DNA of 64,000 nucleotides from an uncultured Clostridia bacterium (lineage in GTDB: Bacteria; Bacillota; Clostridia; Christensenellales; CAG-138): assembly GCA_947168565.1 (NCBI GenBank), contig CAMVMM010000003.1, forward strand, positions 1 through 64,000. Reading direction: 5' to 3'. Positions 1 through 64,000 of this stretch are shown piece by piece. The notes under the pieces are model-generated. The model did not search any database and was not told where the DNA came from. It saw nothing but the letters and a program-made list of their open reading frames with translations. Made by a program: the position numbers and the translations under genes. Positions within the stretch are counted from its first letter, which is position 1, and the number at the start of each line of letters is the position of its first letter.

Positions 1-383
1 TCCTTTTCGCGCACCGCGTCCTTCGCCGCGCTCTCGGCGGCGGCCTTCTCAAGCTCTATCTGCCCTTTAAGCCGCTCTATCTCGCCGTCCTTTTCGGCAA
101 GCTCCGCCTTTTTTGCGGCGGCGGCAAGCTCCATATCGCCCTGCGTTATCGCCTTCACCGCCTGCAGCTCGGACTCGAGCTCGTAAATGCGCAGGTCCTT
201 CTGCGCCTCCGCCTTGGTAACGGCAAGCTCCACGGCGCTCTCCTTCTCCTCGCTCATCGCCTGCTCGCGGCGGCGCAGCTCCTTTTCAAACTCCTTGTCG
301 TGAACCTGCTTCAGTATGGCGGCATAGCCCGCCTCGTCCACCGAAAAAACCTTCCCGCAATTCGGGCATTTGATCTCCTGCAT
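1..383 (-). CDS. DUF2130 (RmuC-like) protein, N-terminal part
   Basis: The gene enters from the left edge, so only the first 127 codons are present. It starts at the ATG at 383, with a GGAGG-type ribosome site just upstream (CACAGGAGGCACCCT on the coding strand). The protein opens with a zinc-ribbon-like CPNCGK motif, followed by a long, highly charged Glu/Lys/Ala-rich stretch typical of a coiled coil. This order, one short CxxC element then a coiled coil, is that of DUF2130 proteins, whose C-terminal nuclease-like domain would lie outside the window. The function of the family is not settled. The next gene upstream on the same strand ends 25 bases away. Confidence 0.75.
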   Translation of the reverse strand, partial: MQEIKCPNCGKVFSVDEAGYAAILKQVHDKEFEKELRRREQAMSEEKESAVELAVTKAEAQKDLRIYELESELQAVKAITQGDMELAAAAKKAELAEKDGEIERLKGQIELEKAAAESAAKDAVREK

Positions 384-408
384 AGGGTGCCTCCTGTGAA
401 TTTTTTAT

Positions 409-840
409 TTACTCGGCTGTAAACTCTTCCTTGCCGCATATCACGCACATGAGATTCCAAAGCCCCTTAATGGTAAAGTAAACATAGATTTGACCCTTCT
501 TTTCAAACCGCAAATCCGGAAACTCCATTTTCGGGGAAAGATCCTCATAGAAAGCTTTGTTAAACCAGCTGATGATCCTTTTGTTTTCTGAATCCGCTCT
601 TATCTTGTGTTCAAAAGCCATCCTTCGCCTTTTTTCTCCATTCTCAAAAAGGTCTGTAATTCGCTTTCTTCCGTTTGCACCCTTATCGCGCTCATTCTTC
701 TCAAGGTAGTATTCGGTGCCTTGAAACAACGGACTGAACATCGCTATCAAGCGGCCGCGGTATTCCTCGCGCCAGCCGTCAAGGGTGTCAAGCTCGTATT
801 TTTGCAGCTGTTCAAAAAAGAATTCATGAGTGTTATTCAT
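409..840 (-). CDS. Small hypothetical protein
   Basis: A 143-residue protein that I do not recognise. It is rich in Lys, Arg, Glu and aromatic residues, has no signal peptide or membrane segment, and looks cytoplasmic. Near the C-terminus there is a lone CVIC pair. The ATG at 840 has GAGGTC seven bases upstream. It lies 25 bases before the DUF2130 gene on the same strand, so the two may be co-transcribed. The AT-richer composition compared with its neighbours could suggest separate acquisition, but this is weak. Confidence 0.6.
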   Translation of the reverse strand: MNNTHEFFFEQLQKYELDTLDGWREEYRGRLIAMFSPLFQGTEYYLEKNERDKGANGRKRITDLFENGEKRRRMAFEHKIRADSENKRIISWFNKAFYEDLSPKMEFPDLRFEKKGQIYVYFTIKGLWNLMCVICGKEEFTAE

Positions 841-909
841 ATAAAAGACCTCGTTTTTCCATTGTGTTTTTTTAGAATAATGGCTGATTGAATGATAAAA
901 AAGCCGGAT

Positions 910-1923
910 TTACCTTATCTCCCCTCCTTGTAAAAGAATTGTCCTGATATGCTCCATATACGCCTCCCGCACGCTTTCCGGCTCCGCTATCTCCATTTCG
1001 CTGCCGAACTGCGCAAGCCAGCCGAAAAAGGTTTTTGAAACGCGCAGCAGCACCGTAACGGAGAGGGTGTTTTCATCCACGACCCGAACCCTCGTTTTTT
1101 CGCCGAACTGGTCGTATACGGGGCCGAGTATGCCCCGGCAAAAGCGCAGCGTCACCTTCGTCAGCTCCCCGCCCTGCATCTTGAAGCTCTGCCGCGTGTA
1201 GTCCTTCACCATGGAATACATCTCGGCCGCCTCCTTCGACTGCGCTGCGTCCTCCAGAGCTTCAACCCTGTCCATCCTGTCCACCCTGAAATTGGCGGTG
1301 GAGCCGGGGTAGCGGGGATTGTAGGTGATGAGGTAATAGTTGTCGTCGCAAACTATCAGCGCGATGGGGTCCACCGTGTAGCGCTTAGTTTCGCCCGTGG
1401 ACCTCGTGCGAAGCACGCGCTCGGCGCGCTCGTTCAGATCGGCATAGCAAAAGGAGATCTTTTTCCTTTTCTGAAGCGCCGCCTCTATGCTCTCCACGTT
1501 ATACAAAATGGATTCGTTGGAATGCTTGTGGGCATTGAAATCCTTCATGCTGCGCTTCAAAAGCTGCTTGCGGTGGGAGCCGCCGAGGCTTGCGATTTTG
1601 TCTATCAGCGCGTCGGTTTTTCGCGCGGTCACGAAATTCGCGCCGCACACGGCGTCCATCATTATTTTAAGCTCTGCTATGGAAAAATCCGGATCGGGCA
1701 TGAAATAATACTTTTCGTGATCCTGCATAAAGCTTATCACGTCGTAGCCGTATTCCGTCAGCGCCTCTATGCCGCGGCTCACGGTGCGAACGTGGCAGGG
1801 GAGCCCCTGCGCGCTCAGCGCCTGCGCAAGCGCCCTGCGGGATACGGGATGCTCGTCGTCCGTTTCCCTTGAAAGGTATTCATAGAGCTTCAGCAGGATG
1901 ATCCTGTTTCCGTTTTCCGCCAC
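910..1923 (-). CDS. WYL-domain transcriptional regulator
   Basis: A 337-residue cytoplasmic DNA-binding protein. The N-terminal ~75 residues form a winged helix (ALAQALSAQG, TVSRGIEAL). A WYL ligand-sensing domain follows at roughly 165-245, with NYYLITYNPR and FRVDRMDRVE as typical core motifs, then a WCX-like C-terminal extension. WYL regulators respond to small ligands or nucleic acids and control stress, DNA-repair or defence genes; the target here is unknown. I chose the GTG at 1923 because GGGGGTGAGC lies just upstream. An in-frame TTG at 1983 would add 20 residues without a good ribosome site. Confidence 0.85.
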   Translation of the reverse strand: MAENGNRIILLKLYEYLSRETDDEHPVSRRALAQALSAQGLPCHVRTVSRGIEALTEYGYDVISFMQDHEKYYFMPDPDFSIAELKIMMDAVCGANFVTARKTDALIDKIASLGGSHRKQLLKRSMKDFNAHKHSNESILYNVESIEAALQKRKKISFCYADLNERAERVLRTRSTGETKRYTVDPIALIVCDDNYYLITYNPRYPGSTANFRVDRMDRVEALEDAAQSKEAAEMYSMVKDYTRQSFKMQGGELTKVTLRFCRGILGPVYDQFGEKTRVRVVDENTLSVTVLLRVSKTFFGWLAQFGSEMEIAEPESVREAYMEHIRTILLQGGEIR

Positions 1924-2048
1924 GCGCTCACCCCCGGGGTTCCTTGATAAGCCGATTATAGCAGGTTTTTTGCCGCCCTTCAATGAGCGGGAGGAACAAA
2001 ATTGTCACTCTTTCGAGCCGCCGCATTTTTGCCGATCGTCAGCGCCGC

Positions 2049-2525
2049 TCAGGATTCCTTCACAAGCTTGCCCGAAATATGCTCCGGCACGAGCGCAAAA
2101 AGCAGCGTTCCGGGGCCGGAGCGGGCGATCTCGTCGCGTATATAGGCTTCATCGTCCGTAAATTTGCGGCTCAGCTCCGCCGAGATGCGGTAGGTGGTTT
2201 CCCTATCCTCAATGAATTCTATCATGCCGAAAACTATCACGGAGCGGATGTTCAGCGCCCATTCGCCCTCGTTTTTATAGCCTTGATCGTAAACGCAGAA
2301 GCTCGCCTTGGGGCAAGCCCTCATCGCGTCTATCTTATGCCCGCGCCTGCCGCCGTGAAAATACAGCCTGCCGTCCTCCGCGCGGTAATAATGGTTCATT
2401 GGCATCCCGTAGGGGTAGCCGCCGTCGCCGAGCACGGAGAGCACGCCGCGCTTTTCCTGCGTTAAAATGCGAACGCATTCCTCCTGCGAAAGCTGCTTAT
2501 TCTTTCTTATCATCTCTCTGAACAT
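2049..2525 (-). CDS. Pyridoxamine 5'-phosphate oxidase-like (NimA-type) protein
   Basis: A 158-residue split-barrel flavin-binding protein of the PNPOx-like superfamily. The motif RGVLSVLGDGGYPYGMPMNH is the usual N-terminal strand-turn, and YFHGGRRGHKIDAM is the flavin-phosphate binding region of the NimA/YhhQ-type group. Such proteins bind FMN, haem or F420; the substrate cannot be read from the sequence. The start is well supported by GGAGG eight bases before the ATG. It is transcribed in the same direction as the WYL regulator, 125 bases upstream of it. Confidence 0.85.
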   Translation of the reverse strand: MFREMIRKNKQLSQEECVRILTQEKRGVLSVLGDGGYPYGMPMNHYYRAEDGRLYFHGGRRGHKIDAMRACPKASFCVYDQGYKNEGEWALNIRSVIVFGMIEFIEDRETTYRISAELSRKFTDDEAYIRDEIARSGPGTLLFALVPEHISGKLVKES

Positions 2526-2698
2526 GGGTTTTTCCTCCGTAAAATACAGTGTTGCATACCTATTAAACCACCGCGGCGCGAAAAATGCAAGGGGTAAAAG
2601 CCGGAATGAAAAGCCCTGCTCCGCTTCTTGACGGCGGGGGCTTGAAGAATGTAAAATAAACGTAAGAATAAGCGATTTGAAGGGAGCGAAAAAACGGT

Positions 2699-3952
2699 AT
2701 GGAAAACGGCATGGTAAATGAAATAATCGAGAGCGCGAAGGCGCTGCGGCATGAGCTGCACCAAAACGCGGAGCTTTCGGAGCATGAGCAAATCACAAAG
2801 CGCATTCTGATGGAGTATCTTGAAAGGCGAACGAAGCTTGAGCTTCACGATATGGGCGCGTGGTTCTACGCCGTGTACAGAGCGAAAACGGATTGTGCGA
2901 AAACGGACGGAGCGAAGAAGCGCATAGCCTTTCGCGCGGATATGGACGCGCTGCCGATAGACGAGGGCGGGCTGCTGCCGTACTGCTCCAAAAACAGGGG
3001 CGTTTCCCATAAATGCGGGCATGACGGGCACTCGGCCTCGCTTGCGGCTTTTGCTGAATACCTTGATAAAACGGGCTGCGAAAACGATATCTTCCTTCTT
3101 TTTCAGCACGCGGAGGAGAACGGCGCGGGGGCGGCGGTGTGCCAAAAGCTCATCGAGCTTGAGCATATAGACGAGATCTACGGCTGGCACAATATGCCGG
3201 GCTTCCCGCTCGGCTCGGTTGCCGTGCATACGGGCTGCGCCGCCTGCGCCTCAAAGGGGGTTATAATCAAATTCATGGGCAAAAATTCCCATGCTTCGCA
3301 GCCGGAAAACGGAAAAAACCCCGCCTTTGCGCTCGCGGAGCTGATAGGCGCGATCCCGGGGCTTGTGAAGCAGGCGGCGGGGGAGTGCGGCGCGGAAAAA
3401 GCGGGCGGCAGGGAGGGCGCAAAAAGCCAAAGCCCGATGGCGGCGTTCGGAGCGGACGGCATGGTGATGTGCACCGTGATAGGCGCGGGCGTTTCAAGCC
3501 GCGAGGATATGCAAAAGGCGGAGGCGTTCGGCACCTCGGCGGGCTTCGCGTTTCTTTCGCTCACCATCAGAGCGGAGAGCGAGGCGCGCATGGACGCGCT
3601 TGAAAAAAGCCTTATAGATCTTGCGCACGGCACGGCGGGATCGCACTGCTTGAGCTTCACCGTTGAATACAGCGACCCGTTTCCCGAAACGCGAAACGAT
3701 GCGCGATGCGCCGAAAGGGTGCGCCGCGCGGCAATATCGCTCGGGCTTGAGATAGCGCGGTGGGACGAGCCCTTCAGAAGCTCGGAGGATTTTGGGTATT
3801 ACACAAAGAAAACGAAGGGCGCGCTGTTTTACATTGGCTGCGGCGAAGCTCACGCGCCGCTGCACACGGTGGAATACGATTTTTCGGATGAGCTTATTGA
3901 AACAGCCGTGCGGCTGTTTGCTCAGCTTGCTTCGGACCGTCTGATCGGCTGA
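2699..3952 (+). CDS. M20-family amidohydrolase / metallopeptidase
   Basis: A 417-residue cytoplasmic zinc/manganese hydrolase of the M20D (hippurate hydrolase, N-acyl-amino-acid amidohydrolase) type. It shows the metal-ligand motifs of the family in order: FRADMDALPI, HKCGHDGHS, a QHAEENGAGA block in place of the usual PAEE, GWHNMPG, and SSEDFGYY near the C-terminus. The dimerisation domain around residues 180-300 carries an Ala/Gly/Lys-rich insert (about residues 225-245). Likely role: hydrolysis of an N-acylated amino acid or dipeptide for nitrogen supply. The ATG at 2699 is preceded at 12 bases by AAGGGAG; an alternative ATG lies four codons in. Confidence 0.9.
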   Translation: MENGMVNEIIESAKALRHELHQNAELSEHEQITKRILMEYLERRTKLELHDMGAWFYAVYRAKTDCAKTDGAKKRIAFRADMDALPIDEGGLLPYCSKNRGVSHKCGHDGHSASLAAFAEYLDKTGCENDIFLLFQHAEENGAGAAVCQKLIELEHIDEIYGWHNMPGFPLGSVAVHTGCAACASKGVIIKFMGKNSHASQPENGKNPAFALAELIGAIPGLVKQAAGECGAEKAGGREGAKSQSPMAAFGADGMVMCTVIGAGVSSREDMQKAEAFGTSAGFAFLSLTIRAESEARMDALEKSLIDLAHGTAGSHCLSFTVEYSDPFPETRNDARCAERVRRAAISLGLEIARWDEPFRSSEDFGYYTKKTKGALFYIGCGEAHAPLHTVEYDFSDELIETAVRLFAQLASDRLIG

Positions 3953-4029
3953 TCGGCAGCATTTTTGCGGAAAATGCCGCAAGGCGAATGAGTATTATAT
4001 GTTTATATGATGCGCCTTGCAAAAAGGTT

Positions 4030-4058
4030 TTGACAATACGGAAAACAGATGGTATACT
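4030..4058 (+). promoter_or_regulatory. Sigma-A promoter for the exported protein at 4096
   Basis: TTGACA at 4030-4035, a 17-base spacer, and TATACT at 4053-4058. One mismatch to consensus overall. It sits about 40 bases before the coding start, so the gene has its own transcript. Confidence 0.75.
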
Positions 4059-4095
4059 ATAGCTGCGGCAATCATCTGCGGAAAAATTATTATTA

Positions 4096-4878
4096 TTGGA
4101 TGGAAAAAGATTGAACAAACATATAAAAGCAATGATCGCCGCGATTGCGGCAGCAGGTGTTATTGTATGCACGATCAGCGTTCTCGCAATTAGTGGAGAG
4201 ATCACCTGGTTCAGACGGATCGAAAATACGGATGCTTATCGATTCCCCAAATACACCGGCGAAGAACCTCTCGATTGGAAGCAGATAGTTGAGTTTAATC
4301 AAATCCCGGAAGAAACGCTGAAAAGCATGAGTACGGACGGACTTATAGAAACTTGCCTTGATTATCCGCTTTATTTCGCAGGAATGAGTTTTTCAAGCTC
4401 TTCGGTTTACGAGGGTTTCCTGAGGACGCTCCATGAATTCAACGGACTTGCGGAGTTGATGAAAAGGGATGACGCTCCCGAAAAGCTGGTTCGGGTTTAC
4501 CGTGAGGCATCGCCGGACAAGGTGAAAGGGACTGACGATGGCGCACCGCTCAGAATGAGGTATCTTCAATATATCATAGCGCAGGATGAAATCCTCGAAG
4601 GGCTTTCAAAGGAACAGAGAATGCAGCTTCTTGACGAGTGTATGCAAAAGGTCGGGGAGTATTATAAGGAGTACAGGGATGAATTTGCGCTTGATCCCGC
4701 TCTTTTAATTGCGGCGAGGGTCTGCATGAAGGATAGCGAATGCTTCCGTGCGCTGGCAGTTGAGGAGTCATGGATCGAGGGGTTTGCCGAGGGCGGCGTT
4801 CTGCTTTCAGATAATGCTGATGGGATGCAAAGGGCGCTGGATACAATGAATGCTTACAGAGGCGGAAAGTGCTTATGA
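4096..4878 (+). CDS. Exported hypothetical protein
   Basis: About 260 residues. A hydrophobic segment at residues ~12-34 with positive residues before it looks like a signal peptide or anchor; the rest should face outward. The motif ETLKSMSTDGLIETCLDYPL resembles one I recall from many uncharacterised surface proteins of Clostridia and Bacteroidales, but I cannot attach a function. The start is uncertain: no ATG fits, so TTG at 4096 or TTG at 4111 (giving MNKHIKAMIA) is needed. The gene has its own promoter and a terminator 140 bases downstream, so it is a single-gene unit. Confidence 0.75.
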   Translation: MDGKRLNKHIKAMIAAIAAAGVIVCTISVLAISGEITWFRRIENTDAYRFPKYTGEEPLDWKQIVEFNQIPEETLKSMSTDGLIETCLDYPLYFAGMSFSSSSVYEGFLRTLHEFNGLAELMKRDDAPEKLVRVYREASPDKVKGTDDGAPLRMRYLQYIIAQDEILEGLSKEQRMQLLDECMQKVGEYYKEYRDEFALDPALLIAARVCMKDSECFRALAVEESWIEGFAEGGVLLSDNADGMQRALDTMNAYRGGKCL

Positions 4879-5018
4879 AATCGGCAATTGTGGGATCCAA
4901 CACTGAATTCGTATCGAAGCGGGGGGCTGCCGGCTTATACAGGCATTCTCCGAAGGAAGCCCCATACAATTGGAGCGTGCAGTCCTGCTATGGAAAAGGG
5001 AAAGCAGAGTATTTTTAC

Positions 5019-5051
5019 AGGATGGACTCTTGGCGGAGTTCATCCTTTTTT
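5019..5051 (+). terminator. Rho-independent terminator
   Basis: AGGATGGACTC pairs with GGAGTTCATCCT around a short loop and is followed by a run of six T. It ends the transcript of the exported protein at 4096. Confidence 0.7.
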
Positions 5052-5220
5052 GTATAGGGCGACGCAGGGAGCAGTGTTTTCAGACTGTGCCCGAGCATAA
5101 GGAAAACGGCATATTACCGGATCAAAACCCCACTGTTTTACTCGGAAATAATAAACACATTTTAACAGATTAAATGAAATAATTACCAAACAAATATACA
5201 ATTTCAACGCGCTTTTGGTA

Positions 5221-5249
5221 TGGATATTGGCGATTATTTGTGATATAAT
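5221..5249 (+). promoter_or_regulatory. Probable promoter of the hydrogenase operon
   Basis: TATAAT at 5244-5249, preceded by TGTGA (close to an extended -10), with a weak -35 (TGGATA) 17 bases upstream. Transcription would start near 5256, giving a leader of about 90 bases. In the leader, GCCC-AAAC-GGGC followed by GTTTTTT (5272-5290) forms a short hairpin with a T run. Confidence 0.55.
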
Positions 5250-5343
5250 CGTTATATGTTGGTGGAGATATGCCCAAACGGGCGTTTTTTGCCGACGAAG
5301 TCAAACAATCTATAAACCGCAAAGCGGTATAAGGAGGATCAGC

Positions 5344-5835
5344 ATGGCTAAACACACAACTACCATTCCTTTTAAGGGCACCAAGGAGCAGGAAGCTCAG
5401 CTCAACGAAGTAATTGCCCAGTGGAAGGGTAAGGAAGGCGCCACGATGCCCGTGCTTCAGGCTGCACAGAACATCTACGGCTACCTGCCGATCGAAGTTC
5501 AGACCATGGTCGCGGAGGGTCTCGGCCGTTCCCTCGAGGAGATTTACGGCGTATCCACCTTCTATTCCATGTTCAACCTCGAACCTCGCGGCGAACACGT
5601 TATCCGCGTATGTCTCGGCACCGCGTGCTACGTCAAGGGCGCTCAGAAGGTTCTTGACGAGCTGGCGAGGGTGCTCGACGTGGAGCCCGGCCACACCACG
5701 CCGGACGGCAAGTTCACCCTTGAGCCCACCCGCTGTCTGGGCTGCTGCGGTCTTGCGCCCGTTATCATGATCGACGACGACGTTCACGGCAGGCTTGCTC
5801 CGAACCTCGTGCGCGACATTATCGCTCAGTACTAA
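5344..5835 (+). CDS. hydC: NuoE-like [2Fe-2S] subunit of the hydrogenase
   Basis: A 163-residue thioredoxin-like ferredoxin of the NuoE/HydC/HndA family. The four cluster cysteines are visible as CLGTAC and, about 36 residues later, TRCLGCCG. In HydABC-type bifurcating hydrogenases this small subunit passes electrons between the flavin subunit and the iron-sulphur wire. The ATG at 5344 has AAGGAGG at the right distance; the longer open frame from 5215 has no support. It is the first gene of the hydrogenase locus, and its codon use (C-ending codons) is like hydB and hydA, consistent with high expression. Confidence 0.92.
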   Translation: MAKHTTTIPFKGTKEQEAQLNEVIAQWKGKEGATMPVLQAAQNIYGYLPIEVQTMVAEGLGRSLEEIYGVSTFYSMFNLEPRGEHVIRVCLGTACYVKGAQKVLDELARVLDVEPGHTTPDGKFTLEPTRCLGCCGLAPVIMIDDDVHGRLAPNLVRDIIAQY

Positions 5836-5863
5836 TTCTAATATCCCGATCGGAGGTATCTAA

Positions 5864-6202
5864 ATGGAACTCAGTCAGGTCGCCGAAATCCTTGAAGCCA
5901 AGGTTCTTACCGGCAGCGAGCATCTTTCAAGGGAAGCTCACTCCGCGTGCGGCAGCGATATGATGAGCGATGTGCTCGCCTTTGTGAAGGATCAGGGCAT
6001 TCTGCTCACCGGGCTTGTGAATTCGCAGGTTATTCGCACCACTCTGATGATGGACATGGGCTGCGTTGTGTTCGTTCGAGGGAAAACCCCCACCGAAGAA
6101 ATGATAACGCTTGCCGAAAATATCGGCACCGTGCTCATGACCACCCGGTTGACCATGTATGAGTCCTGCGGCAGGCTGTATCTTGCCGGGCTTGGAAGGT
6201 GA
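5864..6202 (+). CDS. DRTGG-domain protein
   Basis: A 112-residue protein made of one DRTGG-type domain (motif ILLTGLVNSQVIRTTLMMDM, then FVRGKTPTEEMI). DRTGG domains also occur next to CBS domains and in phosphotransacetylase-like proteins and are thought to bind a nucleotide or small ligand; their exact role is unknown. GGAGG precedes the ATG. Position between hydC and an ATPase-fold protein matches gene clusters built round sensory [FeFe] hydrogenases in Thermotoga and Clostridia, as I recall them. Its stop lies 4 bases before the next start, so the two are coupled. Confidence 0.85.
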   Translation: MELSQVAEILEAKVLTGSEHLSREAHSACGSDMMSDVLAFVKDQGILLTGLVNSQVIRTTLMMDMGCVVFVRGKTPTEEMITLAENIGTVLMTTRLTMYESCGRLYLAGLGR

Positions 6203-6206
6203 TCGG

Positions 6207-6638
6207 ATGGCTCAAAGCGAAACTCTGAATTTCCATTTTGACGTGGACGGAAACGATTTCACCTCGGCGGGTGAAGCCTCGGTAAAGGTCAAAAAGCTGA
6301 TGCGTCAGCTCGGCTTTTCACCGGAGCTTACGCGCAGGGTGAGCATCGCCATGTATGAGGGCGAGATCAATATGGTCATCCATGCAAACGGCGGCACGGC
6401 CGACGTGTACGTGGATGAGGACCGCCTTCGCGTTGTGCTTGCCGACGAGGGCCCGGGCATTGCCGATGTTGAAACGGCGATGCAGGAGGGGTACTCCACC
6501 GCGCCGGACAATATCCGTGCGCTCGGCTTCGGCGCCGGCATGGGTCTTCCGAACATGAAAAATTACTCCGACGAAATGAAGATAGATTCGGTCGTTGGCA
6601 AAGGCACCACGATCGAGCTGATATTCAAGGTAAGCTGA
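6207..6638 (+). CDS. RsbW-like ATP-binding (anti-sigma factor / serine kinase) protein
   Basis: A 143-residue GHKL ATPase domain without a phospho-acceptor histidine domain. The N box (YEGEINMVIHANGG), G1 box (DEGPGIAD) and G2-like box (GFGAGMGLPNMKNYSD) are all present. This is the layout of RsbW/SpoIIAB anti-sigma kinases, which bind or phosphorylate a partner protein. The start at ATG 6207 follows TGATCGG; the longer frame from 6159 overlaps the DRTGG gene and is less likely. Within the locus it is a candidate output for the sensory hydrogenase that follows 21 bases downstream. No anti-anti-sigma partner is visible nearby. Confidence 0.85.
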   Translation: MAQSETLNFHFDVDGNDFTSAGEASVKVKKLMRQLGFSPELTRRVSIAMYEGEINMVIHANGGTADVYVDEDRLRVVLADEGPGIADVETAMQEGYSTAPDNIRALGFGAGMGLPNMKNYSDEMKIDSVVGKGTTIELIFKVS

Positions 6639-6659
6639 ACAGGCTGAAAAGGAGACTGC

Positions 6660-7973
6660 ATGGGAGAATACAAGCATTCGGTTTTTCTCGAAACGGAAAA
6701 GTGCAAGGGCTGCACCAACTGTTTAAAGCGCTGTCCCACGGAGGCGATCCGCATCCGCGACGGCCATGCGGTCATCAACCCCGTCGATTGCATCGACTGC
6801 GGAGAATGCATCAGGGTCTGCGAGCAGAAGGCGAAGCGCGCCGTGTATGAAAAGCTTGAGGATCTGGATTCAAGCAAGTACCTTATCGCGCTGCCCGCCC
6901 CGTCCCTTTTCGGGCAGTTCAATGCCCTTGCGGACGCGGATTACGTTATCCAGGGTCTGCTCGATATAGGCTTCAACGACGTATACGAGGTCGCGCGCGG
7001 AGCCGAGATCGCCACGGAGTACACGCGGCATTATATGAATAGGAAGGATGTGGTCTATCCTGTCATAAGCTCCGCATGTCCCGTTGTGGTAAGGCTCATA
7101 AAGATCCGCTTTCCCACCCTCAAGGATCACCTGCTCCCGCTGCTTGCTCCCATGGAGATCGCGGGCAAATACGCCCGCAGGGAGGCTATGAAAAAGCACC
7201 CGGAGCTGAAAAGCGAGGATATCCGCACCGTGTTCATTTCGCCATGCCCCGCCAAGGTGAGCTGGGTCAAAAACACGATGCAGGATCAGGAGGTCTATGT
7301 GGACAACGTGGTGTCCGCAAGCGAGGTCTATTTCCGCCTCATCTCCGCCATGAAGCGGGGGGACGCGCCGAAGGCGGCAAGCAAAACCGGCATGATCGGC
7401 CTGAGCTGGGCATCCTCCGGCGGCGAGGCGTCCAGCCTTATGAACGAGGGCTATCTTGCGGCGGACGGCATTGAAAACGTGATCCACGTGCTGGACAAGA
7501 TCGAAAACGGCCAGCTTAGCAATGTTTCCTTCGTTGAGCTGAACGCCTGTCCGGGCGGCTGCGTAGGCGGCACGATGATGGTTGAAAACCCGTACATCGC
7601 CCGCGTCAAGCTGCAATCGCTGCGGAGGTATCTGCCCGTTTCCATGAACAGGGTGCCCAAGAGCGGCGCGGAGCCCGAAACCTTCGTGCCGGACGAACTG
7701 ATAGACGCACGACCCTTTACCTACACCATCCCCGATCAGGGCGCGCTCAATCTGAGCCGCAGCGAATCCATCCGCATGATGATGGAGATCGAAAACATCT
7801 ACGACGCCACGCCGCAGATAGACTGCGGCGCCTGCGGAGCCCCCACCTGCCGCGCCTTCGCGGAGGACGTGGTTCGCGGGGAGGCTCAGATGGACGATTG
7901 CCTAATCCTGATGCGCGAAAGGTTCAGGGCGATGGTCAACAAACAGAAAAAGCCCGAGGATATGCCCAAATAG
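6660..7973 (+). CDS. hydS: Sensory-type [FeFe] hydrogenase (group C/D)
   Basis: 437 residues. Two [4Fe-4S] ferredoxin motifs lie at Cys15-25 and Cys44-54. The H-cluster domain follows, with cysteines at 140 (SSACP), 196 (SPCPAK) and 297/301 (NACPGGCVGG). A C-terminal Fe-S domain of the PF04060 type sits at about 388-412 (DCGACGAPTC...DDC). Relative to catalytic enzymes, the proton-relay Cys of TSCCP is Ala, the Met of MPC is Ser, and the Met of the third motif is Asn. Such changes are known from HydS-type enzymes, thought to sense H2 or redox state rather than turn over fast. It sits inside the operon of the catalytic enzyme, next to signalling-type proteins. Confidence 0.88.
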   Translation: MGEYKHSVFLETEKCKGCTNCLKRCPTEAIRIRDGHAVINPVDCIDCGECIRVCEQKAKRAVYEKLEDLDSSKYLIALPAPSLFGQFNALADADYVIQGLLDIGFNDVYEVARGAEIATEYTRHYMNRKDVVYPVISSACPVVVRLIKIRFPTLKDHLLPLLAPMEIAGKYARREAMKKHPELKSEDIRTVFISPCPAKVSWVKNTMQDQEVYVDNVVSASEVYFRLISAMKRGDAPKAASKTGMIGLSWASSGGEASSLMNEGYLAADGIENVIHVLDKIENGQLSNVSFVELNACPGGCVGGTMMVENPYIARVKLQSLRRYLPVSMNRVPKSGAEPETFVPDELIDARPFTYTIPDQGALNLSRSESIRMMMEIENIYDATPQIDCGACGAPTCRAFAEDVVRGEAQMDDCLILMRERFRAMVNKQKKPEDMPK

Positions 7974-8039
7974 GGCGCTGTCCGAGGGAGTACCGATGTT
8001 TCGTTATTAAATTATCCCCTGATATTTAAGGAGAAAATA

Positions 8040-8438
8040 ATGATAAGCGTAAACGAACTTGCCGCAAGGCTCGCTCTCAAGCCCTTCAATTTAGACGACG
8101 GCGACCGCGAGGTGACCGGAGGCTATGCGGGCGATCTGCTGAGCTGGGTGATGGGCAGAGCCACGAGCGGCGATGCGTGGGTCACGATAATGAGCAATAT
8201 AAACGTTATCGCGGTGGCCCAGCTTACCGACGTTGCCTGCGTTATCCTTGCCGAGGGCGTTGAGCCGGGCGACGATCTCGTTTCGGCTGCAAAAACGCGC
8301 GGAGTGAACCTGTTTTCCTCCGAGGAGGCTGCCTTCGATCTGTGCGGCAAAATATATGCCCTGATCGCGCCGAACGGCGGTGCAGAGGCTGCCGAGGCGG
8401 CCGAGGAAGCTGCGGCCTATGCCGATTCGGACAGGTAA
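8040..8438 (+). CDS. DRTGG-domain protein (second copy)
   Basis: 132 residues. The core (VTGGYAGDLLSWVMGRATSG, then WVTIMSNINVIAVAQLTDVA) is the classical form of the DRTGG domain found beside sensory hydrogenases. The C-terminal tail is Ala/Glu-rich and probably disordered. It differs from the first copy at 5864, so the two are paralogues with separate roles rather than a recent duplication. AAGGAG precedes the ATG. It follows hydS by 66 bases and precedes the PHP gene by 32. Confidence 0.85.
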   Translation: MISVNELAARLALKPFNLDDGDREVTGGYAGDLLSWVMGRATSGDAWVTIMSNINVIAVAQLTDVACVILAEGVEPGDDLVSAAKTRGVNLFSSEEAAFDLCGKIYALIAPNGGAEAAEAAEEAAAYADSDR

Positions 8439-8470
8439 CAAGCAAGCGCCTATCATTACCGATCATCATT

Positions 8471-9205
8471 ATGGAAGCATTCAGCTACGATCTTCATGTG
8501 CATTCGTGCCTGTCGCCCTGTGGGGACGACGATATGACGCCCTGCAATATAGCCGGCATGGCTTATTTGAACGGGCTGAAGATAGTTGCGCTGACCGACC
8601 ATAACTCCTGCAAAAACTGCCCCGCGTTTTTTGAGGCGTGCGCGGAGTACGGCATTACCCCCGTGCCCGGCATGGAGCTGACCACGGCGGAGGAGATCCA
8701 CATGGTTTCCCTGTTTGAGGATCTTGAAACCGCCATGCGCTTCGATGAGGCGCTTCAGCAGCACCGCATGCAGCTTAAAAACAAGATCGAGATCTTCGGC
8801 AATCAGTTCATCATGGGGCCGAAGGACGTTATTCTGGGGCAGGATCCGTGGTTTTTGCCCGGCGCCACCTCGCTCTCCATAGAGGAGGCGACCGCGATGG
8901 TGCGCTCCTTCGGGGGCATCTGCTATCCGGCGCATATAGACCGCGAATCAAACGGCCTGCTCGCCGTGCTCGGCACCTTTCCTCAGCTTCCCGTTTTCGG
9001 ACTGGCGGAGCTGCGCGAAAGAAAGAATATCGAGCTTGCGGAGGGCAGAAAGCTCGTGGTTTCAAGCGATGCGCACAGGCTTTGGGAGCTGAATCAGGCG
9101 GAGAATTTTCTTCACCTTAACGCCGCGCCCGATGCTTCGCCCGAGCTGGTCCGCTCCGCGCTCTTTGATGAGCTGAGGAGCTCCCAGAGCGAATGGCAAG
9201 GATAG
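8471..9205 (+). CDS. PHP-domain phosphoesterase
   Basis: 244 residues. The PHP metal-binding signature is clear: DLHVHSCLSPCG at the N-terminus, ALTDHNSC, GMELTTAEEIH, CYPAHIDR and SSDAHRL. PHP proteins are metal-dependent phosphoesterases acting on nucleotides, histidinol phosphate or phosphoproteins. In this locus it could remove a phosphate placed by one of the GHKL proteins, or degrade a signalling nucleotide; that is inference. I chose the ATG at 8471 because the PHP domain starts eight residues later; the longer frame from 8342 overlaps the DRTGG gene. Confidence 0.87.
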   Translation: MEAFSYDLHVHSCLSPCGDDDMTPCNIAGMAYLNGLKIVALTDHNSCKNCPAFFEACAEYGITPVPGMELTTAEEIHMVSLFEDLETAMRFDEALQQHRMQLKNKIEIFGNQFIMGPKDVILGQDPWFLPGATSLSIEEATAMVRSFGGICYPAHIDRESNGLLAVLGTFPQLPVFGLAELRERKNIELAEGRKLVVSSDAHRLWELNQAENFLHLNAAPDASPELVRSALFDELRSSQSEWQG

Positions 9206-9297
9206 CCGGCCGCGCAAAGCCGCAATAACGAAATAATAAAATAATCGAAATTACCAATAAAAGCACGGCGCAGACTGATTGCGGAAAGGAGGCATTA

Positions 9298-9858
9298 TTG
9301 AAGGAATTATCACTGAATATTCTTGATATAGCGCAAAACTCCATCACGGCGGAGGCGGATCTTGTTGAGATAACGCTCGATGAGACCGACACGGAGCTGA
9401 CCCTTTCCATTAAGGACAACGGCTTCGGCATGAGCCCCGAGTTTCTTGCCTCCGTTCACGATCCCTTCTCCACCACGCGCACAACGCGAAAGGTCGGGCT
9501 TGGAATACCGCTTTTGAAGCTCGCTGCGGAGCAGACGGGGGGCGGGATAGAGCTCACCTCCACGCAGCGCAGCGTCGATCCTGAAAACTGCGGCACCGAG
9601 ATCAGGGCGTTTTTCCATAAGGATCACCTTGATTTCACCCCCATAGGCGACGTGATCTCCACCGTTACCACGCTGCTTCAGGGCTTTCCGGAAGTGGACT
9701 ACGTGTTCATTCACAGAATGCGCGAAAACGGAGCCGAAAAAACCGTGGCGCTCGATACGCGCGATATGCGCACCATTCTGGGCGACGACGTGCCGCTGAA
9801 CGATCCCTCGGTGCTTTTATGGGTTAGGCAGATGCTTGAGGAGCAGTACGCACAATAG
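9298..9858 (+). CDS. GHKL ATPase-domain protein (histidine-kinase-like)
   Basis: 186 residues. Residues ~1-110 are a GHKL ATPase domain: NILDIAQNSI (N box), IKDNGFGMSP (G1), PFSTTRTTRKVGLGIPLLK (F and G2 boxes). No dimerisation/histidine domain precedes it. The C-terminal ~75 residues are an unrecognised alpha/beta segment that includes a DTRDMRTIL motif. It is the second such ATPase in the locus and more kinase-like than the one at 6207. Start is TTG at 9298, supported by AAAGGAGG six bases upstream. It may phosphorylate a partner in response to HydS. Confidence 0.83.
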   Translation: MKELSLNILDIAQNSITAEADLVEITLDETDTELTLSIKDNGFGMSPEFLASVHDPFSTTRTTRKVGLGIPLLKLAAEQTGGGIELTSTQRSVDPENCGTEIRAFFHKDHLDFTPIGDVISTVTTLLQGFPEVDYVFIHRMRENGAEKTVALDTRDMRTILGDDVPLNDPSVLLWVRQMLEEQYAQ

Positions 9859-9962
9859 CCGTGCAGGCGCTTTTCAGTCCGCTGCTGCCCAAAGAATCAT
9901 CACCATATTAAAATCAAAATTCAAATTTTTAAAAATATTAAACCGAAAGGAAAACGATCCGT

Positions 9963-10334
9963 ATGAAATCATTGGAAGAACTCGCAAAGATCCGTGAGAG
10001 AATGCAGAATAAGGTCATTCTCCGCGAGGGTCAGGCATCCACCCGCGTTGCAGTAGGCATGGCGACCTGCGGCATCGCAGCGGGCGCAAGGCCGGTTCTC
10101 AACGCCTTTGTTGAAGAAGTTGCAAAGCAGAACCTTGGCGACAAGGTCACCGTCAGCCAGACCGGCTGCATCGGCATGTGCCGCTTTGAGCCCATCGTTG
10201 AAGTGTTCGAGGGCGACAAGGAGCGCGTGACCTATGTTAAAGTCACCCCCGATATGGCGCGTGAGATCGTTGAAAAGCACCTCAAGGGCGGCAAGCCCAT
10301 TGCCGAGTACACCATCGGCGCTGCCCAGAAATAA
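9963..10334 (+). CDS. hndB: Thioredoxin-like [2Fe-2S] ferredoxin subunit
   Basis: A 123-residue ferredoxin of the HndB type. Cluster cysteines appear as ATCGIAAG and, about 37 residues on, TGCIGMC. In NADP-reducing and bifurcating hydrogenases this is a small accessory electron carrier encoded just before the flavin subunit, as here (19 bases to hydB). GAAAGGA precedes the ATG. The 100-base gap upstream is unusually AT-rich for the window, so a second promoter for the hndB-hydB-hydA part is possible, though I see no strong one. Confidence 0.88.
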   Translation: MKSLEELAKIRERMQNKVILREGQASTRVAVGMATCGIAAGARPVLNAFVEEVAKQNLGDKVTVSQTGCIGMCRFEPIVEVFEGDKERVTYVKVTPDMAREIVEKHLKGGKPIAEYTIGAAQK

Positions 10335-10353
10335 TTAAGGAGAGTTACAACTT

Positions 10354-12147
10354 ATGATTCGCTCACATGTTTTGATTTGCGGCGGTACCGGCTGCACCAG
10401 CGGCGGCAGCGTTGCCATTGGCGATAAGCTGCAGCAGGAACTCAACAGGCTCGGTCTTCAGGAGGAGATCAAGATCGTTCGCACCGGCTGCTTCGGTCTT
10501 TGCGCGCTCGGCCCGGTTATGATCGTTTATCCCGAGGGCACCTTCTACAGCCGCGTTAAGGTGGAGGACGTTGCCGACATCGCCGAGGAGCATCTGCTCA
10601 AGGGCCGTATCGTTGAGCGCCTTGTTTACAAAGAGAAGGAAGAGCTCGATATGAGCCAGGTTCCCGCTCTTGGCGAAACCAACTTCTACAAAACCCAGCT
10701 TCGCGTTGCTCTGCGCAACTGCGGCGTTATCGACCCCGAGAATATCGAGGAATACATCGCGATGGACGGCTATCAGGCGCTCGGCAAGGTGCTTACCGAG
10801 ATGACCCCCGCCGAGGTTATCGATGTTATGAAGGCCTCCGGTCTGCGCGGCCGCGGCGGCGCGGGCTTCCCCACCGGCATGAAGTGGCAGTTTGCGGCGG
10901 CGAATCAGGCCGATCAGAAATACGTCGTATGTAATGCGGACGAGGGCGACCCCGGCGCGTTCATGGACAGGTCCATCCTTGAGGGCGACCCCCATGCCGT
11001 GCTCGAGGCTATGGCCATCGCGGGCTACGCCATCGGCGCAACCAAGGGCTATATCTACGTTCGCGCGGAGTACCCCATCGCGGTTCACCGCCTCCAGATC
11101 GCCATCGACCAGGCCCGTGAGTACGGTCTGCTCGGAAACAATATCTTCGGCACCGATTTCTGCTTCGACTGCGAGATCCGTCTCGGCGCGGGCGCGTTCG
11201 TCTGCGGCGAGGAGACCGCGCTTCTTACCAGCATCGAGGGCAACCGCGGCGAGCCGCGCAATAAGCCCCCGTTCCCCGCAAACAAGGGTCTGTTCGGCAA
11301 GCCCACCATTATAAACAACGTTGAGACCCTGGCGAATATTCCCCAGATCTTCCTCAAGGGTGCGGATTGGTTCGCTTCCATGGGCACCGAGGACAGCAAG
11401 GGCACCAAGGTTTTCGCTCTTGGCGGCGCTATAAACAACACCGGTCTTGTGGAGATCCCGCTCGGCACCACCCTGCGCCACATCATCTATGATATCGGCG
11501 GCGGCATCCCGAACGGCAGGCAGTTCAAGGCGGTTCAGACCGGCGGCCCCTCCGGCGGCTGCATCCCCGCTTCCCTGCTCGATACCCCGATCGACTACGG
11601 CAATCTGACCCGCATAGGCGCCATGATGGGCTCCGGCGGTATGATCGTTACCGACGATTCCACCTGTATGGTAGACTTCGCGCGCTTCTTCCTTGATTTC
11701 ACCGTGGATGAGAGCTGCGGCAAGTGCACCCCCTGCCGTATCGGCACCAGGAGGCTGCTTGAGCTGCTGAACAAGATCACCGAGGGCAACGGCACCATCG
11801 AGGATCTGGATAAGCTCGAGGAGCTCTGCAACTACATCAAGGGCAATTCCCTCTGCGCGCTCGGTCAGACCGCGCCCAACCCCGTGCTCTCCACCCTCAA
11901 GTACTTCCGCGATGAGTACGAGGCGCACGTTGTTGAAAAGCGCTGCCCCGCAGGCGTATGTAAGAAACTTATGAACTACTACATCGTTCCCGAGAACTGC
12001 CGCGGCTGCACCGCCTGCGCGCGTAAGTGCCCCGTCGGCGCCATCTCCGGAACCGTGAAGGAGCCCCATACCATCGACACTTCCAAGTGCATCAAGTGCG
12101 GCGCCTGCATCGAGACCTGTAAGTTCAACGCCATCATCAAGAAATAA
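10354..12147 (+). CDS. hydB: NuoF-like flavin subunit of the hydrogenase
   Basis: 597 residues. Domain order: N-terminal thioredoxin-like [2Fe-2S] domain (CGGTGCTSGG, TGCFGLC), the NuoF FMN/NADH domain (RGRGGAGFPTGMKW, CNADEGDPGAF, GAGAFVCGEETAL), an SLBB region, the [4Fe-4S] motif ESCGKCTPCRIG, and two C-terminal ferredoxin motifs (CRGCTACARKCP, CIKCGACIETC). This is the full HydB/HndC architecture. The subunit carries FMN, exchanges electrons with NAD(P)H and is the bifurcation site in characterised homologues. GGAGAG precedes the ATG; hydA starts 11 bases after the stop. Confidence 0.95.
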   Translation: MIRSHVLICGGTGCTSGGSVAIGDKLQQELNRLGLQEEIKIVRTGCFGLCALGPVMIVYPEGTFYSRVKVEDVADIAEEHLLKGRIVERLVYKEKEELDMSQVPALGETNFYKTQLRVALRNCGVIDPENIEEYIAMDGYQALGKVLTEMTPAEVIDVMKASGLRGRGGAGFPTGMKWQFAAANQADQKYVVCNADEGDPGAFMDRSILEGDPHAVLEAMAIAGYAIGATKGYIYVRAEYPIAVHRLQIAIDQAREYGLLGNNIFGTDFCFDCEIRLGAGAFVCGEETALLTSIEGNRGEPRNKPPFPANKGLFGKPTIINNVETLANIPQIFLKGADWFASMGTEDSKGTKVFALGGAINNTGLVEIPLGTTLRHIIYDIGGGIPNGRQFKAVQTGGPSGGCIPASLLDTPIDYGNLTRIGAMMGSGGMIVTDDSTCMVDFARFFLDFTVDESCGKCTPCRIGTRRLLELLNKITEGNGTIEDLDKLEELCNYIKGNSLCALGQTAPNPVLSTLKYFRDEYEAHVVEKRCPAGVCKKLMNYYIVPENCRGCTACARKCPVGAISGTVKEPHTIDTSKCIKCGACIETCKFNAIIKK

Positions 12148-12158
12148 GGAGAACCGAT

Positions 12159-13907
12159 ATGGATATGATCAACATGAAGATAAACGGCATGGACGTTCAG
12201 GTTCCTGCGAACTACACCATTCTGCAGGCAGCCGAACAGGCCGGCATCCGCATTCCCACCCTTTGCTACCTCAAGGATGTAAACGCGATCGGCGCCTGCC
12301 GTCTCTGCGTTGTTGAGGTCAAGGGCGCAAGGAGCAACCCCGTTGCCTGCCTTCAGACCGTTGCGGAGGGCATGGAGGTTCAGACCAACACCGCCGCTAT
12401 CCGCGATTCCCGCAAAAAGACCCTTGAGCTTCTGCTCTCCAACCACAGGATGGACTGCCTCGGCTGCGCCCGCAGCACCAACTGCGAGCTTCAGACCCTT
12501 GCCCAGGAGTACGAGTGCGATAACCACAAGTACCAGTTCGGCGAGGAGCTCAAGCCCGATATCGACGATTCCGCCATCCATCTTATCCGCGACAACAGCA
12601 AGTGCATCCTCTGCCGCCGCTGCGTCGCCGTATGTAAGTTCAATCAGCACGCTTCCGTTATCGGCCCCAACCAGCGCGGCTTCAAAACCCATATCGCCAG
12701 CGCGTTTGAAATGGGTCTTGCGGAAACCAGCTGTGTAAACTGCGGTCAGTGCATCGCCGTTTGCCCCACCGGCGCCCTTCAGGAGAGGGACGACACCGCG
12801 AAGGTTTGGGCTGCGCTCAACGATCCCACCAAGCACGTGGTCGTTGGCCCCGCTCCCTCCGTGCGCGTTCAGCTCGGCGAGTGCTTCGGTATGCCCATCG
12901 GCACGAACGTTGAGGGCAAGATGATCGCCGCTCTCAAGAGGCTCGGCTTCGATAAGGTATTCGATGTGGACACCGCTGCCGACCTCACCATCATGGAGGA
13001 GGGCACCGAGTTCATCGGCAGGCTGACCAATGGCGGCAAGCTCCCCATGATCACCTCCTGCTCGCCCGGCTGGATCAAGTTCTGCGAGCATTACTATCCC
13101 GAGTTCACCGAGAACCTGTCCAGCTGCAAATCGCCCCAGGGCATGTTCGGCGCAATGGTGAAGAGCTACTATGCCGAGAAGGCGGGCATCGATCCCAAGG
13201 ATATCGTAACCGTTTCCATCATGCCCTGCACCGCGAAGAAGTTCGAGCTTTCCCGCGAGGAGATGCAGGATAAGAACGGCAACCGCGATATCGACGTTTC
13301 GCTCACCACCCGCGAGCTTGCTTCCATGATCAAGCGCGCCGGCATCCTGTTCGATAAGCTTCCCGATGAAACTGCGGATCCCGTGTTCGGCATCGCTTCC
13401 GGCGCGGGCCACATCTTCGGCGCTACCGGCGGCGTTATGGAGGCCGCTCTGCGCACCGTGGTTGAAAAGGTCACCGGCAAGCCCCTCGAAAAGGTTGAGT
13501 TCAACGAGGTTCGCGGCCTGAAGGACATCAAGGAAGCCGAGTACGACGTTGCGGGCACCAAGGTGCGCGTGGCCGTTACCAGCGGTCTTGAGAATGCCGC
13601 AAGGCTGCTCGATATGGTCAAGAACGGCGAGAGGGATTACCACTTCATCGAGGTCATGGCCTGCCCCGGCGGCTGCGTAAACGGCGGCGGTCAGCCCCAT
13701 CAGCCCGGCTATATCCGCAACACCATGGATCTGCGCGCCGTTCGCGCCGCGGGTCTGTACGGTGAGGACGAGGCGATGACCCTCCGCAAGAGCCATGAGA
13801 ACCCCGTTATGAAGGAGCTGTATGAGTACCTTGGCGAGCCCAACGGCCACAGGGCGCATGAGCTGCTCCACACCCACTATGTAAAGAGGGGTCTGTATAA
13901 CGACTGA
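12159..13907 (+). CDS. hydA: [FeFe] hydrogenase catalytic subunit
   Basis: 582 residues, M3-type. N-terminal [2Fe-2S] domain (GACRLCVVEV), a His-Cys3 [4Fe-4S] motif (HRMDCLGCARSTNC), two ferredoxin motifs (CILCRRCVAVC, CVNCGQCIAVC), then the H-cluster domain with TSCSPGW (Cys301), MPCTAKK (Cys357) and VMACPGGCVNGGGQ (Cys502, Cys506), ending in the small-subunit region. It reduces protons to H2 using electrons from hydB/hydC, probably NADH plus reduced ferredoxin. The second Cys of the usual TSCCP is Ser302, and Cys323 replaces the Ala of clostridial CpI; I believe both are common in HydABC-type enzymes. A strong terminator follows. Confidence 0.95.
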   Translation: MDMINMKINGMDVQVPANYTILQAAEQAGIRIPTLCYLKDVNAIGACRLCVVEVKGARSNPVACLQTVAEGMEVQTNTAAIRDSRKKTLELLLSNHRMDCLGCARSTNCELQTLAQEYECDNHKYQFGEELKPDIDDSAIHLIRDNSKCILCRRCVAVCKFNQHASVIGPNQRGFKTHIASAFEMGLAETSCVNCGQCIAVCPTGALQERDDTAKVWAALNDPTKHVVVGPAPSVRVQLGECFGMPIGTNVEGKMIAALKRLGFDKVFDVDTAADLTIMEEGTEFIGRLTNGGKLPMITSCSPGWIKFCEHYYPEFTENLSSCKSPQGMFGAMVKSYYAEKAGIDPKDIVTVSIMPCTAKKFELSREEMQDKNGNRDIDVSLTTRELASMIKRAGILFDKLPDETADPVFGIASGAGHIFGATGGVMEAALRTVVEKVTGKPLEKVEFNEVRGLKDIKEAEYDVAGTKVRVAVTSGLENAARLLDMVKNGERDYHFIEVMACPGGCVNGGGQPHQPGYIRNTMDLRAVRAAGLYGEDEAMTLRKSHENPVMKELYEYLGEPNGHRAHELLHTHYVKRGLYND

Positions 13908-13934
13908 TCATAATATCGGCGGCATCAGCCGCAT

Positions 13935-13965
13935 GGGGGCGCGTGGGAACGCGCTCCCTTTTTTT
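13935..13965 (+). terminator. Terminator of the hydrogenase operon
   Basis: GGGGGCGCGT pairs with ACGCGCTCCC (10 bp, loop GGGA) and is followed by seven T. It lies 27 bases after the hydA stop. Confidence 0.9.
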
Positions 13966-14006
13966 GCCCGCATTTGCCGCTTTTTGCTGTTTGCGTGTAT
14001 TTGCCG

Positions 14007-14035
14007 TTGAGCAAAGCGGAAGAATATGGTATAAT
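14007..14035 (+). promoter_or_regulatory. Sigma-A promoter for gpsA
   Basis: TTGAGC, 17-base spacer, TATAAT at 14030-14035, about 70 bases before the gpsA start. Confidence 0.7.
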
Positions 14036-14108
14036 GTACCCGTGCAAAGCCGCGCCGCCGGATGGAATCGTTTTTGGCGCGGCCATTAAATGCGCACGGA
14101 GGTTCGCT

Positions 14109-15116
14109 ATGAAGATAGCCGTTCTCGGCACGGGCACTTGGGGCACAGCCCTTGCGCGGATGCTTTCAAACACGGGGCATGAGGTTTTCGCCTGGTCGGC
14201 GCTGCCGCAGGAGATAGACCGGCTCAGCACGGAAAGGGAGCACGTGAATCTGCCCGGCGTTATTCTGCCGCAGGAGATAGTGTTCACAAAATCAATGCAG
14301 GAGGCCTGCCAAAATGCGGAGCTAATCGTGTTTTCGGTGCCTTCCGTATACACAAGAGCCACCGTTGCCGCCGCCGCGCCGTTCATTGAGCCGGAACAGG
14401 TGCTTATAAACGTTGCTAAGGGCATTGAGCCGAACTCCGATCTCACCATGACGCAGGTGATCCGTGACGAGCTTTCAAAGCATGGCGTGTATGAAAACAG
14501 CATCGTGGCGCTCTCCGGCCCCAGCCACGCGGAGGAGGTTTCAAGGGATCTGCCCACCACCATAGTTGCCGCCAGCTCCGATATGGCGGCCGCCGAAAAA
14601 ACGCAGGACGCCTTCACAAATGACTGCATGAGGGTGTATACCCATTTCGACGTGGAGGGGGTCGAGCTTTGCGGCGCGCTGAAGAATATCATGGCGCTTG
14701 CCTGCGGCATTTCCACCGGGCTCGGCTTTGGGGATAATACCCGCGCCGCGCTGATAACGCGCGGGCTTGCGGAAATAAAGCGCCTTGGCGTTCAGATGGG
14801 CTGCGCGGAATCCACCTTTGCGGGGCTTGCCGGCATGGGCGATCTTATCGTGACCGCCACGAGCGAGCACAGCCGAAACAACCGCTGCGGAATACTGCTT
14901 GGGCAGGGCCTGAGCGCACAGGACGCCATAAAGGAGGTTGGAATGGTGGTGGAGGGCATAAACGCCCTGCCCGCCGCTATGCAGCTAAAGGAAAAATTTC
15001 ATGTTGAAATGCCTATAACCGAGCGCGTGAACGACGTTGTGTTCAACGGCATGAATCCCAAGCAGGCCGTGATGTGGCTTATGACCAGGGATAAGCGCTC
15101 CGAGCTGGATAACTGA
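14109..15116 (+). CDS. gpsA: Glycerol-3-phosphate dehydrogenase [NAD(P)+]
   Basis: 335 residues, normal family length. The N-terminal Rossmann motif is VLGTGTWGTALA; NVAKGIEP and ALSGPSHAEEV are typical; LKNIMALACGISTG and the GMGDLIVTATS block form the catalytic C-terminal domain. It reduces dihydroxyacetone phosphate to sn-glycerol-3-phosphate for phospholipid synthesis. The ATG at 14109 has GGAGG ten bases upstream; the open frame from 13974 runs back over the promoter and is not the gene. Monocistronic, with promoter and terminator of its own. Confidence 0.96.
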   Translation: MKIAVLGTGTWGTALARMLSNTGHEVFAWSALPQEIDRLSTEREHVNLPGVILPQEIVFTKSMQEACQNAELIVFSVPSVYTRATVAAAAPFIEPEQVLINVAKGIEPNSDLTMTQVIRDELSKHGVYENSIVALSGPSHAEEVSRDLPTTIVAASSDMAAAEKTQDAFTNDCMRVYTHFDVEGVELCGALKNIMALACGISTGLGFGDNTRAALITRGLAEIKRLGVQMGCAESTFAGLAGMGDLIVTATSEHSRNNRCGILLGQGLSAQDAIKEVGMVVEGINALPAAMQLKEKFHVEMPITERVNDVVFNGMNPKQAVMWLMTRDKRSELDN

Positions 15117-15171
15117 TCCCCCGCGCAGGAGCGCAAAGCCGATTAAATAAACAACCGACAGATAAACACAA

Positions 15172-15206
15172 GCGCCGAATCGAGCCCCGCCCGATCGGCG
15201 TTTTTT
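15172..15206 (+). terminator. Terminator of gpsA
   Basis: CGCCGAATCG pairs with CGATCGGCG across a C-rich loop, followed by TTTTTT at 15201-15206. Confidence 0.75.
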
Positions 15207-15210
15207 CTTA

Positions 15211-15276
15211 TATTAAACCGCTATTAAACTGCTATTAAACCGCTATTATACCGCTGTTGAACTGCTATTGAACTGC
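15211..15276. repeat. Six tandem 11-bp repeats
   Basis: Six consecutive 11-base units of consensus TATTRAACYGC (the first is TATTAAACCGC) directly after the gpsA terminator. Later units diverge (TGTTGAACTGC, TATTGAACTGC). Not coding in a recognisable way. Confidence 0.9.
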
Positions 15277-15392
15277 GTGATCCATCCCTTGCGTTCGATT
15301 TTTGACGCTTTTGCATTAAAAAGGGCTGTTTGGGGAAAGTATAATAGATGAAATGCAGCGCCGAAAGTATTAGCTGCGGAAAGGAGCGCGGA

Positions 15393-16292
15393 ATGCCGAC
15401 GCTTTTTATCAGAACCCTGCTGATCTATTCGCTGATGTTCGCGGTGCTGCGGCTCATGGGCAAGCGCCAGATAAGCGAGATGCAGCCCTTCGATTTTGCG
15501 GTCACGCTGCTGATCGCAAACCTTGCCTCCATACCCATGAGCGAGCCCGCTGTGCCGCTTTTTTACGGAATGGTGCCGATAATCGGGCTTTTCATAGTGC
15601 AGAGGCTGATGTCCTACGCGTCGCTCAAAAGCGTGCGGGTAAGACGGCTTGTATGCGGAAATCCGCTTATAATAATTGAAAAGGGCGTGGTGAATGAGAG
15701 CGTGATGCGCTCCGCGAATTACAGCCTTTCCGATCTTACGGAGCAGCTTCGGCTGAAGGACGCCTTTTCGGTTTCGCAGGTGGAGTATGCCATATTGGAA
15801 ACGAACGGCAGCCTGAGCGTGCTGAAAAAAAGCCCGCAGCAGGGGGCCGATGATTCCGAAAAAGGGAGTGAGAGCGCGGGGGCGGATGGCGCGAACGAAG
15901 CGCAAAGCCTGCAAAGAGCGGGCGGCTCAAACGGTTCGGGCGGATCAAACGGTTCGGGCGGCTCCGGCGGCCGTCCTGCGCTGATGCTGGTGGCGGACGG
16001 AAAAATCGACCCCGCTGCGCTTGAGAGAGCGGAGTTGAGCCGCAGCGGATTGGCTGCGCTCTTGAAAAGCTGCGGCGTGCGGGCGGAGGATTGCCTTTTT
16101 GCGCTTTTAAACGATGACGGCACGCTGCATATTCAGCGCAAGGCGGGGAAAAACGGCTGCTCGGAGGCGGCGGTCTACGATTTGAACGCGGTAAAGCGGC
16201 GCGCGGGCCTGATTGGGCTGAGCGTGGGAAGCGGCAGGGATGGGCAGAGCGGAAAACGCGGGAAAGGACGGGGTGAAGCGGAATGGAAATAA
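15393..16292 (+). CDS. DUF421 (YetF-like) membrane protein
   Basis: 299 residues. The N-terminal ~85 residues hold three membrane segments, with the family motif RLMGKRQISEMQPFDF between the first two. The cytoplasmic DUF421 domain follows, but it is split by an acidic then Gly/Ser-rich low-complexity insert at about 150-190 (repeats of GGSNGS). In Bacillus such proteins (YetF, YdfS) are membrane proteins of unclear role, several linked to spores. ATG 15393 is supported by AAGGAG; a frame from 15348 is longer but unsupported. It overlaps the next gene by 10 bases. Confidence 0.88.
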   Translation: MPTLFIRTLLIYSLMFAVLRLMGKRQISEMQPFDFAVTLLIANLASIPMSEPAVPLFYGMVPIIGLFIVQRLMSYASLKSVRVRRLVCGNPLIIIEKGVVNESVMRSANYSLSDLTEQLRLKDAFSVSQVEYAILETNGSLSVLKKSPQQGADDSEKGSESAGADGANEAQSLQRAGGSNGSGGSNGSGGSGGRPALMLVADGKIDPAALERAELSRSGLAALLKSCGVRAEDCLFALLNDDGTLHIQRKAGKNGCSEAAVYDLNAVKRRAGLIGLSVGSGRDGQSGKRGKGRGEAEWK

Positions 16293-16729
16293 CCGGATTC
16301 AGCGGCAGAACGGACGCCTTCACGCGGAAAATGCTGCAAAAGCAGGGCGCGGCAAGCAGCGCGGCGCTGATGATCTCGGTGCTTGCGCTTGCGGGGATCT
16401 TTCTTTTTTCAACGCTGAGCATCTGTTCACTTGAAAATAAGCTCGAGCCGCTGCTGACCGAGGCGGCTTCGGCGGCGCACGAGGGGGATTATGAGCGCGT
16501 GTGCCTGCTTGCCGAAAGGGTGGATAAGATCCTGCGCGAGCATGAGATCTATATGAAGATCTGCGCCAGCCACAGGGATATTACGGATATTCTTCGCTGC
16601 TCGGGCGAGCTGCTTGCTCTCGGCGCGGACGGCGAAAGGGACGATTACATAGAATCGCTTGCGGGCATCGGGGCGCTTATCCGTATGCTGAAGGAAAACA
16701 ACGCGATAACGCTTGGAAACATTCTGTGA
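16283..16729 (+). CDS. DUF4363-type membrane-anchored protein
   Basis: 148 residues. One membrane segment at ~27-48 is followed by an extracytoplasmic helical domain with the pattern of DUF4363 (an EGDYERVCLLAERVDKI-like helix, then the GIGALIRMLKENN end). Genes of this family regularly sit directly after DUF421 genes in Clostridia, as here with a 10-base overlap, so the two products probably work together at the membrane. Function unknown. Confidence 0.8.
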   Translation: MEITGFSGRTDAFTRKMLQKQGAASSAALMISVLALAGIFLFSTLSICSLENKLEPLLTEAASAAHEGDYERVCLLAERVDKILREHEIYMKICASHRDITDILRCSGELLALGADGERDDYIESLAGIGALIRMLKENNAITLGNIL

Positions 16730-16893
16730 GAGCAAACAATATATTGAAAAACTTTTCAAAAAACAAGCGAAACGAAGCAGGGAAATTCAATTTTGTGTCG
16801 AATAATAGATAACGAGAATGAAGCTGCCGCCGGTTTTTCAGCGAATCGGCGGCATTCGCTCCCATTTCCCTTTGTAAAAGCGTGGTGAGAGGC

Positions 16894-18675
16894 ATGGCAT
16901 TTCCGCGTTCGTGGATGAACGACCTGATGAGCAAAAACGATATTGTGTCCGTTATTTCCGAGTATACGCGCCTTTCGCCCAAGGGCGGCAGGCTGTGGGG
17001 GCTTTGCCCGTTTCATTCGGAGCGCACCGCCTCCTTCTCGGTTTCGCCGGATAAGCAGCTTTTTCACTGCTTCAGCTGCAAGGCGGGGGGAACGGTAACA
17101 AATTTTATCATGCAGGCGGAAAACCTTTCCTATTCGGACGCGGTTCGCTTCCTTGCGCAGCGCGTGGGCATGGAGATGCCGGACGAGGTGAACGACGAAA
17201 AGCTGCGCATGGAGAAGGCGCTGAGGGACAGGCTTTACGATGCAAACAAGGCCGCCGCAAAATTCTACTGCAAGCAGCTGCTTTCGGATGCGGGCGCGCG
17301 GGCAAGGGAGTATCTTCTTGGCCGTGGGATAGACGGCAAAACCGCCGTGCGCTTCGGGCTCGGCTATTCCCCCGCGGAGTGGGATGCGCTGTTTGCGCAC
17401 CTTTCGGAGCAGGGCTTCACGCGGGAGGAGCTTATAAAGGCGGGGCTCTGCGTTGCGGGAAGAAAGGATGAGGGCAAAACCTTCGATTTTTTCCGCGACA
17501 GGCTGATGTTTCCCATTATAAACGATCGCGGCAGCGTGCTCGGCTTCGGCGGCAGAACGCTTGAAAAGGGCGGCGAGCCGAAATATATAAACACCGGCGA
17601 CACGCCCGTGTACAATAAGCGCCACAACGTGTATGCAATAAACATGATGAAGGGCAAAAAGCTGGACGAGCTCATCATGTGCGAGGGCTATATGGACGTT
17701 ATCAGCCTGCATCAGCACGGGGTGGACAACGCCGTTGCTTCGCTCGGCACTGCGCTCACCGCAAGGCAGGCCAAGCTCATCGGCAGGTTCGCAAGCCGCG
17801 CCGTGTATGCCTACGACGGCGACTCGGCGGGGCAGAAGGCGATGCTGCGCGGGGTGGATATTCTTTCCGAAAATTCGGTGGAGCCGCGCGTTATGGTGAT
17901 CCCCGGCGGGCTTGATCCCGATGAATTTATCCGAAAATACGGCAGGGAGGCGTTTCTTGCGCTCAAGGATTCCACCATCACCGCCGTGCAGTTCAAGCTG
18001 AATTATATCGAAAAGGAAACGGGGCTTGATACCGCCGACGGCAGGCAGAATTACGCCACAAGGGCCTGCGAGCTGCTTTCGCGCCTTGCGCCTGTGGAGC
18101 GGGATCGCTACGTGAAGGTGGTTTCGGAGCGCAGCGGCATAGGCGCGGATATTATACGCGAGCAGTGCGGCATAGCCGCCGCATCGCCCCATGAGGAGGA
18201 GCATAGGCTTTCGGGCGCGGTGTATAAAAGGCAGCATGAATTCGATAACCGCATTAAAACGGAGGTGCTGCTTGCCGCCTGCCTGCTTTTTTCAAGGGCG
18301 GCGCGAACCCAAATCAAGCAGCTTTCCGATTATTCCGAGCGGCTTTTTACCGATTCTGGGCTTATAGAGCTCGTGCGTGCGCTCGACAGGGCGGATGCTT
18401 CCGGCGGCGAAACGGAGCTGCGGGTGCTCGTGTCCGAGCTTGGGGAAAATTCGTCCGAGGCGGTCGGCAGCGCCGCCGCGCGCTCGGAGGAGATAGACGA
18501 GCCGCTTGAAACGGCGGCGGAGTGCATAAGAGCGCTGCTGCTGGACGCGGGCGAGGCAAGGATGCTGGCGCTTTCCGAGCGGATAAAGCTTGAAACCGAC
18601 CCTGCTGCGCGCTCGGAGCTTTTGAAGGAGCAGATGGAGCTTCTTGGCGAAATACGAAAGCTGAAATCGCGCTGA
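16894..18675 (+). CDS. dnaG: DNA primase
   Basis: 593 residues. N-terminal CHC2 zinc finger (CPFHSERTASF, HCFSCKAGG), then the primase core with the Toprim motifs CEGYMDV and YAYDGDSAGQKA, then a divergent C-terminal helicase-interaction domain. It makes RNA primers for replication. ATG 16894 is preceded by GAGAGG; a GTG at 16882 would add four residues. It lies 69 bases before rpoD, the classical macromolecular-synthesis arrangement. Confidence 0.96.
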   Translation: MAFPRSWMNDLMSKNDIVSVISEYTRLSPKGGRLWGLCPFHSERTASFSVSPDKQLFHCFSCKAGGTVTNFIMQAENLSYSDAVRFLAQRVGMEMPDEVNDEKLRMEKALRDRLYDANKAAAKFYCKQLLSDAGARAREYLLGRGIDGKTAVRFGLGYSPAEWDALFAHLSEQGFTREELIKAGLCVAGRKDEGKTFDFFRDRLMFPIINDRGSVLGFGGRTLEKGGEPKYINTGDTPVYNKRHNVYAINMMKGKKLDELIMCEGYMDVISLHQHGVDNAVASLGTALTARQAKLIGRFASRAVYAYDGDSAGQKAMLRGVDILSENSVEPRVMVIPGGLDPDEFIRKYGREAFLALKDSTITAVQFKLNYIEKETGLDTADGRQNYATRACELLSRLAPVERDRYVKVVSERSGIGADIIREQCGIAAASPHEEEHRLSGAVYKRQHEFDNRIKTEVLLAACLLFSRAARTQIKQLSDYSERLFTDSGLIELVRALDRADASGGETELRVLVSELGENSSEAVGSAAARSEEIDEPLETAAECIRALLLDAGEARMLALSERIKLETDPAARSELLKEQMELLGEIRKLKSR

Positions 18676-18744
18676 AGCCTCAGTAAACAGCGGTTTCAAT
18701 TAAAAATACCTATTACAGCTAATAAACCGAGGAGGTACGTATAT

Positions 18745-19836
18745 ATGCAGACCGAAGAAAAAAAAGCTTCCATGAAGAAGGTGGACGAGCTTATCGACCG
18801 CGGTAAGGACCAGGGTGCGCTGACCTTTACGGAGGTTTTGGACACGCTTGGGGATGACCTTATCGATCTGGACGTGGGGCAGATGGAGGAGGTTTACGAT
18901 CGCTTTGAGGAGGCGAATATCGACGTGGTGGAGGAGGTGGATCCCGCGGAGATCGCTTCCGATGAAACCATCGAGATCAGCGCAAAGCTGGCGGCCTCCG
19001 AGGGCATTTCGATAGACGACCCCGTGCGCATGTACCTCAAGGATATCGGCAAGGTGCCGCTGCTCTCCGAATCGGAGGAGAAGGAGATAGCCCAGCGCAT
19101 GGCGGATGGCGACGAGTTCGCCAAGCAGCAGCTCACGGAGGCAAACCTGCGCCTTGTGGTCAGCGTTGCAAAGCGCTACGTGGGCAGGGGAATGCAGTTT
19201 CTGGATCTCATTCAGGAGGGCAACCTGGGCCTTATAAAGGCGGTGGATAAATTCGATTATCAAAAGGGATACAAGTTTTCCACCTACGCCACGTGGTGGA
19301 TACGCCAGGCGATAACCAGGGCGATTGCCGATCAGGCGCGCACGATCCGCATTCCGGTTCACATGGTGGAAACCATAAATAAGCTTGTGCGCGTGAATCG
19401 CCAGCTCCTTCAGGAGCTTGGCCGCGAGCCGCGCCCGGATGAGATTGCCGAGGAGATGGGCTTTACCGAGGAAAAGGTGCGCGAGATAATCAAAATAGCG
19501 CAGGAGCCCGTTTCCCTTGAAACGCCCATAGGCGAGGAGGAGGACAGCCATCTTGGCGATTTCATTCCGGATGACGACGCCCCAGCGCCGGACAGCATGG
19601 CAACCCACGCGATGCTGCAAAAGCAGCTTGCCGAGGTGCTCAATACGCTCACCCCGCGCGAGGCAAGGGTGCTGAGGCTCCGCTACGGCCTTATCGACGG
19701 CAGAAACCGCACCCTTGAGGACGTGGGCAAGGAGTTCAACGTCACTCGGGAGCGCATCCGCCAGATCGAGGCGAAGGCGCTTCGCAAGCTCAAGCATCCC
19801 TCGAGGAGCAAGCGGTTGAAGGATTATATTGAGTAA
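18745..19836 (+). CDS. rpoD: Primary sigma factor RpoD (SigA)
   Basis: 363 residues, the usual size in Bacillota. A short region 1.1 is followed by region 1.2 ([16 protein letters not shown]), region 2 ([30 protein letters not shown]), region 3 and region 4 with the helix-turn-helix near [19 protein letters not shown]. It recognises the TTGACA/TATAAT promoters seen across this window. GAGGAGG precedes the ATG. Confidence 0.98.
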
Positions 19837-19858
19837 TATAAAATTGATAGAAAAACGC

Positions 19859-19892
19859 AAAGCGGTGCGCCCGGGTTCGGGCGCACCGCTTT
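19859..19892 (+). terminator. Terminator of dnaG-rpoD
   Basis: AAAGCGGTGCGCCCG pairs perfectly with CGGGCGCACCGCTTT (15 bp, tetraloop GGTT). The downstream T run is formed by the stem's own 3' end. Confidence 0.85.
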
Positions 19893-19925
19893 AGAGTGCA
19901 AATAGAATGATGCTTCGCTGCGCTT

Positions 19926-20000
19926 GTTATGCCTTCCCCTCTGAGGGGAAGGTGGCTGAGGCGGCGCAGCGCGCCGCGAAGACGGATGAGGTGGAATGAT
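19926..20000. repeat. Dispersed palindromic repeat element, copy A
   Basis: CCTTCCCCTCTGAGGGGAAGG is an almost perfect palindrome, followed by GTGGCTGAGGCGGCGCAGC, GCGCCGCG and CGGATGAGGTGGAA. This matches from memory a widespread intergenic repeat type in Clostridia (CTCATCCG...CACCTTCCCCTC...). No coding content. Confidence 0.65.
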
Positions 20001-20043
20001 TCCAAATTCCGCAAGGGATTTGAACCTGTTTTTTTGCTGAATG

Positions 20044-20084
20044 ATTCAACGAAAAAGCTTGGTTTATAAGCTTTTTCGTTGAAT
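20044..20084. repeat. Perfect 17-bp inverted repeat
   Basis: ATTCAACGAAAAAGCTT (20044-20060) and its exact complement at 20068-20084, separated by 7 bases. AT-rich, with T/A runs inside the arms. It lies between two palindromic repeat elements (19926-20000 and 20105-20165). Confidence 0.85.
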
Positions 20085-20104
20085 AAAAGGGATAAGTCGC
20101 CGTG

Positions 20105-20165
20105 CGCGGCGTTTATGAGGTGCCACCCGCCGCCGGCTGCCCCCTCTCCTCATGGAGAGGGCTTA
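20105..20165. repeat. Dispersed palindromic repeat element, copy B (related, opposite sense)
   Basis: GAGGTGCCACCCGCCGCCGGC is followed by CCCTCTCCTCATGGAGAGGGC, a palindrome of the same design as copy A, in the gap before the flavodoxin-like gene. Confidence 0.5.
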
Positions 20166-20195
20166 TGCACCGCTTGATTCTTTAAATGAAGCTTC

Positions 20196-20822
20196 TTACT
20201 TCCCGTCCGGAAAGCTTGTAAAGCTGCCGCGCTCCACCTCGGGCAGGCCGTACTTTTCCTTTGCATCCGAAATGGCGTTCATCATAAACACGATATTCCT
20301 TGCAAGGTTGCGCATGGTTTGCAGCCCCTCAAGATCCTTTTTAACGTCCTCTGCGGTGAAGCCGTGAACCTGGTTCCAATAGGTGCTTGTGGCGATGGGC
20401 ATTCCGCTGATGGAAAAATATTTGTTCAGCACGTCGAATGAGGCGGTGTTTCCGCCGCGCCTTGCGCTCACAACGCTTGCTCCCACCTTCATGTGCTTGG
20501 AAAAGCCCGTGCTGTAAAACAGCCTGTCCAGAAACGAAAGCAGCGTTCCGTTTGGCGAAGCGTAATACACAGGGCTGCCCACAACGAGCGCGTCCGCCTC
20601 TTCAAATTTCGGCGCGACGGCGTTCACCTCGTCGTCAAAAACGCATTTCCCGAGTTCCGAGCAGCGGTTGCAGCTTATGCAGCCGCGCACGGCCCTATGC
20701 CCAACCTGAATCAGCTCGCATGAAACGCCGCTTGCTTCAAACACGCGCATCATCTCGTTCAGCGCCTCGGCGGTGCAGCCGTCCTTATGCGGGCTTCCGT
20801 TTATAAGCAGTACCTTTTTCAT
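20196..20822 (-). CDS. Flavodoxin-fold NAD(P)H:FMN reductase-like protein
   Basis: 208 residues. The FMN phosphate-binding loop is INGSPHKDGCT at the N-terminus; GSPVYYASPNG is the second flavin loop. A cysteine motif GCISCNRCSELGKC (about 47-60) is shared with the iron-sulphur flavoprotein-related group but without all cluster ligands of ISF. Likely an FMN-dependent reductase of quinones or aromatic compounds. The AGGT ribosome site lies upstream of ATG 20822 and a promoter further up. Confidence 0.9.
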   Translation of the reverse strand: MKKVLLINGSPHKDGCTAEALNEMMRVFEASGVSCELIQVGHRAVRGCISCNRCSELGKCVFDDEVNAVAPKFEEADALVVGSPVYYASPNGTLLSFLDRLFYSTGFSKHMKVGASVVSARRGGNTASFDVLNKYFSISGMPIATSTYWNQVHGFTAEDVKKDLEGLQTMRNLARNIVFMMNAISDAKEKYGLPEVERGSFTSFPDGK

Positions 20823-20868
20823 TTTTTTACCTCCGATCAGCCGCTATTGGCTGCATTCTCCATATACC

Positions 20869-20897
20869 ATTATAGCCCCAAAATGCGCTGAGGTCAA
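20869..20897 (-). promoter_or_regulatory. Sigma-A promoter for the flavodoxin-like gene
   Basis: On the minus strand TTGACC (20897-20892), 17-base spacer, TATAAT (20874-20869), about 45 bases before the start codon. Confidence 0.75.
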
Positions 20898-20906
20898 ATA
20901 TAACAC

Positions 20907-20961
20907 TCCGCCGGCAAGGGGCAAATGCAGCGCGCGCTGCCTGCTTTCCCTGCCGGCGGAG
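20907..20961. repeat. GC-rich inverted repeat between tandem minus-strand genes
   Basis: CTCCGCCGGCA (20907-20917) pairs with TGCCGGCGGAG (20951-20961); the loop contains a second palindrome, GCAGCGCGCGCTGC. It follows the dockerin-tailed gene on the minus strand and probably ends its transcript, though without a clear T run. Confidence 0.6.
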
Positions 20962-21015
20962 CATAAATCAAAATCGGGCTTTACCTGATCCTTATCCTTT
21001 TCCGGGCTTTGCGCG

Positions 21016-22002
21016 TCACAGACCAAGCGCGAAGCGGGCAATAAGGATCGCGTCGGCAACGGTTATCGTGCCGCTTCCATCCACGTCCAGCATATTTGCA
21101 TCCTGCGGATCGTTTCCGCCCATGGCGGTGCGCAGCACTATCAGCGCATCCGAAATGGTGATATTGCCGTCGCCGTTCGCATCGCCGCCAAAGCAGGCGG
21201 TAAGCTCGCCCCCTTCGGTTATCTCCGCCTCAAGCTCGGTTGAAACAAGCTCGCCGTTCAGGAACCAGCCGAGGAAGGAATCCTTTTCGGGATACGCGAA
21301 AAAGCGGGCGATCCCGTCTTCATACTCAACGCCGATGCTTCCCGCGCCGAATGATCTTGCATTTACCTCGCCGCTCCCGTTCATATCAAACGCAATATGG
21401 TTGAAAACGCCGTCCTTAAGACTGATATGCGCAAGGTTCGGGCAGTTCAGTGCGGAAAACTCGGTGCAGTGATCCTGCGCATTAAAATATGCCCGCTCAA
21501 GCTTTTGGCAGTTATCGAGCAGCACGCTTGTGATATGGGTCTGATGGGGAACGGGGTAATGATTTGAGGGGTATGCTGAGCCGAACTCGATAACGCCCGT
21601 TTCGGCAAGGTCAAGATCACCGTACAGATCGGGAGTGGGATAATCCCAACCATCTACCGCGATGTCGCCATCGACGAAGCTGAAGCAGTAGCGATAAGTA
21701 AACCTGAAGTAGAAGCCGGTCGCATGACCGACTACCGTATCGGTAACAAGCTCGGTCAGATAGCCGCCGCCATAGCTGTAGTTATAGAGAACGTTGTAAA
21801 AATCCGGCACTTCGTAATCATAAACTGCCTCACCATTATTCATTCCGTCATACGCAGGCTGCTGCCAAAAGGCATAGAGCTTTTCAGCATCCAGAGGAGT
21901 GAACATCGAAGGCGGCATCGCAAGTGCCGATGAAAGCGCCGTTATGCAAAGCAACGCAGCCATAAGCAGGCAGAATACCCTGAAGGATTTCCCGGGTTTC
22001 AT
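21016..22002 (-). CDS. Secreted protein with dockerin-like C-terminus
   Basis: 328 residues. An N-terminal signal peptide (FRVFCLLMAALLCITALSSA) is followed by a domain I do not recognise with short LRR-like statements (LDNCQKLERAYF, LNCPNLAHISLKDGVF), then a C-terminal pair of dockerin-like calcium repeats: GDANGDGNITISDALIVLR and VDGSGTITVADAILIARFAL. Dockerins bind cohesins in cellulosomes, but no cohesin is visible here. I chose ATG 22002 since AAAGGA lies nine bases before it; a TTG at 22011 is too close to that site. A promoter far upstream leaves a 215-base leader. Confidence 0.85.
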   Translation of the reverse strand: MKPGKSFRVFCLLMAALLCITALSSALAMPPSMFTPLDAEKLYAFWQQPAYDGMNNGEAVYDYEVPDFYNVLYNYSYGGGYLTELVTDTVVGHATGFYFRFTYRYCFSFVDGDIAVDGWDYPTPDLYGDLDLAETGVIEFGSAYPSNHYPVPHQTHITSVLLDNCQKLERAYFNAQDHCTEFSALNCPNLAHISLKDGVFNHIAFDMNGSGEVNARSFGAGSIGVEYEDGIARFFAYPEKDSFLGWFLNGELVSTELEAEITEGGELTACFGGDANGDGNITISDALIVLRTAMGGNDPQDANMLDVDGSGTITVADAILIARFALGL

Positions 22003-22223
22003 AAAAATCAATCCTTTCTGTAATTTGATATTTTGATCGTTGGAGTTTTATTGCTGCCGATTGCGGCAGCAGCGACAGAAAACCAGCGTTTATAATAGCT
22101 TTTTTCACCTCACAAAATCGATTCTTGCAAAAGCCTTATGTTTTCCGAGCGAGCCCGGCTTGCTGCGCTGACTAAAAGCACCGGCGCACGGCGCTTTTTA
22201 TTACCTGCGTTCCCTATATAACA

Positions 22224-22252
22224 TATATACACCTGTAAAAATAGTTTGTCAA
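22224..22252 (-). promoter_or_regulatory. Sigma-A promoter for the dockerin-tailed gene
   Basis: Minus strand TTGACA (22252-22247), 17-base spacer, TATATA (22229-22224). It is about 215 bases upstream of the start codon, so the transcript has a long leader. Confidence 0.7.
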
Positions 22253-22365
22253 TAGTTTCGGAGGCTGTTTTTGGAAAAAATTTAAGAATTACACCTTTTA
22301 ACCGTTTCCTCACCGCATTCGGGAGCCTGCCCGTGCCGAAAACCGCCTATATCGGCTTTCCGCTA

Positions 22366-22394
22366 TTGTAATTCCCGCGCCTTTGTGGTATCAT
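22366..22394 (+). promoter_or_regulatory. Sigma-A promoter for the DMT transporter
   Basis: TTGTAA (22366-22371), 17-base spacer, TATCAT (22389-22394), about 55 bases before the ATG at 22455. Confidence 0.6.
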
Positions 22395-22454
22395 TTTCGG
22401 GCGTGCGAGGTTCGGTTTTCGTGCGGAAAGTCTTTGATCTTATTCGGGGGAAAA

Positions 22455-23306
22455 ATGCTTTATCTTATCCTGGCGGTGCTTGCAAGCTCCGCGGTTTCCA
22501 TAATAATGCGCATGGGCGAAACGCGGGTCAAAAACAGCTTCGCCATGTTCATGGCAAATTATTTCGTGTGCAGCGCGATCGCGCTCGGCTTCGTTTTGGC
22601 GGGGGACAGGCCCGCAAGCATGGAGGGCTTTCCCTTCGCGCTGATGCTCGGCGCCGCGTCCGGCGTGATGTATCTGACCTCGTTCGTGTTTTTAAAATAC
22701 AATATCACGCGAAACGGCGTTATGCTCGCTTCGGTTTTTATGAAGCTTGGCGTGATAATACCGCTGCTTATCGCAATAATCTTCTTTAAGGAAAGCCCGA
22801 GCGTGATGCAGCTCATCGGCTTCGTTATCGCCGCCGCCGCTATAATCATAATCTATCTTGAAAAGGATGGGGAGAAGAAAAAACGCGCGGGGCTTTCCTC
22901 TGCGGCGCTGCTCGTGCTGCTTTTCATCGTCGGCGGCTTCACAAATTCGCTTGCAAATATCTATGAAAAGCTTGGAAACGCGCAGTTTAAGAATCACTAT
23001 ATGTTTTTCACCTTCTTTTCCGCGTTTCTTTTGAGCACGGCGATAACGCTTATAAAAAAGCAGCGGGTGGGAAGGCACGATATACTGTACGGCGCGGCGA
23101 TCGGCGTGCCGAACTATTTTGCCACAAGGCTTTTGATACTCTCGCTTTCCTCCGTTCCCGCCGTGATAGTTTACCCCGTGTATAACGTCGGCGCAATAGT
23201 GCTTATCGGGCTTGCGGGCATGTTTATCTTCCGCGAAAGCGTGAAGGGCAGAAGGCTGATAGGGTATCTTATGATAGTGGCCTCCCTCGTGCTGCTGAAT
23301 ATTTAA
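22455..23306 (+). CDS. DMT-superfamily (EamA-type) transporter
   Basis: 283 residues with about ten hydrophobic segments in two halves, the layout of drug/metabolite exporters. Typical pieces are the N-terminal helix LYLILAVLASSAVSIIMRMG, the FKESPSVMQLIGFVIA end of the first half and FRESVKGRRLIGYLMI at the end of the second, marking the internal duplication. Substrate unknown. ATG 22455 follows GGGGG; the frame from 22383 overlaps the promoter. Confidence 0.88.
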   Translation: MLYLILAVLASSAVSIIMRMGETRVKNSFAMFMANYFVCSAIALGFVLAGDRPASMEGFPFALMLGAASGVMYLTSFVFLKYNITRNGVMLASVFMKLGVIIPLLIAIIFFKESPSVMQLIGFVIAAAAIIIIYLEKDGEKKKRAGLSSAALLVLLFIVGGFTNSLANIYEKLGNAQFKNHYMFFTFFSAFLLSTAITLIKKQRVGRHDILYGAAIGVPNYFATRLLILSLSSVPAVIVYPVYNVGAIVLIGLAGMFIFRESVKGRRLIGYLMIVASLVLLNI

Positions 23307-23339
23307 TTTTTTACGGCAATACTGCTTTTACGGCTGAAA

Positions 23340-23365
23340 AAGCACCCGCTGCAAAACGGGTGCTT
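23340..23365. terminator. Bidirectional terminator
   Basis: AAGCACCCG (23340-23348) pairs with CGGGTGCTT (23357-23365), with A/T-rich flanks on both sides, between two convergent genes. Confidence 0.75.
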
Positions 23366-23400
23366 TGGTATTTGGTGTATTTCGGGCAATCCGGGTATTT

Positions 23401-23450
23401 TTGAAAAATATTGATAAATACCGATAAATATTGATAAATACTGAAGCTTA
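23401..23450. repeat. 10-bp tandem repeat
   Basis: About four to five consecutive 10-base units of TTGATAAATA type (TTGAAAAATA, TTGATAAATA, CCGATAAATA, TTGATAAATA, then a decayed unit). It runs up to the stop codon of the next minus-strand gene. Confidence 0.75.
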
Positions 23451-24038
23451 CATTCCCTCGCCGGACGGCAGAGCCGCCGCCTCCGCTTTTTCACGCAGCT
23501 CCGCGCCGTGGCGGAAGATGAGGGAAACCACGAGGAACGCGATGCCGGGGGCAAGGCTGCCGCCAAGGCTGATGTTGATTTCGCTTCCCATGATGAGCGA
23601 GCTTATAACGGAGGTGCCGAGCGAGGTGCAAAGGCTCACTATGCCCAGCGTGCGCAGCGCATTCGCGCCCGGGAAGGTGAAGGGAGTGCCGGCCGCGATA
23701 ACGCTCTTGAAGTATCTATACGCAAGAAACGCCGCCACCGCCGAGGCGGCGCAGCCGATGACGCCAACTATCAGCGCATTGTTCATAAGCCCGATTATGG
23801 TTTTCTGGTCAAACGAACCGAAAAGCTCGTTGAATTGGGCAAGCTGACTCGGGCTGAGCTGCGAGGTGAGATCCTCCCAATCAATTTCGGCAAGCACGGA
23901 GCCGAGCCTGGGGGAAAGGGCAAGCATCAGCGCGCAGCACACAAGCCCGATTATGGTGAGCACAAGCACTATCATGCTGAGCACCTTGGCAAGCTTTGTG
24001 AGCGAAATAATGGTGTGCAGGCTCTTTGAATCGTTCAT
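23448..24038 (-). CDS. Four-helix membrane protein (DUF2975-like)
   Basis: 196 residues with four hydrophobic segments (around 15-40, 85-110, 130-155, 160-180) and a larger loop after the first. The arrangement and the middle motif YFKSVIAAGTPFTFPGANALRTLG resemble DUF2975-type membrane proteins, in which a small regulator is often encoded nearby; none is seen here. The ATG at 24038 has GGAGGT at seven bases; an upstream in-frame start at 24053 overlaps that site. Function unknown. Confidence 0.72.
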   Translation of the reverse strand: MNDSKSLHTIISLTKLAKVLSMIVLVLTIIGLVCCALMLALSPRLGSVLAEIDWEDLTSQLSPSQLAQFNELFGSFDQKTIIGLMNNALIVGVIGCAASAVAAFLAYRYFKSVIAAGTPFTFPGANALRTLGIVSLCTSLGTSVISSLIMGSEINISLGGSLAPGIAFLVVSLIFRHGAELREKAEAAALPSGEGM

Positions 24039-24068
24039 TTTGTTTACCTCCATGAGTATGTAAAGCCA

Positions 24069-24097
24069 ATTATACCATTTTAAACGCCGTCATGCAA
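24069..24097 (-). promoter_or_regulatory. Sigma-A promoter for the gene at 24038
   Basis: Minus strand TTGCAT (24097-24092), 17-base spacer, TATAAT (24074-24069). The -35 box lies inside the last codons of the upstream histidine kinase. Confidence 0.7.
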
Positions 24098-25448
24098 TAT
24101 CGAATACCGCCGTGAAGCGCGTGCCCTCGCCCCTTGCGCTATGCACCTCTATATCCGCGCCGATGAGCTCCGCCCGCTTTTTAAGGATGGGCAGCCCAAG
24201 CCCGTGGCCGCCCTCGGAGCGCGCCTTGTCGCCCCGATAGAAGCGCTCAAATATATGCGGCAGATCCGCCTCGGATATGAAGCTGCCGTGGTTATGCACC
24301 GTGAAGCGCGCCTTTTTGCGCGTTTTCACAAGGGAAATATCCACCCTGCCGCCCTCCGGCTCGTATTTTACAGCGTTTTCGATAAGCCCGTTTATTATCT
24401 GCTCTATGCTCGCGGCTTCGCCAAGCACCGTGATATTTTCCGGAATATCCGCCTCAAGCGCCACGCCCTTGTCGTAGGCAAGGGATTCAAGCTGCAAAAT
24501 ACATTTTTCCGCCGCCTGCGAAAGCTCCACGGGCTGTTTTTGGGGCTTTTTGACCGATTCAAGCGATGAAAGCTCCAGCATGCTGCCAACCAGCGCCATC
24601 ATGTTTTTCGCGGCGCTGTCCGTGCTGTCCACCCATTGAAGCTGCTCGCCCACGGTGGAATCGGAATTGGCGCGCAGTATGCTGTTGTTTGCAAGCACCA
24701 CCGTCACGGGGGTCTTAAGGTCGTGCGAAAGATCGGCCACAAACTGCCGCTCCATCTCCAGCGCCTCCTCCATGGGCTTTACGGCAATTTTGGAAAGATG
24801 GCGGCTCACAAAAAAGAATATCACCATAGCCGCCGCAAACACTCCGAAGAGCAGAAGCGCGTTTTTCGCCGTTCGTGAAAGAATGAACGAGGTGTCCGCA
24901 AGGGCTATCTTGTAATCAGCTCCGTTTATGCACTCATAGCGGTAGATAAGATGATATTTTGAAAGCGTGCCGTAGCTCTTTTCCTGCTTCACTATCTCGC
25001 GCACCGCTTCCTCCACATGCTCTATATTCTCCTTAACGGTGCTGCTCAGAAGCGTCAGCTCGTCCGTTTCCAAATTGTAAAACACGGTTTCAACGCCCTC
25101 CGTGGAAAACTGCCGCTTTCCCTTGTCGCGCGGCTCGGGCCTGTCTGCGCCGGGGTCGAAGGGCGCGGGGGTCTGCGCCTCGTCCGTGGGAAGGGGCTGA
25201 TCCTGCGCGCCGTCCGTAGGAAGGGGCTGATCCTGCGCGCCGTCCTGCGGGAAAGGGTGGCGGCCGTCCCACGGCTTAAAGCCCGCAAACTGCTCGTTCC
25301 ACGGCTCTATTACAAGGCGCATCGTGTTTTCCAGCTCGTTTATCGCGGCGCGGTGCATCATCACGCCGATCAGCGTGAAAACTATGAGCAGCACTATGCC
25401 TATGAGCGCCATTGTGAAGGCGACGAAGCGCCTGCGGTATTCGTTCAT
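24090..25448 (-). CDS. Sensor histidine kinase
   Basis: 452 residues. Two membrane segments (about 9-31 and 195-214) bracket an outer domain of ~165 residues. That domain starts with a low-complexity Gln/Asp/Pro stretch containing the repeat QDQPLPTDGA. The kinase core has His242 in ADLSHDLKTPV, then N box (LIENAVKYEP), G1 and G2 (GHGLGLPILKKRAE). It pairs with the response regulator just upstream (4-base ATGA overlap). Neighbouring, divergent position suggests it may control the DUF4353 surface protein at 26354; that is inference. Confidence 0.93.
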   Translation of the reverse strand: MNEYRRRFVAFTMALIGIVLLIVFTLIGVMMHRAAINELENTMRLVIEPWNEQFAGFKPWDGRHPFPQDGAQDQPLPTDGAQDQPLPTDEAQTPAPFDPGADRPEPRDKGKRQFSTEGVETVFYNLETDELTLLSSTVKENIEHVEEAVREIVKQEKSYGTLSKYHLIYRYECINGADYKIALADTSFILSRTAKNALLLFGVFAAAMVIFFFVSRHLSKIAVKPMEEALEMERQFVADLSHDLKTPVTVVLANNSILRANSDSTVGEQLQWVDSTDSAAKNMMALVGSMLELSSLESVKKPQKQPVELSQAAEKCILQLESLAYDKGVALEADIPENITVLGEAASIEQIINGLIENAVKYEPEGGRVDISLVKTRKKARFTVHNHGSFISEADLPHIFERFYRGDKARSEGGHGLGLPILKKRAELIGADIEVHSARGEGTRFTAVFDIA

Positions 25449-26119
25449 TCAAGAACCTCCAGACGGTAGCCTATCTTCTGTATTTTTTTAATGGAAACGC
25501 CGGATTTTAAGTATTTCAGCTTTTTGCGGATGAAGGAAACGTAAACCTCCACGTTGTTGTCCGTGGCCTCGGAATCCATGCCCCAGGCGTTGATGAGCAG
25601 CGTTTCGGTGGGCACGGTCATAGTGGGGTTTGAAAGAAAGGTCCTCAATACCTCGAACTCCTTGTGGCTGAGCTGCACGGAGGCATCCCCCCTGCTGAGT
25701 ATGGCGGACTGCAGATCGAGCGAAAGATCGGCGTATTTTATGCTGTTTACCATCACCTCGCCGCGCCGCCTCGTGAGCGCGCCCACGCGGGCAAGCAGCT
25801 CCGCCGTGTCGAAGGGCTTGGTCATGTAATCGTCCGCGCCCTCGTTCAGCCCCGTCACCTTGTCCGCCGTGGCGGTTCTTGCGGTCAGCATCAGAATGGG
25901 CGTGCTTATGCCGTCCTTCCTTAAAATGCGCACCACCTCGAAGCCGTCCAGCCTGGGAAGCATCACGTCCAGAATTATCAGATTGTATTCCATGCCCTTT
26001 GCGTAATCTATCGCGGAGAGCCCGTCGTGAACGGTGTCCACAAAAAAGCCGTGCTGCTCCAGTATTTTTTTAATGGCCTTTGCAAGCGAAAGCTCGTCCT
26101 CAACAACTAAAATCTGCAT
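25445..26119 (-). CDS. OmpR-family response regulator
   Basis: 224 residues. Receiver domain with Asp51 as phospho-acceptor (LIILDVMLPRLDGF) and conserved Lys (DDYMTKPF), followed by a winged-helix DNA-binding domain (LSHKEFEVLRTFLSNP, DNNVEVYVSFIRKKLKY). I prefer the ATG at 26119 because GGAAAGG is nine bases upstream; the ATG at 26128 would sit on that site. Partner of the kinase encoded next. Confidence 0.94.
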   Translation of the reverse strand: MQILVVEDELSLAKAIKKILEQHGFFVDTVHDGLSAIDYAKGMEYNLIILDVMLPRLDGFEVVRILRKDGISTPILMLTARTATADKVTGLNEGADDYMTKPFDTAELLARVGALTRRRGEVMVNSIKYADLSLDLQSAILSRGDASVQLSHKEFEVLRTFLSNPTMTVPTETLLINAWGMDSEATDNNVEVYVSFIRKKLKYLKSGVSIKKIQKIGYRLEVLE

Positions 26120-26353
26120 TTTTCGCATCCTTTCCGGCGCTTCGGCCTGTGCGCTCGCCCTTTCCTTATTATTATACCATAAAGTATAGGCGAAAAGCTG
26201 AAAACAAGCTTAAAAAAACAATTTTCGTCTTTAAAACTTTTTTAAGTTTTTTCCATAAAATAAAGGGCAAGGACGGAGGGGAGCAAAGAGCCCGCCCCGA
26301 CCGATAAAAGAAAGGCAAGAATAAACAAAGACAGATTAAAGGAGGAAACCGAA

Positions 26354-28369
26354 ATGAGAAGGTCTGAAATAATCAGAAACGCGATCGCGCTCATGCTTGC
26401 GCTCGTGATTATGGCGGTTCCGTTCATTTATCTCAGCGCGAACGCGGAGGCAGGCGGGGTCGATCTATCGGGCGCCACGGTGATAAGCTTCGCGGAAAGC
26501 GGCATCGAAATAGAATACGGCAGCAGCACGGGCTGCGCGGTTGAGGGGAACGAGGTAAAGATAGACTCCGCAGGCACCTACGTGCTGCGCGGCGAAAGCT
26601 CCGACGCCTCGGTGAAGGTAAAGAAGGAAACAAAGGGCGTTGTGCTGGTGCTGAACGGCTTGGAGCTTGCAAGCTCCGCCACCGCGCCGATAGTGTGCGC
26701 CAAGAGCACGGAGGTAACCATAATCGCGGCGGCAGGCACGGTGAACACCCTTTCCGATACCGAAATGAACAATGACGAGACCCATGCGGATAATCTTGAC
26801 GCGGAGAACGCCGTTATAAAATGTAAGGACGGCTCAAGCGTTGTGATAGCGGGCGAGGGCACACTGAATATCATTGCAAACGGCAAAAACGGCATCAAGG
26901 GCGGCGCAAGCACCGAAACGGAGGGCGAATCGAGCCTGACGGTGCGCGAGCTGACCCTGAATATCAAGGCGAACGTGAACGACGCGCTGAAGGCGGACGC
27001 GCTTCTAAATATCGAAAGCGGCAATATCACCATCGAGGCGGCGGATGACGCAATAAAATCCGACTACGTGCTGAATATCGGCACGGAGGGCGGCGCGGGG
27101 CCGAATATCAATATAACCTCAAGCTATGAGGGCATAGAGGCGGCAGCGCTGAGCGTGTACTCCGGCAATATCGCGGTAAATTCCACCGATGACGGCATAA
27201 ACGCCGCAAACAGCGACCTTGGCAGCTACTCCTTCGAGTGCAATTTCTACGGCGGCAGGGTAACGGTGAACACCACCGCGGGCGACGGCATAGATTCAAA
27301 CGGAAATATCAATTTCGCGGGGGGCGAGGTGGAGATGTATTCCAGCACCAGAAGCGATAATTCCCCCTTCGATGCGGACGGCAGCATAATCCTCACGGGC
27401 GGCACGGTGTTCGGCATAGGAATGCCCGGCATGGGCAGCCTTCCCACAAGCGTTGAGCAGGCCTACGTGGCATTCGGCTCCGGCGGCATGGGCGGCTTCT
27501 TCGGCGGCGGCATGGGCGGCGGCAGAGGCGGCTTTTTCGGAAACGGAAGCACCGACAACAGCGGCAGCACCATGCAGCCCCCGACGGGCATGAACGGTGA
27601 AATGCCGCAGCCCCCGACGGATGCAAACGGCAGCACCATGCAGCCCCCGACGGGCATGAACGGCGAGCTGCCGCAGCCCCCGACGGATGCAAACGGCAGC
27701 ACCATGCAGCCCCCGACGGGCATGAACGGCGAAATGCCGCAGCCTCCGACGGATGCAAACGGCAGTCAGGGCGGCTTCCCCGGCGGCATGGGCGGTCAGC
27801 AGGGCGGCGCGGCGGTCAGCATATCCGAGGGCGACAGCGTTTCGATAGTTGATTCAAGCGGACACGCGGTCTGCTCCGTGACCGCAAAGCGCAGCGCAGG
27901 CTTCGTTTTCTTCAGCTCCGATTCGCTCACCGAGGGCGAAACCTACACCCTCGTGGTGAACGGCGTCGAAGCGGCCACGGCGCAGGCGGGCAGGACCGCA
28001 GCCGCAATGGGCGGCGCAGGTCGGGGCAGGGGCGGCAGAAACAATGAGGGCTCCGCCGCAAACCCCGGCGCTTCCGCCGCAAACCCCGGCGCATCCGCCA
28101 TGAATCCCGGCGAAGCGGCGAACGGCACTCAGAGCGGCACCGAGCAGAGCGGCAGTCAGAGCGGCGCCGATGAAGGCTCCGCAAACGCCGTGAACCTGCT
28201 GCATAACAGCAGGAGCGAGGGCGGCACAGGCGGCTTTGCCCGCATCATCGCAATAGTGCTTGCCGCTGCGGCGCTGGTCGCGGCGGGCTGCATAGGCGCG
28301 GTGCTTGTGATAAACGCCAAAAACAGGAAAAAGCTTTCCGCGAATGAAAGCGGCGGAAATGACGCATAA
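26354..28369 (+). CDS. Cthe_2159-like (DUF4353) surface beta-helix protein
   Basis: 671 residues. A signal/anchor segment (~12-32), then a long repetitive region with the marks of DUF4353 beta-helix proteins (repeated INGTxxI/ADDAIKSD/DDGINAANSD style turns, residues ~45-380). Cthe_2159 of Clostridium thermocellum binds polygalacturonate and cellulose. Next come a Gly-rich stretch, three exact-length 22-residue repeats (STMQPPTGMNGEMPQPPTDA and variants, 404-469), a second small domain, low-complexity Asn/Pro/Gly/Ala and Gln/Ser stretches, and a C-terminal membrane helix (~630-655) with a basic tail. Thus it is probably anchored at both or at the C-terminal end. GGAGG precedes the ATG. Confidence 0.85.
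   Translation: MRRSEIIRNAIALMLALVIMAVPFIYLSANAEAGGVDLSGATVISFAESGIEIEYGSSTGCAVEGNEVKIDSAGTYVLRGESSDASVKVKKETKGVVLVLNGLELASSATAPIVCAKSTEVTIIAAAGTVNTLSDTEMNNDETHADNLDAENAVIKCKDGSSVVIAGEGTLNIIANGKNGIKGGASTETEGESSLTVRELTLNIKANVNDALKADALLNIESGNITIEAADDAIKSDYVLNIGTEGGAGPNINITSSYEGIEAAALSVYSGNIAVNSTDDGINAANSDLGSYSFECNFYGGRVTVNTTAGDGIDSNGNINFAGGEVEMYSSTRSDNSPFDADGSIILTGGTVFGIGMPGMGSLPTSVEQAYVAFGSGGMGGFFGGGMGGGRGGFFGNGSTDNSGSTMQPPTGMNGEMPQPPTDANGSTMQPPTGMNGELPQPPTDANGSTMQPPTGMNGEMPQPPTDANGSQGGFPGGMGGQQGGAAVSISEGDSVSIVDSSGHAVCSVTAKRSAGFVFFSSDSLTEGETYTLVVNGVEAATAQAGRTAAAMGGAGRGRGGRNNEGSAANPGASAANPGASAMNPGEAANGTQSGTEQSGSQSGADEGSANAVNLLHNSRSEGGTGGFARIIAIVLAAAALVAAGCIGAVLVINAKNRKKLSANESGGNDA
27566..27763 (+). 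repeat. Three in-frame 66-bp tandem repeats
   Basis: Three copies of a 66-base unit encoding 22 residues rich in Pro, Thr, Gln and Asn inside the DUF4353 protein. The copies are nearly identical, so copy number may vary between strains. Confidence 0.9.
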
Positions 28370-28421
28370 TTAAACCGGGACAGCGAGAGAATTTCTTCAT
28401 TATATATCTTCCTGAGGCGGG

Positions 28422-28445
28422 GGAGCCGGCGAATATGCCGGCTCC
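28422..28445 (+). terminator. Terminator of the DUF4353 gene
   Basis: GGAGCCGGC pairs with GCCGGCTCC around GAATAT; a T-rich stretch follows. Confidence 0.7.
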
Positions 28446-28506
28446 TTCGCTTTGCGCTTTTATGCCGCGCCGCTGTGCCGCCGCGCCGATGCGTTTTTTC
28501 GGGCGA

Positions 28507-28535
28507 TTGACAAGCGGGCGCGTTCGTGGTATAAA
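28507..28535 (+). promoter_or_regulatory. Sigma-A promoter for larC
   Basis: TTGACA (28507-28512), 17-base spacer, TATAAA (28530-28535), about 35 bases before the ATG. Confidence 0.8.
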
Positions 28536-28571
28536 ACTATACAAATGCTGATTTTTCCGGGAGGAACGGAT

Positions 28572-29876
28572 ATGAAGTCGCTTTATCTCAGCCTTGATAT
28601 GGGCGCAGCGGGGGATATGCTCGCAGCCGCGCTCTACGAGCTTTTGGATGATGAAAAAAAGCAGGAATTTATTGATAAAATGAATGCGATCCTGCCGGAG
28701 GGCGTTTGCGTGGCGGCCGAGCCGAACGTGAAATGCGGCATAACCGGCACGCATTTTGCCGTGAGCGTCAACGGCGAGGAGGAGCTTTCCGAGGACGATC
28801 ATGAGCACCACCATCACCACCATGAGCACGACCATGACCATGACCACCACCGTGACCACCACCATGAGCATGACCATGCACACGACCATGAGCATGAGCA
28901 TGACCACGGCCACCACCACCATGAGCACAGGGGGCTTGCCGACATTGAGCGCATAGTTTCGGGGATGCCGCTTTCGGAGCGGTGCAGGAACGATATAATG
29001 GCGGTGTACGCGCTCATAGCGGAGGCGGAATCGAAGGCGCACGGAAGGCCGGCGGAGCTCGTGCATTTTCACGAGGTCGGCGCGCTGGACGCGGTTGCGG
29101 ATATCACCGCCGTCTGCCTGCTTATTGAAATGCTCGCTCCCGACAGTATCGCCGCATCGCCCGTGCGCACGGGCTTCGGCTCGGTCAAATGCGCCCACGG
29201 CATACTGCCCGTTCCCGCGCCGGCCACGGCGCATATTCTGATGGGCATTCCGAGCTATGCGGGCGAGATAAGGGGCGAGCTCTGCACCCCCACGGGCGCG
29301 GCGCTCGTGCGCCATTTTGCGCGGGAGTATTCGCACCAAAGCGAAATGCGCGTGGAGCGCATCGGCTACGGCATGGGCAAAAAGGATTTTCCGCAGGCGA
29401 ACTGCGTTCGCGCCGTCCTTGGGAAAACCGATGAGGGGAGCGGCGAGATAGCGGAGCTTGTGTGCAGCGTGGACGATATGACGGGGGAGGAGATAGGCTT
29501 CGCGCTGGAAGCTCTGCTCGATATGGGCGCGAGGGATGCGTATTATATTCCCATCGGCATGAAAAAATCCCGCCCGGGCGTGATGCTCTGCGTGCTCTGC
29601 GATAAGGCGCGGCGGGAGGAGTTCGTGCGGGCCGTGTTTAAGCTCACCTCCACGCTCGGCGTGCGCGAGAGAGCCTGCAAAAGATACGAGCTTGAGCGCG
29701 GGATCGAAGCCGTGCAAACGGAATTCGGTGAGATGCGGGTAAAAAAGGCCTGCGGCTTCGGCGTTAAAAAGGAAAAGGCGGAGTACGAGGACGCGGCAAG
29801 GCTTGCGCGGGAGCGGGGCGTGAGCATTTTTGAAGCCAAAAGGCTGATCGAGAGCGCTTCATGCAAAGCCGAGTGA
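28572..29876 (+). CDS. larC: Nickel-pincer cofactor synthesis protein LarC
   Basis: 434 residues of the TIGR00299/LarC family. N-terminal DMGAAGDMLAAALYE, the middle HFHEVGALDAVADI and GFGSVKCAHGILPVPAPAT blocks, and C-terminal CSVDDMTGEEIGFALEAL and KKSRPGVMLCVLC blocks are present. LarC uses CTP to insert nickel into the pincer nucleotide used by LarA racemases. In Lactobacillus the gene is split by a programmed frameshift; here the frame is continuous. Residues ~75-118 are an extreme His/Asp/Glu stretch, likely a nickel store. No larA, larB or larE is in the window. ATG 28572 has GGAGG upstream. Confidence 0.93.
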   Translation: MKSLYLSLDMGAAGDMLAAALYELLDDEKKQEFIDKMNAILPEGVCVAAEPNVKCGITGTHFAVSVNGEEELSEDDHEHHHHHHEHDHDHDHHRDHHHEHDHAHDHEHEHDHGHHHHEHRGLADIERIVSGMPLSERCRNDIMAVYALIAEAESKAHGRPAELVHFHEVGALDAVADITAVCLLIEMLAPDSIAASPVRTGFGSVKCAHGILPVPAPATAHILMGIPSYAGEIRGELCTPTGAALVRHFAREYSHQSEMRVERIGYGMGKKDFPQANCVRAVLGKTDEGSGEIAELVCSVDDMTGEEIGFALEALLDMGARDAYYIPIGMKKSRPGVMLCVLCDKARREEFVRAVFKLTSTLGVRERACKRYELERGIEAVQTEFGEMRVKKACGFGVKKEKAEYEDAARLARERGVSIFEAKRLIESASCKAE

Positions 29877-29938
29877 GCGCAGCGGGGCTGCACCCGCACG
29901 GGAGCTTTATTCGACCTGTTATTTTGTATATTACTGTC

Positions 29939-29968
29939 GAACAGGCAATTTAAACGCCTGTTCTTCTT
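29939..29968 (+). terminator. Terminator of larC
   Basis: GAACAGGC pairs with GCCTGTTC (loop AATTTAAAC), followed by TTCTTT. Confidence 0.7.
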
Positions 29969-29995
29969 TACACTTCGCCGCGCCTGTGGTAAAAT
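29967..29995 (+). promoter_or_regulatory. Probable promoter for degV
   Basis: TTTACA (29967-29972), 17-base spacer, TAAAAT (29990-29995), about 38 bases before the ATG. Confidence 0.6.
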
Positions 29996-30033
29996 TATAG
30001 ACAAATTATTATCGCTATCGGGAGAGATTTGAA

Positions 30034-30891
30034 ATGGTTAAAATATGCTGCGACAGCACCGCCGACCTTCTGAATGAGTTCAGCGGAGCGGATCTGTATA
30101 AGGAAAACGATATCACCGTCGTGCCGCTCTATGTGCGCATCGAGGAGGAGGAATACCTTGACGGCGTGGATATCACTATGACACAGCTCCTTGAAAAATG
30201 CAGCAAAAGCAATAAGCTGCCCCAAACCTCCGCCCCCTCGGTGGAAAGAATGAGGGGCATCTTCACGGAGCTTGCGGCGGACGGCTCGGAGGTCGTGTAT
30301 ATCACCATCAGCTCCGGCTTTTCTTCCTCTAATAATAATGCGGTGCTTGCCGCGGAGGGGCTTGAAAGGGTTTTCGTTGTGGATTCGCTTAACCTCTCCT
30401 CCGGCGTGGGCCACGTTGTGCTTGAGGCGCGCGATATGGCAAAAAAGGGCATGAGCGGCGCCGAGATCAAAAAAGCGCTGGATGAGGATATAGTGCCGAA
30501 GGTGGAAACCAGCTTCGTGCTGGACAGGCTGGACTATATGGTTCGCGGCGGCAGATGCTCCGCCGTGTCCGCGCTTGGGGCAAACATTCTTCAGCTTCAC
30601 CCCGGCATAGAGGTGGCGGACGGCGGCATGCGCGTTTTCAAAAAATATCGCGGCTCCTGGCAGCGCTGCCTTAAAAATTATATAAAGGACAAGCTCGATG
30701 GGCGCACCGATATCCGCCCGCACCGCATTTTCGTGACCTATACGGACACTCCGGCGGAGATAGTAAACGAGGCGGTGGAGCTTGTGAAGAGCTTCAACTA
30801 TTTCGACGAGGTGCTCACCACCACGGCGGGCTGCACCGTTGCAAGCCACTGCGGCCCGAGAACACTGGGCGTACTTTTCATCCGCAAATAA
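30034..30891 (+). CDS. DegV-family fatty-acid-binding protein
   Basis: 285 residues. DegV/FakB fold: CCDSTADLL at the N-terminus, KLPQTSAPSVERM, the ligand-binding serine region ITISSGFSSSNNNAV and GGRCSAVSALG. These proteins hold a fatty acid for phosphorylation by FakA; no fakA is nearby, which is usual for extra DegV copies. GGGAGA precedes the ATG. Confidence 0.92.
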   Translation: MVKICCDSTADLLNEFSGADLYKENDITVVPLYVRIEEEEYLDGVDITMTQLLEKCSKSNKLPQTSAPSVERMRGIFTELAADGSEVVYITISSGFSSSNNNAVLAAEGLERVFVVDSLNLSSGVGHVVLEARDMAKKGMSGAEIKKALDEDIVPKVETSFVLDRLDYMVRGGRCSAVSALGANILQLHPGIEVADGGMRVFKKYRGSWQRCLKNYIKDKLDGRTDIRPHRIFVTYTDTPAEIVNEAVELVKSFNYFDEVLTTTAGCTVASHCGPRTLGVLFIRK

Positions 30892-30986
30892 CGCCGTTTT
30901 ATTCATAAAACGGAAGCATTTACGCGCGCACTGCGAGCTACCACGCATCAAAATACATCGGCAAATGCCGAAAGGAGAATCAACCA

Positions 30987-32561
30987 ATGAAAGCGTATCT
31001 TGAAGCAATGGGCATTTTCGATCCCACCGCTGTACACCGCAATCTTTCACCCGCCGAGCTTACCGAGCGCGCTGTCGCAAGGGGCGAGGGCAAGCTCTCC
31101 AAAACCGGCGCATTGGTCATTAAAACCGGCAAATACACCGGCCGTTCCCCCGACGATCGCTACGTTGTGGACGTTCCCTGCGTGCATGATTCCATCGATT
31201 GGGGCAAGGTGAACGTGCCCATCAGCCGCGAAAAGGCGGATAATATCTATTCCAAAATGTGCGCATATATGCAGAACCGCGAGGTGTTCATAGTGGACGG
31301 CTTCGTGGGCGCAGATCCCAAATACGCGCTCCCCATCCGCGTTGTGTGCGAAAATGCCGCAAGCGCGCTGTTTGCCACCCAGGCGTTCGTTCGCATAGAA
31401 AAGGATAAGCTCGATTCCTTCAAGCCGGAGTTCACCGTGCTCTGCACCCCCGGCTTCAAGTGCGATCCCGAGAAGGACGGCGTGCATTCCGAGGCGGCGA
31501 TCATCCTCGATTTTGAGAAAAAGCGCGTTACCGTGGCCTGCTCCAAGTATTCCGGCGAGATCAAAAAGGGTATGTTCTCCGTTATGAACTACCTTATGCC
31601 GCAGCAGGGCGTTTTCCCGATGCACTGCTCCGCCAATATCGGCAACGACGGCGACGCGGCGCTGTTCTTCGGCCTCTCCGGCACCGGCAAAACCACCCTT
31701 TCCGCCGACCCGAACCGCTGGCTCATAGGCGACGACGAGCACGGCTGGAGCGACAACGGCGTGTTCAATTTCGAGGGCGGCTGCTATGCAAAGTGCATCA
31801 ACCTCTCCAAGGAAAACGAGCCGGAGATCTGGAATGCCATCCGCTTCGGCGCCGTGGTTGAAAACGTTATCATGTGCGACGAGTGCCGCGAGCTGGATTT
31901 CAACGATGCCTCCATCACCGAGAATACCCGCGTGGCGTACCCCGTGGAGTATATCCCGAACTGCGTGATACCCGGCGTTGGCAATCATCCCAAAACCGTT
32001 ATCTTCCTCACCGCGGACGCATTCGGCGTGCTGCCCCCCATCGCAAAGCTCACCAAGGATATGGCGAAGTATCACTTTGTGTCGGGCTATACCAGCAAGC
32101 TTGCCGGCACCGAGCGCGGCATCAAGGAGCCCCAGGCCACCTTCTCCACCTGCTTCGGCGCGCCCTTCCTGCCGATGCATCCCTCCGTTTATGCCGAGAT
32201 GCTTGGCAAAAAGATCGATGAGCACGGCGCGAACGTGTTCCTTATCAACACCGGCTGGTCCGGCGGCCCCTACGGCGTGGGCAGCCGCATGAAGATCAAA
32301 TACACCCGCGCCATGGTCACTGCGGCGCTGGAGGGCAAGCTGAACGACGTGGAGTACAGCCTCCACCCCATCTTCAACGTGATGGTTCCCAAAACCTGCC
32401 CGAACGTGCCGGACGAGGTGCTCGATCCCCGCGAAATGTGGGCGGATAAGGCAGCCTACGATAAGGCGGCGCAGGAGCTTGCGAATATGTTTGTGAAGAA
32501 CTTCAGTAAGTACGACAATATGCCCGAAAACATTATCGACGCCGGTCCCAGGGCGAAATAA
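30987..32561 (+). CDS. pckA: Phosphoenolpyruvate carboxykinase (ATP)
   Basis: 524 residues, normal length. Substrate arginine motif TGKYTGRSPDDR, the metal site, kinase-1a loop GLSGTGKTTLS, kinase-2 motif IGDDEHGWSD and FNFEGGCYAKCINLS are all intact. It interconverts oxaloacetate and PEP; in fermenters it often fixes CO2 and makes ATP on the way to succinate or propionate. C-ending codon bias, as in hydA and oppA, suggests strong expression. AAAGGAG precedes the ATG. Confidence 0.97.
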   Translation: MKAYLEAMGIFDPTAVHRNLSPAELTERAVARGEGKLSKTGALVIKTGKYTGRSPDDRYVVDVPCVHDSIDWGKVNVPISREKADNIYSKMCAYMQNREVFIVDGFVGADPKYALPIRVVCENAASALFATQAFVRIEKDKLDSFKPEFTVLCTPGFKCDPEKDGVHSEAAIILDFEKKRVTVACSKYSGEIKKGMFSVMNYLMPQQGVFPMHCSANIGNDGDAALFFGLSGTGKTTLSADPNRWLIGDDEHGWSDNGVFNFEGGCYAKCINLSKENEPEIWNAIRFGAVVENVIMCDECRELDFNDASITENTRVAYPVEYIPNCVIPGVGNHPKTVIFLTADAFGVLPPIAKLTKDMAKYHFVSGYTSKLAGTERGIKEPQATFSTCFGAPFLPMHPSVYAEMLGKKIDEHGANVFLINTGWSGGPYGVGSRMKIKYTRAMVTAALEGKLNDVEYSLHPIFNVMVPKTCPNVPDEVLDPREMWADKAAYDKAAQELANMFVKNFSKYDNMPENIIDAGPRAK

Positions 32562-32600
32562 GAAAAACCGACAGTATAATTTTTCAGGCCAAGCCTGTCA

Positions 32601-32639
32601 AAAGCCCCTCTCCGCGCTCGTGTGCGGAGAGGGGCTTTT
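32601..32639. terminator. Strong bidirectional terminator
   Basis: AAAGCCCCTCTCCGC pairs with GCGGAGAGGGGCTTT, with A/T-rich flanks. It lies between the convergent genes pckA and the NlpC/P60-like gene. Confidence 0.9.
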
Positions 32640-32720
32640 CGTGTGTGCCCGAAGGCAGCCATGCCCGAAGGCTCGGCATCGCCGCCAAGCGGCTTGCTTT
32701 TGGGCTCCTGCCGGGCGGCT

Positions 32721-34118
32721 TTATTCCGCTTTCCCGCCAAACAGCAGGGAAAGTATCTCCTCCGCGCTCATATCAAGTATGCCGTCCGGATCGGTCAGTC
32801 CCGATTTATCCGGGCTCCAGCGGAAGAAGCCCGCGCCGCCCTTGCGCTCAAAATCGATGTACGTGGAATACTGCACGGCCGTATTCTCATATCTTGAATA
32901 CCATTCGGGGAAGTATTTTTCGGTATAGCGCCTTGCAAGCTCCAGCGCCATGCCGCCGTTTCCCTCGGGGTCTATCGCGCTGAGCTGCACACCGCCGCCC
33001 TTATGCCCGGTGCGTGAAGCGGTGGGCGAGGAATGCAGTATCAGAAGGCTGCCGTCCTCACATCGGCCCAAAACCATGTAGGTATGCCCCGAAAAGCTGA
33101 CTATATCCCCGCTTTGAAGGGGAGTGCCGCCGCGCTCAAGCTTTTCCGCGCTGTATGCGCCCAAGCCCATATCCGCAAGCGTTTTTGCAAATTCGGTGGA
33201 TTTGAAAACGTATCCCGCGCCGCCGCTCTGCGATTCAAGCGTGTTGTAAATCGTCCACCCAAGATAGCCGGAGCAGTCCAGCCCCGCGTAATAGTATTCG
33301 CACCAGCCGCCGAAGGGGTAGAAGCTCGTTTCGGGCGAGGCTTCGTCCTTATAGGTGTAATCCGCCGTCTGCGAAAGGAAAAAATCGCGCCAGCTCCGAG
33401 GTGCGAAAGTATTCCGCGCAAGCAGCGATGCGCCGTCATCCTGCCAGCTCCAGCCGCCGCCGTAAACGTACAGCGTGTGCCCAAGCGGCTGCATCGCGGC
33501 GGAAAGCAGGTTCTTCAGAGTTCGCTCCCCGGGGGTGTATGAAACGGGGCAGGGGGCGCTTTCCGCAAGCCCGCCCACGAGCCTTGCCTCCGTCACAGTA
33601 TCGTTTTCAACGGAAAGCTCGTATTCATAGCCCTCCATCAGCGTGTTTTGAATAGTGAAATCCTTATCGTTTTTTATTGCAAAAAGCTTTTTGGAGCCGT
33701 CCGAAAGAAAGGCGTACACCCTTGCGCCGTCCTGCTGAACCTCCTGCGCGGTGAGCCTGCCATAGCCCTCTATTCCGATATATACGGCGTTGAGCCTGCA
33801 TTCGCCGTCCGGCGTGGGGGATGGGGCAGGCGTTGGCGATGAGGTGGGAATGGGAGTGGGTGTGGGCGTGGGCGTGGGCGAGGGGCTGACTGCCGAGGTC
33901 GGCGCAGCGGGGGAGGGCGAAGCCTCGGGGCCGCCGGTCTGCGGTGCGTCCGTCCCTTCGCCGGGGTTCACTGCGGGCGAGCTGTGAATGCAGGCAAGCG
34001 GAAAAATGAGCAGAATATGCAGAATAAGCAGCGCCGCAAGCATGAAAACGGCTCTGAGCCGATATCTTTTCAGACCGAATGGAGTCGGTTTGGCGGCTCC
34101 GCAAAGGACGGTTCGCAT
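32721..34118 (-). CDS. Exported NlpC/P60-like (CHAP-type) cell-wall hydrolase candidate
   Basis: About 465 residues from ATG 34118. An N-terminal membrane segment (AVFMLAALLILHILLIFPLA, ~24-43) is followed by a Pro/Ser/Thr-rich linker with PTPTPTPTPIPTSSPTPAP, a small beta domain (~105-190), and a C-terminal domain with Cys in LDCSGYLGWTIYN, His in SFSGHTYMVLG and a later LILHSSP. These are the positions of the Cys-His-His triad of NlpC/P60 peptidoglycan endopeptidases. About 49 more in-frame codons exist upstream to 34265, but AAGAAAGG precedes ATG 34118. Likely a peptidoglycan hydrolase; specificity unknown. Confidence 0.8.
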   Translation of the reverse strand: MRTVLCGAAKPTPFGLKRYRLRAVFMLAALLILHILLIFPLACIHSSPAVNPGEGTDAPQTGGPEASPSPAAPTSAVSPSPTPTPTPTPIPTSSPTPAPSPTPDGECRLNAVYIGIEGYGRLTAQEVQQDGARVYAFLSDGSKKLFAIKNDKDFTIQNTLMEGYEYELSVENDTVTEARLVGGLAESAPCPVSYTPGERTLKNLLSAAMQPLGHTLYVYGGGWSWQDDGASLLARNTFAPRSWRDFFLSQTADYTYKDEASPETSFYPFGGWCEYYYAGLDCSGYLGWTIYNTLESQSGGAGYVFKSTEFAKTLADMGLGAYSAEKLERGGTPLQSGDIVSFSGHTYMVLGRCEDGSLLILHSSPTASRTGHKGGGVQLSAIDPEGNGGMALELARRYTEKYFPEWYSRYENTAVQYSTYIDFERKGGAGFFRWSPDKSGLTDPDGILDMSAEEILSLLFGGKAE

Positions 34119-34546
34119 AAAAACAGGAATACCTTTCTTGGCATATAGTCGGCGGGCAAGGCAGCTTGCGGCGGGAAGGAGGCCTTCGGCAGGAAGGCGC
34201 AAAGCCGCCGCCGATCTCCGCTTTACCAACAGATTATAACCTATTTCGCCGCATTTTCGCAACATGATTTTTATTTTTACAGCATATTACACTGTTATAA
34301 CCTGCGCGGCGAGGCGGCGCCGGGTGCGATGAAAACAGGAAAAATAACGAACGAGGGCGGCAGAACGTGGGGAAAATCTATTGAAGCGGCGCAAAATAAA
34401 ATTACTTTAAGAAAAAACAAAGAAAAAATTCGTAAAAGGTATTGCATTTATTGAAACTAAACGATATAATTAGTTATCCTATGTTGCATATACCATAGCC
34501 GATTTCGGTGAAGGGTGGATGCAATAATATTATTAGGAGGATAGAT
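34119..34546. other. Divergent intergenic region before the Opp operon
   Basis: 428 bases. The right half is AT-rich and carries the oppA promoter (34442-34470). In the left half the coding frame of the NlpC-like gene stays open to 34265, so a longer N-terminus cannot be excluded. I see no other gene or RNA. Confidence 0.6.
34442..34470 (+). promoter_or_regulatory. Sigma-A promoter for the Opp operon
   Basis: TTGCAT (34442-34447), 17-base spacer, TATAAT (34465-34470). Leader of about 70 bases to the oppA start. Confidence 0.8.
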
Positions 34547-36739
34547 ATGAAAAGATTCATCGCACTGTGCCTCGTCGTGATCATGGCGTTCTCCATGTTC
34601 GCGGCCTGCCAGCGGTCGGACCAGGGCACCAACACCCCTGCTCCCGCCACCAACCCCCCCGCGGGCGATACCACCAATCCCCCCGAGGGCGAAACCACTC
34701 CCGAACAGCAGGAGGCCACTCCCGCTCCCACCCCCTTCGTGCGTCCCACCAGCTATATCCGTGCTGACGACGAAGAAGTTTACGAGCGCGCTCTCGGCGA
34801 GTTCGAGGCGATGATGGCAGCAGCGAAGGCCGCTCCCACCGTTGACGAGAAATTCGTTCTGTACGCTCAGGCCGAAGCTTACCTGCTCTCCACCGGCGTT
34901 ATGATCCCCGCCACCACCCAGGGCGGTGCATACGCCATCAGCAGGGTAGCTCCCCGCACCATCCCCTACGTTCAGTGGGGCAACGATGACGACCGTTTCT
35001 TCGGTATGGTCATCTCCGATGAGTTCATCACCAAAGAGGAGCGCGCCGAGCTCATGCAGATGTGGCGCGACGCTATCGACGGTAAGGGCGAATACGATCC
35101 CGCCGGCTATCTCACCGGCAAGGGCCACACCCTGAATAAGGAATACAACCTTACCTTCTCCACCGCTCCCGTTACCATCGACTGGCTGAACACCAGCGCC
35201 CAGTCCGATACCGAGATCACCGTGAACACCGTTGACGGTCTCGTTCAGTACAACAACCTCGGCGTTCTCCAGCCCGCTCTTGCTGAGAGCTGGGAGGAGT
35301 CCGAGGACGGCCTCACCTACACCTTCCACATCCGTGACAACGCCAAGTGGTACTCCTCCGAGGGCCGCGAGGTTGCTCCCGTCACCGCCGATGACTTCGT
35401 TGCGGGCTTCCAGCACATGCTGGACTGCGACGCGGGTCTTGATTGGCTCGTTGAAGGCGTTGTTGCCGGCGTTGACAAGTACATCAAGGAAGGCGCAAGC
35501 TTCGACGTGGTCGGCTACAAGGCTCCCGACGATCGTACCCTCGTCATCACCCTTGAAGCGCCCACCAGCTACTTCATGACCATGCTCACCTACTCCTGCT
35601 TCCTCCCCATCTGCAGGAGCTTCTATGAGAGCCGCGGCGGCGTTTTCGGCAGGGATGCCTATGCTGAGGCCAGCCAGGACACCACCAAGTACACCTACGG
35701 TCTGAACACCGACGTTTCCTCCCAGGTTTACTGCGGTCCCTTCCTTCTCAGGAAGCTGCAGGATCAGTCCGAGATCCTCATTGTGAAGAATGAAAACTAC
35801 TACAACAAGGACAAGGTCATGCTCGACTCCATCAAGTGGGTCATGGACGACGGCTCCAACCCCACCGCCTTCTATACCGACACCGTGAACGGCACCTACC
35901 CCGGCTGCTCTCTCGGTGCTTCCTCCGGTCTGCTTGACCTTGCTAAGAAGGACGGCAACTTCGATAAGTATTCCTACATCACCGACACCACCTCCACCAC
36001 CTACTTCGGCGGTCTGAACCTGAACCGCGGCACCTTCCAGCTTGAGAGCGGCGCCGTTGCTTCCAAAAAGACCGAAGATCAGAAGATCGACACCTTCATC
36101 GCCATGCAGAACCAGAGCTTCCGTCTCGCGGTTCAGTACGCCTTCGATAAGAAGACCTACAACGCCACTTCCCGCGGTGAGGAGCTTGCAGAGGCTTCCC
36201 TGCGCAATATGTACACCCATCCCGAGTTCGTGCTGCTTTCCTCCGACCAGACCGATGCCGACGGCCATACCTTCCCGGCCGGCACCTTCTATGGCGACAT
36301 GGTTCAGCACTACGTAAAGGAAAAGTACAATATGCCCATCGACGTGCATGACGGCGTGAACGGCTGGTACCATCCCGAGGAGGCCAAGAAGATGCTCGCC
36401 AAGGCCGTTGAAGAGCTTGGCGATTCCGTCACCTGGCCCATCCACATCGAGGTTACCAACGGCGCATACAACGAGTCCCTCAACAACCAGGCGGAAGCTT
36501 ACAAGAGGGTTATCGAGGAAACCCTCGGCACCGACAGGGTCGTCGTTGACCTCATTAAGGCCGACAATAAGGACGACTACTATGCCAGCGGCTACCGCGC
36601 CAAGAACGGTGAGGCCGGAAACTTCGACTTCTTCGCAGGTTCCGGCTGGGGCCCCGACTTCGGTGATCCCTGCACCTACCTTGACACCTTCCTTGGCCGC
36701 GGCGCAGGCTACATGACCAAGGTTATCGGTCTGTTCTAA
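34547..36739 (+). CDS. oppA: Oligopeptide-binding lipoprotein, apparently circularly permuted
   Basis: 730 residues. Lipoprotein signal (FSMFAAC, lipidated Cys near 21), then a Thr/Pro/Glu-rich linker. Residues ~200-730 follow the SBP_bac_5 order: LTFSTAPVTIDWLN, LQPALAESWEESEDGLTYTF, VTADDFVAGFQHML, and the end GSGWGPDFGDPCTYLDTFL. The protein stops just there, where other family members continue with a helix pair (the segment ending in the AE-x-L-x-x-x-x-x-x-IP motif). That missing part appears instead at residues ~70-160 (ALGEFEAMMAAAKAA, LYAQAEAYLLSTGVMIP, YAISRVAP). The family delivers peptides to OppBCDF. AGGAGG precedes ATG 34547. C-ending codons suggest very high expression. Confidence 0.92.
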   Translation: MKRFIALCLVVIMAFSMFAACQRSDQGTNTPAPATNPPAGDTTNPPEGETTPEQQEATPAPTPFVRPTSYIRADDEEVYERALGEFEAMMAAAKAAPTVDEKFVLYAQAEAYLLSTGVMIPATTQGGAYAISRVAPRTIPYVQWGNDDDRFFGMVISDEFITKEERAELMQMWRDAIDGKGEYDPAGYLTGKGHTLNKEYNLTFSTAPVTIDWLNTSAQSDTEITVNTVDGLVQYNNLGVLQPALAESWEESEDGLTYTFHIRDNAKWYSSEGREVAPVTADDFVAGFQHMLDCDAGLDWLVEGVVAGVDKYIKEGASFDVVGYKAPDDRTLVITLEAPTSYFMTMLTYSCFLPICRSFYESRGGVFGRDAYAEASQDTTKYTYGLNTDVSSQVYCGPFLLRKLQDQSEILIVKNENYYNKDKVMLDSIKWVMDDGSNPTAFYTDTVNGTYPGCSLGASSGLLDLAKKDGNFDKYSYITDTTSTTYFGGLNLNRGTFQLESGAVASKKTEDQKIDTFIAMQNQSFRLAVQYAFDKKTYNATSRGEELAEASLRNMYTHPEFVLLSSDQTDADGHTFPAGTFYGDMVQHYVKEKYNMPIDVHDGVNGWYHPEEAKKMLAKAVEELGDSVTWPIHIEVTNGAYNESLNNQAEAYKRVIEETLGTDRVVVDLIKADNKDDYYASGYRAKNGEAGNFDFFAGSGWGPDFGDPCTYLDTFLGRGAGYMTKVIGLF

Positions 36740-36769
36740 TTCAAATCCACAGCGGATCAATACCGCACC

Positions 36770-36797
36770 GCATATAGGGGGGAAACCCCCTATATGC
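36770..36797 (+). promoter_or_regulatory. Stem-loop between oppA and oppB
   Basis: GCATATAGGGGG pairs with CCCCCTATATGC (12 bp, small loop). No T run follows, so it more likely protects the oppA message from 3' decay, or gives partial termination, than fully stops transcription. This would let the binding protein be made in excess. Confidence 0.75.
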
Positions 36798-36967
36798 GCA
36801 TAATGAAAAGCATTTCCCCCTTTCTTTTTGCCGAAGCAGGACTTCGGGTTTAAAGAAAAGCCTTGAAAAATCGCGTTTATTCACTTTTTATCGCGCGATT
36901 CAAGACCAAACACAAAAATTAATGAGAGGGAGATTACGGCTCCGCGCCGTATTCATAGTAACAGCTT

Positions 36968-38560
36968 ATGGGTAAATATTTGCTTAAGCGCATACTTTTC
37001 TCCATTTTCTCGCTTGTTTGCGTCGTTGGCATAGTGATGCTGCTCGTTTATTCGCTTATAAAGCGCAGCGTTATCTTCCAGTCGGACGACATGTGGGGCA
37101 AGAAAGCTCTCAACGATCAGCAGATGTATGAGTACACCATGTATCAAAAATACGGTTATCTCACATTCGTTGACTACGGCAGCTTCCTTAAGGAAAAGTA
37201 CAGCGCAAAATATGGCGAAGGCTATGAAAGCCAGCCTGATTACATCGCGGACCGCGATGCCATCAAAGACCCCAAAACCTATGAATCCAACACAAGCGTT
37301 CAGGAATTCAAGGAAAAGTATAAGGGCGACAATATAGTTTATATGGAGCCCAAGAACTATTCCACCGGCGGCATGAAGCCCGGCGGAAGACCCTACCTCA
37401 TCGCTTCTCACGAAAAATCCGTCTTTTCCAGATTGTGGAATTATTTCACCGGTCTTATCACCGTTGAGCATAAAAACATGGTCCAGGACGAGAGGCTGAC
37501 CGATCGCTACGTAAGGTTCGAAAAGGACCCCTATTCGTGGGCGGGCTTCGCGCTCGTGGGATCGGGCACGCAGCATAAGTATCTGCTGTATTTCGACGAA
37601 CGGTTCCCGTTCATACATCAGAACTTCATTCATTTTAACTTCGGCACATCCTATACGACATATCGCGGACAGGAGATCACCTCGGTCATATCCGAAAAAA
37701 CGGGCGATCTTAAGATAACCCGCCAGCAGTTCCCCGCAAAGCTCGGCACCGACGAGTGGGAGGACACGGCAATCGATTTCCATTCGCTGCAATATAACTC
37801 TGCGGAGAACATCAACCCGGCGGATGCCGAGAACTTCAACGACAGGTACACGGTCTACACATTCAGGAAAACCGGCCTCTCCATGCTCGGCAATTCCTTT
37901 GTGATCGGTCTTGTGTCCGTTATCATCTCCTACGTTCTCGGTGTTTCCATCGGTATCCTGATGGCGCGCAAGAAGGATAAGCTTGTGGATAAGCTCGGCA
38001 AGGCATACATCGTGTTCATCTCCGCCGTGCCCTCGCTCGCCTATATCTTCATAGTTGCCGCAATCGGCACCCAGGTATTCGGGCTTCCCTATAAGTTTGC
38101 TACCGCGCCCAAGGGTGCGCAGATCCTTGCCTATATCCTTCCCACCATTTCGCTTTCACTCGGCTCCATCGGCTCCCTCATGAAGTGGACCCGCCGCTAC
38201 ATGATCGACCAGATGAACTCCGACTACGTCAAGTTCGCCCGCGCCGAGGGTATGAGCGAGAAGGAGATCTACAATATCCATATCTCCAGGAACGCTTTCA
38301 TCTACCTCGTTCACGGCATCCCGTCCAGCATTCTTTTCTGCCTGACCGGTGCTCTTATGACCGAGCGCGTTTACGGCGTTCCCGGCGTTGGCGGCCTTCT
38401 GATCAACGCCATCAACCTGCATGATAACGCTGTTATCGTGGCTATGACCGGCATCATAACCGCGATCAGCATTATCGGCCAGATACTCGGCGACCTGCTT
38501 CTTGCCAAGTACGACCCGCGTATCTCCCTCTCTTCAGACAGTGGCGGAGGTAGAAAGTAA
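36968..38560 (+). CDS. oppB: Oligopeptide transporter permease, with large extra domain
   Basis: 530 residues against a usual 305-340. The first membrane helix is at ~7-30; the remaining five start at ~305 (GNSFVIGLVSVIISYVLGVS). Between them lie about 270 hydrophilic residues, mostly Tyr/Asp/Lys-rich, which should be outside the cell where the family has only ~80. The cytoplasmic EAA-type loop that docks on the ATPases is intact (DYVKFARAEGMSEKEIYNIH). The gene follows oppA by 228 bases and overlaps oppC by one base (TAATG). No strong ribosome site is visible before ATG 36968. Confidence 0.93.
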   Translation: MGKYLLKRILFSIFSLVCVVGIVMLLVYSLIKRSVIFQSDDMWGKKALNDQQMYEYTMYQKYGYLTFVDYGSFLKEKYSAKYGEGYESQPDYIADRDAIKDPKTYESNTSVQEFKEKYKGDNIVYMEPKNYSTGGMKPGGRPYLIASHEKSVFSRLWNYFTGLITVEHKNMVQDERLTDRYVRFEKDPYSWAGFALVGSGTQHKYLLYFDERFPFIHQNFIHFNFGTSYTTYRGQEITSVISEKTGDLKITRQQFPAKLGTDEWEDTAIDFHSLQYNSAENINPADAENFNDRYTVYTFRKTGLSMLGNSFVIGLVSVIISYVLGVSIGILMARKKDKLVDKLGKAYIVFISAVPSLAYIFIVAAIGTQVFGLPYKFATAPKGAQILAYILPTISLSLGSIGSLMKWTRRYMIDQMNSDYVKFARAEGMSEKEIYNIHISRNAFIYLVHGIPSSILFCLTGALMTERVYGVPGVGGLLINAINLHDNAVIVAMTGIITAISIIGQILGDLLLAKYDPRISLSSDSGGGRK

Positions 38561-39534
38561 TGAACGACGAAAAGAACATGATCAACACCTCCAAGGAAGC
38601 TGATCTCGGTTTCGATGTCGTCGGAAACGACGCCATATCGTCCGAAAAGATCATAGCGCCAAGGTATTCATATTGGAAATCCGTTTTCCGCGTATTCTTC
38701 CGCAAAAAGTCGAATATCGCCCTCATCGGGCTGTTCGTGCTCATGGTTTTCTCCGCGATCGTCGTGCCGCTCATCTGCCCGTACGATCCGCTTGAAAACG
38801 TTACGAATGCCTCCGCGTACAACCTCAGCCCCGCCAAGGCTATGGCGCAGTTCGGCACCTCGTTCAAGTGGCTGCTCGGCTCCGGCCCGCAGGGCAACTC
38901 CATCATGTACAATATCTTCGCCGGTGCGCGCACCTCGCTGCTTCTTGCGGTCGTGTGCGCCGCGATAAACATGACCATCGGCATCCTGCTCGGCGCCGTT
39001 TGGGGCTTCTCCAAAAAGCTGGACGCCATCTTCATTCCCATCTACAATATCCTTGCGAACGTGCCTTTCATCCTGGTCGTTGCCGTTCTTATCTACGTTA
39101 TCGGCTCCGGCTTCTGGAACATGGTTTTCGCCATGACGATCACCGGCTGGCTCGGCATCGCGTACTTCTTCAGAACGCAGGTTATGATCATCCGCGACCG
39201 CGAGTATTCGCTCGCATCAAAGTGTCTCGGCACCCCCGTGGGCAGGATCGTTTCCAAAAACATCCTCCCGTTCCTCACCAGCGTTATTGTTACCCTGCTT
39301 GCCACCGAGGTTCCCTCCTACATCAGCCTTGAAACCTATATGTCCTTCATCGGCATCGGTCTGAGCGCGGAGGTTCCCTCCCTTGGCCGCATGATCTCCG
39401 CCGCGCAGACGGCGTTCATCACCTATCCCTGGGAATTCTGGCCTCCCGTCATCTATGCCGCAATGCTGACCATCATCCTTTATCTGCTCGGTCAGAACCT
39501 TGCGGACGCGACGGATCCCAAGACCCATATGTAA
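38560..39534 (+). CDS. oppC: Oligopeptide transporter permease
   Basis: 324 residues, normal length. N-terminal OppC_N region with the first helix (SNIALIGLFVLMVFSAIVVP), five further helices, and the coupling loop EYSLASKCLGTPVGRIVSKN. In place of the usual short HPLGTD-type motif it has WLLGSGPQGNSIMYNIFAGA. Start codon overlaps the oppB stop. It forms the channel with OppB. Confidence 0.95.
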   Translation: MNDEKNMINTSKEADLGFDVVGNDAISSEKIIAPRYSYWKSVFRVFFRKKSNIALIGLFVLMVFSAIVVPLICPYDPLENVTNASAYNLSPAKAMAQFGTSFKWLLGSGPQGNSIMYNIFAGARTSLLLAVVCAAINMTIGILLGAVWGFSKKLDAIFIPIYNILANVPFILVVAVLIYVIGSGFWNMVFAMTITGWLGIAYFFRTQVMIIRDREYSLASKCLGTPVGRIVSKNILPFLTSVIVTLLATEVPSYISLETYMSFIGIGLSAEVPSLGRMISAAQTAFITYPWEFWPPVIYAAMLTIILYLLGQNLADATDPKTHM

Positions 39535-39549
39535 GAGGAGGACTGAATT

Positions 39550-41592
39550 ATGGAAAAAAACAACGATAGAAAAGTCCTTCTGTCCCTCAAGGACGTGGAA
39601 GTCAAATTCAACGTCCGCGGACGAATCCTCACCGCTATCCGCCGCGTTTCACTTGATATTTTCGAAAACGAATCGCTTGCGATAGTGGGCGAATCCGGCT
39701 CCGGCAAATCGGTTCTCACCAAAACCTTCGCCGGTATGCTTGAAACCAACGGCTTCATCTCAAACGGCTCCATCATCTTTTCGGATGATGAAATATCGGA
39801 AACCAACGTAAGGCTCACTCCGCGCAACAGGAGCGCCCTGAAGAAATATACCGATATGCTGAACAGAAACTCCGTGCTTGAGCGCGGCGCCGCCGAGTTC
39901 AACGCCATAGAGGAGAAGAAGCGCGCCATCCATGCCGCACAGTCCCTCAGTCAGGATGAGGAGGCGGATTTCAACGCCCGCATCAAGGCATTGAAGGACG
40001 GCGCGGTGGATAAGAACAACTACCTTCAAACGCTCGACTCCCGCAACCATGAGGATGCGATCGAGATGGATAAGGTTAAAAAGGAGATCGCCAAGCTGAA
40101 TGCGGATAGGGAAGCCGTTGAAGGCGAAATGAAAGCCCTGATCGAAAAGCGCAAGAGCGCCTATGCCTCCGATTCCGCGCGCGCCGCGAAGGATCAGGAG
40201 GAGCTCAAAAAACTTGAGGCGCTCAGAGCCGAGAAGATCGCCAAGGCGGACGATCCCAAAAACCCGAACGGCCTTTCAAACGCCGTTATCGAGCGCAACG
40301 AGCGCATAGCAAAGGAGATACTGCTCTCCACCGCCAGATACCCGCTCAAGGAGCAGCTCAAGTTCAGGGGAAAGCTCGATAAGGCGTTCAAGGTGGCTAT
40401 GAGCACGGGCGAGGATCTGAACGATCCGGAGGTGCTCAATAAGGTTTTCGACGTTGCAACCTTCCGCGTTGAATATCGCGGCACGGACGAGATCGCCGTG
40501 AAGGATCTTCAGGCGGTCGAGGATAAGGCGAAGGACGTTCTCAAAGCCGAAGCACTGCTCGGCAAGGCCGAAACCAGGCTCTCAAGGCTCAAATCCAAAA
40601 AATCGCAGGCAGGCGTTGAAGAAGCGCAGGCGGCGGTTGAGGAAGCAAAAAAAGCCGTCAAAAAGGCTAAGGCTGAGGCGGAGAAGGCGAAGGACGAGCT
40701 GGGCAGCAGAACTCCCGCACCCGGCGAGGAATCCGTCAGCATGCTTCGCGGCTATGCCATCATCGACTGCGCCAAGGTCAAGTACACGCGCGACTGGCAG
40801 AGCATTCGCGGCCGCCGCATAGCAACCGTTTTCCAGGATCCCATGACCTCGCTCAACCCGGTCATCACCATCGGCAAGCAGATCCAAAACGTTATCCTCA
40901 AGCATCAGCAGTGCTCAAGGGAGGAGGCGAAGCGCCGCACCATCGACATAATGGCGAAGGTGGGCATCCCCGATCCCGAAAAGCGCTTCAACGACTATCC
41001 CTTTGAGTATTCCGGCGGTATGCGCCAGAGGATCGTTATAGCCATCGCGCTCTCCTGCCAGCCCAAGATACTGATCTGCGACGAGCCCACCACCGCACTG
41101 GACGTTACCATTCAGGCGCAGATAATAAGGCTCATCAAGGATCTTCAGCAGGAGCTCGGCTACACCACCGTGTATATCACGCACGACCTCGGCGTTGTGG
41201 CAAACGTTGCGGAGCGCGTGGCGGTGCTGTACGCGGGTCAGATCGTTGAGATCGGCACCGTTGAAGAGGTGTTCTACGATCCGCGCCATCCGTACACCTG
41301 GGCGCTGCTTTCCTCCCTGCCGCAGCTTTGCGAAAAGGGCACGGATCTGTTCTCGATCCCCGGCACCCCGCCCTCTCTTTACAACAAGATAAAGGGCGAC
41401 GCCTTCGCGCCGAGAAACCAGTACGCAATGTCCATCGACCTGAAGGAGGAGCCCCCCATGTTCAAGGTAACGGACACGCACTACGCCAAAACCTGGCTTC
41501 TCGATCCGCGCGCGCCAAAGATCGAAACACCGCACAATATTCAGAATCTGCATGAGAAGATGCTCAAATCTTATGTGGATTACAAGGCATAA
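39550..41592 (+). CDS. oppD: Oligopeptide transporter ATPase with coiled-coil insertion
   Basis: 680 residues against a usual ~330-350. Walker A (GESGSGKS, 47-54) is normal. The Q-loop ([11 protein letters not shown]) then comes only at ~Gln429 instead of near 100. The ~320 residues between are highly charged and mostly helical, with long Ala/Glu/Lys stretches ([20 protein letters not shown]) typical of coiled coils. The rest is normal: signature YSGGMRQR, Walker [16 protein letters not shown]-loop ITHDLGVV and the C-terminal oligopeptide/dipeptide domain with PGTPPS. The reading frame is continuous, so this is not a fusion of two genes. AGAGGAGG precedes the ATG. Confidence 0.93.
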
Positions 41593-41603
41593 GGAGATTG
41601 CGT

Positions 41604-42557
41604 ATGGACAACACAAATAAAGAGGTATTGCTTTCAATACAAAATCTCGACGTTGTATTCGGCAGGGGAAAGAAGTCCTTCAAGGCTGTCGATAATGTCA
41701 GCTTCGATATCTACAAGGGCGAAACGCTTTCCCTCGTTGGCGAATCCGGCTCCGGCAAAACCACCATCGGCCGCGCAATAATCAGGATCAACCCCTGCTC
41801 CGCAGGTCAGATCCTTTTCAAGGGCAAGCGCATCTCCGGCAAGCTCTCCCGCAGCGAGGACCGCGAGGTGATCCGCAAGATCCAGATGATCTTTCAGGAT
41901 CCGGCCGCTTCGCTGAACGAGCGCGCCACCATCGAATACATCATCTCCGAAGGTCTGTATAACTTCCATCTTTATAAGGATGAGAAGGACAGAATGGCGA
42001 AGATAGAGCGCATCACGGAGGAGGTCGGTCTTTTGCCCGAGCATCTGACCCGCTATCCGCACGAATTCTCCGGCGGCCAGCGCCAGCGCGTCGGCCTTGC
42101 CCGCTCCATAGTTATGGAGCCGGAATTCATAATTGCGGATGAGCCCATCTCCGCGCTGGACGTTTCCATCCGCGCTCAGGTTCTGAACCTTCTTGAAAGG
42201 TTCCAAAAGGAGAGGGGGCTGACCTATCTTTTCATAGCGCACGATCTTTCCATCGTTCGCTTCATCAGCGACCGCATCGTGGTTATCTATAAGGGCAGGA
42301 TCATGGAAATAGCGGAAACGGAGGAGCTGTTCCACTATCCGCTGCATCCCTATACCAAGTCCCTTATGAGCGCTATCCCGGTTCCCGATCCCAGGATCGA
42401 GAAAACCAAGAAGCTCTTCGTTTACGACTCGAAGATCCACGATTATTCCACCGAGAAGCCTTCGCTTGTGGATATCGGCAACGGCCATTTCGTTTTCGGA
42501 AGTCCCTCCGAGATCGAAAAGTACAGGAAGATCCGCGCGGAAGCTCCAATTCAGTAA
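41604..42557 (+). CDS. oppF: Oligopeptide transporter ATPase
   Basis: 317 residues, normal length. Walker [11 protein letters not shown]-loop [11 protein letters not shown], signature [10 protein letters not shown], Walker [16 protein letters not shown]-loop IAHDLSIV, and the C-terminal oligopeptide domain. It has no insertion, unlike its partner OppD. ATG 41604 sits seven bases after AAGGAG; the TTG two codons earlier is too close. Last gene of the operon, followed by a terminator. Confidence 0.96.
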
Positions 42558-42567
42558 GCCTTAACAG

Positions 42568-42600
42568 CAAAGCCGGCCGCGAAAACGGTCGGCTTTGTTC
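42568..42600 (+). terminator. Terminator of the Opp operon
   Basis: CAAAGCCGGCCG pairs with CGGTCGGCTTTG (one G-T pair), followed by TTCGTTT. Confidence 0.8.
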
Positions 42601-42641
42601 GTTTGAGATTCGCTGCACCAAAGAATGCTGCAAGGAAAACA

Positions 42642-43925
42642 ATGAAAAAATATAAAAACCTGAAGCGCCTGAACTCCCAAGAGCTGCAAAACCCCTCCGA
42701 AAAGCATAATGAAAAGCTGAAAACCATCCTCATCATCGCGGGGCTGGTGGTGTTTGCCGTTGTGAGCGTTTACGCCCTGTTTGCCTTCATTATGAAGGCG
42801 GCGCACCGTGACCCGGGCTATTACAGACTGGAGGCGGAAAAGAACGACGAAGCGCCGCTTTACGCAGGCAATTTCGCCTTTGAGCATTATTTCGAAGGCG
42901 AGAGCATCGAGATCAAATACGCCGTGGATGCCTGCTCCCAAAAATACAGCGGGCTGCTTGCGCGCATTTTCAAGCTGACGGACGCAAAAAACCTTTATGA
43001 CGGCTGCAAAAATATCGCCTATATCAACGCGCATCCCGGCGAGGAGGTGGAGATAGAAAAGGAGCTTTTCTCCATTCTTTCCTCCGCGGCGGAGCTTACC
43101 GCAAGGGGCGAATTCAATATGCTTGCCGGTGCGCTTCAATCGACCTGGAGCGATATCATCTATTCAAACGCGCCGCAGGAGTTCGATCCGATGCTGAACG
43201 AGGTGCAGAAAAACCGCATCGCCGCCGCCGTGAAATGTGCGGGCGATCCGAACTTTTTCAAATTTGAAATAGTTGATGAAGCAAGCCGCAGGGTGCGCCT
43301 CAGCGTTTCGGAGCAGGGCGCGGCGTTCATGCGTGAAAACGATTTTGAGCCGCTTGTGCTCGATCTCGGCTTCCTGCGGGATGCCTTTATAATCGATACC
43401 GTTTGTGCGCTGATGGAGGCGGAGGGCTACGATAACGGCTATATGTCCTCCGTGAACGGCGCAAGCAGGGCGCTGAAAAGCATGGGCGAGGGGCATGAAT
43501 ACGTGGCCTACGGCATGGCGGACGGCGAGGCGGCGCAGGCATACTCCATGCCAATGCTGCCCTCAAGCAGCTGCTGCGCTCTTCGCGCCTTCGGCATGGA
43601 GGGCGAGCTGGGCTATTACGGCATTTCTGCCGAGGGCGGGGAGCTGCTGCGGCACCCGAATATTTCGCTTGAAACGGGCGAGGTGAGCGATACGGCGCTT
43701 TCCGCCTGCGCGTACTCTTCGGGCGGCACGGCGGTGGAAGCCTGCCTTGCCGCGCATTCGCTGATGAGCGCGAAAAGCCCTGCGGAGCTTGAAGCCGCGC
43801 TTTCAGAAGGCGGCTCGATGCTGCGCGCATTCATTCTCAAAAGCGAGCCCATGAGCATACACGCATCGGCAGGGCATGAAAACGTGCTGAAATGCCTGAA
43901 CGGGTTCAAGCTTTCGGAACGGTAA
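42642..43925 (+). CDS. Membrane-anchored, degenerate ApbE-like protein
   Basis: 427 residues. One membrane segment at ~27-50; the rest should be outside. The body follows the order of ApbE (FAD:protein FMN transferase): AHPGEEVEIEKELFSILSSA, GEFNMLAGALQSTWSD (cf. FDpTvgPL-x-x-LW), PLVLDLGFLRDAFIID (cf. vDLGGIAKGYAvD), a central strand region, and SDTALSACAYSSGGTAVEAC (cf. ADalSTA...). Key residues are lost: the GGIAKG glycine/lysine motif reads GFLRDA, and the metal-binding end is poor. I infer a non-catalytic descendant that may bind flavin or a partner. ATG 42642 follows AAGGA. Confidence 0.6.
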   Translation: MKKYKNLKRLNSQELQNPSEKHNEKLKTILIIAGLVVFAVVSVYALFAFIMKAAHRDPGYYRLEAEKNDEAPLYAGNFAFEHYFEGESIEIKYAVDACSQKYSGLLARIFKLTDAKNLYDGCKNIAYINAHPGEEVEIEKELFSILSSAAELTARGEFNMLAGALQSTWSDIIYSNAPQEFDPMLNEVQKNRIAAAVKCAGDPNFFKFEIVDEASRRVRLSVSEQGAAFMRENDFEPLVLDLGFLRDAFIIDTVCALMEAEGYDNGYMSSVNGASRALKSMGEGHEYVAYGMADGEAAQAYSMPMLPSSSCCALRAFGMEGELGYYGISAEGGELLRHPNISLETGEVSDTALSACAYSSGGTAVEACLAAHSLMSAKSPAELEAALSEGGSMLRAFILKSEPMSIHASAGHENVLKCLNGFKLSER

Positions 43926-43928
43926 TTA

Positions 43929-43998
43929 CAATCAGCAATCAGCAATTAGCAATTAGTAATTAGTAATTAGCAATTGGCAGCGTACAATTGGCAATTTG
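43929..43998. repeat. Heptanucleotide repeat array 1
   Basis: Ten consecutive 7-base units of CAATTAG type (CAATCAG x2, CAATTAG x2, TAATTAG x2, CAATTGG, one decayed unit, CAATTGG, CAATTTG). It begins next to the stop codon of the ApbE-like gene, and the preceding GTAATTA, which contains that stop, looks like an eleventh unit. Confidence 0.9.
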
Positions 43999-44056
43999 GT
44001 TTTGTTTAGAGCATTCGGCATCAAAGCACACCGCCGAATGACGGAAAGGGGATAAA

Positions 44057-45784
44057 ATGAAAAAACTCTTCAGTATCGCGCTTGCGCTGCTGATGGCGGC
44101 GTCGGTGCCGCTCGGCAGCCTTGCGGAAAACGCTCCCGCGCCGAAGCTTGTTGCGGACAGCGCCTCGATCGACATGGACGGCAGCGACGGCTACACCGGC
44201 GACTACGTGGTTATCTACAATCCGAGCACGAACGGCTCCAACGGGATCTCCACCGGCAATATGAGCGGCCTTATCGAAACGCAGGTCGGCACAAGCGGCG
44301 GTTTTGCCGCTCCCGCGCCCGGGCTTGAAGCGGGCGCAGGCTATATGGTGGACGTGGACGGAATTCTTGCGCAGGAGGCGAAGGCTGCGGGGATCATGCC
44401 CGGTATGCGCAGGAATGAAGCGCCTGCGGAGCGCAGCCTGAGCTTTGAGGTGGGGGATACCCGTGACTTTTATATTGCGTCGTATTCACCTATTCCGGGC
44501 GGGGATATAGAGTTCAAGGTGCTGGCGAAGGGCGAGCATTGTTATATCTGGACGCCCACCTCCACCGCCGCGAACGTTTACCCGCTGGACGGCATAGACC
44601 CCACCTTTGCGGATATTGCCGCGGCGGAGTTCGATTCCAAGTTTGATCTTATGCAGCAGAGCTTCGGCGATCACGACAACGCACAGGGCGACGGCAGGCT
44701 GAATATTCTTTACTATAATATTGACGACGGCTGGCAGCCGGGTCAGGGCTACGTGGGCGGCTATTTCTCCTCGTGGGATTATTTTATGAACGAGCTGCCC
44801 TGCCTCAATATAGATACCTATCCCGGCGTTCACTCCATAAGCACGGACGGCACCGTGACGGATGATATTTCCAAAACCTTCAACGTGATGGTGCATGAAT
44901 ATCAGCATCTTATAAACTATTCCGTTGCGGGCTATATGGACACCTGGGAAAACGAGTGCATGAGCGCGGCGGCGGAGGAGATCTGCTACCCCGGCTCGAG
45001 CGTTCACCGCAGGATAAACAGCTGGACGAATTATTTCTTCGATGATGAAAACTGGCATAACCCGCCGGAGGAGTACCCCTACGTGCCCTCCTTCCAGCTT
45101 CACAACGGCTACACCATGTATGGCTGGGATAACAACATGGATATGGACAATATCCTGGTGCTGTACGCGCAGGTTTCCCTCTTCGCGCAGTATATCTTCA
45201 CTCAGCACGGCAACACCACCTTCCGCGCCCTCTTGCAGCAGTGCGCGCAGGGCAGGGATTTCGTGCAGGCGTTTCAGAACGTAACGGGTCAGAGCGCCTC
45301 CGAATTCGTGCGTGATTTCAGGGTGGCGCTCACCGCGAATACCGCGCCGAACGTGCTTGAAGGGCTCTACGGCTTCCGTATGCAGGAGGGCTACGATCCT
45401 GCGAATTACCACGGCGTTGCGAACCTGTACAGCTGGCTCGGCCCCGTGGTGTTCACGGGCAGCCAGTGCAACATCAAGGGCGGAGGCGCGATCACGGTGA
45501 AGCCCGTGGGCGGCGTTTATTATCCCCCGGCGGATGCAAACGGCTCGCTTGTGTATATCGGCGTTACCAGAAGCACGAGCGGCAGCCCCGGCCAGTTTGA
45601 AAAGGGCGACGTGGATATGAACGGCAGCGTTTCAATTGCGGACGCCGTGCTGACCCTTCGCGGCGCGATGGAGCTTGCGGAGCTTACCCCGATGCAGATA
45701 GAGCTCGGCGATATGGATGATTCCGGCTCGATCAGCGTGGCGGACGCGGTGGCGGTGCTTCGCAAGGCGATGGGACTGTTATAA
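44057..45784 (+). CDS. Secreted M30-like zinc metalloprotease with dockerin-like tail
   Basis: 575 residues. Signal peptide (LFSIALALLMAASVPLGSLA), a beta-rich prodomain, then the zinc motif HEYQHLINY (His280, Glu281, His284) with a downstream glutamate region NECMSAAAEEI, as in hyicolysin-type (M30) and related peptidases. The C-terminal ~60 residues form two dockerin-like calcium repeats (KGDVDMNGSVSIADAVLTLR; GDMDDSGSISVADAVAVLR). It should degrade extracellular protein. GAAAGGGG precedes the ATG. Its partner for the tail is unknown, as no cohesin is visible. Confidence 0.85.
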   Translation: MKKLFSIALALLMAASVPLGSLAENAPAPKLVADSASIDMDGSDGYTGDYVVIYNPSTNGSNGISTGNMSGLIETQVGTSGGFAAPAPGLEAGAGYMVDVDGILAQEAKAAGIMPGMRRNEAPAERSLSFEVGDTRDFYIASYSPIPGGDIEFKVLAKGEHCYIWTPTSTAANVYPLDGIDPTFADIAAAEFDSKFDLMQQSFGDHDNAQGDGRLNILYYNIDDGWQPGQGYVGGYFSSWDYFMNELPCLNIDTYPGVHSISTDGTVTDDISKTFNVMVHEYQHLINYSVAGYMDTWENECMSAAAEEICYPGSSVHRRINSWTNYFFDDENWHNPPEEYPYVPSFQLHNGYTMYGWDNNMDMDNILVLYAQVSLFAQYIFTQHGNTTFRALLQQCAQGRDFVQAFQNVTGQSASEFVRDFRVALTANTAPNVLEGLYGFRMQEGYDPANYHGVANLYSWLGPVVFTGSQCNIKGGGAITVKPVGGVYYPPADANGSLVYIGVTRSTSGSPGQFEKGDVDMNGSVSIADAVLTLRGAMELAELTPMQIELGDMDDSGSISVADAVAVLRKAMGLL

Positions 45785-45818
45785 CGAAATATATATTGTG
45801 AAAAAACAATATGCCTTG

Positions 45819-45852
45819 GGCCGCCTCAAAACCGTTTCGGGGCGGTTCTTTT
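45819..45852 (+). terminator. Probable terminator of the protease gene
   Basis: CCGCC...GGCGG with an inner AACCG/CGGTT pairing, followed by CTTTTG. Several pairings compete, so the exact stem is unsure. Confidence 0.5.
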
Positions 45853-45929
45853 GAAGGCAAACTGACAAGAATTAGAGGTGAATTGTAGTAAAATCGACAA
45901 AATTCTTAAGCTTTTATTGAAAAAAACTA

Positions 45930-45958
45930 TTGACATTCGTGGGAATAAACAGTATAAT
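45930..45958 (+). promoter_or_regulatory. Consensus sigma-A promoter for rho
   Basis: Perfect TTGACA (45930-45935), 17-base spacer, perfect TATAAT (45953-45958), with an A/T-rich upstream region that could act as an UP element. Confidence 0.9.
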
Positions 45959-45964
45959 GTTTGT

Positions 45965-46240
45965 AAACATGGGGGGGAGCCGTGAGTTAATATAGTTCAA
46001 ACACTGATTACCCATGGAGCGAGCATGTTAATCTGATATTGGCTTTTTGCTATCGTCAACCTGTATGAAAACGAAAAAAAGAAAAATAATTCTTATCGTA
46101 TGCCAATAAACTTTATTTGTTGTGCGTTTTTTCGTATACAGCCGCCTTGCCCTACTGCTTTATTAAGCAGAATTTAAAAGAAAAAGTTTTCGTTTTTTAA
46201 GAAAAAAAGAACATTTATTGAAAAGAAATAGGAGTTTCAG
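45965..46240 (+). promoter_or_regulatory. Long 5' leader of rho
   Basis: About 275 transcribed, untranslated bases. CATGGG near 45969 can pair with CCCATG near 46011, closing a domain; the rest is A/U-rich and poorly structured, with C-poor runs. Rho is autoregulated by early termination in its leader in E. coli; whether this leader does so is inference. No known riboswitch class recognised. Confidence 0.5.
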
Positions 46241-48283
46241 ATGACACGAGAAGAGATGCTCGAAAAAAGCCTTGAAAGCTTGCGAACAATTGCAAAAGCG
46301 CAGGGAGTGAAATCGATCACCAAGTACCGCAAGGCCGAATTGGTGGATATTATTATGAACGGCGGCGCTTCGGGAGCAAATGGCGCTTCGGGAGCCGAAA
46401 AGGAGCAGGAGAGCTCCGCGCCGCAAAAATCAATACGCTTCGCCAAAAAGAGCTCGCCCGAGCAGGCGCCTGCCGAGCCCCCCGCTTTGAGCCGGACGGC
46501 CGGGGATGAAACCGAGCATCCATTGAGCCGGCCGGGAATGCAGCCAAAGAGCGCAATTCCCGCGGATGAGCCGCGAACGGCAAGCGAGCCGCAGGAAAGG
46601 GCGGATATGTTCCCGCCCGCGCAGATGCAGCAGGCGGCGGATATGCAGAGGCCGCGCGTGCAGAGCACCCCGCAGGAGCAGCGCGGCGGATACACCCTCG
46701 GCTATGCCCCGCGCCAGCAGAGCTCATACCGTCAGGCCCCGTCCACCGGCGGCTATACCCAGCGAAGCGACCGCCAGAATCGTAATCAGCGCCAGAATCA
46801 AAGCTATCAAAGCCCATATCCGAATGCCTATCAGCAGGACGGCGGCTACAGGCAGCCCCGTCAGGATAATTACTCTCAGAATCCATTTCAGCAGGATGCC
46901 TATATGCCGCAGGATTATAGAGCCGCGCAGCAGGGGTATCAGAATCAAATGCAGTATCAGCAGGGCTATAATCAGCAGTATCAGCAGCAGAACCCCGCCT
47001 ATGCGCCCGCGCCGCAGCAGGGCTATCAGCAGAATTACCGCCAGGAGGGGTATTATAATGCCGAGTACGGCACGAGCAACCCCGCCGTGCCGGAGATACT
47101 TGAATCCGGCGAGTGCGGCGACGCAGAGGGCATCCTTGAGATAATGCCCGATGGATACGGCTTTTTAAGAACCGAAAACTATATGCCCGGCGCGAACGAC
47201 GTATACATTTCAAATTCCCAAATCAGAAGATTCAACCTGCGCAACGGCGACCTTGTGGCGGGAAAAACAAGGCAAACTCTTGAAAGCAAGCGCTACGTGG
47301 CGCTGATGTACATAACCGCGATAAACGGAATGCAGCCGGAGGAATCCATGCTGCGCAAGCCCTTTGAGGAGCTGGTGCCCATCTATCCCAATGAAAGGCT
47401 GACGCTCGAAACCAAGGGCGGCGATCCGAAAAAGGATCTTGCCATCCGTTTGATAGACCTTATGGCCCCCATAGGCAAGGGGCAGAGGGGCATGATCGTT
47501 TCCCAGCCCAAGGCGGGCAAAACCACCCTTCTAAAGGCGATTGCGAACGGCATTGCCCAAAACCATCCGGACGTGCATCTTATAGTGCTGCTTATAGACG
47601 AGCGGCCGGAGGAGGTCACGGATATGCAGCGCTCCATAAAGGGCGAGGTCGTGTTTTCCACCTTCGACGAGCTGCCGGAGCATCATACCCGCGTGGCGGA
47701 GCTTGTGATGGAGCGCTCTATGCGCCTTGTGGAGCAGGGTAAGGACGTGGTGGTGCTTATGGATTCCATCACAAGGCTTGCAAGAGCGTATAACCTGACC
47801 ATAAACTCAACCGGCAAAACGCTCTCCGGCGGCATGGATCCGGGCGCGCTGCATAAGCCAAAGCGGTTCTTCGGCGCGGCAAGAAATATCGAAAACGGCG
47901 GCAGCCTCACCGTTATCGCCACGGCGCTTGTGGAAACCGGCTCCAGGATGGACGATATGGTGTATGAGGAATTCAAGGGCACCGGCAATATGGAGATTCA
48001 CCTGGACAGAAAGCTTTCCGAAAAGCGCATTTTCCCCGCGATAGATATTTATAAATCCGGCACAAGGCGCGATGAGCTGCTGCTGAGCGCGGATGAGCGC
48101 GAGTGCGTGAACTCCCTCAGGCATTTTCTTTCCGGCGGCAACACGGCGGACGCAACCGAGCAGGTGATCGGTATGTTCTATAAAACCGAGAGCAACGAGG
48201 AATTTGTAGCAAAATTCAAGGAAATGACCAATAGATATGAAAAGGAAGGCTTTTTTGCGGGCGGAAAGAGCCAGCTTAGATAA
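46241..48283 (+). CDS. rho: Transcription termination factor Rho with prion-like insert
   Basis: 680 residues against ~420 in E. coli. The N-terminal Rho_N helix bundle (1-45, EEMLEKSLESLRTIAKAQGV) is followed by ~240 residues of low-complexity, ending in a Gln/Tyr/Asn-rich stretch (QGYNQQYQQQNPAYAP). Then the RNA-binding cold-shock fold (GILEIMPDGYGFLRTENYMP, ~290-335) and the ATPase core: Walker A QPKAGKTTLL (~421), Walker B VVVLMDSITRLARAYN, Q-loop and R-loop TGKTLSGGMDPGAL. It is an RNA-dependent helicase that releases RNA polymerase. The insert separates the two N-terminal domains. AGGAG precedes the ATG. Confidence 0.96.
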   Translation: MTREEMLEKSLESLRTIAKAQGVKSITKYRKAELVDIIMNGGASGANGASGAEKEQESSAPQKSIRFAKKSSPEQAPAEPPALSRTAGDETEHPLSRPGMQPKSAIPADEPRTASEPQERADMFPPAQMQQAADMQRPRVQSTPQEQRGGYTLGYAPRQQSSYRQAPSTGGYTQRSDRQNRNQRQNQSYQSPYPNAYQQDGGYRQPRQDNYSQNPFQQDAYMPQDYRAAQQGYQNQMQYQQGYNQQYQQQNPAYAPAPQQGYQQNYRQEGYYNAEYGTSNPAVPEILESGECGDAEGILEIMPDGYGFLRTENYMPGANDVYISNSQIRRFNLRNGDLVAGKTRQTLESKRYVALMYITAINGMQPEESMLRKPFEELVPIYPNERLTLETKGGDPKKDLAIRLIDLMAPIGKGQRGMIVSQPKAGKTTLLKAIANGIAQNHPDVHLIVLLIDERPEEVTDMQRSIKGEVVFSTFDELPEHHTRVAELVMERSMRLVEQGKDVVVLMDSITRLARAYNLTINSTGKTLSGGMDPGALHKPKRFFGAARNIENGGSLTVIATALVETGSRMDDMVYEEFKGTGNMEIHLDRKLSEKRIFPAIDIYKSGTRRDELLLSADERECVNSLRHFLSGGNTADATEQVIGMFYKTESNEEFVAKFKEMTNRYEKEGFFAGGKSQLR

Positions 48284-48320
48284 GCTTTCGGATTGAATAA
48301 TAAACCGCGTTTAAAGCGCA

Positions 48321-48353
48321 GGGCGGGCTGCCGATCGGCAGCCCGCCCCTTTT
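48321..48353. terminator. Bidirectional terminator after rho
   Basis: GGGCGGGCTGCCGA and TCGGCAGCCCGCCC form a perfect 28-base palindrome (48321-48348), followed by CTTTT; lies between the convergent rho and ydcF-like genes. Confidence 0.85.
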
Positions 48354-48370
48354 CGTTTTGAATGGATATA

Positions 48371-49171
48371 TCAAAGCCTGCCGCTGAAAAAATACTGCAC
48401 GATGGCGGCGCATTCGCGCATATAGTCGTTTAAAATGAGGGGCTTGAATTCCTTTGCGGGTATTCCGAAGGCGCTTATACCAAGCTTATTCGCGATCCGC
48501 TCGGAGCGGAACACGTGGAAGCGGTTCGTAACGAATGCCACAACGGTGTCCGTATCGGTTCCGTTCCTGCCGAGCGCTTTTTTGATCAGCGCAACGGAAA
48601 AAATGAAGTTCTCCTCGGTGCTGGTCGCCTTTGGCTCCTCGATGATCCTGCTCGCGGGAACGCCTCTTGAAACGAGCCAATTCTTCATCACCTCGGATTC
48701 GGCGTATTCCTCATCATGCCCCTGACCGCCGCTGACCACGATGATCACGTTCGGATTCTCGTGGCAGTACTCAAGCGCGCGCTCAAGCCTGTTTGCAAGC
48801 TGGATCGTGGGCGTGTTTCCGTGAACCGCCGCGCCAAGCACTATCAGCGCGTCCGCCTTTTCATCCTTCGGCGGCTCCGCGTTTTTCAAAATTAAAAAGG
48901 TGGTTGTGGCAAAGAGTATGCCAAACAGCGCATAGGCCGCAATAAAGCACCATTTGATTATTCTGCCAAAGGTCGAGGACTCAAAAAAGCGGGTTATCGG
49001 CGTGTAGAAAATGCCGAGGATCAAAAGCGGAAGCCCGATGATTATCGGCATCACTATGCCGAGGTTAAGATTGCTGAAGGAGGCGGCATACAGCCCCTCG
49101 ATTATCAGCGCGGCGCCGACAATAACCAGAATAACGCGCAGCAAAACGGGAGTTCCTTTCTTTTCCTTCAT
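48371..49171 (-). CDS. YdcF/SanA-family (DUF218) membrane protein
   Basis: 266 residues. Three hydrophobic segments in the first ~90 residues, then the DUF218 domain: ADALIVLGAAVHGNTPTIQL, IIVVSGGQGHDEEYAESEVM, ATSTEENFIFS and FVTNRFHVFRSERIA. Members such as ElyC and SanA affect envelope integrity in E. coli; YdcF binds S-adenosylmethionine. The exact role in Bacillota is unknown. GAAAGGA is upstream of the ATG at 49171. Confidence 0.92.
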   Translation of the reverse strand: MKEKKGTPVLLRVILVIVGAALIIEGLYAASFSNLNLGIVMPIIIGLPLLILGIFYTPITRFFESSTFGRIIKWCFIAAYALFGILFATTTFLILKNAEPPKDEKADALIVLGAAVHGNTPTIQLANRLERALEYCHENPNVIIVVSGGQGHDEEYAESEVMKNWLVSRGVPASRIIEEPKATSTEENFIFSVALIKKALGRNGTDTDTVVAFVTNRFHVFRSERIANKLGISAFGIPAKEFKPLILNDYMRECAAIVQYFFSGRL

Positions 49172-49253
49172 TGATTAAATGGATCCTTTCTTTTACAGAT
49201 GAAGCGGAGCGGAAAACGGGATAAAAACCGAGAGCGAAAAAGCATAAAACCGC

Positions 49254-50765
49254 TCACTCGCCGCCAAGCAGCTTCACCTCAAAATCCTGCGGCGTGGATG
49301 AGCGAAGCTCCGCAAGCTGCACCTCCACGTCCTCAAGAGCGTTTCGGCGCAGCTCCTCCGATAGATGCCTTTTGATAAGGCTTATCACCGTGGGGTGGGC
49401 GCTTATGCGAATATGCTTTGCTCCTGAATCGAAAAGGCGGGCAAGCGCGCGGGCGCGGATGCGCAGGGCAACGGTTTCGGCGGTGCATACTCTGCCGCTG
49501 CCGCCGCAGCAGCAGCATTCGCTCTGCATGGAGGAGGAAAGGTTTTCGCGCAGCTTTTTTCTTGTTACCTCCACAAGCCCAAGCGTGGTCATGCCGTGCA
49601 CGAGCGCGGTGGTGCGGTCCCCCGCAAGGGCCTCGCGCAGCGTTTTTACCACGGTTTGCTTATCCTCCGGGCTCTCAAGGTCTATAAAGTCTATTATCGC
49701 TATGCCGCCTATATTGCGCAATCGGAGCTGGCGGGCGATCTCCTTCGCCGCCTCGCAGTTTGTGGCAAGCGCGGTGGCGCGAAGGTCGGACCTGCCCACG
49801 TTCTTGCCGGAGTTTACGTCTATGCTCAAAAGCGCCTCGGTTTGATCCAGCACTATATATGCCCCGCTTTTCAGCCACACGCGGCGGGAGAGCGCCTCGT
49901 CTATCTGCTTTTCTATGCCAAGCCGCTCGAAAAGATCGGGCGCGTTTTTTTCAAAATGAACCTTCTCCTCCGCGCCGGGCTCCAGCTCGCGGGCAAGCGC
50001 AAGAATGGAGCGGTACCGCGCCTCGTCATTCACCGTAACGCGGGAAACGTCCGGCCGAAACAGGTCGCGCAGCGTGCGCTCAACAAGCCCGTCCTCGCTG
50101 AAAAGGCATTTGGGTGCAGCGCTTATTCTGAAGGCGTTTTGTATGCCTTGCCACTTCGCCCGCAGGCCCTCTATCTCCGAAACAATGTCCTCGTCCGCTC
50201 TCGCGGCGGCCGCCGTGCGCACTATCACGCCGCAGCCCTCGCCCTTATGCTCCGCTATGAGGCGGCGCAGCCTGTCGCGCTCGGCGTCGTCCGTAATATG
50301 CTTGCTGATGCCGATAAGGTCGGTTTGGGGAAAGAACACTATCAGATGGCCGGAGAGCGTGATCTGCGTGCTGACCCGCGCCGCCTTGCTGCCCTGCGCG
50401 TCCTTCACCACCTGCACCATTATCTCCTGCCCCACGCGCAGCGACTTGCGCGGATCGGCGGCGTGCTTACCCGCCTGCTTGGGGCCGCCCGAAACTATGT
50501 CCGCCCCCGGTGCGGAGGGGGAATTGAGGTCGGCAATGCTGAAAAAGGCGTTTTTCTCCGCGCCTATATCTATAAAAGCGGCGCTCATGCCGGGCAGCAC
50601 GGAGCAAACGCGCCCGCGGTAGACGCTGCCAAGCAGGCTTTCGCGGCTCTGCTGCTCCGAGCAGATCTCAACCACCCTGCCGTTTTCCGTGAGCACGGCG
50701 CGGGTGCGGTAGGGATTTGCGTCTATTACTATTCGCTTGTCCGCCTTTGCGGGATTCTCAATCAT
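49254..50765 (-). CDS. rng: Ribonuclease E/G family protein
   Basis: 503 residues, the RNase G-type length. N-terminal S1 domain (GSVYRGRVCSVLPGMSAAFIDIG), RNase H-like region, catalytic DNase I-like domain with the metal aspartates in LSIDVNSGKN and IAIIDFIDLES, then the zinc-link cysteines in SECCCCGGSG and a short C-terminal domain. It cuts single-stranded AU-rich RNA and matures rRNA. It overlaps the preceding gene by four bases (ATGA), so it is translated from the same operon. The usual downstream genes rplU and rpmA are absent here. Confidence 0.94.
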   Translation of the reverse strand: MIENPAKADKRIVIDANPYRTRAVLTENGRVVEICSEQQSRESLLGSVYRGRVCSVLPGMSAAFIDIGAEKNAFFSIADLNSPSAPGADIVSGGPKQAGKHAADPRKSLRVGQEIMVQVVKDAQGSKAARVSTQITLSGHLIVFFPQTDLIGISKHITDDAERDRLRRLIAEHKGEGCGVIVRTAAAARADEDIVSEIEGLRAKWQGIQNAFRISAAPKCLFSEDGLVERTLRDLFRPDVSRVTVNDEARYRSILALARELEPGAEEKVHFEKNAPDLFERLGIEKQIDEALSRRVWLKSGAYIVLDQTEALLSIDVNSGKNVGRSDLRATALATNCEAAKEIARQLRLRNIGGIAIIDFIDLESPEDKQTVVKTLREALAGDRTTALVHGMTTLGLVEVTRKKLRENLSSSMQSECCCCGGSGRVCTAETVALRIRARALARLFDSGAKHIRISAHPTVISLIKRHLSEELRRNALEDVEVQLAELRSSTPQDFEVKLLGGE

Positions 50766-51430
50766 AATTTCAGATCAGACCAATCCATTTCTATTTTTTT
50801 GCGGTGAACCCGCCGTGAAAACGAAGCCCCCAGCCTTTCCTCCAGCACGCCGAAAAGAAGCTCGGGCGGCAGCCCGCCCTCGGCGGAAAGCACGCCCCTT
50901 ATTTCAAGGCGGGCATGGTTTTCGGAATAATCGGCAACGGAAGCCTCGAGCAGCATCGGGCGAATATCCACGCTTTTTATGCCGCCCTTGGTTTTTTTAT
51001 CCACTATGAGCTCGCCGTCAAGCAGCGATGAAACCGCCGCCTCGAGCCTTTCTCGCTCCACGGGCGCATCGAATGAAAGCACAGCGTCATAATCCGCGCT
51101 GCGCATCAGCGGGGTGAGGGAGCCCTTGAAATCGCCCGCGTCCAAAGCGGAGGTTATCCGAACCCCTTCGGGCAGCGCGGCGTTCACACGGCGCGTGAAT
51201 TCCTCCGGCGAAAGGTATTCATCCAGCATCACGTCGAAATATTCGCTTTCCGAGGTGTACCCCACCGAGAGCGCGGTTGCAAACGAAAGCAGGGGATGGG
51301 GGTTGAAGCCCTTGGAGTATGAAAGCGGAAGCTCAGCCCTCCTAAAGGCGCGCTGAAAAAGCCTTTGCATGTCAAGATGTGACACAAATTTCACAGGCTC
51401 AAGCTTGGAAAAAGCGGCTATTATCCTCAT
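50762..51430 (-). CDS. TIGR03936-family radical-SAM-associated protein (DUF2344)
   Basis: 222 residues from ATG 51430. The family start is clear: KLEPVKFVSHLDMQRLFQRA, then KGFNPHPLLSFATALSVGYTSESE. In many Clostridia this protein is encoded or fused after a TIGR03960 radical SAM enzyme and before RNase E/G, exactly as here (4-base overlaps on both sides). A role in tRNA or ribosomal modification has been suggested from context; none is proven to my knowledge. The longer open frame to 51502 lies inside the upstream gene. Confidence 0.9.
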   Translation of the reverse strand: MRIIAAFSKLEPVKFVSHLDMQRLFQRAFRRAELPLSYSKGFNPHPLLSFATALSVGYTSESEYFDVMLDEYLSPEEFTRRVNAALPEGVRITSALDAGDFKGSLTPLMRSADYDAVLSFDAPVERERLEAAVSSLLDGELIVDKKTKGGIKSVDIRPMLLEASVADYSENHARLEIRGVLSAEGGLPPELLFGVLEERLGASFSRRVHRKKIEMDWSDLKL

Positions 51431-53319
51431 AAGCTGCCCTCCGCGCGCGCCGAGTGCATGCCGCAGTGCGTGGCGCATTTTTGCCCGAAGCAGCCGTTGC
51501 ATTTCTCGCGGCAGTCAGGGGTAACTATGCCCTCGAACGCTCTTTCATGCTCTTTTTTAAGGTAATCAAGCGTCACAAGCGCGTCCATGTGCTGCCATGC
51601 AAGCGGCTCGTCCGTGGAGATGCGTCGGTTTGCAAACATATCCACGCTCAAGCCCCGCTCGGCAAAGCTTTCGTCCCATGCTTCCTTTTTGAAATGCTCA
51701 TCCCAGGAATCGAACCTCGCGCCGCGCCTGTACGCGCCTATCATAACCTCCGCAAGGCGGCGGTCTCCGCGCGCAAAGCACGCCTCAAGCCGGCTCGTTT
51801 CGGAAAAATGGCAGTTGAATTCCACGCCGCGAATGCCTTTCAGCGCCTGCCGCAGCAGCGCCTGCCGCCTCAAAACCTCGTCCACGTCTATCTGCGGCTC
51901 CCATTGGAAGGGGGTGAAGGGCTTCGGCACGAAGGTGGAGGCGGAAACGGTGCATCTGAGCCCCTTGCCGCGCTTATCCTTGGGCATGGAGTAGAATTCG
52001 CGGCTCACCTTGCGCGCAAGCTCCGCTATTCCAAGCACGTCCTCATCCGTTTCGCCGGGCAGACCTATCATGAAATAGAGCTTAACGCCCTGCCAGCCCG
52101 CCTCGAATGCGTCCTTAACTGTGCGAAGCAGGTCGTCCTCATTCACGCCCTTGTTTATAATATCCCTCATGCGCTGCGTGCCCGCCTCGGGCGCGAAGGT
52201 GAGGCCCGTTTTGCGAACGCCCTGCATCTTTTCAAGGTCGTCCTTCAAAAAGGAATCTATGCGCAGGGAGGGGAAGGAAACGGAGATGCGGTTTTTAGTG
52301 TATCTGTCCAGCACGGCGGGCACCATCTCGTGTATCTCGGAATAATCGCCGCTTGAGAGCGAAAAAAGGGAAACCTCGTCGTGTCCGGTGCGCTTTAGCT
52401 GTTCGTCCGCATATTCTATCAGCGTGCTCATCCTTCTTTCGCGTATCGGGCGGTAGATGAAGCCCGCCTGGCAGAAGCGGCAGCCGCGCGTGCAGCCGCG
52501 AAACAGCTCCAGCGCGATGCGGTCGTGAACTATGCTCATGTACGGCACAATAAGATCGCCGGTGAACTCCGCCCGGTCAAGATCGCGCACAATGCGCCGC
52601 TCGATGCAGTCGGGCGCCGCTTCCTCGGTTTTGATAAGCCTTGCGAACTGCCCGTTTTCGTATTCGGCGCGGTAAAAGGCAGGCACGTAAACTCCGGGTA
52701 TGGCGCAAAGGTCGAGCAGCAGCTCGCGCTTTTTCGCGCCGCGCCTTCTGCCCTCGGCGTAGGCGTCCATGAATTCGTTCACCAGCTCCTCTCCGTCGCC
52801 AAAGAAAAACACGTCCACTATTTCGGCTATCGGCTCGGAATTGCACACGCAGGGGCCGCCCGCCACGATCAGCGGCGCGTCCTCTCCCCGCTCGCATGAG
52901 CGCAGGGGAATGCCCGAAAGCTCAAGCATTGTCAGAATATTTGTGTAGCACATCTCGTATAGAAGCGAGAAGGCGATCACGTGAAATTCATCAAGCGGGC
53001 GCTTCGTTTCAAGGGAAAACAGCTTTTCGCCGCTCTCCCTCAAAAGCGCCTCCATATCCACCCACGGCGCATAGCAGCGCTCGGCGTAGGTGTCCTCTCG
53101 GTTGTTCAGCACGTTGTATATGATGCGCGAGCCGAGATGGCTCATGCCTATTTCGTAGGTATCGGGGAAGCAGAGCGCGAAGCGGAAAAGCCCTTCGCCC
53201 TGCTTAACGCGCATATTCAGTTCGCCGCCCATATAGCGGGTCGGCTTTTCCACCCTGCTTATAAGCGCGTTTATGCGCTCAAGCCTTTCCTCGGCGGTGG
53301 TTGAAGCGGAAAAGTTCAA
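51427..53319 (-). CDS. TIGR03960-family B12-binding-like radical SAM protein
   Basis: About 630 residues. N-terminal cobalamin-binding-like domain (~50-190), then the radical SAM core with the [4Fe-4S] motif CTRGCRFC (about residue 290) followed by QAGFIYRPIRER, and a C-terminal Cys-rich tail (CREKCNGCFGQKCATHCG) that may hold another cluster. Substrate unknown. I prefer TTG 53319 as start because AAAGGA is eight bases before it; the open frame reaches 53349. First gene of a three-gene operon with TIGR03936 and rng. Confidence 0.92.
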   Translation of the reverse strand: MNFSASTTAEERLERINALISRVEKPTRYMGGELNMRVKQGEGLFRFALCFPDTYEIGMSHLGSRIIYNVLNNREDTYAERCYAPWVDMEALLRESGEKLFSLETKRPLDEFHVIAFSLLYEMCYTNILTMLELSGIPLRSCERGEDAPLIVAGGPCVCNSEPIAEIVDVFFFGDGEELVNEFMDAYAEGRRRGAKKRELLLDLCAIPGVYVPAFYRAEYENGQFARLIKTEEAAPDCIERRIVRDLDRAEFTGDLIVPYMSIVHDRIALELFRGCTRGCRFCQAGFIYRPIRERRMSTLIEYADEQLKRTGHDEVSLFSLSSGDYSEIHEMVPAVLDRYTKNRISVSFPSLRIDSFLKDDLEKMQGVRKTGLTFAPEAGTQRMRDIINKGVNEDDLLRTVKDAFEAGWQGVKLYFMIGLPGETDEDVLGIAELARKVSREFYSMPKDKRGKGLRCTVSASTFVPKPFTPFQWEPQIDVDEVLRRQALLRQALKGIRGVEFNCHFSETSRLEACFARGDRRLAEVMIGAYRRGARFDSWDEHFKKEAWDESFAERGLSVDMFANRRISTDEPLAWQHMDALVTLDYLKKEHERAFEGIVTPDCREKCNGCFGQKCATHCGMHSARAEGSL

Positions 53320-53362
53320 AGCAAAACTTCCTTTCAAAAGGGAATACAATTATCCAATGTCC

Positions 53363-53391
53363 ATTATAACCCGCTTTGCGCCGTTTGGCAA
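53363..53391 (-). promoter_or_regulatory. Sigma-A promoter of the radical SAM-rng operon
   Basis: Minus strand TTGCCA (53391-53386), 17-base spacer, TATAAT (53368-53363), about 45 bases before the start codon. Confidence 0.75.
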
Positions 53392-53445
53392 GGCTTAAAC
53401 GGCAAAAAGCGGCCCTCCTTCCGTGCGGATCCGCTTGCGGCGGGC

Positions 53446-53474
53446 TTGACAAAGACAAAACGGCGGGATATAAT
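53446..53474 (+). promoter_or_regulatory. Consensus sigma-A promoter for the MATE gene
   Basis: Perfect TTGACA (53446-53451), 17-base spacer, perfect TATAAT (53469-53474). Leader of about 70 bases, without a riboswitch I recognise. Confidence 0.88.
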
Positions 53475-53548
53475 GTACGGCACTGCCCAAGCTGCGGGGT
53501 TTAGCGGCGAAGGGCGGAATATTCCGGCGAAGTCAAACGGTAAACGCT

Positions 53549-54880
53549 ATGAAAATACAGCTTTCCGATCATTTTACATATAAAAAGCTGCTCAAGTTCA
53601 CCCTGCCCTCGATAGTGATGATGATCTTCACTTCGATATACAGCGTGGTGGACGGGCTTTTTGTGTCCAACCTGTTGGGAACCACCTCGTTTGCGGCGCT
53701 GAATCTTATATTTCCCTTTATAATGATGATTGGCGCGATAGGCTTTATGATAGGCGCCGGCGGCACGGCGCTGGTGTCCAAAAAGCTGGGCGAGGGCGAT
53801 GAGCATACCGCGCGGCGCTATTTCACCATGATGGTGATATACACCTTCGTGATAGGCGTGATCGTCAGCGCGGCGGCGTTCGCGCTGATGCGCCCCGCCG
53901 CGATCCTTATCGGCGCAACGCCGGAAATGCTCGACGAATGCGTTATCTACGGGCGCGTGCTCGCCGTGTTCAACACGGCACTGATGATCCAGGTGCTTTT
54001 CCACAGCTTCTGCGTTGCGGCGGAGCGCTCGCATATTGGGCTCATCGCCACCGTTGCGGCGGGAATAATGAATATGGTGCTGGATTTTCTGTTCATCGCC
54101 GTTTTCAAATGGGGCATCGCCGGAGCGGCGGCTGCAACGGGCGTGAGCCAGCTTGCAGGCGCGGTGATCCCGCTCGTTTATTTCACTAAAAAGGGGCGCT
54201 CGCGCCTCTGGTTTGTGAAAACGAAGCTTGAGCTCAAGCCCCTTTTCAAGGCGTGTGCAAACGGCGTTTCGGAATTTTTGGGCAATATCGCAAGCTCGCT
54301 CTCGGGCATGGCATATAATCTTCAGCTTCTGCGCTTTGCAGGGGAGAACGGCGTGGCGGCATACGGCGTTTTGATGTATGTAAACTTCATATTCCTTGCG
54401 ATTTTCATAGGCTATTCCGTGGGCAGCGCGCCCGTCGTCGGGTATCATTTCGGCGCGGAAAACAGTTCGGAGCTGAAAAATATCCTTAAAAAGAGCCTGC
54501 TGCTGATAGGCGCGGCGGGAATAGTGATGACGGCCTCGGCGCTCCTGCTGGCGCGGCCGCTTGCCTCGATCTTCGTTGGCTATGACGATGCGCTGCTGGC
54601 GCTCACCGTGCGCGCATTCCTGCTTTTCGCCGCCTCGTTCCTCTTCGCGGGGTTCAATCTGTTTATCTCGTCCTTCTTCACCGCGCTGAACAACGGGCTT
54701 GTGTCGGGCGCAGTGTCGTTTTTAAGAACGCTCGTGTTTCAGATAATCGCGGTCACGGTGCTGCCCATGCTTTTCGGCACGGACGGCATCTGGCTTGCGG
54801 GCGTGGCTGCGGAGATCGCCTCGCTTGCCGCCTGCGCCGCGTTCCTTATAGGAAACAGGAAAAAATACGGCTATATGTGA
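53549..54880 (+). CDS. MATE-family efflux transporter
   Basis: 443 residues with twelve hydrophobic segments. Family marks are the N-terminal FTLPSIVMMIFTSIYSVVDG, the FGAGGTALVSKKLGEG-like motif (GAGGTALVSKKLGEGDEHTA) and the matching second-half sequence VGSAPVVGYHFGAENSSEL. It exports cationic compounds or drugs using Na+ or H+. No clear ribosome site precedes the ATG; the start is set by homology and by the promoter position. Confidence 0.94.
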   Translation: MKIQLSDHFTYKKLLKFTLPSIVMMIFTSIYSVVDGLFVSNLLGTTSFAALNLIFPFIMMIGAIGFMIGAGGTALVSKKLGEGDEHTARRYFTMMVIYTFVIGVIVSAAAFALMRPAAILIGATPEMLDECVIYGRVLAVFNTALMIQVLFHSFCVAAERSHIGLIATVAAGIMNMVLDFLFIAVFKWGIAGAAAATGVSQLAGAVIPLVYFTKKGRSRLWFVKTKLELKPLFKACANGVSEFLGNIASSLSGMAYNLQLLRFAGENGVAAYGVLMYVNFIFLAIFIGYSVGSAPVVGYHFGAENSSELKNILKKSLLLIGAAGIVMTASALLLARPLASIFVGYDDALLALTVRAFLLFAASFLFAGFNLFISSFFTALNNGLVSGAVSFLRTLVFQIIAVTVLPMLFGTDGIWLAGVAAEIASLAACAAFLIGNRKKYGYM

Positions 54881-55009
54881 TAAGATTTCAGTATAAAAAA
54901 GCGATAAACAGCATAGCCGGCATAAATCAGCGGCTCCGGAGCTCGATCCGGGGCCGCTTCATTCTCTAAAAACATATTATTAAGCCTTGATATTCCGGGC
55001 TTGAGGCAT

Positions 55010-55121
55010 AAAACTGCAAGCTGCAAATTCCAAATTGCAAATTGTAAACTGTAAACTGCAATTTGCTGATTGCTCACTGCTCACTGCTAATTGCAAATTG
55101 CTATTTGCTATTTGCTATTTG
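55010..55121. repeat. Heptanucleotide repeat array 2
   Basis: Sixteen consecutive 7-base units on the minus strand: CAAATAG x3, CAATTTG, CAATTAG, CAGTGAG x2, CAATCAG, CAAATTG, CAGTTTA x2, CAATTTG x2, GAATTTG, CAGCTTG, CAGTTTT. The TAG of the first unit is the stop codon of rseP. Same family as the array at 43929-43998. Confidence 0.93.
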
Positions 55122-56197
55122 CCAAGCAGTCCCATTATATCGCTTGCCGTGACCACGATCATAAGTCCAAACAGCAGCAAAAGCCCGATGCCGTTCACCA
55201 CGGCCTCCACCTTGCGGTTCAGCGGGCGGCCGATTATCGCCTCGATTATAAGGAAAAGCAGCCTGCCGCCGTCCAGAGCGGGGAAGGGGATGAGATTGAA
55301 AATGCCAAGGCTGAGCGAAAGGATAACGGCAACGTACGCAATGTTTATCGTGTCCTCCTGCGCCACGTCCACCATTATGCCCACGGTGCCCACAACGCCG
55401 GAAACGTCCCCCCGCTTTATGCCGTTTTTAAACATGCTTCCAATGCCCTCGGCGGTCGCCTTCACGATGTTCACAAGGTATTTGCCCGCGCCGGTGAACG
55501 CCTCGCCGAGCGAAAGATGCTCGTATCTTTCGATAACGGTGCCCATCTGAACCCCAAGCACGGTTTTTTGATAGCCAACGTTGAATGCGCCGGTCACATC
55601 GAGGGTCTGCTCCTCGCCGTCGCGCCGCACGGTAACGGTAAATTCGTCCCCGGCCGCGCCGATGCGCTTGACGAAGGCATCCAGCGTGCTTTCGCCCTCG
55701 GCGGGGATCGGCTTTTCACCGTTTATCGCCACGAGCACGTCGCCCGCCTTGATGCCGGCACGCTCCGCCGCGCTGTTGCGCGTAACCTCGGAAACGTAGG
55801 CGATATTGCCGCCCGTCTGCGGATCCACCGCCGGAACGGGCATGGGCGTTGCCGCGTGAAGCACGAAGGCGATGATGAACGCGGTCAGAATATTCATAAA
55901 GGGGCCGGCTAAAATCACTATGAAGCGCTTCCAAACGGGGTTGGAGTTGAAGCGGCGCGGATCGTCCTGCGCGTCCTCATCCTCGCCGTCAAACTGGCAG
56001 GCGCCGCCGAAGGGGATGGCGCGGAGCGCGTATTCCGTTTCGCCTTTTTTGAATTTGAAAAGCGCCGGCCCGAAGCCGAGCGAGAAGCCCAGAATGCGGA
56101 AGCCGAGCAGCTTGCCCGCCGTGTAATGCCCAAGCTCGTGGATGAATATCAGAAATTCAAGCACGAGTATGGCAACAATTATGTATAAAAAAGTCAT
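55115..56197 (-). CDS. rseP: Site-2 intramembrane metalloprotease RseP
   Basis: 360 residues. Zinc motif HELGHY in the first membrane helix, one PDZ domain in the middle (about 125-215: ERAGIKAGDVLVAINGEKP), and NLIPFPALDGGRL in the C-terminal helix pair, which supplies the third zinc ligand. It cuts membrane-bound anti-sigma factors and leftover signal peptides. GAGGTGAT precedes the ATG. Last gene of the uppS-cdsA-dxr-rseP run. Its stop codon is part of the first heptanucleotide repeat. Confidence 0.96.
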   Translation of the reverse strand: MTFLYIIVAILVLEFLIFIHELGHYTAGKLLGFRILGFSLGFGPALFKFKKGETEYALRAIPFGGACQFDGEDEDAQDDPRRFNSNPVWKRFIVILAGPFMNILTAFIIAFVLHAATPMPVPAVDPQTGGNIAYVSEVTRNSAAERAGIKAGDVLVAINGEKPIPAEGESTLDAFVKRIGAAGDEFTVTVRRDGEEQTLDVTGAFNVGYQKTVLGVQMGTVIERYEHLSLGEAFTGAGKYLVNIVKATAEGIGSMFKNGIKRGDVSGVVGTVGIMVDVAQEDTINIAYVAVILSLSLGIFNLIPFPALDGGRLLFLIIEAIIGRPLNRKVEAVVNGIGLLLLFGLMIVVTASDIMGLLGK

Positions 56198-56218
56198 GCG
56201 ATCACCTCGATCAATATT

Positions 56219-57364
56219 CTATCGGCTGGGGCGGTACTCCGCTGCAAGCGCGCGCGCCTCGCGGTCAAGCTCAAGTATGCCGTCCAGAGTGTCGATATTT
56301 CCTTTTGAAATATGCTGCATTGTGTATTCAACGCAGCGAGCTATCTCCGTAAAGCGCAGCTCGCCGCCGATAAAGCGCTCCACAGCCGCCTCGTTGCCGG
56401 AATTATAGGCTATCGGCAGGCTGCGCCCCTCACGAAACGCCTCGTAAGCAAGCTCTATCGCGGGAAAGCGCGCGGTATCGGGCTCAAAAAAGGTCAGCCC
56501 CGAAAGCAGCGCGGGGGAAACTCCGCCAAGCTGGGAGCAAAGCCGAGCCGGGTAGGTGAGCGCGTACTGTATCGCAAGGCGCATATCGGGCTTTGCAAGC
56601 TGGGCGATCACCGAGCCGTCGTTATATTCCACCATTGAATGCACTATGGATTGGGGGTGGATGAAGATGCGGATCTCATCGGGGCCGAAGTCAAACAGCC
56701 AGCCCGCCTCCATCAGCTCCAGCCCCTTGTTGAAAAGGGAGGAGGAATCTATGGTTATCTTTTTGCCCATGCTCCAGGTGGGGTGGTGAAGCGCCATATC
56801 GGGGGTAACGCCCTGGAGCTGCTCCGCCGTAAAATCACGAAACATCCCGCCCGAAGCGGTCAGAATAAGGCTTTTAACGTCCTCCCGCCGTCCGGCCGCA
56901 AGGCATTGGAAAAGGGCGCTCTGCTCGCTGTCCACGGGCAGGATGGCGCCGCCGTGCCTTTCAAGAGCTGCGTTCACCATTTCATGCGCGCAAACTATGC
57001 TCTCTTTATTTGCAAGGGCAACCGTTTTCCCCGCGCGAAGCGCACTGAGCAGCGGAAAAAGCCCCGCAAAGCCGCTCACGCCGTTCACAACGGTGTGGAT
57101 ATCCGAAAGCGCGCAGAGCGAATCCACCTCTTTGCCGGAAACTATTTTGCTCTTTGGCAGGCGCCCTTTAAGCTCCTTTGCCGCCGCCTCGTCGTAAATG
57201 CCGATGTATTCGGGCGAAAACTCGGCGGCCTGCTTTTCCACAAGGTCGATATTTCGATTTGCGGCGATCACCTTAACGGTGAATTCATCCCGATGAAACG
57301 CGGCAACCGAAAGCGCCTGCGTGCCTATGGAGCCTGTGGAGCCGAAAACGGCGATATTTTTCAT
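56219..57364 (-). CDS. dxr: 1-deoxy-D-xylulose-5-phosphate reductoisomerase
   Basis: 381 residues, normal length. NADPH-binding GSTGSIGTQAL at the start, then ANKESIVCA, LPVDSEQSALFQ (metal-binding Asp-Ser-Glu), LTASGGMFRDF and HPTWSMGKKITIDSSSLFNKG. Second step of the MEP isoprenoid pathway. Fits between cdsA and rseP as in most Bacillota. Confidence 0.97.
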   Translation of the reverse strand: MKNIAVFGSTGSIGTQALSVAAFHRDEFTVKVIAANRNIDLVEKQAAEFSPEYIGIYDEAAAKELKGRLPKSKIVSGKEVDSLCALSDIHTVVNGVSGFAGLFPLLSALRAGKTVALANKESIVCAHEMVNAALERHGGAILPVDSEQSALFQCLAAGRREDVKSLILTASGGMFRDFTAEQLQGVTPDMALHHPTWSMGKKITIDSSSLFNKGLELMEAGWLFDFGPDEIRIFIHPQSIVHSMVEYNDGSVIAQLAKPDMRLAIQYALTYPARLCSQLGGVSPALLSGLTFFEPDTARFPAIELAYEAFREGRSLPIAYNSGNEAAVERFIGGELRFTEIARCVEYTMQHISKGNIDTLDGILELDREARALAAEYRPSR

Positions 57365-57377
57365 GGTAAAACCCCGC

Positions 57378-58214
57378 TTATATCAGCGAAAGCAATCTGA
57401 ACGCTATATACACAAACGGCACGGCGAAAAGCGCGCTGTCCAGCCTGTCGAGTATGCCGCCGTGACCCGGAAAGATGCTGCCGAAATCCTTTATTTCCGC
57501 CCAGCGCTTGAAGGTGGAGGCGAAAAGATCGCCTATCTGACCTATCATGCCGCCTGTGAAGCAGATGAGAATATGCGTCAGGATGGGAATATCAAGCCCC
57601 CAAAGCTTCTGCATAAAATAGCTTATCACGCCGCCGAGCGCACCGCCGATAAGACCCGCAACCGCCCCCTCAACGCTCTTTTTGGGGCTGATGGCGGGGC
57701 AGAGCCTGTGCTTGCCGAGCATGGAGCCGACAAGGTACGCGGTATTGTCCGCCATGGCAACGCCCGCAAAAACCATCACAAGCGCTATGCGCGAGCTGTC
57801 GCTCCTTCCAAAGCCGACAAGCCCGAAGAACGCGAAGAGCGCAAGCGGGTAAACGAGCGTAACTATGCCTGCGGCAAGGTCGTGATTGGTGCGCTTTTTG
57901 TTCAGCGCGCGCTCAAGGGCGAGCAAAAAGAATGCCGCGAAGAACGCCGCCGTGAGAAAAAGCGCGGTGTTTTGGGGCTTATCGGAGCCGGACACAAAAT
58001 ACATCAGCAAAAACATGCCGCCGCCGAGCGCAAGCTGGGGCAGAATGAACGGCCTCATATCCACCCGCTTGAACACGTTTTGCATTTCAAGCACGGCGAT
58101 CACGGAGAATACGCCGAGCACTATCGCCTGAAGAAGCCCGCCACGCCACAGCACAAGGCCGAGCAGGGCAAGCAGCGCCACCGCCACAACGGTGCGCAGC
58201 GGAAGATCCTTCAT
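57378..58214 (-). CDS. cdsA: Phosphatidate cytidylyltransferase
   Basis: 278 residues with about eight hydrophobic segments. The CDP-alcohol signature GKHRLCPAISPKKSVEG and the DNTAYLVGSM motif before it are intact. It makes CDP-diacylglycerol from phosphatidate and CTP. ATG 58214 follows GGGGGAAACT; the TTG at 58226 would sit on that ribosome site. Confidence 0.95.
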   Translation of the reverse strand: MKDLPLRTVVAVALLALLGLVLWRGGLLQAIVLGVFSVIAVLEMQNVFKRVDMRPFILPQLALGGGMFLLMYFVSGSDKPQNTALFLTAAFFAAFFLLALERALNKKRTNHDLAAGIVTLVYPLALFAFFGLVGFGRSDSSRIALVMVFAGVAMADNTAYLVGSMLGKHRLCPAISPKKSVEGAVAGLIGGALGGVISYFMQKLWGLDIPILTHILICFTGGMIGQIGDLFASTFKRWAEIKDFGSIFPGHGGILDRLDSALFAVPFVYIAFRLLSLI

Positions 58215-58339
58215 AGTTTCCCCCAAATATTATAATTAAACCTGTGGCGGCTCAACAGCTGAACCGCCCGAATGATCATATACTATGCTGCATCTAAAGC
58301 ATTGAGAGCGGGGATCAAGGCTTTGGACGCAGAACGGCA

Positions 58340-59089
58340 TTAAAGCACCTTGCCGAATTTGCGCGTGCGATGCGCGTATTCAACAAGGCATTTTGCGTAT
58401 TCCTCCGGCGTGAAATCGGGAAAAAGCACGCTTGTGAACACAAATTCGGCATACGCCGCCTGCCAAAGCAGAAAGTTTGAAAGCCGCTGCTCGCCCGCCG
58501 TGCGGATTATAAGATCCAATTCGGGAAGCCCCGCCGTGTAAAGCCTTGAATCGATTATGCTTTCGCTCAAGTCGGCGCTCTTCACGCCATCGTCGATGAG
58601 CGAGCTCACCGCGTGAACGATCTCGGCGCGGCTGCCGTAGTTCAGGGCTATATTGAAGCAAAGCCCGCTGTTGCCGCTCGTGCGCCGAACGGCGGAATCG
58701 AGCAGATCGTGCAGCTTGCCGGAAAAAGCGGAGGCGTCGCCTATTATGCGGATGCGAACGCCGTTTGCGTCCAATTCGTCTATCTCTTTATAGAAGTATT
58801 CCTCAAGCAGGGAAAACAGCGCGTCCACCTCGGCGCGCGGCCTGCTCCAGTTTTCGGTTGAAAAGGCGTACACGGTGAGCGCCTCTATGCCGGCGGAGTG
58901 CGAAAAGCGAACTATTTCGCGCAGCGCCTCCATGCCGGCGCGATGCCCGGCGCTTCTCGGCAGAATGCGCTTTTTGGCCCAGCGCCCGTTGCCGTCCATG
59001 ATCACGCCCACATGGCGGGGGAGCGCGCCCTTCTCAAGTGAAAAAGCCCGAAGCTCCGCCTCTGTAAATTCAGGATAAAGCTTTGCCAT
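58340..59089 (-). CDS. uppS: Isoprenyl (undecaprenyl) diphosphate synthase
   Basis: 249 residues. The catalytic start VGVIMDGNGRWAKKR, then GHRAGMEALREIV, AFSTENWSRP and the C-terminal RTAGEQRLSNFLLWQAAYAE are typical of cis-prenyltransferases. It makes the lipid carrier for cell-wall synthesis. ATG 59089 lacks a clear ribosome site; the upstream frame to 59131 overlaps the end of the PASTA gene, so translation may be coupled. A 125-base gap separates it from cdsA. Confidence 0.95.
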   Translation of the reverse strand: MAKLYPEFTEAELRAFSLEKGALPRHVGVIMDGNGRWAKKRILPRSAGHRAGMEALREIVRFSHSAGIEALTVYAFSTENWSRPRAEVDALFSLLEEYFYKEIDELDANGVRIRIIGDASAFSGKLHDLLDSAVRRTSGNSGLCFNIALNYGSRAEIVHAVSSLIDDGVKSADLSESIIDSRLYTAGLPELDLIIRTAGEQRLSNFLLWQAAYAEFVFTSVLFPDFTPEEYAKCLVEYAHRTRKFGKVL

Positions 59090-59117
59090 AATAAAATATA
59101 GTAAAAAACAGCAAAAT

Positions 59118-59339
59118 TTATTCGCCCTCACTCGGGTAAACGCAGGTGCGAAACGCGGAATAAACGAGCGTTACAACGGGCTTTTCACCCCCCGAAGGCT
59201 CGCTTTGGCGTATCACGCGCAGCGAATCGGGCTCCTTAACGCCCTTGATGGAGCGCGCCTCGATGGCCTCCACAAGGAAGCCCTCGCCCTCAAGCCTTGC
59301 AACCGCCTCGTCAAGCGGCAGTCCAAGCACGCTTATCAA
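59118..59339 (-). CDS. Small stand-alone PASTA-like protein
   Basis: 73 residues that look like one PASTA repeat: GLPLDEAVARLEGEGFLVEA, then RVIRQSEPSGGEKPVVTLVYS. PASTA domains bind muropeptides in Ser/Thr kinases and penicillin-binding proteins, but here there is no signal peptide or membrane helix. The TTG start overlaps the frr stop (TTGA), and the sequence stays in frame up to the uppS leader, so coupling to frr translation is likely. I do not know a function. Confidence 0.65.
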   Translation of the reverse strand: MISVLGLPLDEAVARLEGEGFLVEAIEARSIKGVKEPDSLRVIRQSEPSGGEKPVVTLVYSAFRTCVYPSEGE

Positions 59340-59887
59340 ACCGAAAGCAGCTCCTTTTCCTTCTCGGCGGCGATGCGGTCTATCTCCTTGATGGCGTTGT
59401 CCGTCGCCTTCTGCACCTGCTCCTCCATGCGCTTCTGGTCGTCCTCGGTGATGGTGCCGCCCTTGCAGTCCTTCTTGATGGTTTCATTCGCATCGCGGCG
59501 GATGGAGCGGATGGCGACCTTGGATTCCTCCGCCTTTTTGCGCACTATCTTCACAAGCTCCTTGCGCCTTTCCTCGGTAAGCTCGGGGAACACAAGGCGG
59601 ATCAGCTTGCCGTCGTTGCTGGGGTTGATGCCCAGATCGGATTTCTGGATCGCCTTTTCAACAGCGGGGATCATGGATGCGTCCCAAAGGGAGATGATGA
59701 GCTGCCTGGGCTCGGGGGAGCTGATGGTGCCCACCTGGTTCACGGGCGTGGCGGTGCCGTAGTAATCCACCATGATGCGGTCAAGCAGCTTGGGGTTCGC
59801 GCGGCCGGCGCGAAGGGTGCCCAGCTCGCCGTTCAACACGGAGATGGTTTTATTCATTTTGTCCTGTGCAAGTTCAATGGTGTCCAT
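59336..59887 (-). CDS. frr: Ribosome recycling factor
   Basis: 183 residues, normal length. Start DTIELAQDKMNKTISVLNGE, then LRAGRANPKLLDRIMVDYYG, LPELTEERRKELVK-type (VFPELTEERRKELVKIVRKK) and the C-terminal IKEIDRIAAEKEKELLSV. It releases ribosomes after termination together with EF-G. AGGAGG precedes the ATG and it has its own promoter, which separates it from pyrH. Confidence 0.98.
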   Translation of the reverse strand: MDTIELAQDKMNKTISVLNGELGTLRAGRANPKLLDRIMVDYYGTATPVNQVGTISSPEPRQLIISLWDASMIPAVEKAIQKSDLGINPSNDGKLIRLVFPELTEERRKELVKIVRKKAEESKVAIRSIRRDANETIKKDCKGGTITEDDQKRMEEQVQKATDNAIKEIDRIAAEKEKELLSV

Positions 59888-59921
59888 GGTTTTCCTCCTA
59901 TGGTGAAGATTTAACTAATTC

Positions 59922-59950
59922 ATTCTAATGTAAGAGCGCGGTTTTGTCAA
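59922..59950 (-). promoter_or_regulatory. Sigma-A promoter for frr
   Basis: Minus strand TTGACA (59950-59945), 17-base spacer, TAGAAT (59927-59922), about 35 bases before the frr start. Confidence 0.75.
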
Positions 59951-60022
59951 TATCAAACCGCCCTGCCAACATCTTTCCGGCAATATAACGGATACAGCGC
60001 CCCTTCGGTTGAGTCCGATCCG

Positions 60023-60661
60023 TTATTCATCGCCGCATTTTTTGCCGCAGCTATCGCCGCACTCGGAGCAGTCGCCCCCGCACTCCGCGCCCGGACCGGT
60101 GTGCGGCTTATGCTCATGCCCATGCTCATGTCCGCAGCCGCAGTCATGGTCGTGATGGTGGTGATGGTGATGCTCATGGCCATGCTCATGCTCATGGTCA
60201 TGCTCATGCTCATGCTCATGGTGGTGGTGCTCATGCTCATGCTCATGGTGATGCTCATGCTCATGCCCCGCCTCAAAGAGCTTCAGCGAATAGCCGCGTA
60301 TCCTGCCCACGGCGGAGCCTGCGGCGCGGTCGGTATGGGCGAATTTATACCTTCCGCCCAAGCGCAGCTCGGCGTAGAGCGGCGCGTTTCCGGTGGAGTT
60401 CACGAAGCCGGGATCGCAAAGCAGCTGAATGCCCACGCGCTCGCCGTTCTCCTCCAGATAGCCCAGGAAGGCTATATCGCCCGTGACCTCCGCGTTTTCG
60501 GGGTCGATGCTGTAATAATTATCCGTAAGCTCGCCAAGCCCCTCCGCCTCGCCGTTTCCGGCGGAAGCGTCGTATTCACGAATATTTATAAAAAGCACGA
60601 ATTTCCTTTCGGCTTTGGTTTCGGCATTGGTTTCAAGCCTGTTTTCAATATTGTTTTCCAT
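60023..60661 (-). CDS. His-rich, Cys-tailed metal-binding protein
   Basis: 212 residues. The N-terminal ~130 residues look like a folded cytoplasmic domain I do not recognise. Residues ~133-190 are almost only His, Glu and Asp, and the tail has CGCGHEHGH and repeated CGGDCSEC, CGDSCGKKC motifs. This is a design for storing or buffering Ni, Zn or Co. It follows the YcaQ-like gene by three bases, so they are co-transcribed. GAGGT precedes the ATG. No transporter or metalloenzyme is next to it. Confidence 0.8.
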   Translation of the reverse strand: MENNIENRLETNAETKAERKFVLFINIREYDASAGNGEAEGLGELTDNYYSIDPENAEVTGDIAFLGYLEENGERVGIQLLCDPGFVNSTGNAPLYAELRLGGRYKFAHTDRAAGSAVGRIRGYSLKLFEAGHEHEHHHEHEHEHHHHEHEHEHDHEHEHGHEHHHHHHHDHDCGCGHEHGHEHKPHTGPGAECGGDCSECGDSCGKKCGDE

Positions 60662-60664
60662 TTT

Positions 60665-61957
60665 TTACCTCAATTCGTTCATAACTGCGGCGGCGGGAGG
60701 AAGAAAGCGCAGCTTTTCGCAGCCGTTGAACCGCGCAAGCCGCGTGCAGGCATCCTCAAGCAGATCCGCAAAAGTCTTTTTGGCCTCCGGTTCGCGCTCA
60801 AGCCAAATATTCATGATTTCGAGCGCGGCATCGGTGCCTGCGGAGCCCCTGCGGGCGGCCTCGATCCTGCCTGCGAAGCCGTCGCCGTAAACTATCGGCA
60901 GCACATAGTAGCCAAACTGCCTTTTTTCGGCGGGCGTGTAGATCTCCCAGCGGTATCTGAAGCCGAAAACCGCCTCGATGAGCTTGCGATCCCACATCAG
61001 CGGGTCGAGCGGCGCTATGAATTCGCAGCGCCTTTTAAAGCGCTTTGCCTCCCGCATCTCGTTTAAAAGCGGCAGATCGCAGGCTTTTATGTATAGCGGA
61101 ACGCCTATTTCCGGCACGGCGAGGGGAACTGCGCTCCCCTCCAGCGCAAGCAGCGAAAACGCCTGCCTGCGAAGCGCCGCGTCCATGCCCCATATCCCAA
61201 GCAGCGAATCCGAGCGGCGATCCCAAAGGGCGCCGATTGCTCCGATGCGGCGCAGCACGCCCCATTTTATATGGTCTATAAGCTCCGCGTTCGGGTCGGG
61301 CGCGTTCAGGATATCGGCGGGGATATGCCTTTCGGCAAGGTCGTAGAATTTGCGCGTGCCTTCCTTGTGGTGGATAACCAGCCTGCCGTCCGAATACATC
61401 TGCTCCAGCACCGATCTTGCGGCGTTGGTCCTGCCGTGCCAGTTTCCGCTCCAGTGTATCGCGGAATTCCATTTTATCTCGCCCTCTATGGGCAGAGTGG
61501 CGGAGCTCACCGGGCCGTTTTCCAGAATATAGCGGCGCGCCCTTTCCGCAAGCGCCTCTATGCCGGGAAACTCCGAAGCGTTTCGCCTTGCGGAGGCTCT
61601 CCACCTTGAAAGAAGGGGAAAATCCTCGGTGGGCAGTATCGAAAGCTCCTTGTCGGCGTAGTCGATGAGTGCGCGATCCTTGTAAAGCAGCTCGTAAAGC
61701 TGAAGCTTGGTAAAGCCCTTCACCCTCGATTGCAGCGTCAGCTCCGCGTTGCGCCCGCAGATATCTATTGGATCGAACTGTATGCAGCCCGCCTGCCGCA
61801 CGTATTCAAGCGCACCCTTCTTGCCGGAAAACCTGTGCGCCCCCAAAAGACCCTGCCTGCGCAGAAGAAAGCGGCGCAGCTCCGCGAGGGAAACCTTCAC
61901 CGCTTCCGGAGCGGACGCGCTTTTTTCGCTGCCGGCTTTACGCAAGCTCAAAGCCAT
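60665..61957 (-). CDS. YcaQ/AlkX-like DNA glycosylase (HTH_42)
   Basis: About 430 residues of the winged-helix glycosylase family PF06224. Near the N-terminus GCIQFDPIDICGRNAELTL holds the catalytic Q-x-D motif (IQFDP), which fits the YcaQ branch rather than the QxQ AlkZ branch; VKGFTKLQLYELLYKDRALI follows. E. coli YcaQ unhooks DNA interstrand crosslinks. The start is uncertain: ATG 61957 overlaps the end of pyrH, and GTG 61900 downstream is possible. It lies in the pyrH transcript. Confidence 0.87.
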   Translation of the reverse strand: MALSLRKAGSEKSASAPEAVKVSLAELRRFLLRRQGLLGAHRFSGKKGALEYVRQAGCIQFDPIDICGRNAELTLQSRVKGFTKLQLYELLYKDRALIDYADKELSILPTEDFPLLSRWRASARRNASEFPGIEALAERARRYILENGPVSSATLPIEGEIKWNSAIHWSGNWHGRTNAARSVLEQMYSDGRLVIHHKEGTRKFYDLAERHIPADILNAPDPNAELIDHIKWGVLRRIGAIGALWDRRSDSLLGIWGMDAALRRQAFSLLALEGSAVPLAVPEIGVPLYIKACDLPLLNEMREAKRFKRRCEFIAPLDPLMWDRKLIEAVFGFRYRWEIYTPAEKRQFGYYVLPIVYGDGFAGRIEAARRGSAGTDAALEIMNIWLEREPEAKKTFADLLEDACTRLARFNGCEKLRFLPPAAAVMNELR

Positions 61958-62654
61958 CCCTTGAATCAACGATGGTGCCGGAATTCACGCCGTCCGCCGC
62001 TTTAATGAAGTTTTCGCTTTCGCGCATATCGAAAAGCACGATGGGCAGCGAGTATTCGCGGCAGAAGCTGATGGCGGTGAGGTCGGTCGCCTTGAGATTG
62101 CGGGCTATCACCTCGTCGTAGCTTATGCGCACGTAGCGCCTTGCGGAGGGGTCCTTATTCGGATCGGCGGTGTATATGCCGTCCACGTTTTTGGCAAGCA
62201 GCAGCGCGTCCGCATGGATCTGCGCGGCACGCAGCGCCGCCGCGGTATCGGTGGAGAAGAAGGGGCAGCCGGTGCCGCAGGCGAAGATCACCACCGTGCC
62301 CTCGTCGATCGATTTATTTGCCTCGCGCGCGGAATAGGTGTCCGCAAACATCTCCATGGAAACCGCGGAAAGCACGCGCACGGGCACGTCTATATCGATG
62401 AGCGCCTGCTCAAGCGCCAGCGCGTTTGCGGCGGTGGCAAGCATGCCGATATTGTCCGCCCTGTTCCTTTCCATGCTGCCGCCCGATCTGCCGCGCCAGA
62501 TATTGCCGCCGCCGACCACAACGCCTATCCTGCAGCCGTGATCGCGCAGCGCCTTTATATGCTCCGCCGCAACGGATACGTTATCGAAATCTATCGGCGT
62601 TTTGCCGGAAAGCACCTCGCCGCTGACCTTTAAAAGAATGCGTTCGTATTTCAT
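61938..62654 (-). CDS. pyrH: UMP kinase
   Basis: 238 residues, normal length. N-terminal RILLKVSGEVLSGK, then VVVGGGNIWRG, RADNIGMLATAANALALEQA, and LLLAKNVDGIYTADPNKDP. It phosphorylates UMP to UDP with ATP. Usually rpsB-tsf precede it and frr follows; here a divergent rnfC lies upstream and two other genes separate it from frr. GAGG precedes the ATG; a TATAAT at 62716-62711 (minus) with a weak -35 is a possible promoter. Confidence 0.97.
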   Translation of the reverse strand: MKYERILLKVSGEVLSGKTPIDFDNVSVAAEHIKALRDHGCRIGVVVGGGNIWRGRSGGSMERNRADNIGMLATAANALALEQALIDIDVPVRVLSAVSMEMFADTYSAREANKSIDEGTVVIFACGTGCPFFSTDTAAALRAAQIHADALLLAKNVDGIYTADPNKDPSARRYVRISYDEVIARNLKATDLTAISFCREYSLPIVLFDMRESENFIKAADGVNSGTIVDSRDGFELA

Positions 62655-62800
62655 ATTACCTCCTGATCGGGCAAAAATGCGCCCGTTTTCCGTATAATAT
62701 CACAAATATCATTATAAATGATTTTGCGCGGGAATAAAAGCTTTTTCGGAAAATATTTTCAAGCGAGCGCAGCGCGGCGGCGGCATTTTGCCATGAACGG

Positions 62801-62919
62801 AAACCGTCTGAAACCGCTCAAAACCGCCTTGAACCGTCTAAAATCGCTTAAACTGCCTTGAACCGTCCAAAATCGCTTAAAACTGCCTTGAACCGTCCAA
62901 AATCGCTTAAAACCGCCGT
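62801..62919. repeat. Twelve 10-bp units in 30-bp higher-order repeats
   Basis: Units of AAACCGYYTN type, e.g. AAACCGTCTG, AAACCGCTCA, AAACCGCCTT, GAACCGTCCA, AAATCGCTTA. The last nine are organised as three ~30-base blocks (GAACCGTCYA, AAATCGCTTA, AAACTGCCTT). Confidence 0.88.
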
Positions 62920-63018
62920 TTTCTCCTCCGTTAAGGCAGCTAAAAGGGCCTGCCGGAAAGCCGAAGCAAAAATTCTTTCGCTTATTTTCGCTCAAATATT
63001 CAATTTGAGCGCCCAATA

Positions 63019-63027
63019 TGATATAAT
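63019..63027 (+). promoter_or_regulatory. Extended -10 promoter for rnfC
   Basis: TGATATAAT: a TG extension and TATAAT at 63022-63027, 55 bases before the start. No good -35; TTGAGC at 63005 is too close. Confidence 0.5.
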
Positions 63028-63081
63028 ATCAATCGGTAATGAAATCCTTTACTGAATAATTCACGGAAGGAAGGCGAAGGT

Positions 63082-64000
63082 TTGTTTAAACGCTCATTCA
63101 AAGGCGGTGTTCATCCGCTTTCAGGAACGCATGAGGGCAAGCAGCTCACAAGAAACAAGGCGACCCAGGTTTTTTCGCCGGAATACGTCTGCATCCCAAT
63201 GAGTCTGCATCTCGGCACGCCGAGCGAGCCCTGCGTTAAAAAAGGCGATATCGTAAAGCTCGGCCAGGTGATAGGAAACCCCGTGGGCTTTCTTGGCCTG
63301 CCGGTGCACGCGTCCGTTTCGGGCGAGGTGATCGAGGTTGCCGAAAAGCAGCAGCTTGGCCCGAAAAAGGTCATGTGCATAACCATAAAAAACGACGGGC
63401 TGAACACGCGGGCCGAGCCGATGGAGAATATCGGCACCTGCGAAACGGCGGAGCCGAGGGCGATAGTGGAGCGCATAAAGCAGGCGGGCATCTGCGGCAT
63501 GGGCGGCGCGGCGTTTCCGCTGCACGTTAAGCTCACCATACAGGACGAAAAGCATGCCGACACCATCATTTTAAACGGTGCGGAGTGCGAAACGCATCTG
63601 ACGAGCGATTTTCGCGCCATGCTCGAGTATCCGCAGGAAATTGTGCGCGGCCTTACGGCGATAATGCGCGCCATGGGCTCGAAGCGGGGCATCATCGCCA
63701 TAGAGGATAATAAGCCCGAGGCGATCAAGGTAATGAAAAAGGCCGTGGAGGGGCATGAGGGCATTTCGGTGATGGAGCTTGAAACCAAATACCCCCAGGG
63801 CAGCGAAAAGCAGCTCATCACGGTCACCACCGGCAGGGAGGTGCCGCGGGGCAAGCTGCCCATCGACTGCGGCGTGATCGTCACGAATATCGCCACCGCC
63901 ACCAGTGTCAAGCTTGCAATAGAGGATAGCTGGCCGGTGACCCACCGCATTGTCACCGTTACCGGAAGGGTCAAGTCCCCATGTAATCTGCTTGCCCCGA
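63082..64000 (+). CDS. rnfC: Rnf complex subunit RnfC, N-terminal part
   Basis: 306 codons are present; the right edge cuts the gene. Start is TTG at 63082, giving MFKRSFKGGVHP, with GGAAGG and GCGAAGG upstream. RnfC_N domain (KGGVHPLSGTHEGKQL), the biotin-like LPVHASVSGEV segment, then the NuoF-like domain with GICGMGGAAFPLHVKL and ILNGAECETHLTSDFRAML, and the SLBB part. The two C-terminal ferredoxin motifs should follow outside. RnfC receives electrons from NADH/ferredoxin exchange in the Na+- or H+-pumping Rnf complex. Probably first gene of rnfCDGEAB. Confidence 0.93.
   Translation, partial: MFKRSFKGGVHPLSGTHEGKQLTRNKATQVFSPEYVCIPMSLHLGTPSEPCVKKGDIVKLGQVIGNPVGFLGLPVHASVSGEVIEVAEKQQLGPKKVMCITIKNDGLNTRAEPMENIGTCETAEPRAIVERIKQAGICGMGGAAFPLHVKLTIQDEKHADTIILNGAECETHLTSDFRAMLEYPQEIVRGLTAIMRAMGSKRGIIAIEDNKPEAIKVMKKAVEGHEGISVMELETKYPQGSEKQLITVTTGREVPRGKLPIDCGVIVTNIATATSVKLAIEDSWPVTHRIVTVTGRVKSPCNLLAP

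Follow-up and report, generated by a model that had tools for sequence, protein, structure and literature searches.

Our analysis revealed that a 730-residue SBP_bac_5 protein encoded in the window (the whole 64,000-nucleotide stretch of DNA analysed) carries its parts in a circularly permuted order. Sequence comparisons confirm that residues 74-175 correspond to what are normally the last ~100 residues and residues 197-730 to what are normally the first ~500. We consider it very probable (roughly 90 %) that this is a naturally circularly permuted Cluster C (SBP_bac_5) oligopeptide-binding protein of an Ami/Opp-type ABC importer. The segment order is conserved, the proteins that carry it form one clade, and a complete importer operon accompanies the gene. 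A permutation had been proposed in the first-pass annotation, and it was borne out by sequence profiles, 28 same-order homologues, the positions matched in an NCBIfam profile and a confident structure model. The protein comes from a gut bacterium, and because many of its relatives share the same rearrangement, it has the look of a genuine, functioning variant; we regard the permutation as real, conserved and probably functional. Folding of the moved segment within a single chain is likely, and the protein would bind oligopeptides. SBP_bac_5 proteins rank among the most studied bacterial transport proteins. Their normal N-to-C order, which is usual and lies outside the formal definition, is not that of the window protein, which is accordingly filed as a permuted variant and not as an ordinary member.

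The gene heads an operon on the plus strand, and its start, stop and frame had been called correctly, with a ribosome-binding site (AGGAGG, 34535..34540), an ATG at 34547 and a TAA stop codon at 36737..36739. By its sequence the product is a lipoprotein, with a signal peptide and a lipobox-like pattern (FAAC) that contains the lipid-anchor Cys21 (34547..34609), followed by a Pro/Thr/Glu-rich, fast-evolving linker of residues 22-73 (34610..34765), which had low pLDDT in our first model, and then by the protein proper. The transposed segment comes next (34766..35071); it had earlier been placed at residues 70-160, and while its N-terminal placement holds, its bounds are residues 74-175. A new connector of ~20 residues (176-196, GEYDPAGYLTGKGH, 35072..35134), delimited in the 28-protein alignment, joins the old C-terminus to the normal first strand and ends in a KGH/KGY-type motif in many members; the AlphaFold2 model shows a helix in it at residues 185-191. 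The SBP_bac_5 core, residues 197-730 (35135..36736), is defined by Pfam PF00496 and by alignments to AliB, AmiA and AliD. Pfam found a single SBP_bac_5 match in the protein, in which residues 241-719 cover model positions 2-364 of 368 (153.8 bits, cut-off 32.4). Near the end lies W701-G-P-D704 (36647..36658), the counterpart of AliB W500/D503 in the phmmer alignment. Only 22 residues follow the motif WGPDFGDP, compared with 94-163 in the normal-order relatives (motif found in 17 of 18). The C-terminus is thus truncated as first described, but the chain does not stop right after the motif quoted there; it runs 14 residues further and ends ...CTYLDTFLGRGAGYMTKVIGLF.

The closest solved relatives are the pneumococcal Ami/Ali proteins (AliB 8qlj, AmiA 8a42, AliC 8qlh and AliD 8qlc; phmmer E 1e-81 to 9e-71), which share 32-36 % identity with the window protein in structural alignments. 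In a phmmer search of the PDB, the start of these proteins (chain positions 3-500) aligned with residues 194-729 of the window protein and their end (505-624) with residues 74-183. The match of the moved segment is far above chance. For the window protein alone, it was strong for AliC (i-E 9.8e-8) and AmiA (1.6e-4) and weak for AliB (0.022) and AliD (0.039). A profile of the 28 N-terminal segments gave five matches at E<=1 among 177,635 PDB sequences: AliC, AmiA, AliD and AliB at their extreme C-termini (503-622; E from 1.5e-12 for AliC to 1.1e-9) and, weakly, DppE at 452-490 (E 0.011). The reverse comparison used an HMM built solely from 17 normal C-termini, one of the 18 relatives being omitted because the motif was absent. 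This HMM matched every one of the 28 permuted proteins in its N-terminal part (i-E 7e-22 to 2e-7) and gave no match among 56 reversed or shuffled decoys; in further normal-order proteins it matched the C-terminal part, and no protein scanned with it carried the segment at both ends, as an intermediate would. The profile-profile alignment (hhalign) of the segment first placed at residues 70-160 to the normal C-terminal end agreed with the earlier suggestion, with 98.9 % (E 2.2e-17) for the normal C-terminal section and <0.5 % for each of four other sections. Independently, the NCBIfam OppA profile NF043077 gave the same order, since window residues 81-183, 198-292, 332-436 and 622-719 matched its positions 783-886, 38-135, 268-360 and 644-736, respectively.

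Beyond the stop codon we found the stem-loop that had been reported within 35 bases, a 13-bp hairpin (36769..36798, plus strand) between the binding protein and permease genes that starts 29 bases downstream. The region's fold has an energy of -31.4 kcal/mol (z -5.1) and the hairpin has no T-run. It is of a kind to be expected between such genes, and internal terminators have been reported to control such operons in Clostridia (PMC9045158). A six-frame look at the 231 bases past the last sense codon showed no remnant of a normal C-terminus (best E 1.5).

A query that bridges the junction gave junction-spanning matches in 12 of the 396 genomes searched in the order and in 5 of the 391 searched in the class (both counts include the window's genome); full-length matches turned up in 14 of the 103 genomes in the window's family. 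The 28 permuted proteins (group codes f1, f4, f24, f45 and f58 plus the named MAG loci L042, L043 and L044; two pairs are >90 % identical) span several Clostridia families and one spirochaete MAG (L044, Spirochaetes bacterium MAG-R016). The operon also occurs on another spirochaete contig, L045, whose end cuts the binding protein short. On both contigs (L044 at 5833-7992, and L045) the identity to rumen Clostridia is ~60 %, a level that points to gene transfer or to mis-binning. No relatives were found in viral contigs, and no close paralogue in the window's genome, where the other matches were weak (E 0.001 or worse) and mostly to the signal-peptide region. A tree built from 74 cores (470 columns) places all 28 permuted proteins together behind a branch with SH-aLRT 97; a further branch (99) unites them with eight proteins of normal order and separates this set from the other 38. 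The simplest reading of this grouping is that the permutation arose once from the normal order. The sister group includes Ami-like proteins in normal order, L124-L130, from the same bacterial family.

Downstream of the binding protein, all on the plus strand, follow genes for an OppB-like permease of 530 residues with a large extracellular part (36968..38560; Pfam BPD_transp_1 at 325-520), an OppC-like permease of 324 residues (38560..39534; Pfam BPD_transp_1 and OppC_N, NF043080 best), an OppD-like ATPase of 680 residues (39550..41592) and an OppF-like ATPase of 317 residues (41604..42557; the frame opens with TTG at 41598 and homologues begin at the second methionine). The two permeases and two ATPases are present in the window and in those permuted loci that are long enough to show them. 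In one subgroup of the permuted operons (L112, L114-L117 and L120-L122), OppF, where complete, has 429-442 residues, ~110 more than in the window. A sixth gene (42642..43925, 427 residues) encodes a protein with one N-terminal membrane segment and a weakly ApbE-like (FMN transferase fold) domain that barely reaches Pfam PF02424 (27.2 bits, cut-off 25.6); among four other homologues scanned, three fell below the ApbE cut-off and one had no ApbE match. Its homologues follow OppF in 16 of the 42 loci searched. Each of the 16 belongs to the permuted group, and several other locus stretches end before this position.

Whether same-order homologues sit beside extended OppB and OppD proteins had been posed as a check. 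Both are indeed enlarged, but OppB does not qualify as a special partner, because the normal-order sisters L124-L130 have an enlarged OppB too. It measures 519-548 residues in the permuted group and 495-499 in the nearest normal-order relatives, pneumococcal AmiC having 498 (PMC11192437), and a modestly supported branch (83) sets the permuted group's OppB (26 proteins) apart. The distinctive partner feature of the permuted binding proteins is instead a long, charged, coiled-coil-like insert between Walker A and the Q-loop of OppD (window 39805..40809, approximate bounds), which comprises 230-325 residues. Walker A and the Q-loop are 288-381 residues apart in 26 OppD proteins beside permuted binding proteins (L045 included), as against 56 in seven normal-order neighbours and in L150; L134 was unreadable. 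The OppD of L124-L130 has the 56-residue spacing and no insert. An insert profile matched two of the 299 genomes searched in the phylum, each of which has a permuted binding protein, and 15 of 103 genomes of the family, namely the 14 with a permuted binding protein and G025, whose contig stops inside oppD, ahead of the expected binding protein.

A strict tie between insert and permutation holds in all genomes seen, but we rejected it in view of the mollicute Opp system (NF043077-NF043081, JCVI-syn MMSYN1_0165-0169). This system is the best NCBIfam match for all five proteins, each below the curated cut-off. The mollicute OppD model NF043079 runs through the window's insert (positions 1-558 of 561; 676.5 bits, curated cut-off 740), whereas the OppA profile NF043077 has the normal order. 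On these profiles the insert may predate the permutation. The insert of L112 alone matches the mollicute OppD profile (E 3.8e-6), while those of the window and L044 alone do not reach it. A broader reading would make the permuted binding protein the mark of a six-part importer with a large-extracellular OppB, OppC, the insert-bearing OppD, OppF and the ApbE-like protein, in which the permutation itself is functional. Ends and tether on Lobe 2 together with a continuous Lobe 1 would alter docking or closing on the permease, and the altered ATPase and the sixth protein would match the changed docking; we regard this as somewhat unlikely.

A first AlphaFold2 model was unusable (pLDDT 44). The second, whose alignment included separate C-terminal fragments of four normal-order proteins, is confident (pLDDT 81, pTM 0.75; weak stretches at residues 78-87, 624-646 and 660-670). 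As had been proposed, it was compared with known binding proteins: it matches AliD over 489 residues and leaves the last ~100 of AliD unmatched, and the best 50 structure matches listed were all of the Cluster C kind, these matches covering residues 126-667 and leaving the moved segment aside. The arrangement named beforehand as counter-evidence, a C-lobe that needs no residues 70-160 to be complete, did not show up. PMC11192437 gives AliD Domain I as 29-63, 191-296 and 583-617, Domain II as 64-190, Domain III (Lobe 2) as 297-582 and helix alpha19 as 622-652. Mapped onto these through the phmmer alignment, with an offset of 25 implied by the structural and phmmer alignments, the cut lies at AliD ~525-530, just past the W/D strand in Lobe 2. 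The moved piece would thus bring along the remainder of Lobe 2 (~74-126), the final stretch of Domain I (~127-160) and, where Ali alpha19 would lie, a helix (163-177 in the model). With the cut in Lobe 2, Lobe 1 would become one continuous segment (~127-484), Lobe 2 would be split, both termini would shift to Lobe 2 and the chain would still cross the hinge twice.

With the Ami/Ali proteins the permuted protein shares the three-domain core, the W/D peptide anchor and the helix at the alpha19 place, and the systems share a partner permease with a large extracellular part. Unlike them, it has the last ~100 residues at the N-terminus and ends and anchor on Lobe 2, and its system has the long OppD insert. 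W701 is conserved in 26 of the 28 permuted proteins and D704 in all 28; their AliB counterparts W500/D503 hold the peptide N-terminus (PMC11192437). We infer that the connector bridges the former N- and C-termini, which both lie in Lobe 1, and that new ends opened in a loop of Lobe 2. The protein would form the usual two lobes and three domains of Cluster C, with the N-terminal segment supplying the missing parts of Lobe 2 and Domain I in its own chain, would bind oligopeptides with a free N-terminus by the usual two-lobe closing and would hand them to OppB/OppC, driven by OppD/OppF.

The N-terminal segment might instead complete Lobe 2 of a neighbouring molecule in a domain-swapped oligomer. 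AliC does swap, but what it exchanges are entire lobes, about another hinge (residues 290-294); moreover, segment and core are joined by only ~20 conserved residues and the single-chain model is confident, so that we consider a swap improbable. Still less credible is an unrelated extra N-terminal domain on a C-terminally truncated, possibly non-functional protein. Pfam detected no domain in the segment and the normal end is absent from the window protein, but Pfam and NCBIfam are insensitive to isolated C-terminal pieces (the normal C-terminus of L129 also had no match), and the HMM, NCBIfam, hhalign and PDB profile searches all identify the segment as the missing end. The ends are common to 28 homologues, and dN/dS against four close relatives, well under 1 in the moved segment (0.17-0.38; core 0.28-0.39, linker 0.32-1.09), indicates purifying selection. 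An assembly or gene-calling artefact (misjoined contigs, tandem genes) was rejected as having next to no probability, since even though the window genome is fragmented (54 contigs, 92 % complete), the same order recurs in 28 distinct proteins, including those of the one-contig genome G453 (3.39 Mb) and the two-contig genome G271, and the reading frame is uninterrupted behind a good ribosome-binding site.

The permuted protein lets one ask, in a naturally occurring case, whether an ABC binding protein depends on the order of its chain and the site of its tether. Another ABC binding protein with a conserved circular permutation of natural origin, present in spirochaetes and Gram-positives, is TpMglB-2 (Tp0684) of Treponema pallidum; it binds glucose, and the class 'Type Ic / Cluster Bc' has been proposed for it (PMC4990184). 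TpMglB-2 belongs to Cluster B and has another fold, the Type I / Cluster B fold, which the window protein lacks; the permutation of TpMglB-2 raises its hinge crossings to four, whereas the window protein would keep two. No permuted Cluster C protein came to light in searches of the open-access literature.

Tethering through what is normally the C-lobe had been suggested to make the protein sit differently on the permease. In the lipoprotein members the anchor would indeed lead to Lobe 2 and not to Lobe 1, because the ends have moved there, but such tethering cannot be what the change is generally for, as seven of the 28 proteins show no lipobox. With a simple pattern, lipobox-like cysteines were seen in 24 of the 28 proteins; in L111, L112 and L115, however, the cysteine lies within the hydrophobic stretch and is followed by a site like that of an ordinary signal peptidase. 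After inspection 21 are likely lipoproteins, the window protein included, and seven lack a lipobox (L044 and the six f4 proteins L111, L112 and L114-L117). A lipid anchor is thus, judging from these sequences, not required. By eye, six normal-order f4 relatives (L063, L068, L069, L073, L074 and L080) have no clear lipobox either, the cysteine of L068 lying inside its hydrophobic stretch, and the anchoring mode therefore follows lineage and not permutation. Together these observations weaken the idea of permutation as a tethering adaptation, which was also raised for TpMglB-2. Binding proteins of family f4 seem to be without lipoboxes altogether, whatever their chain order.

Domain profiles annotate the permuted proteins as ordinary ones that miss ~100 residues, and others may therefore be overlooked. 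A giant open frame at G000:C9 was discarded as masked sequence read as N. In genome G041 a permuted and a normal-order binding protein occur side by side, each in an operon of its own.
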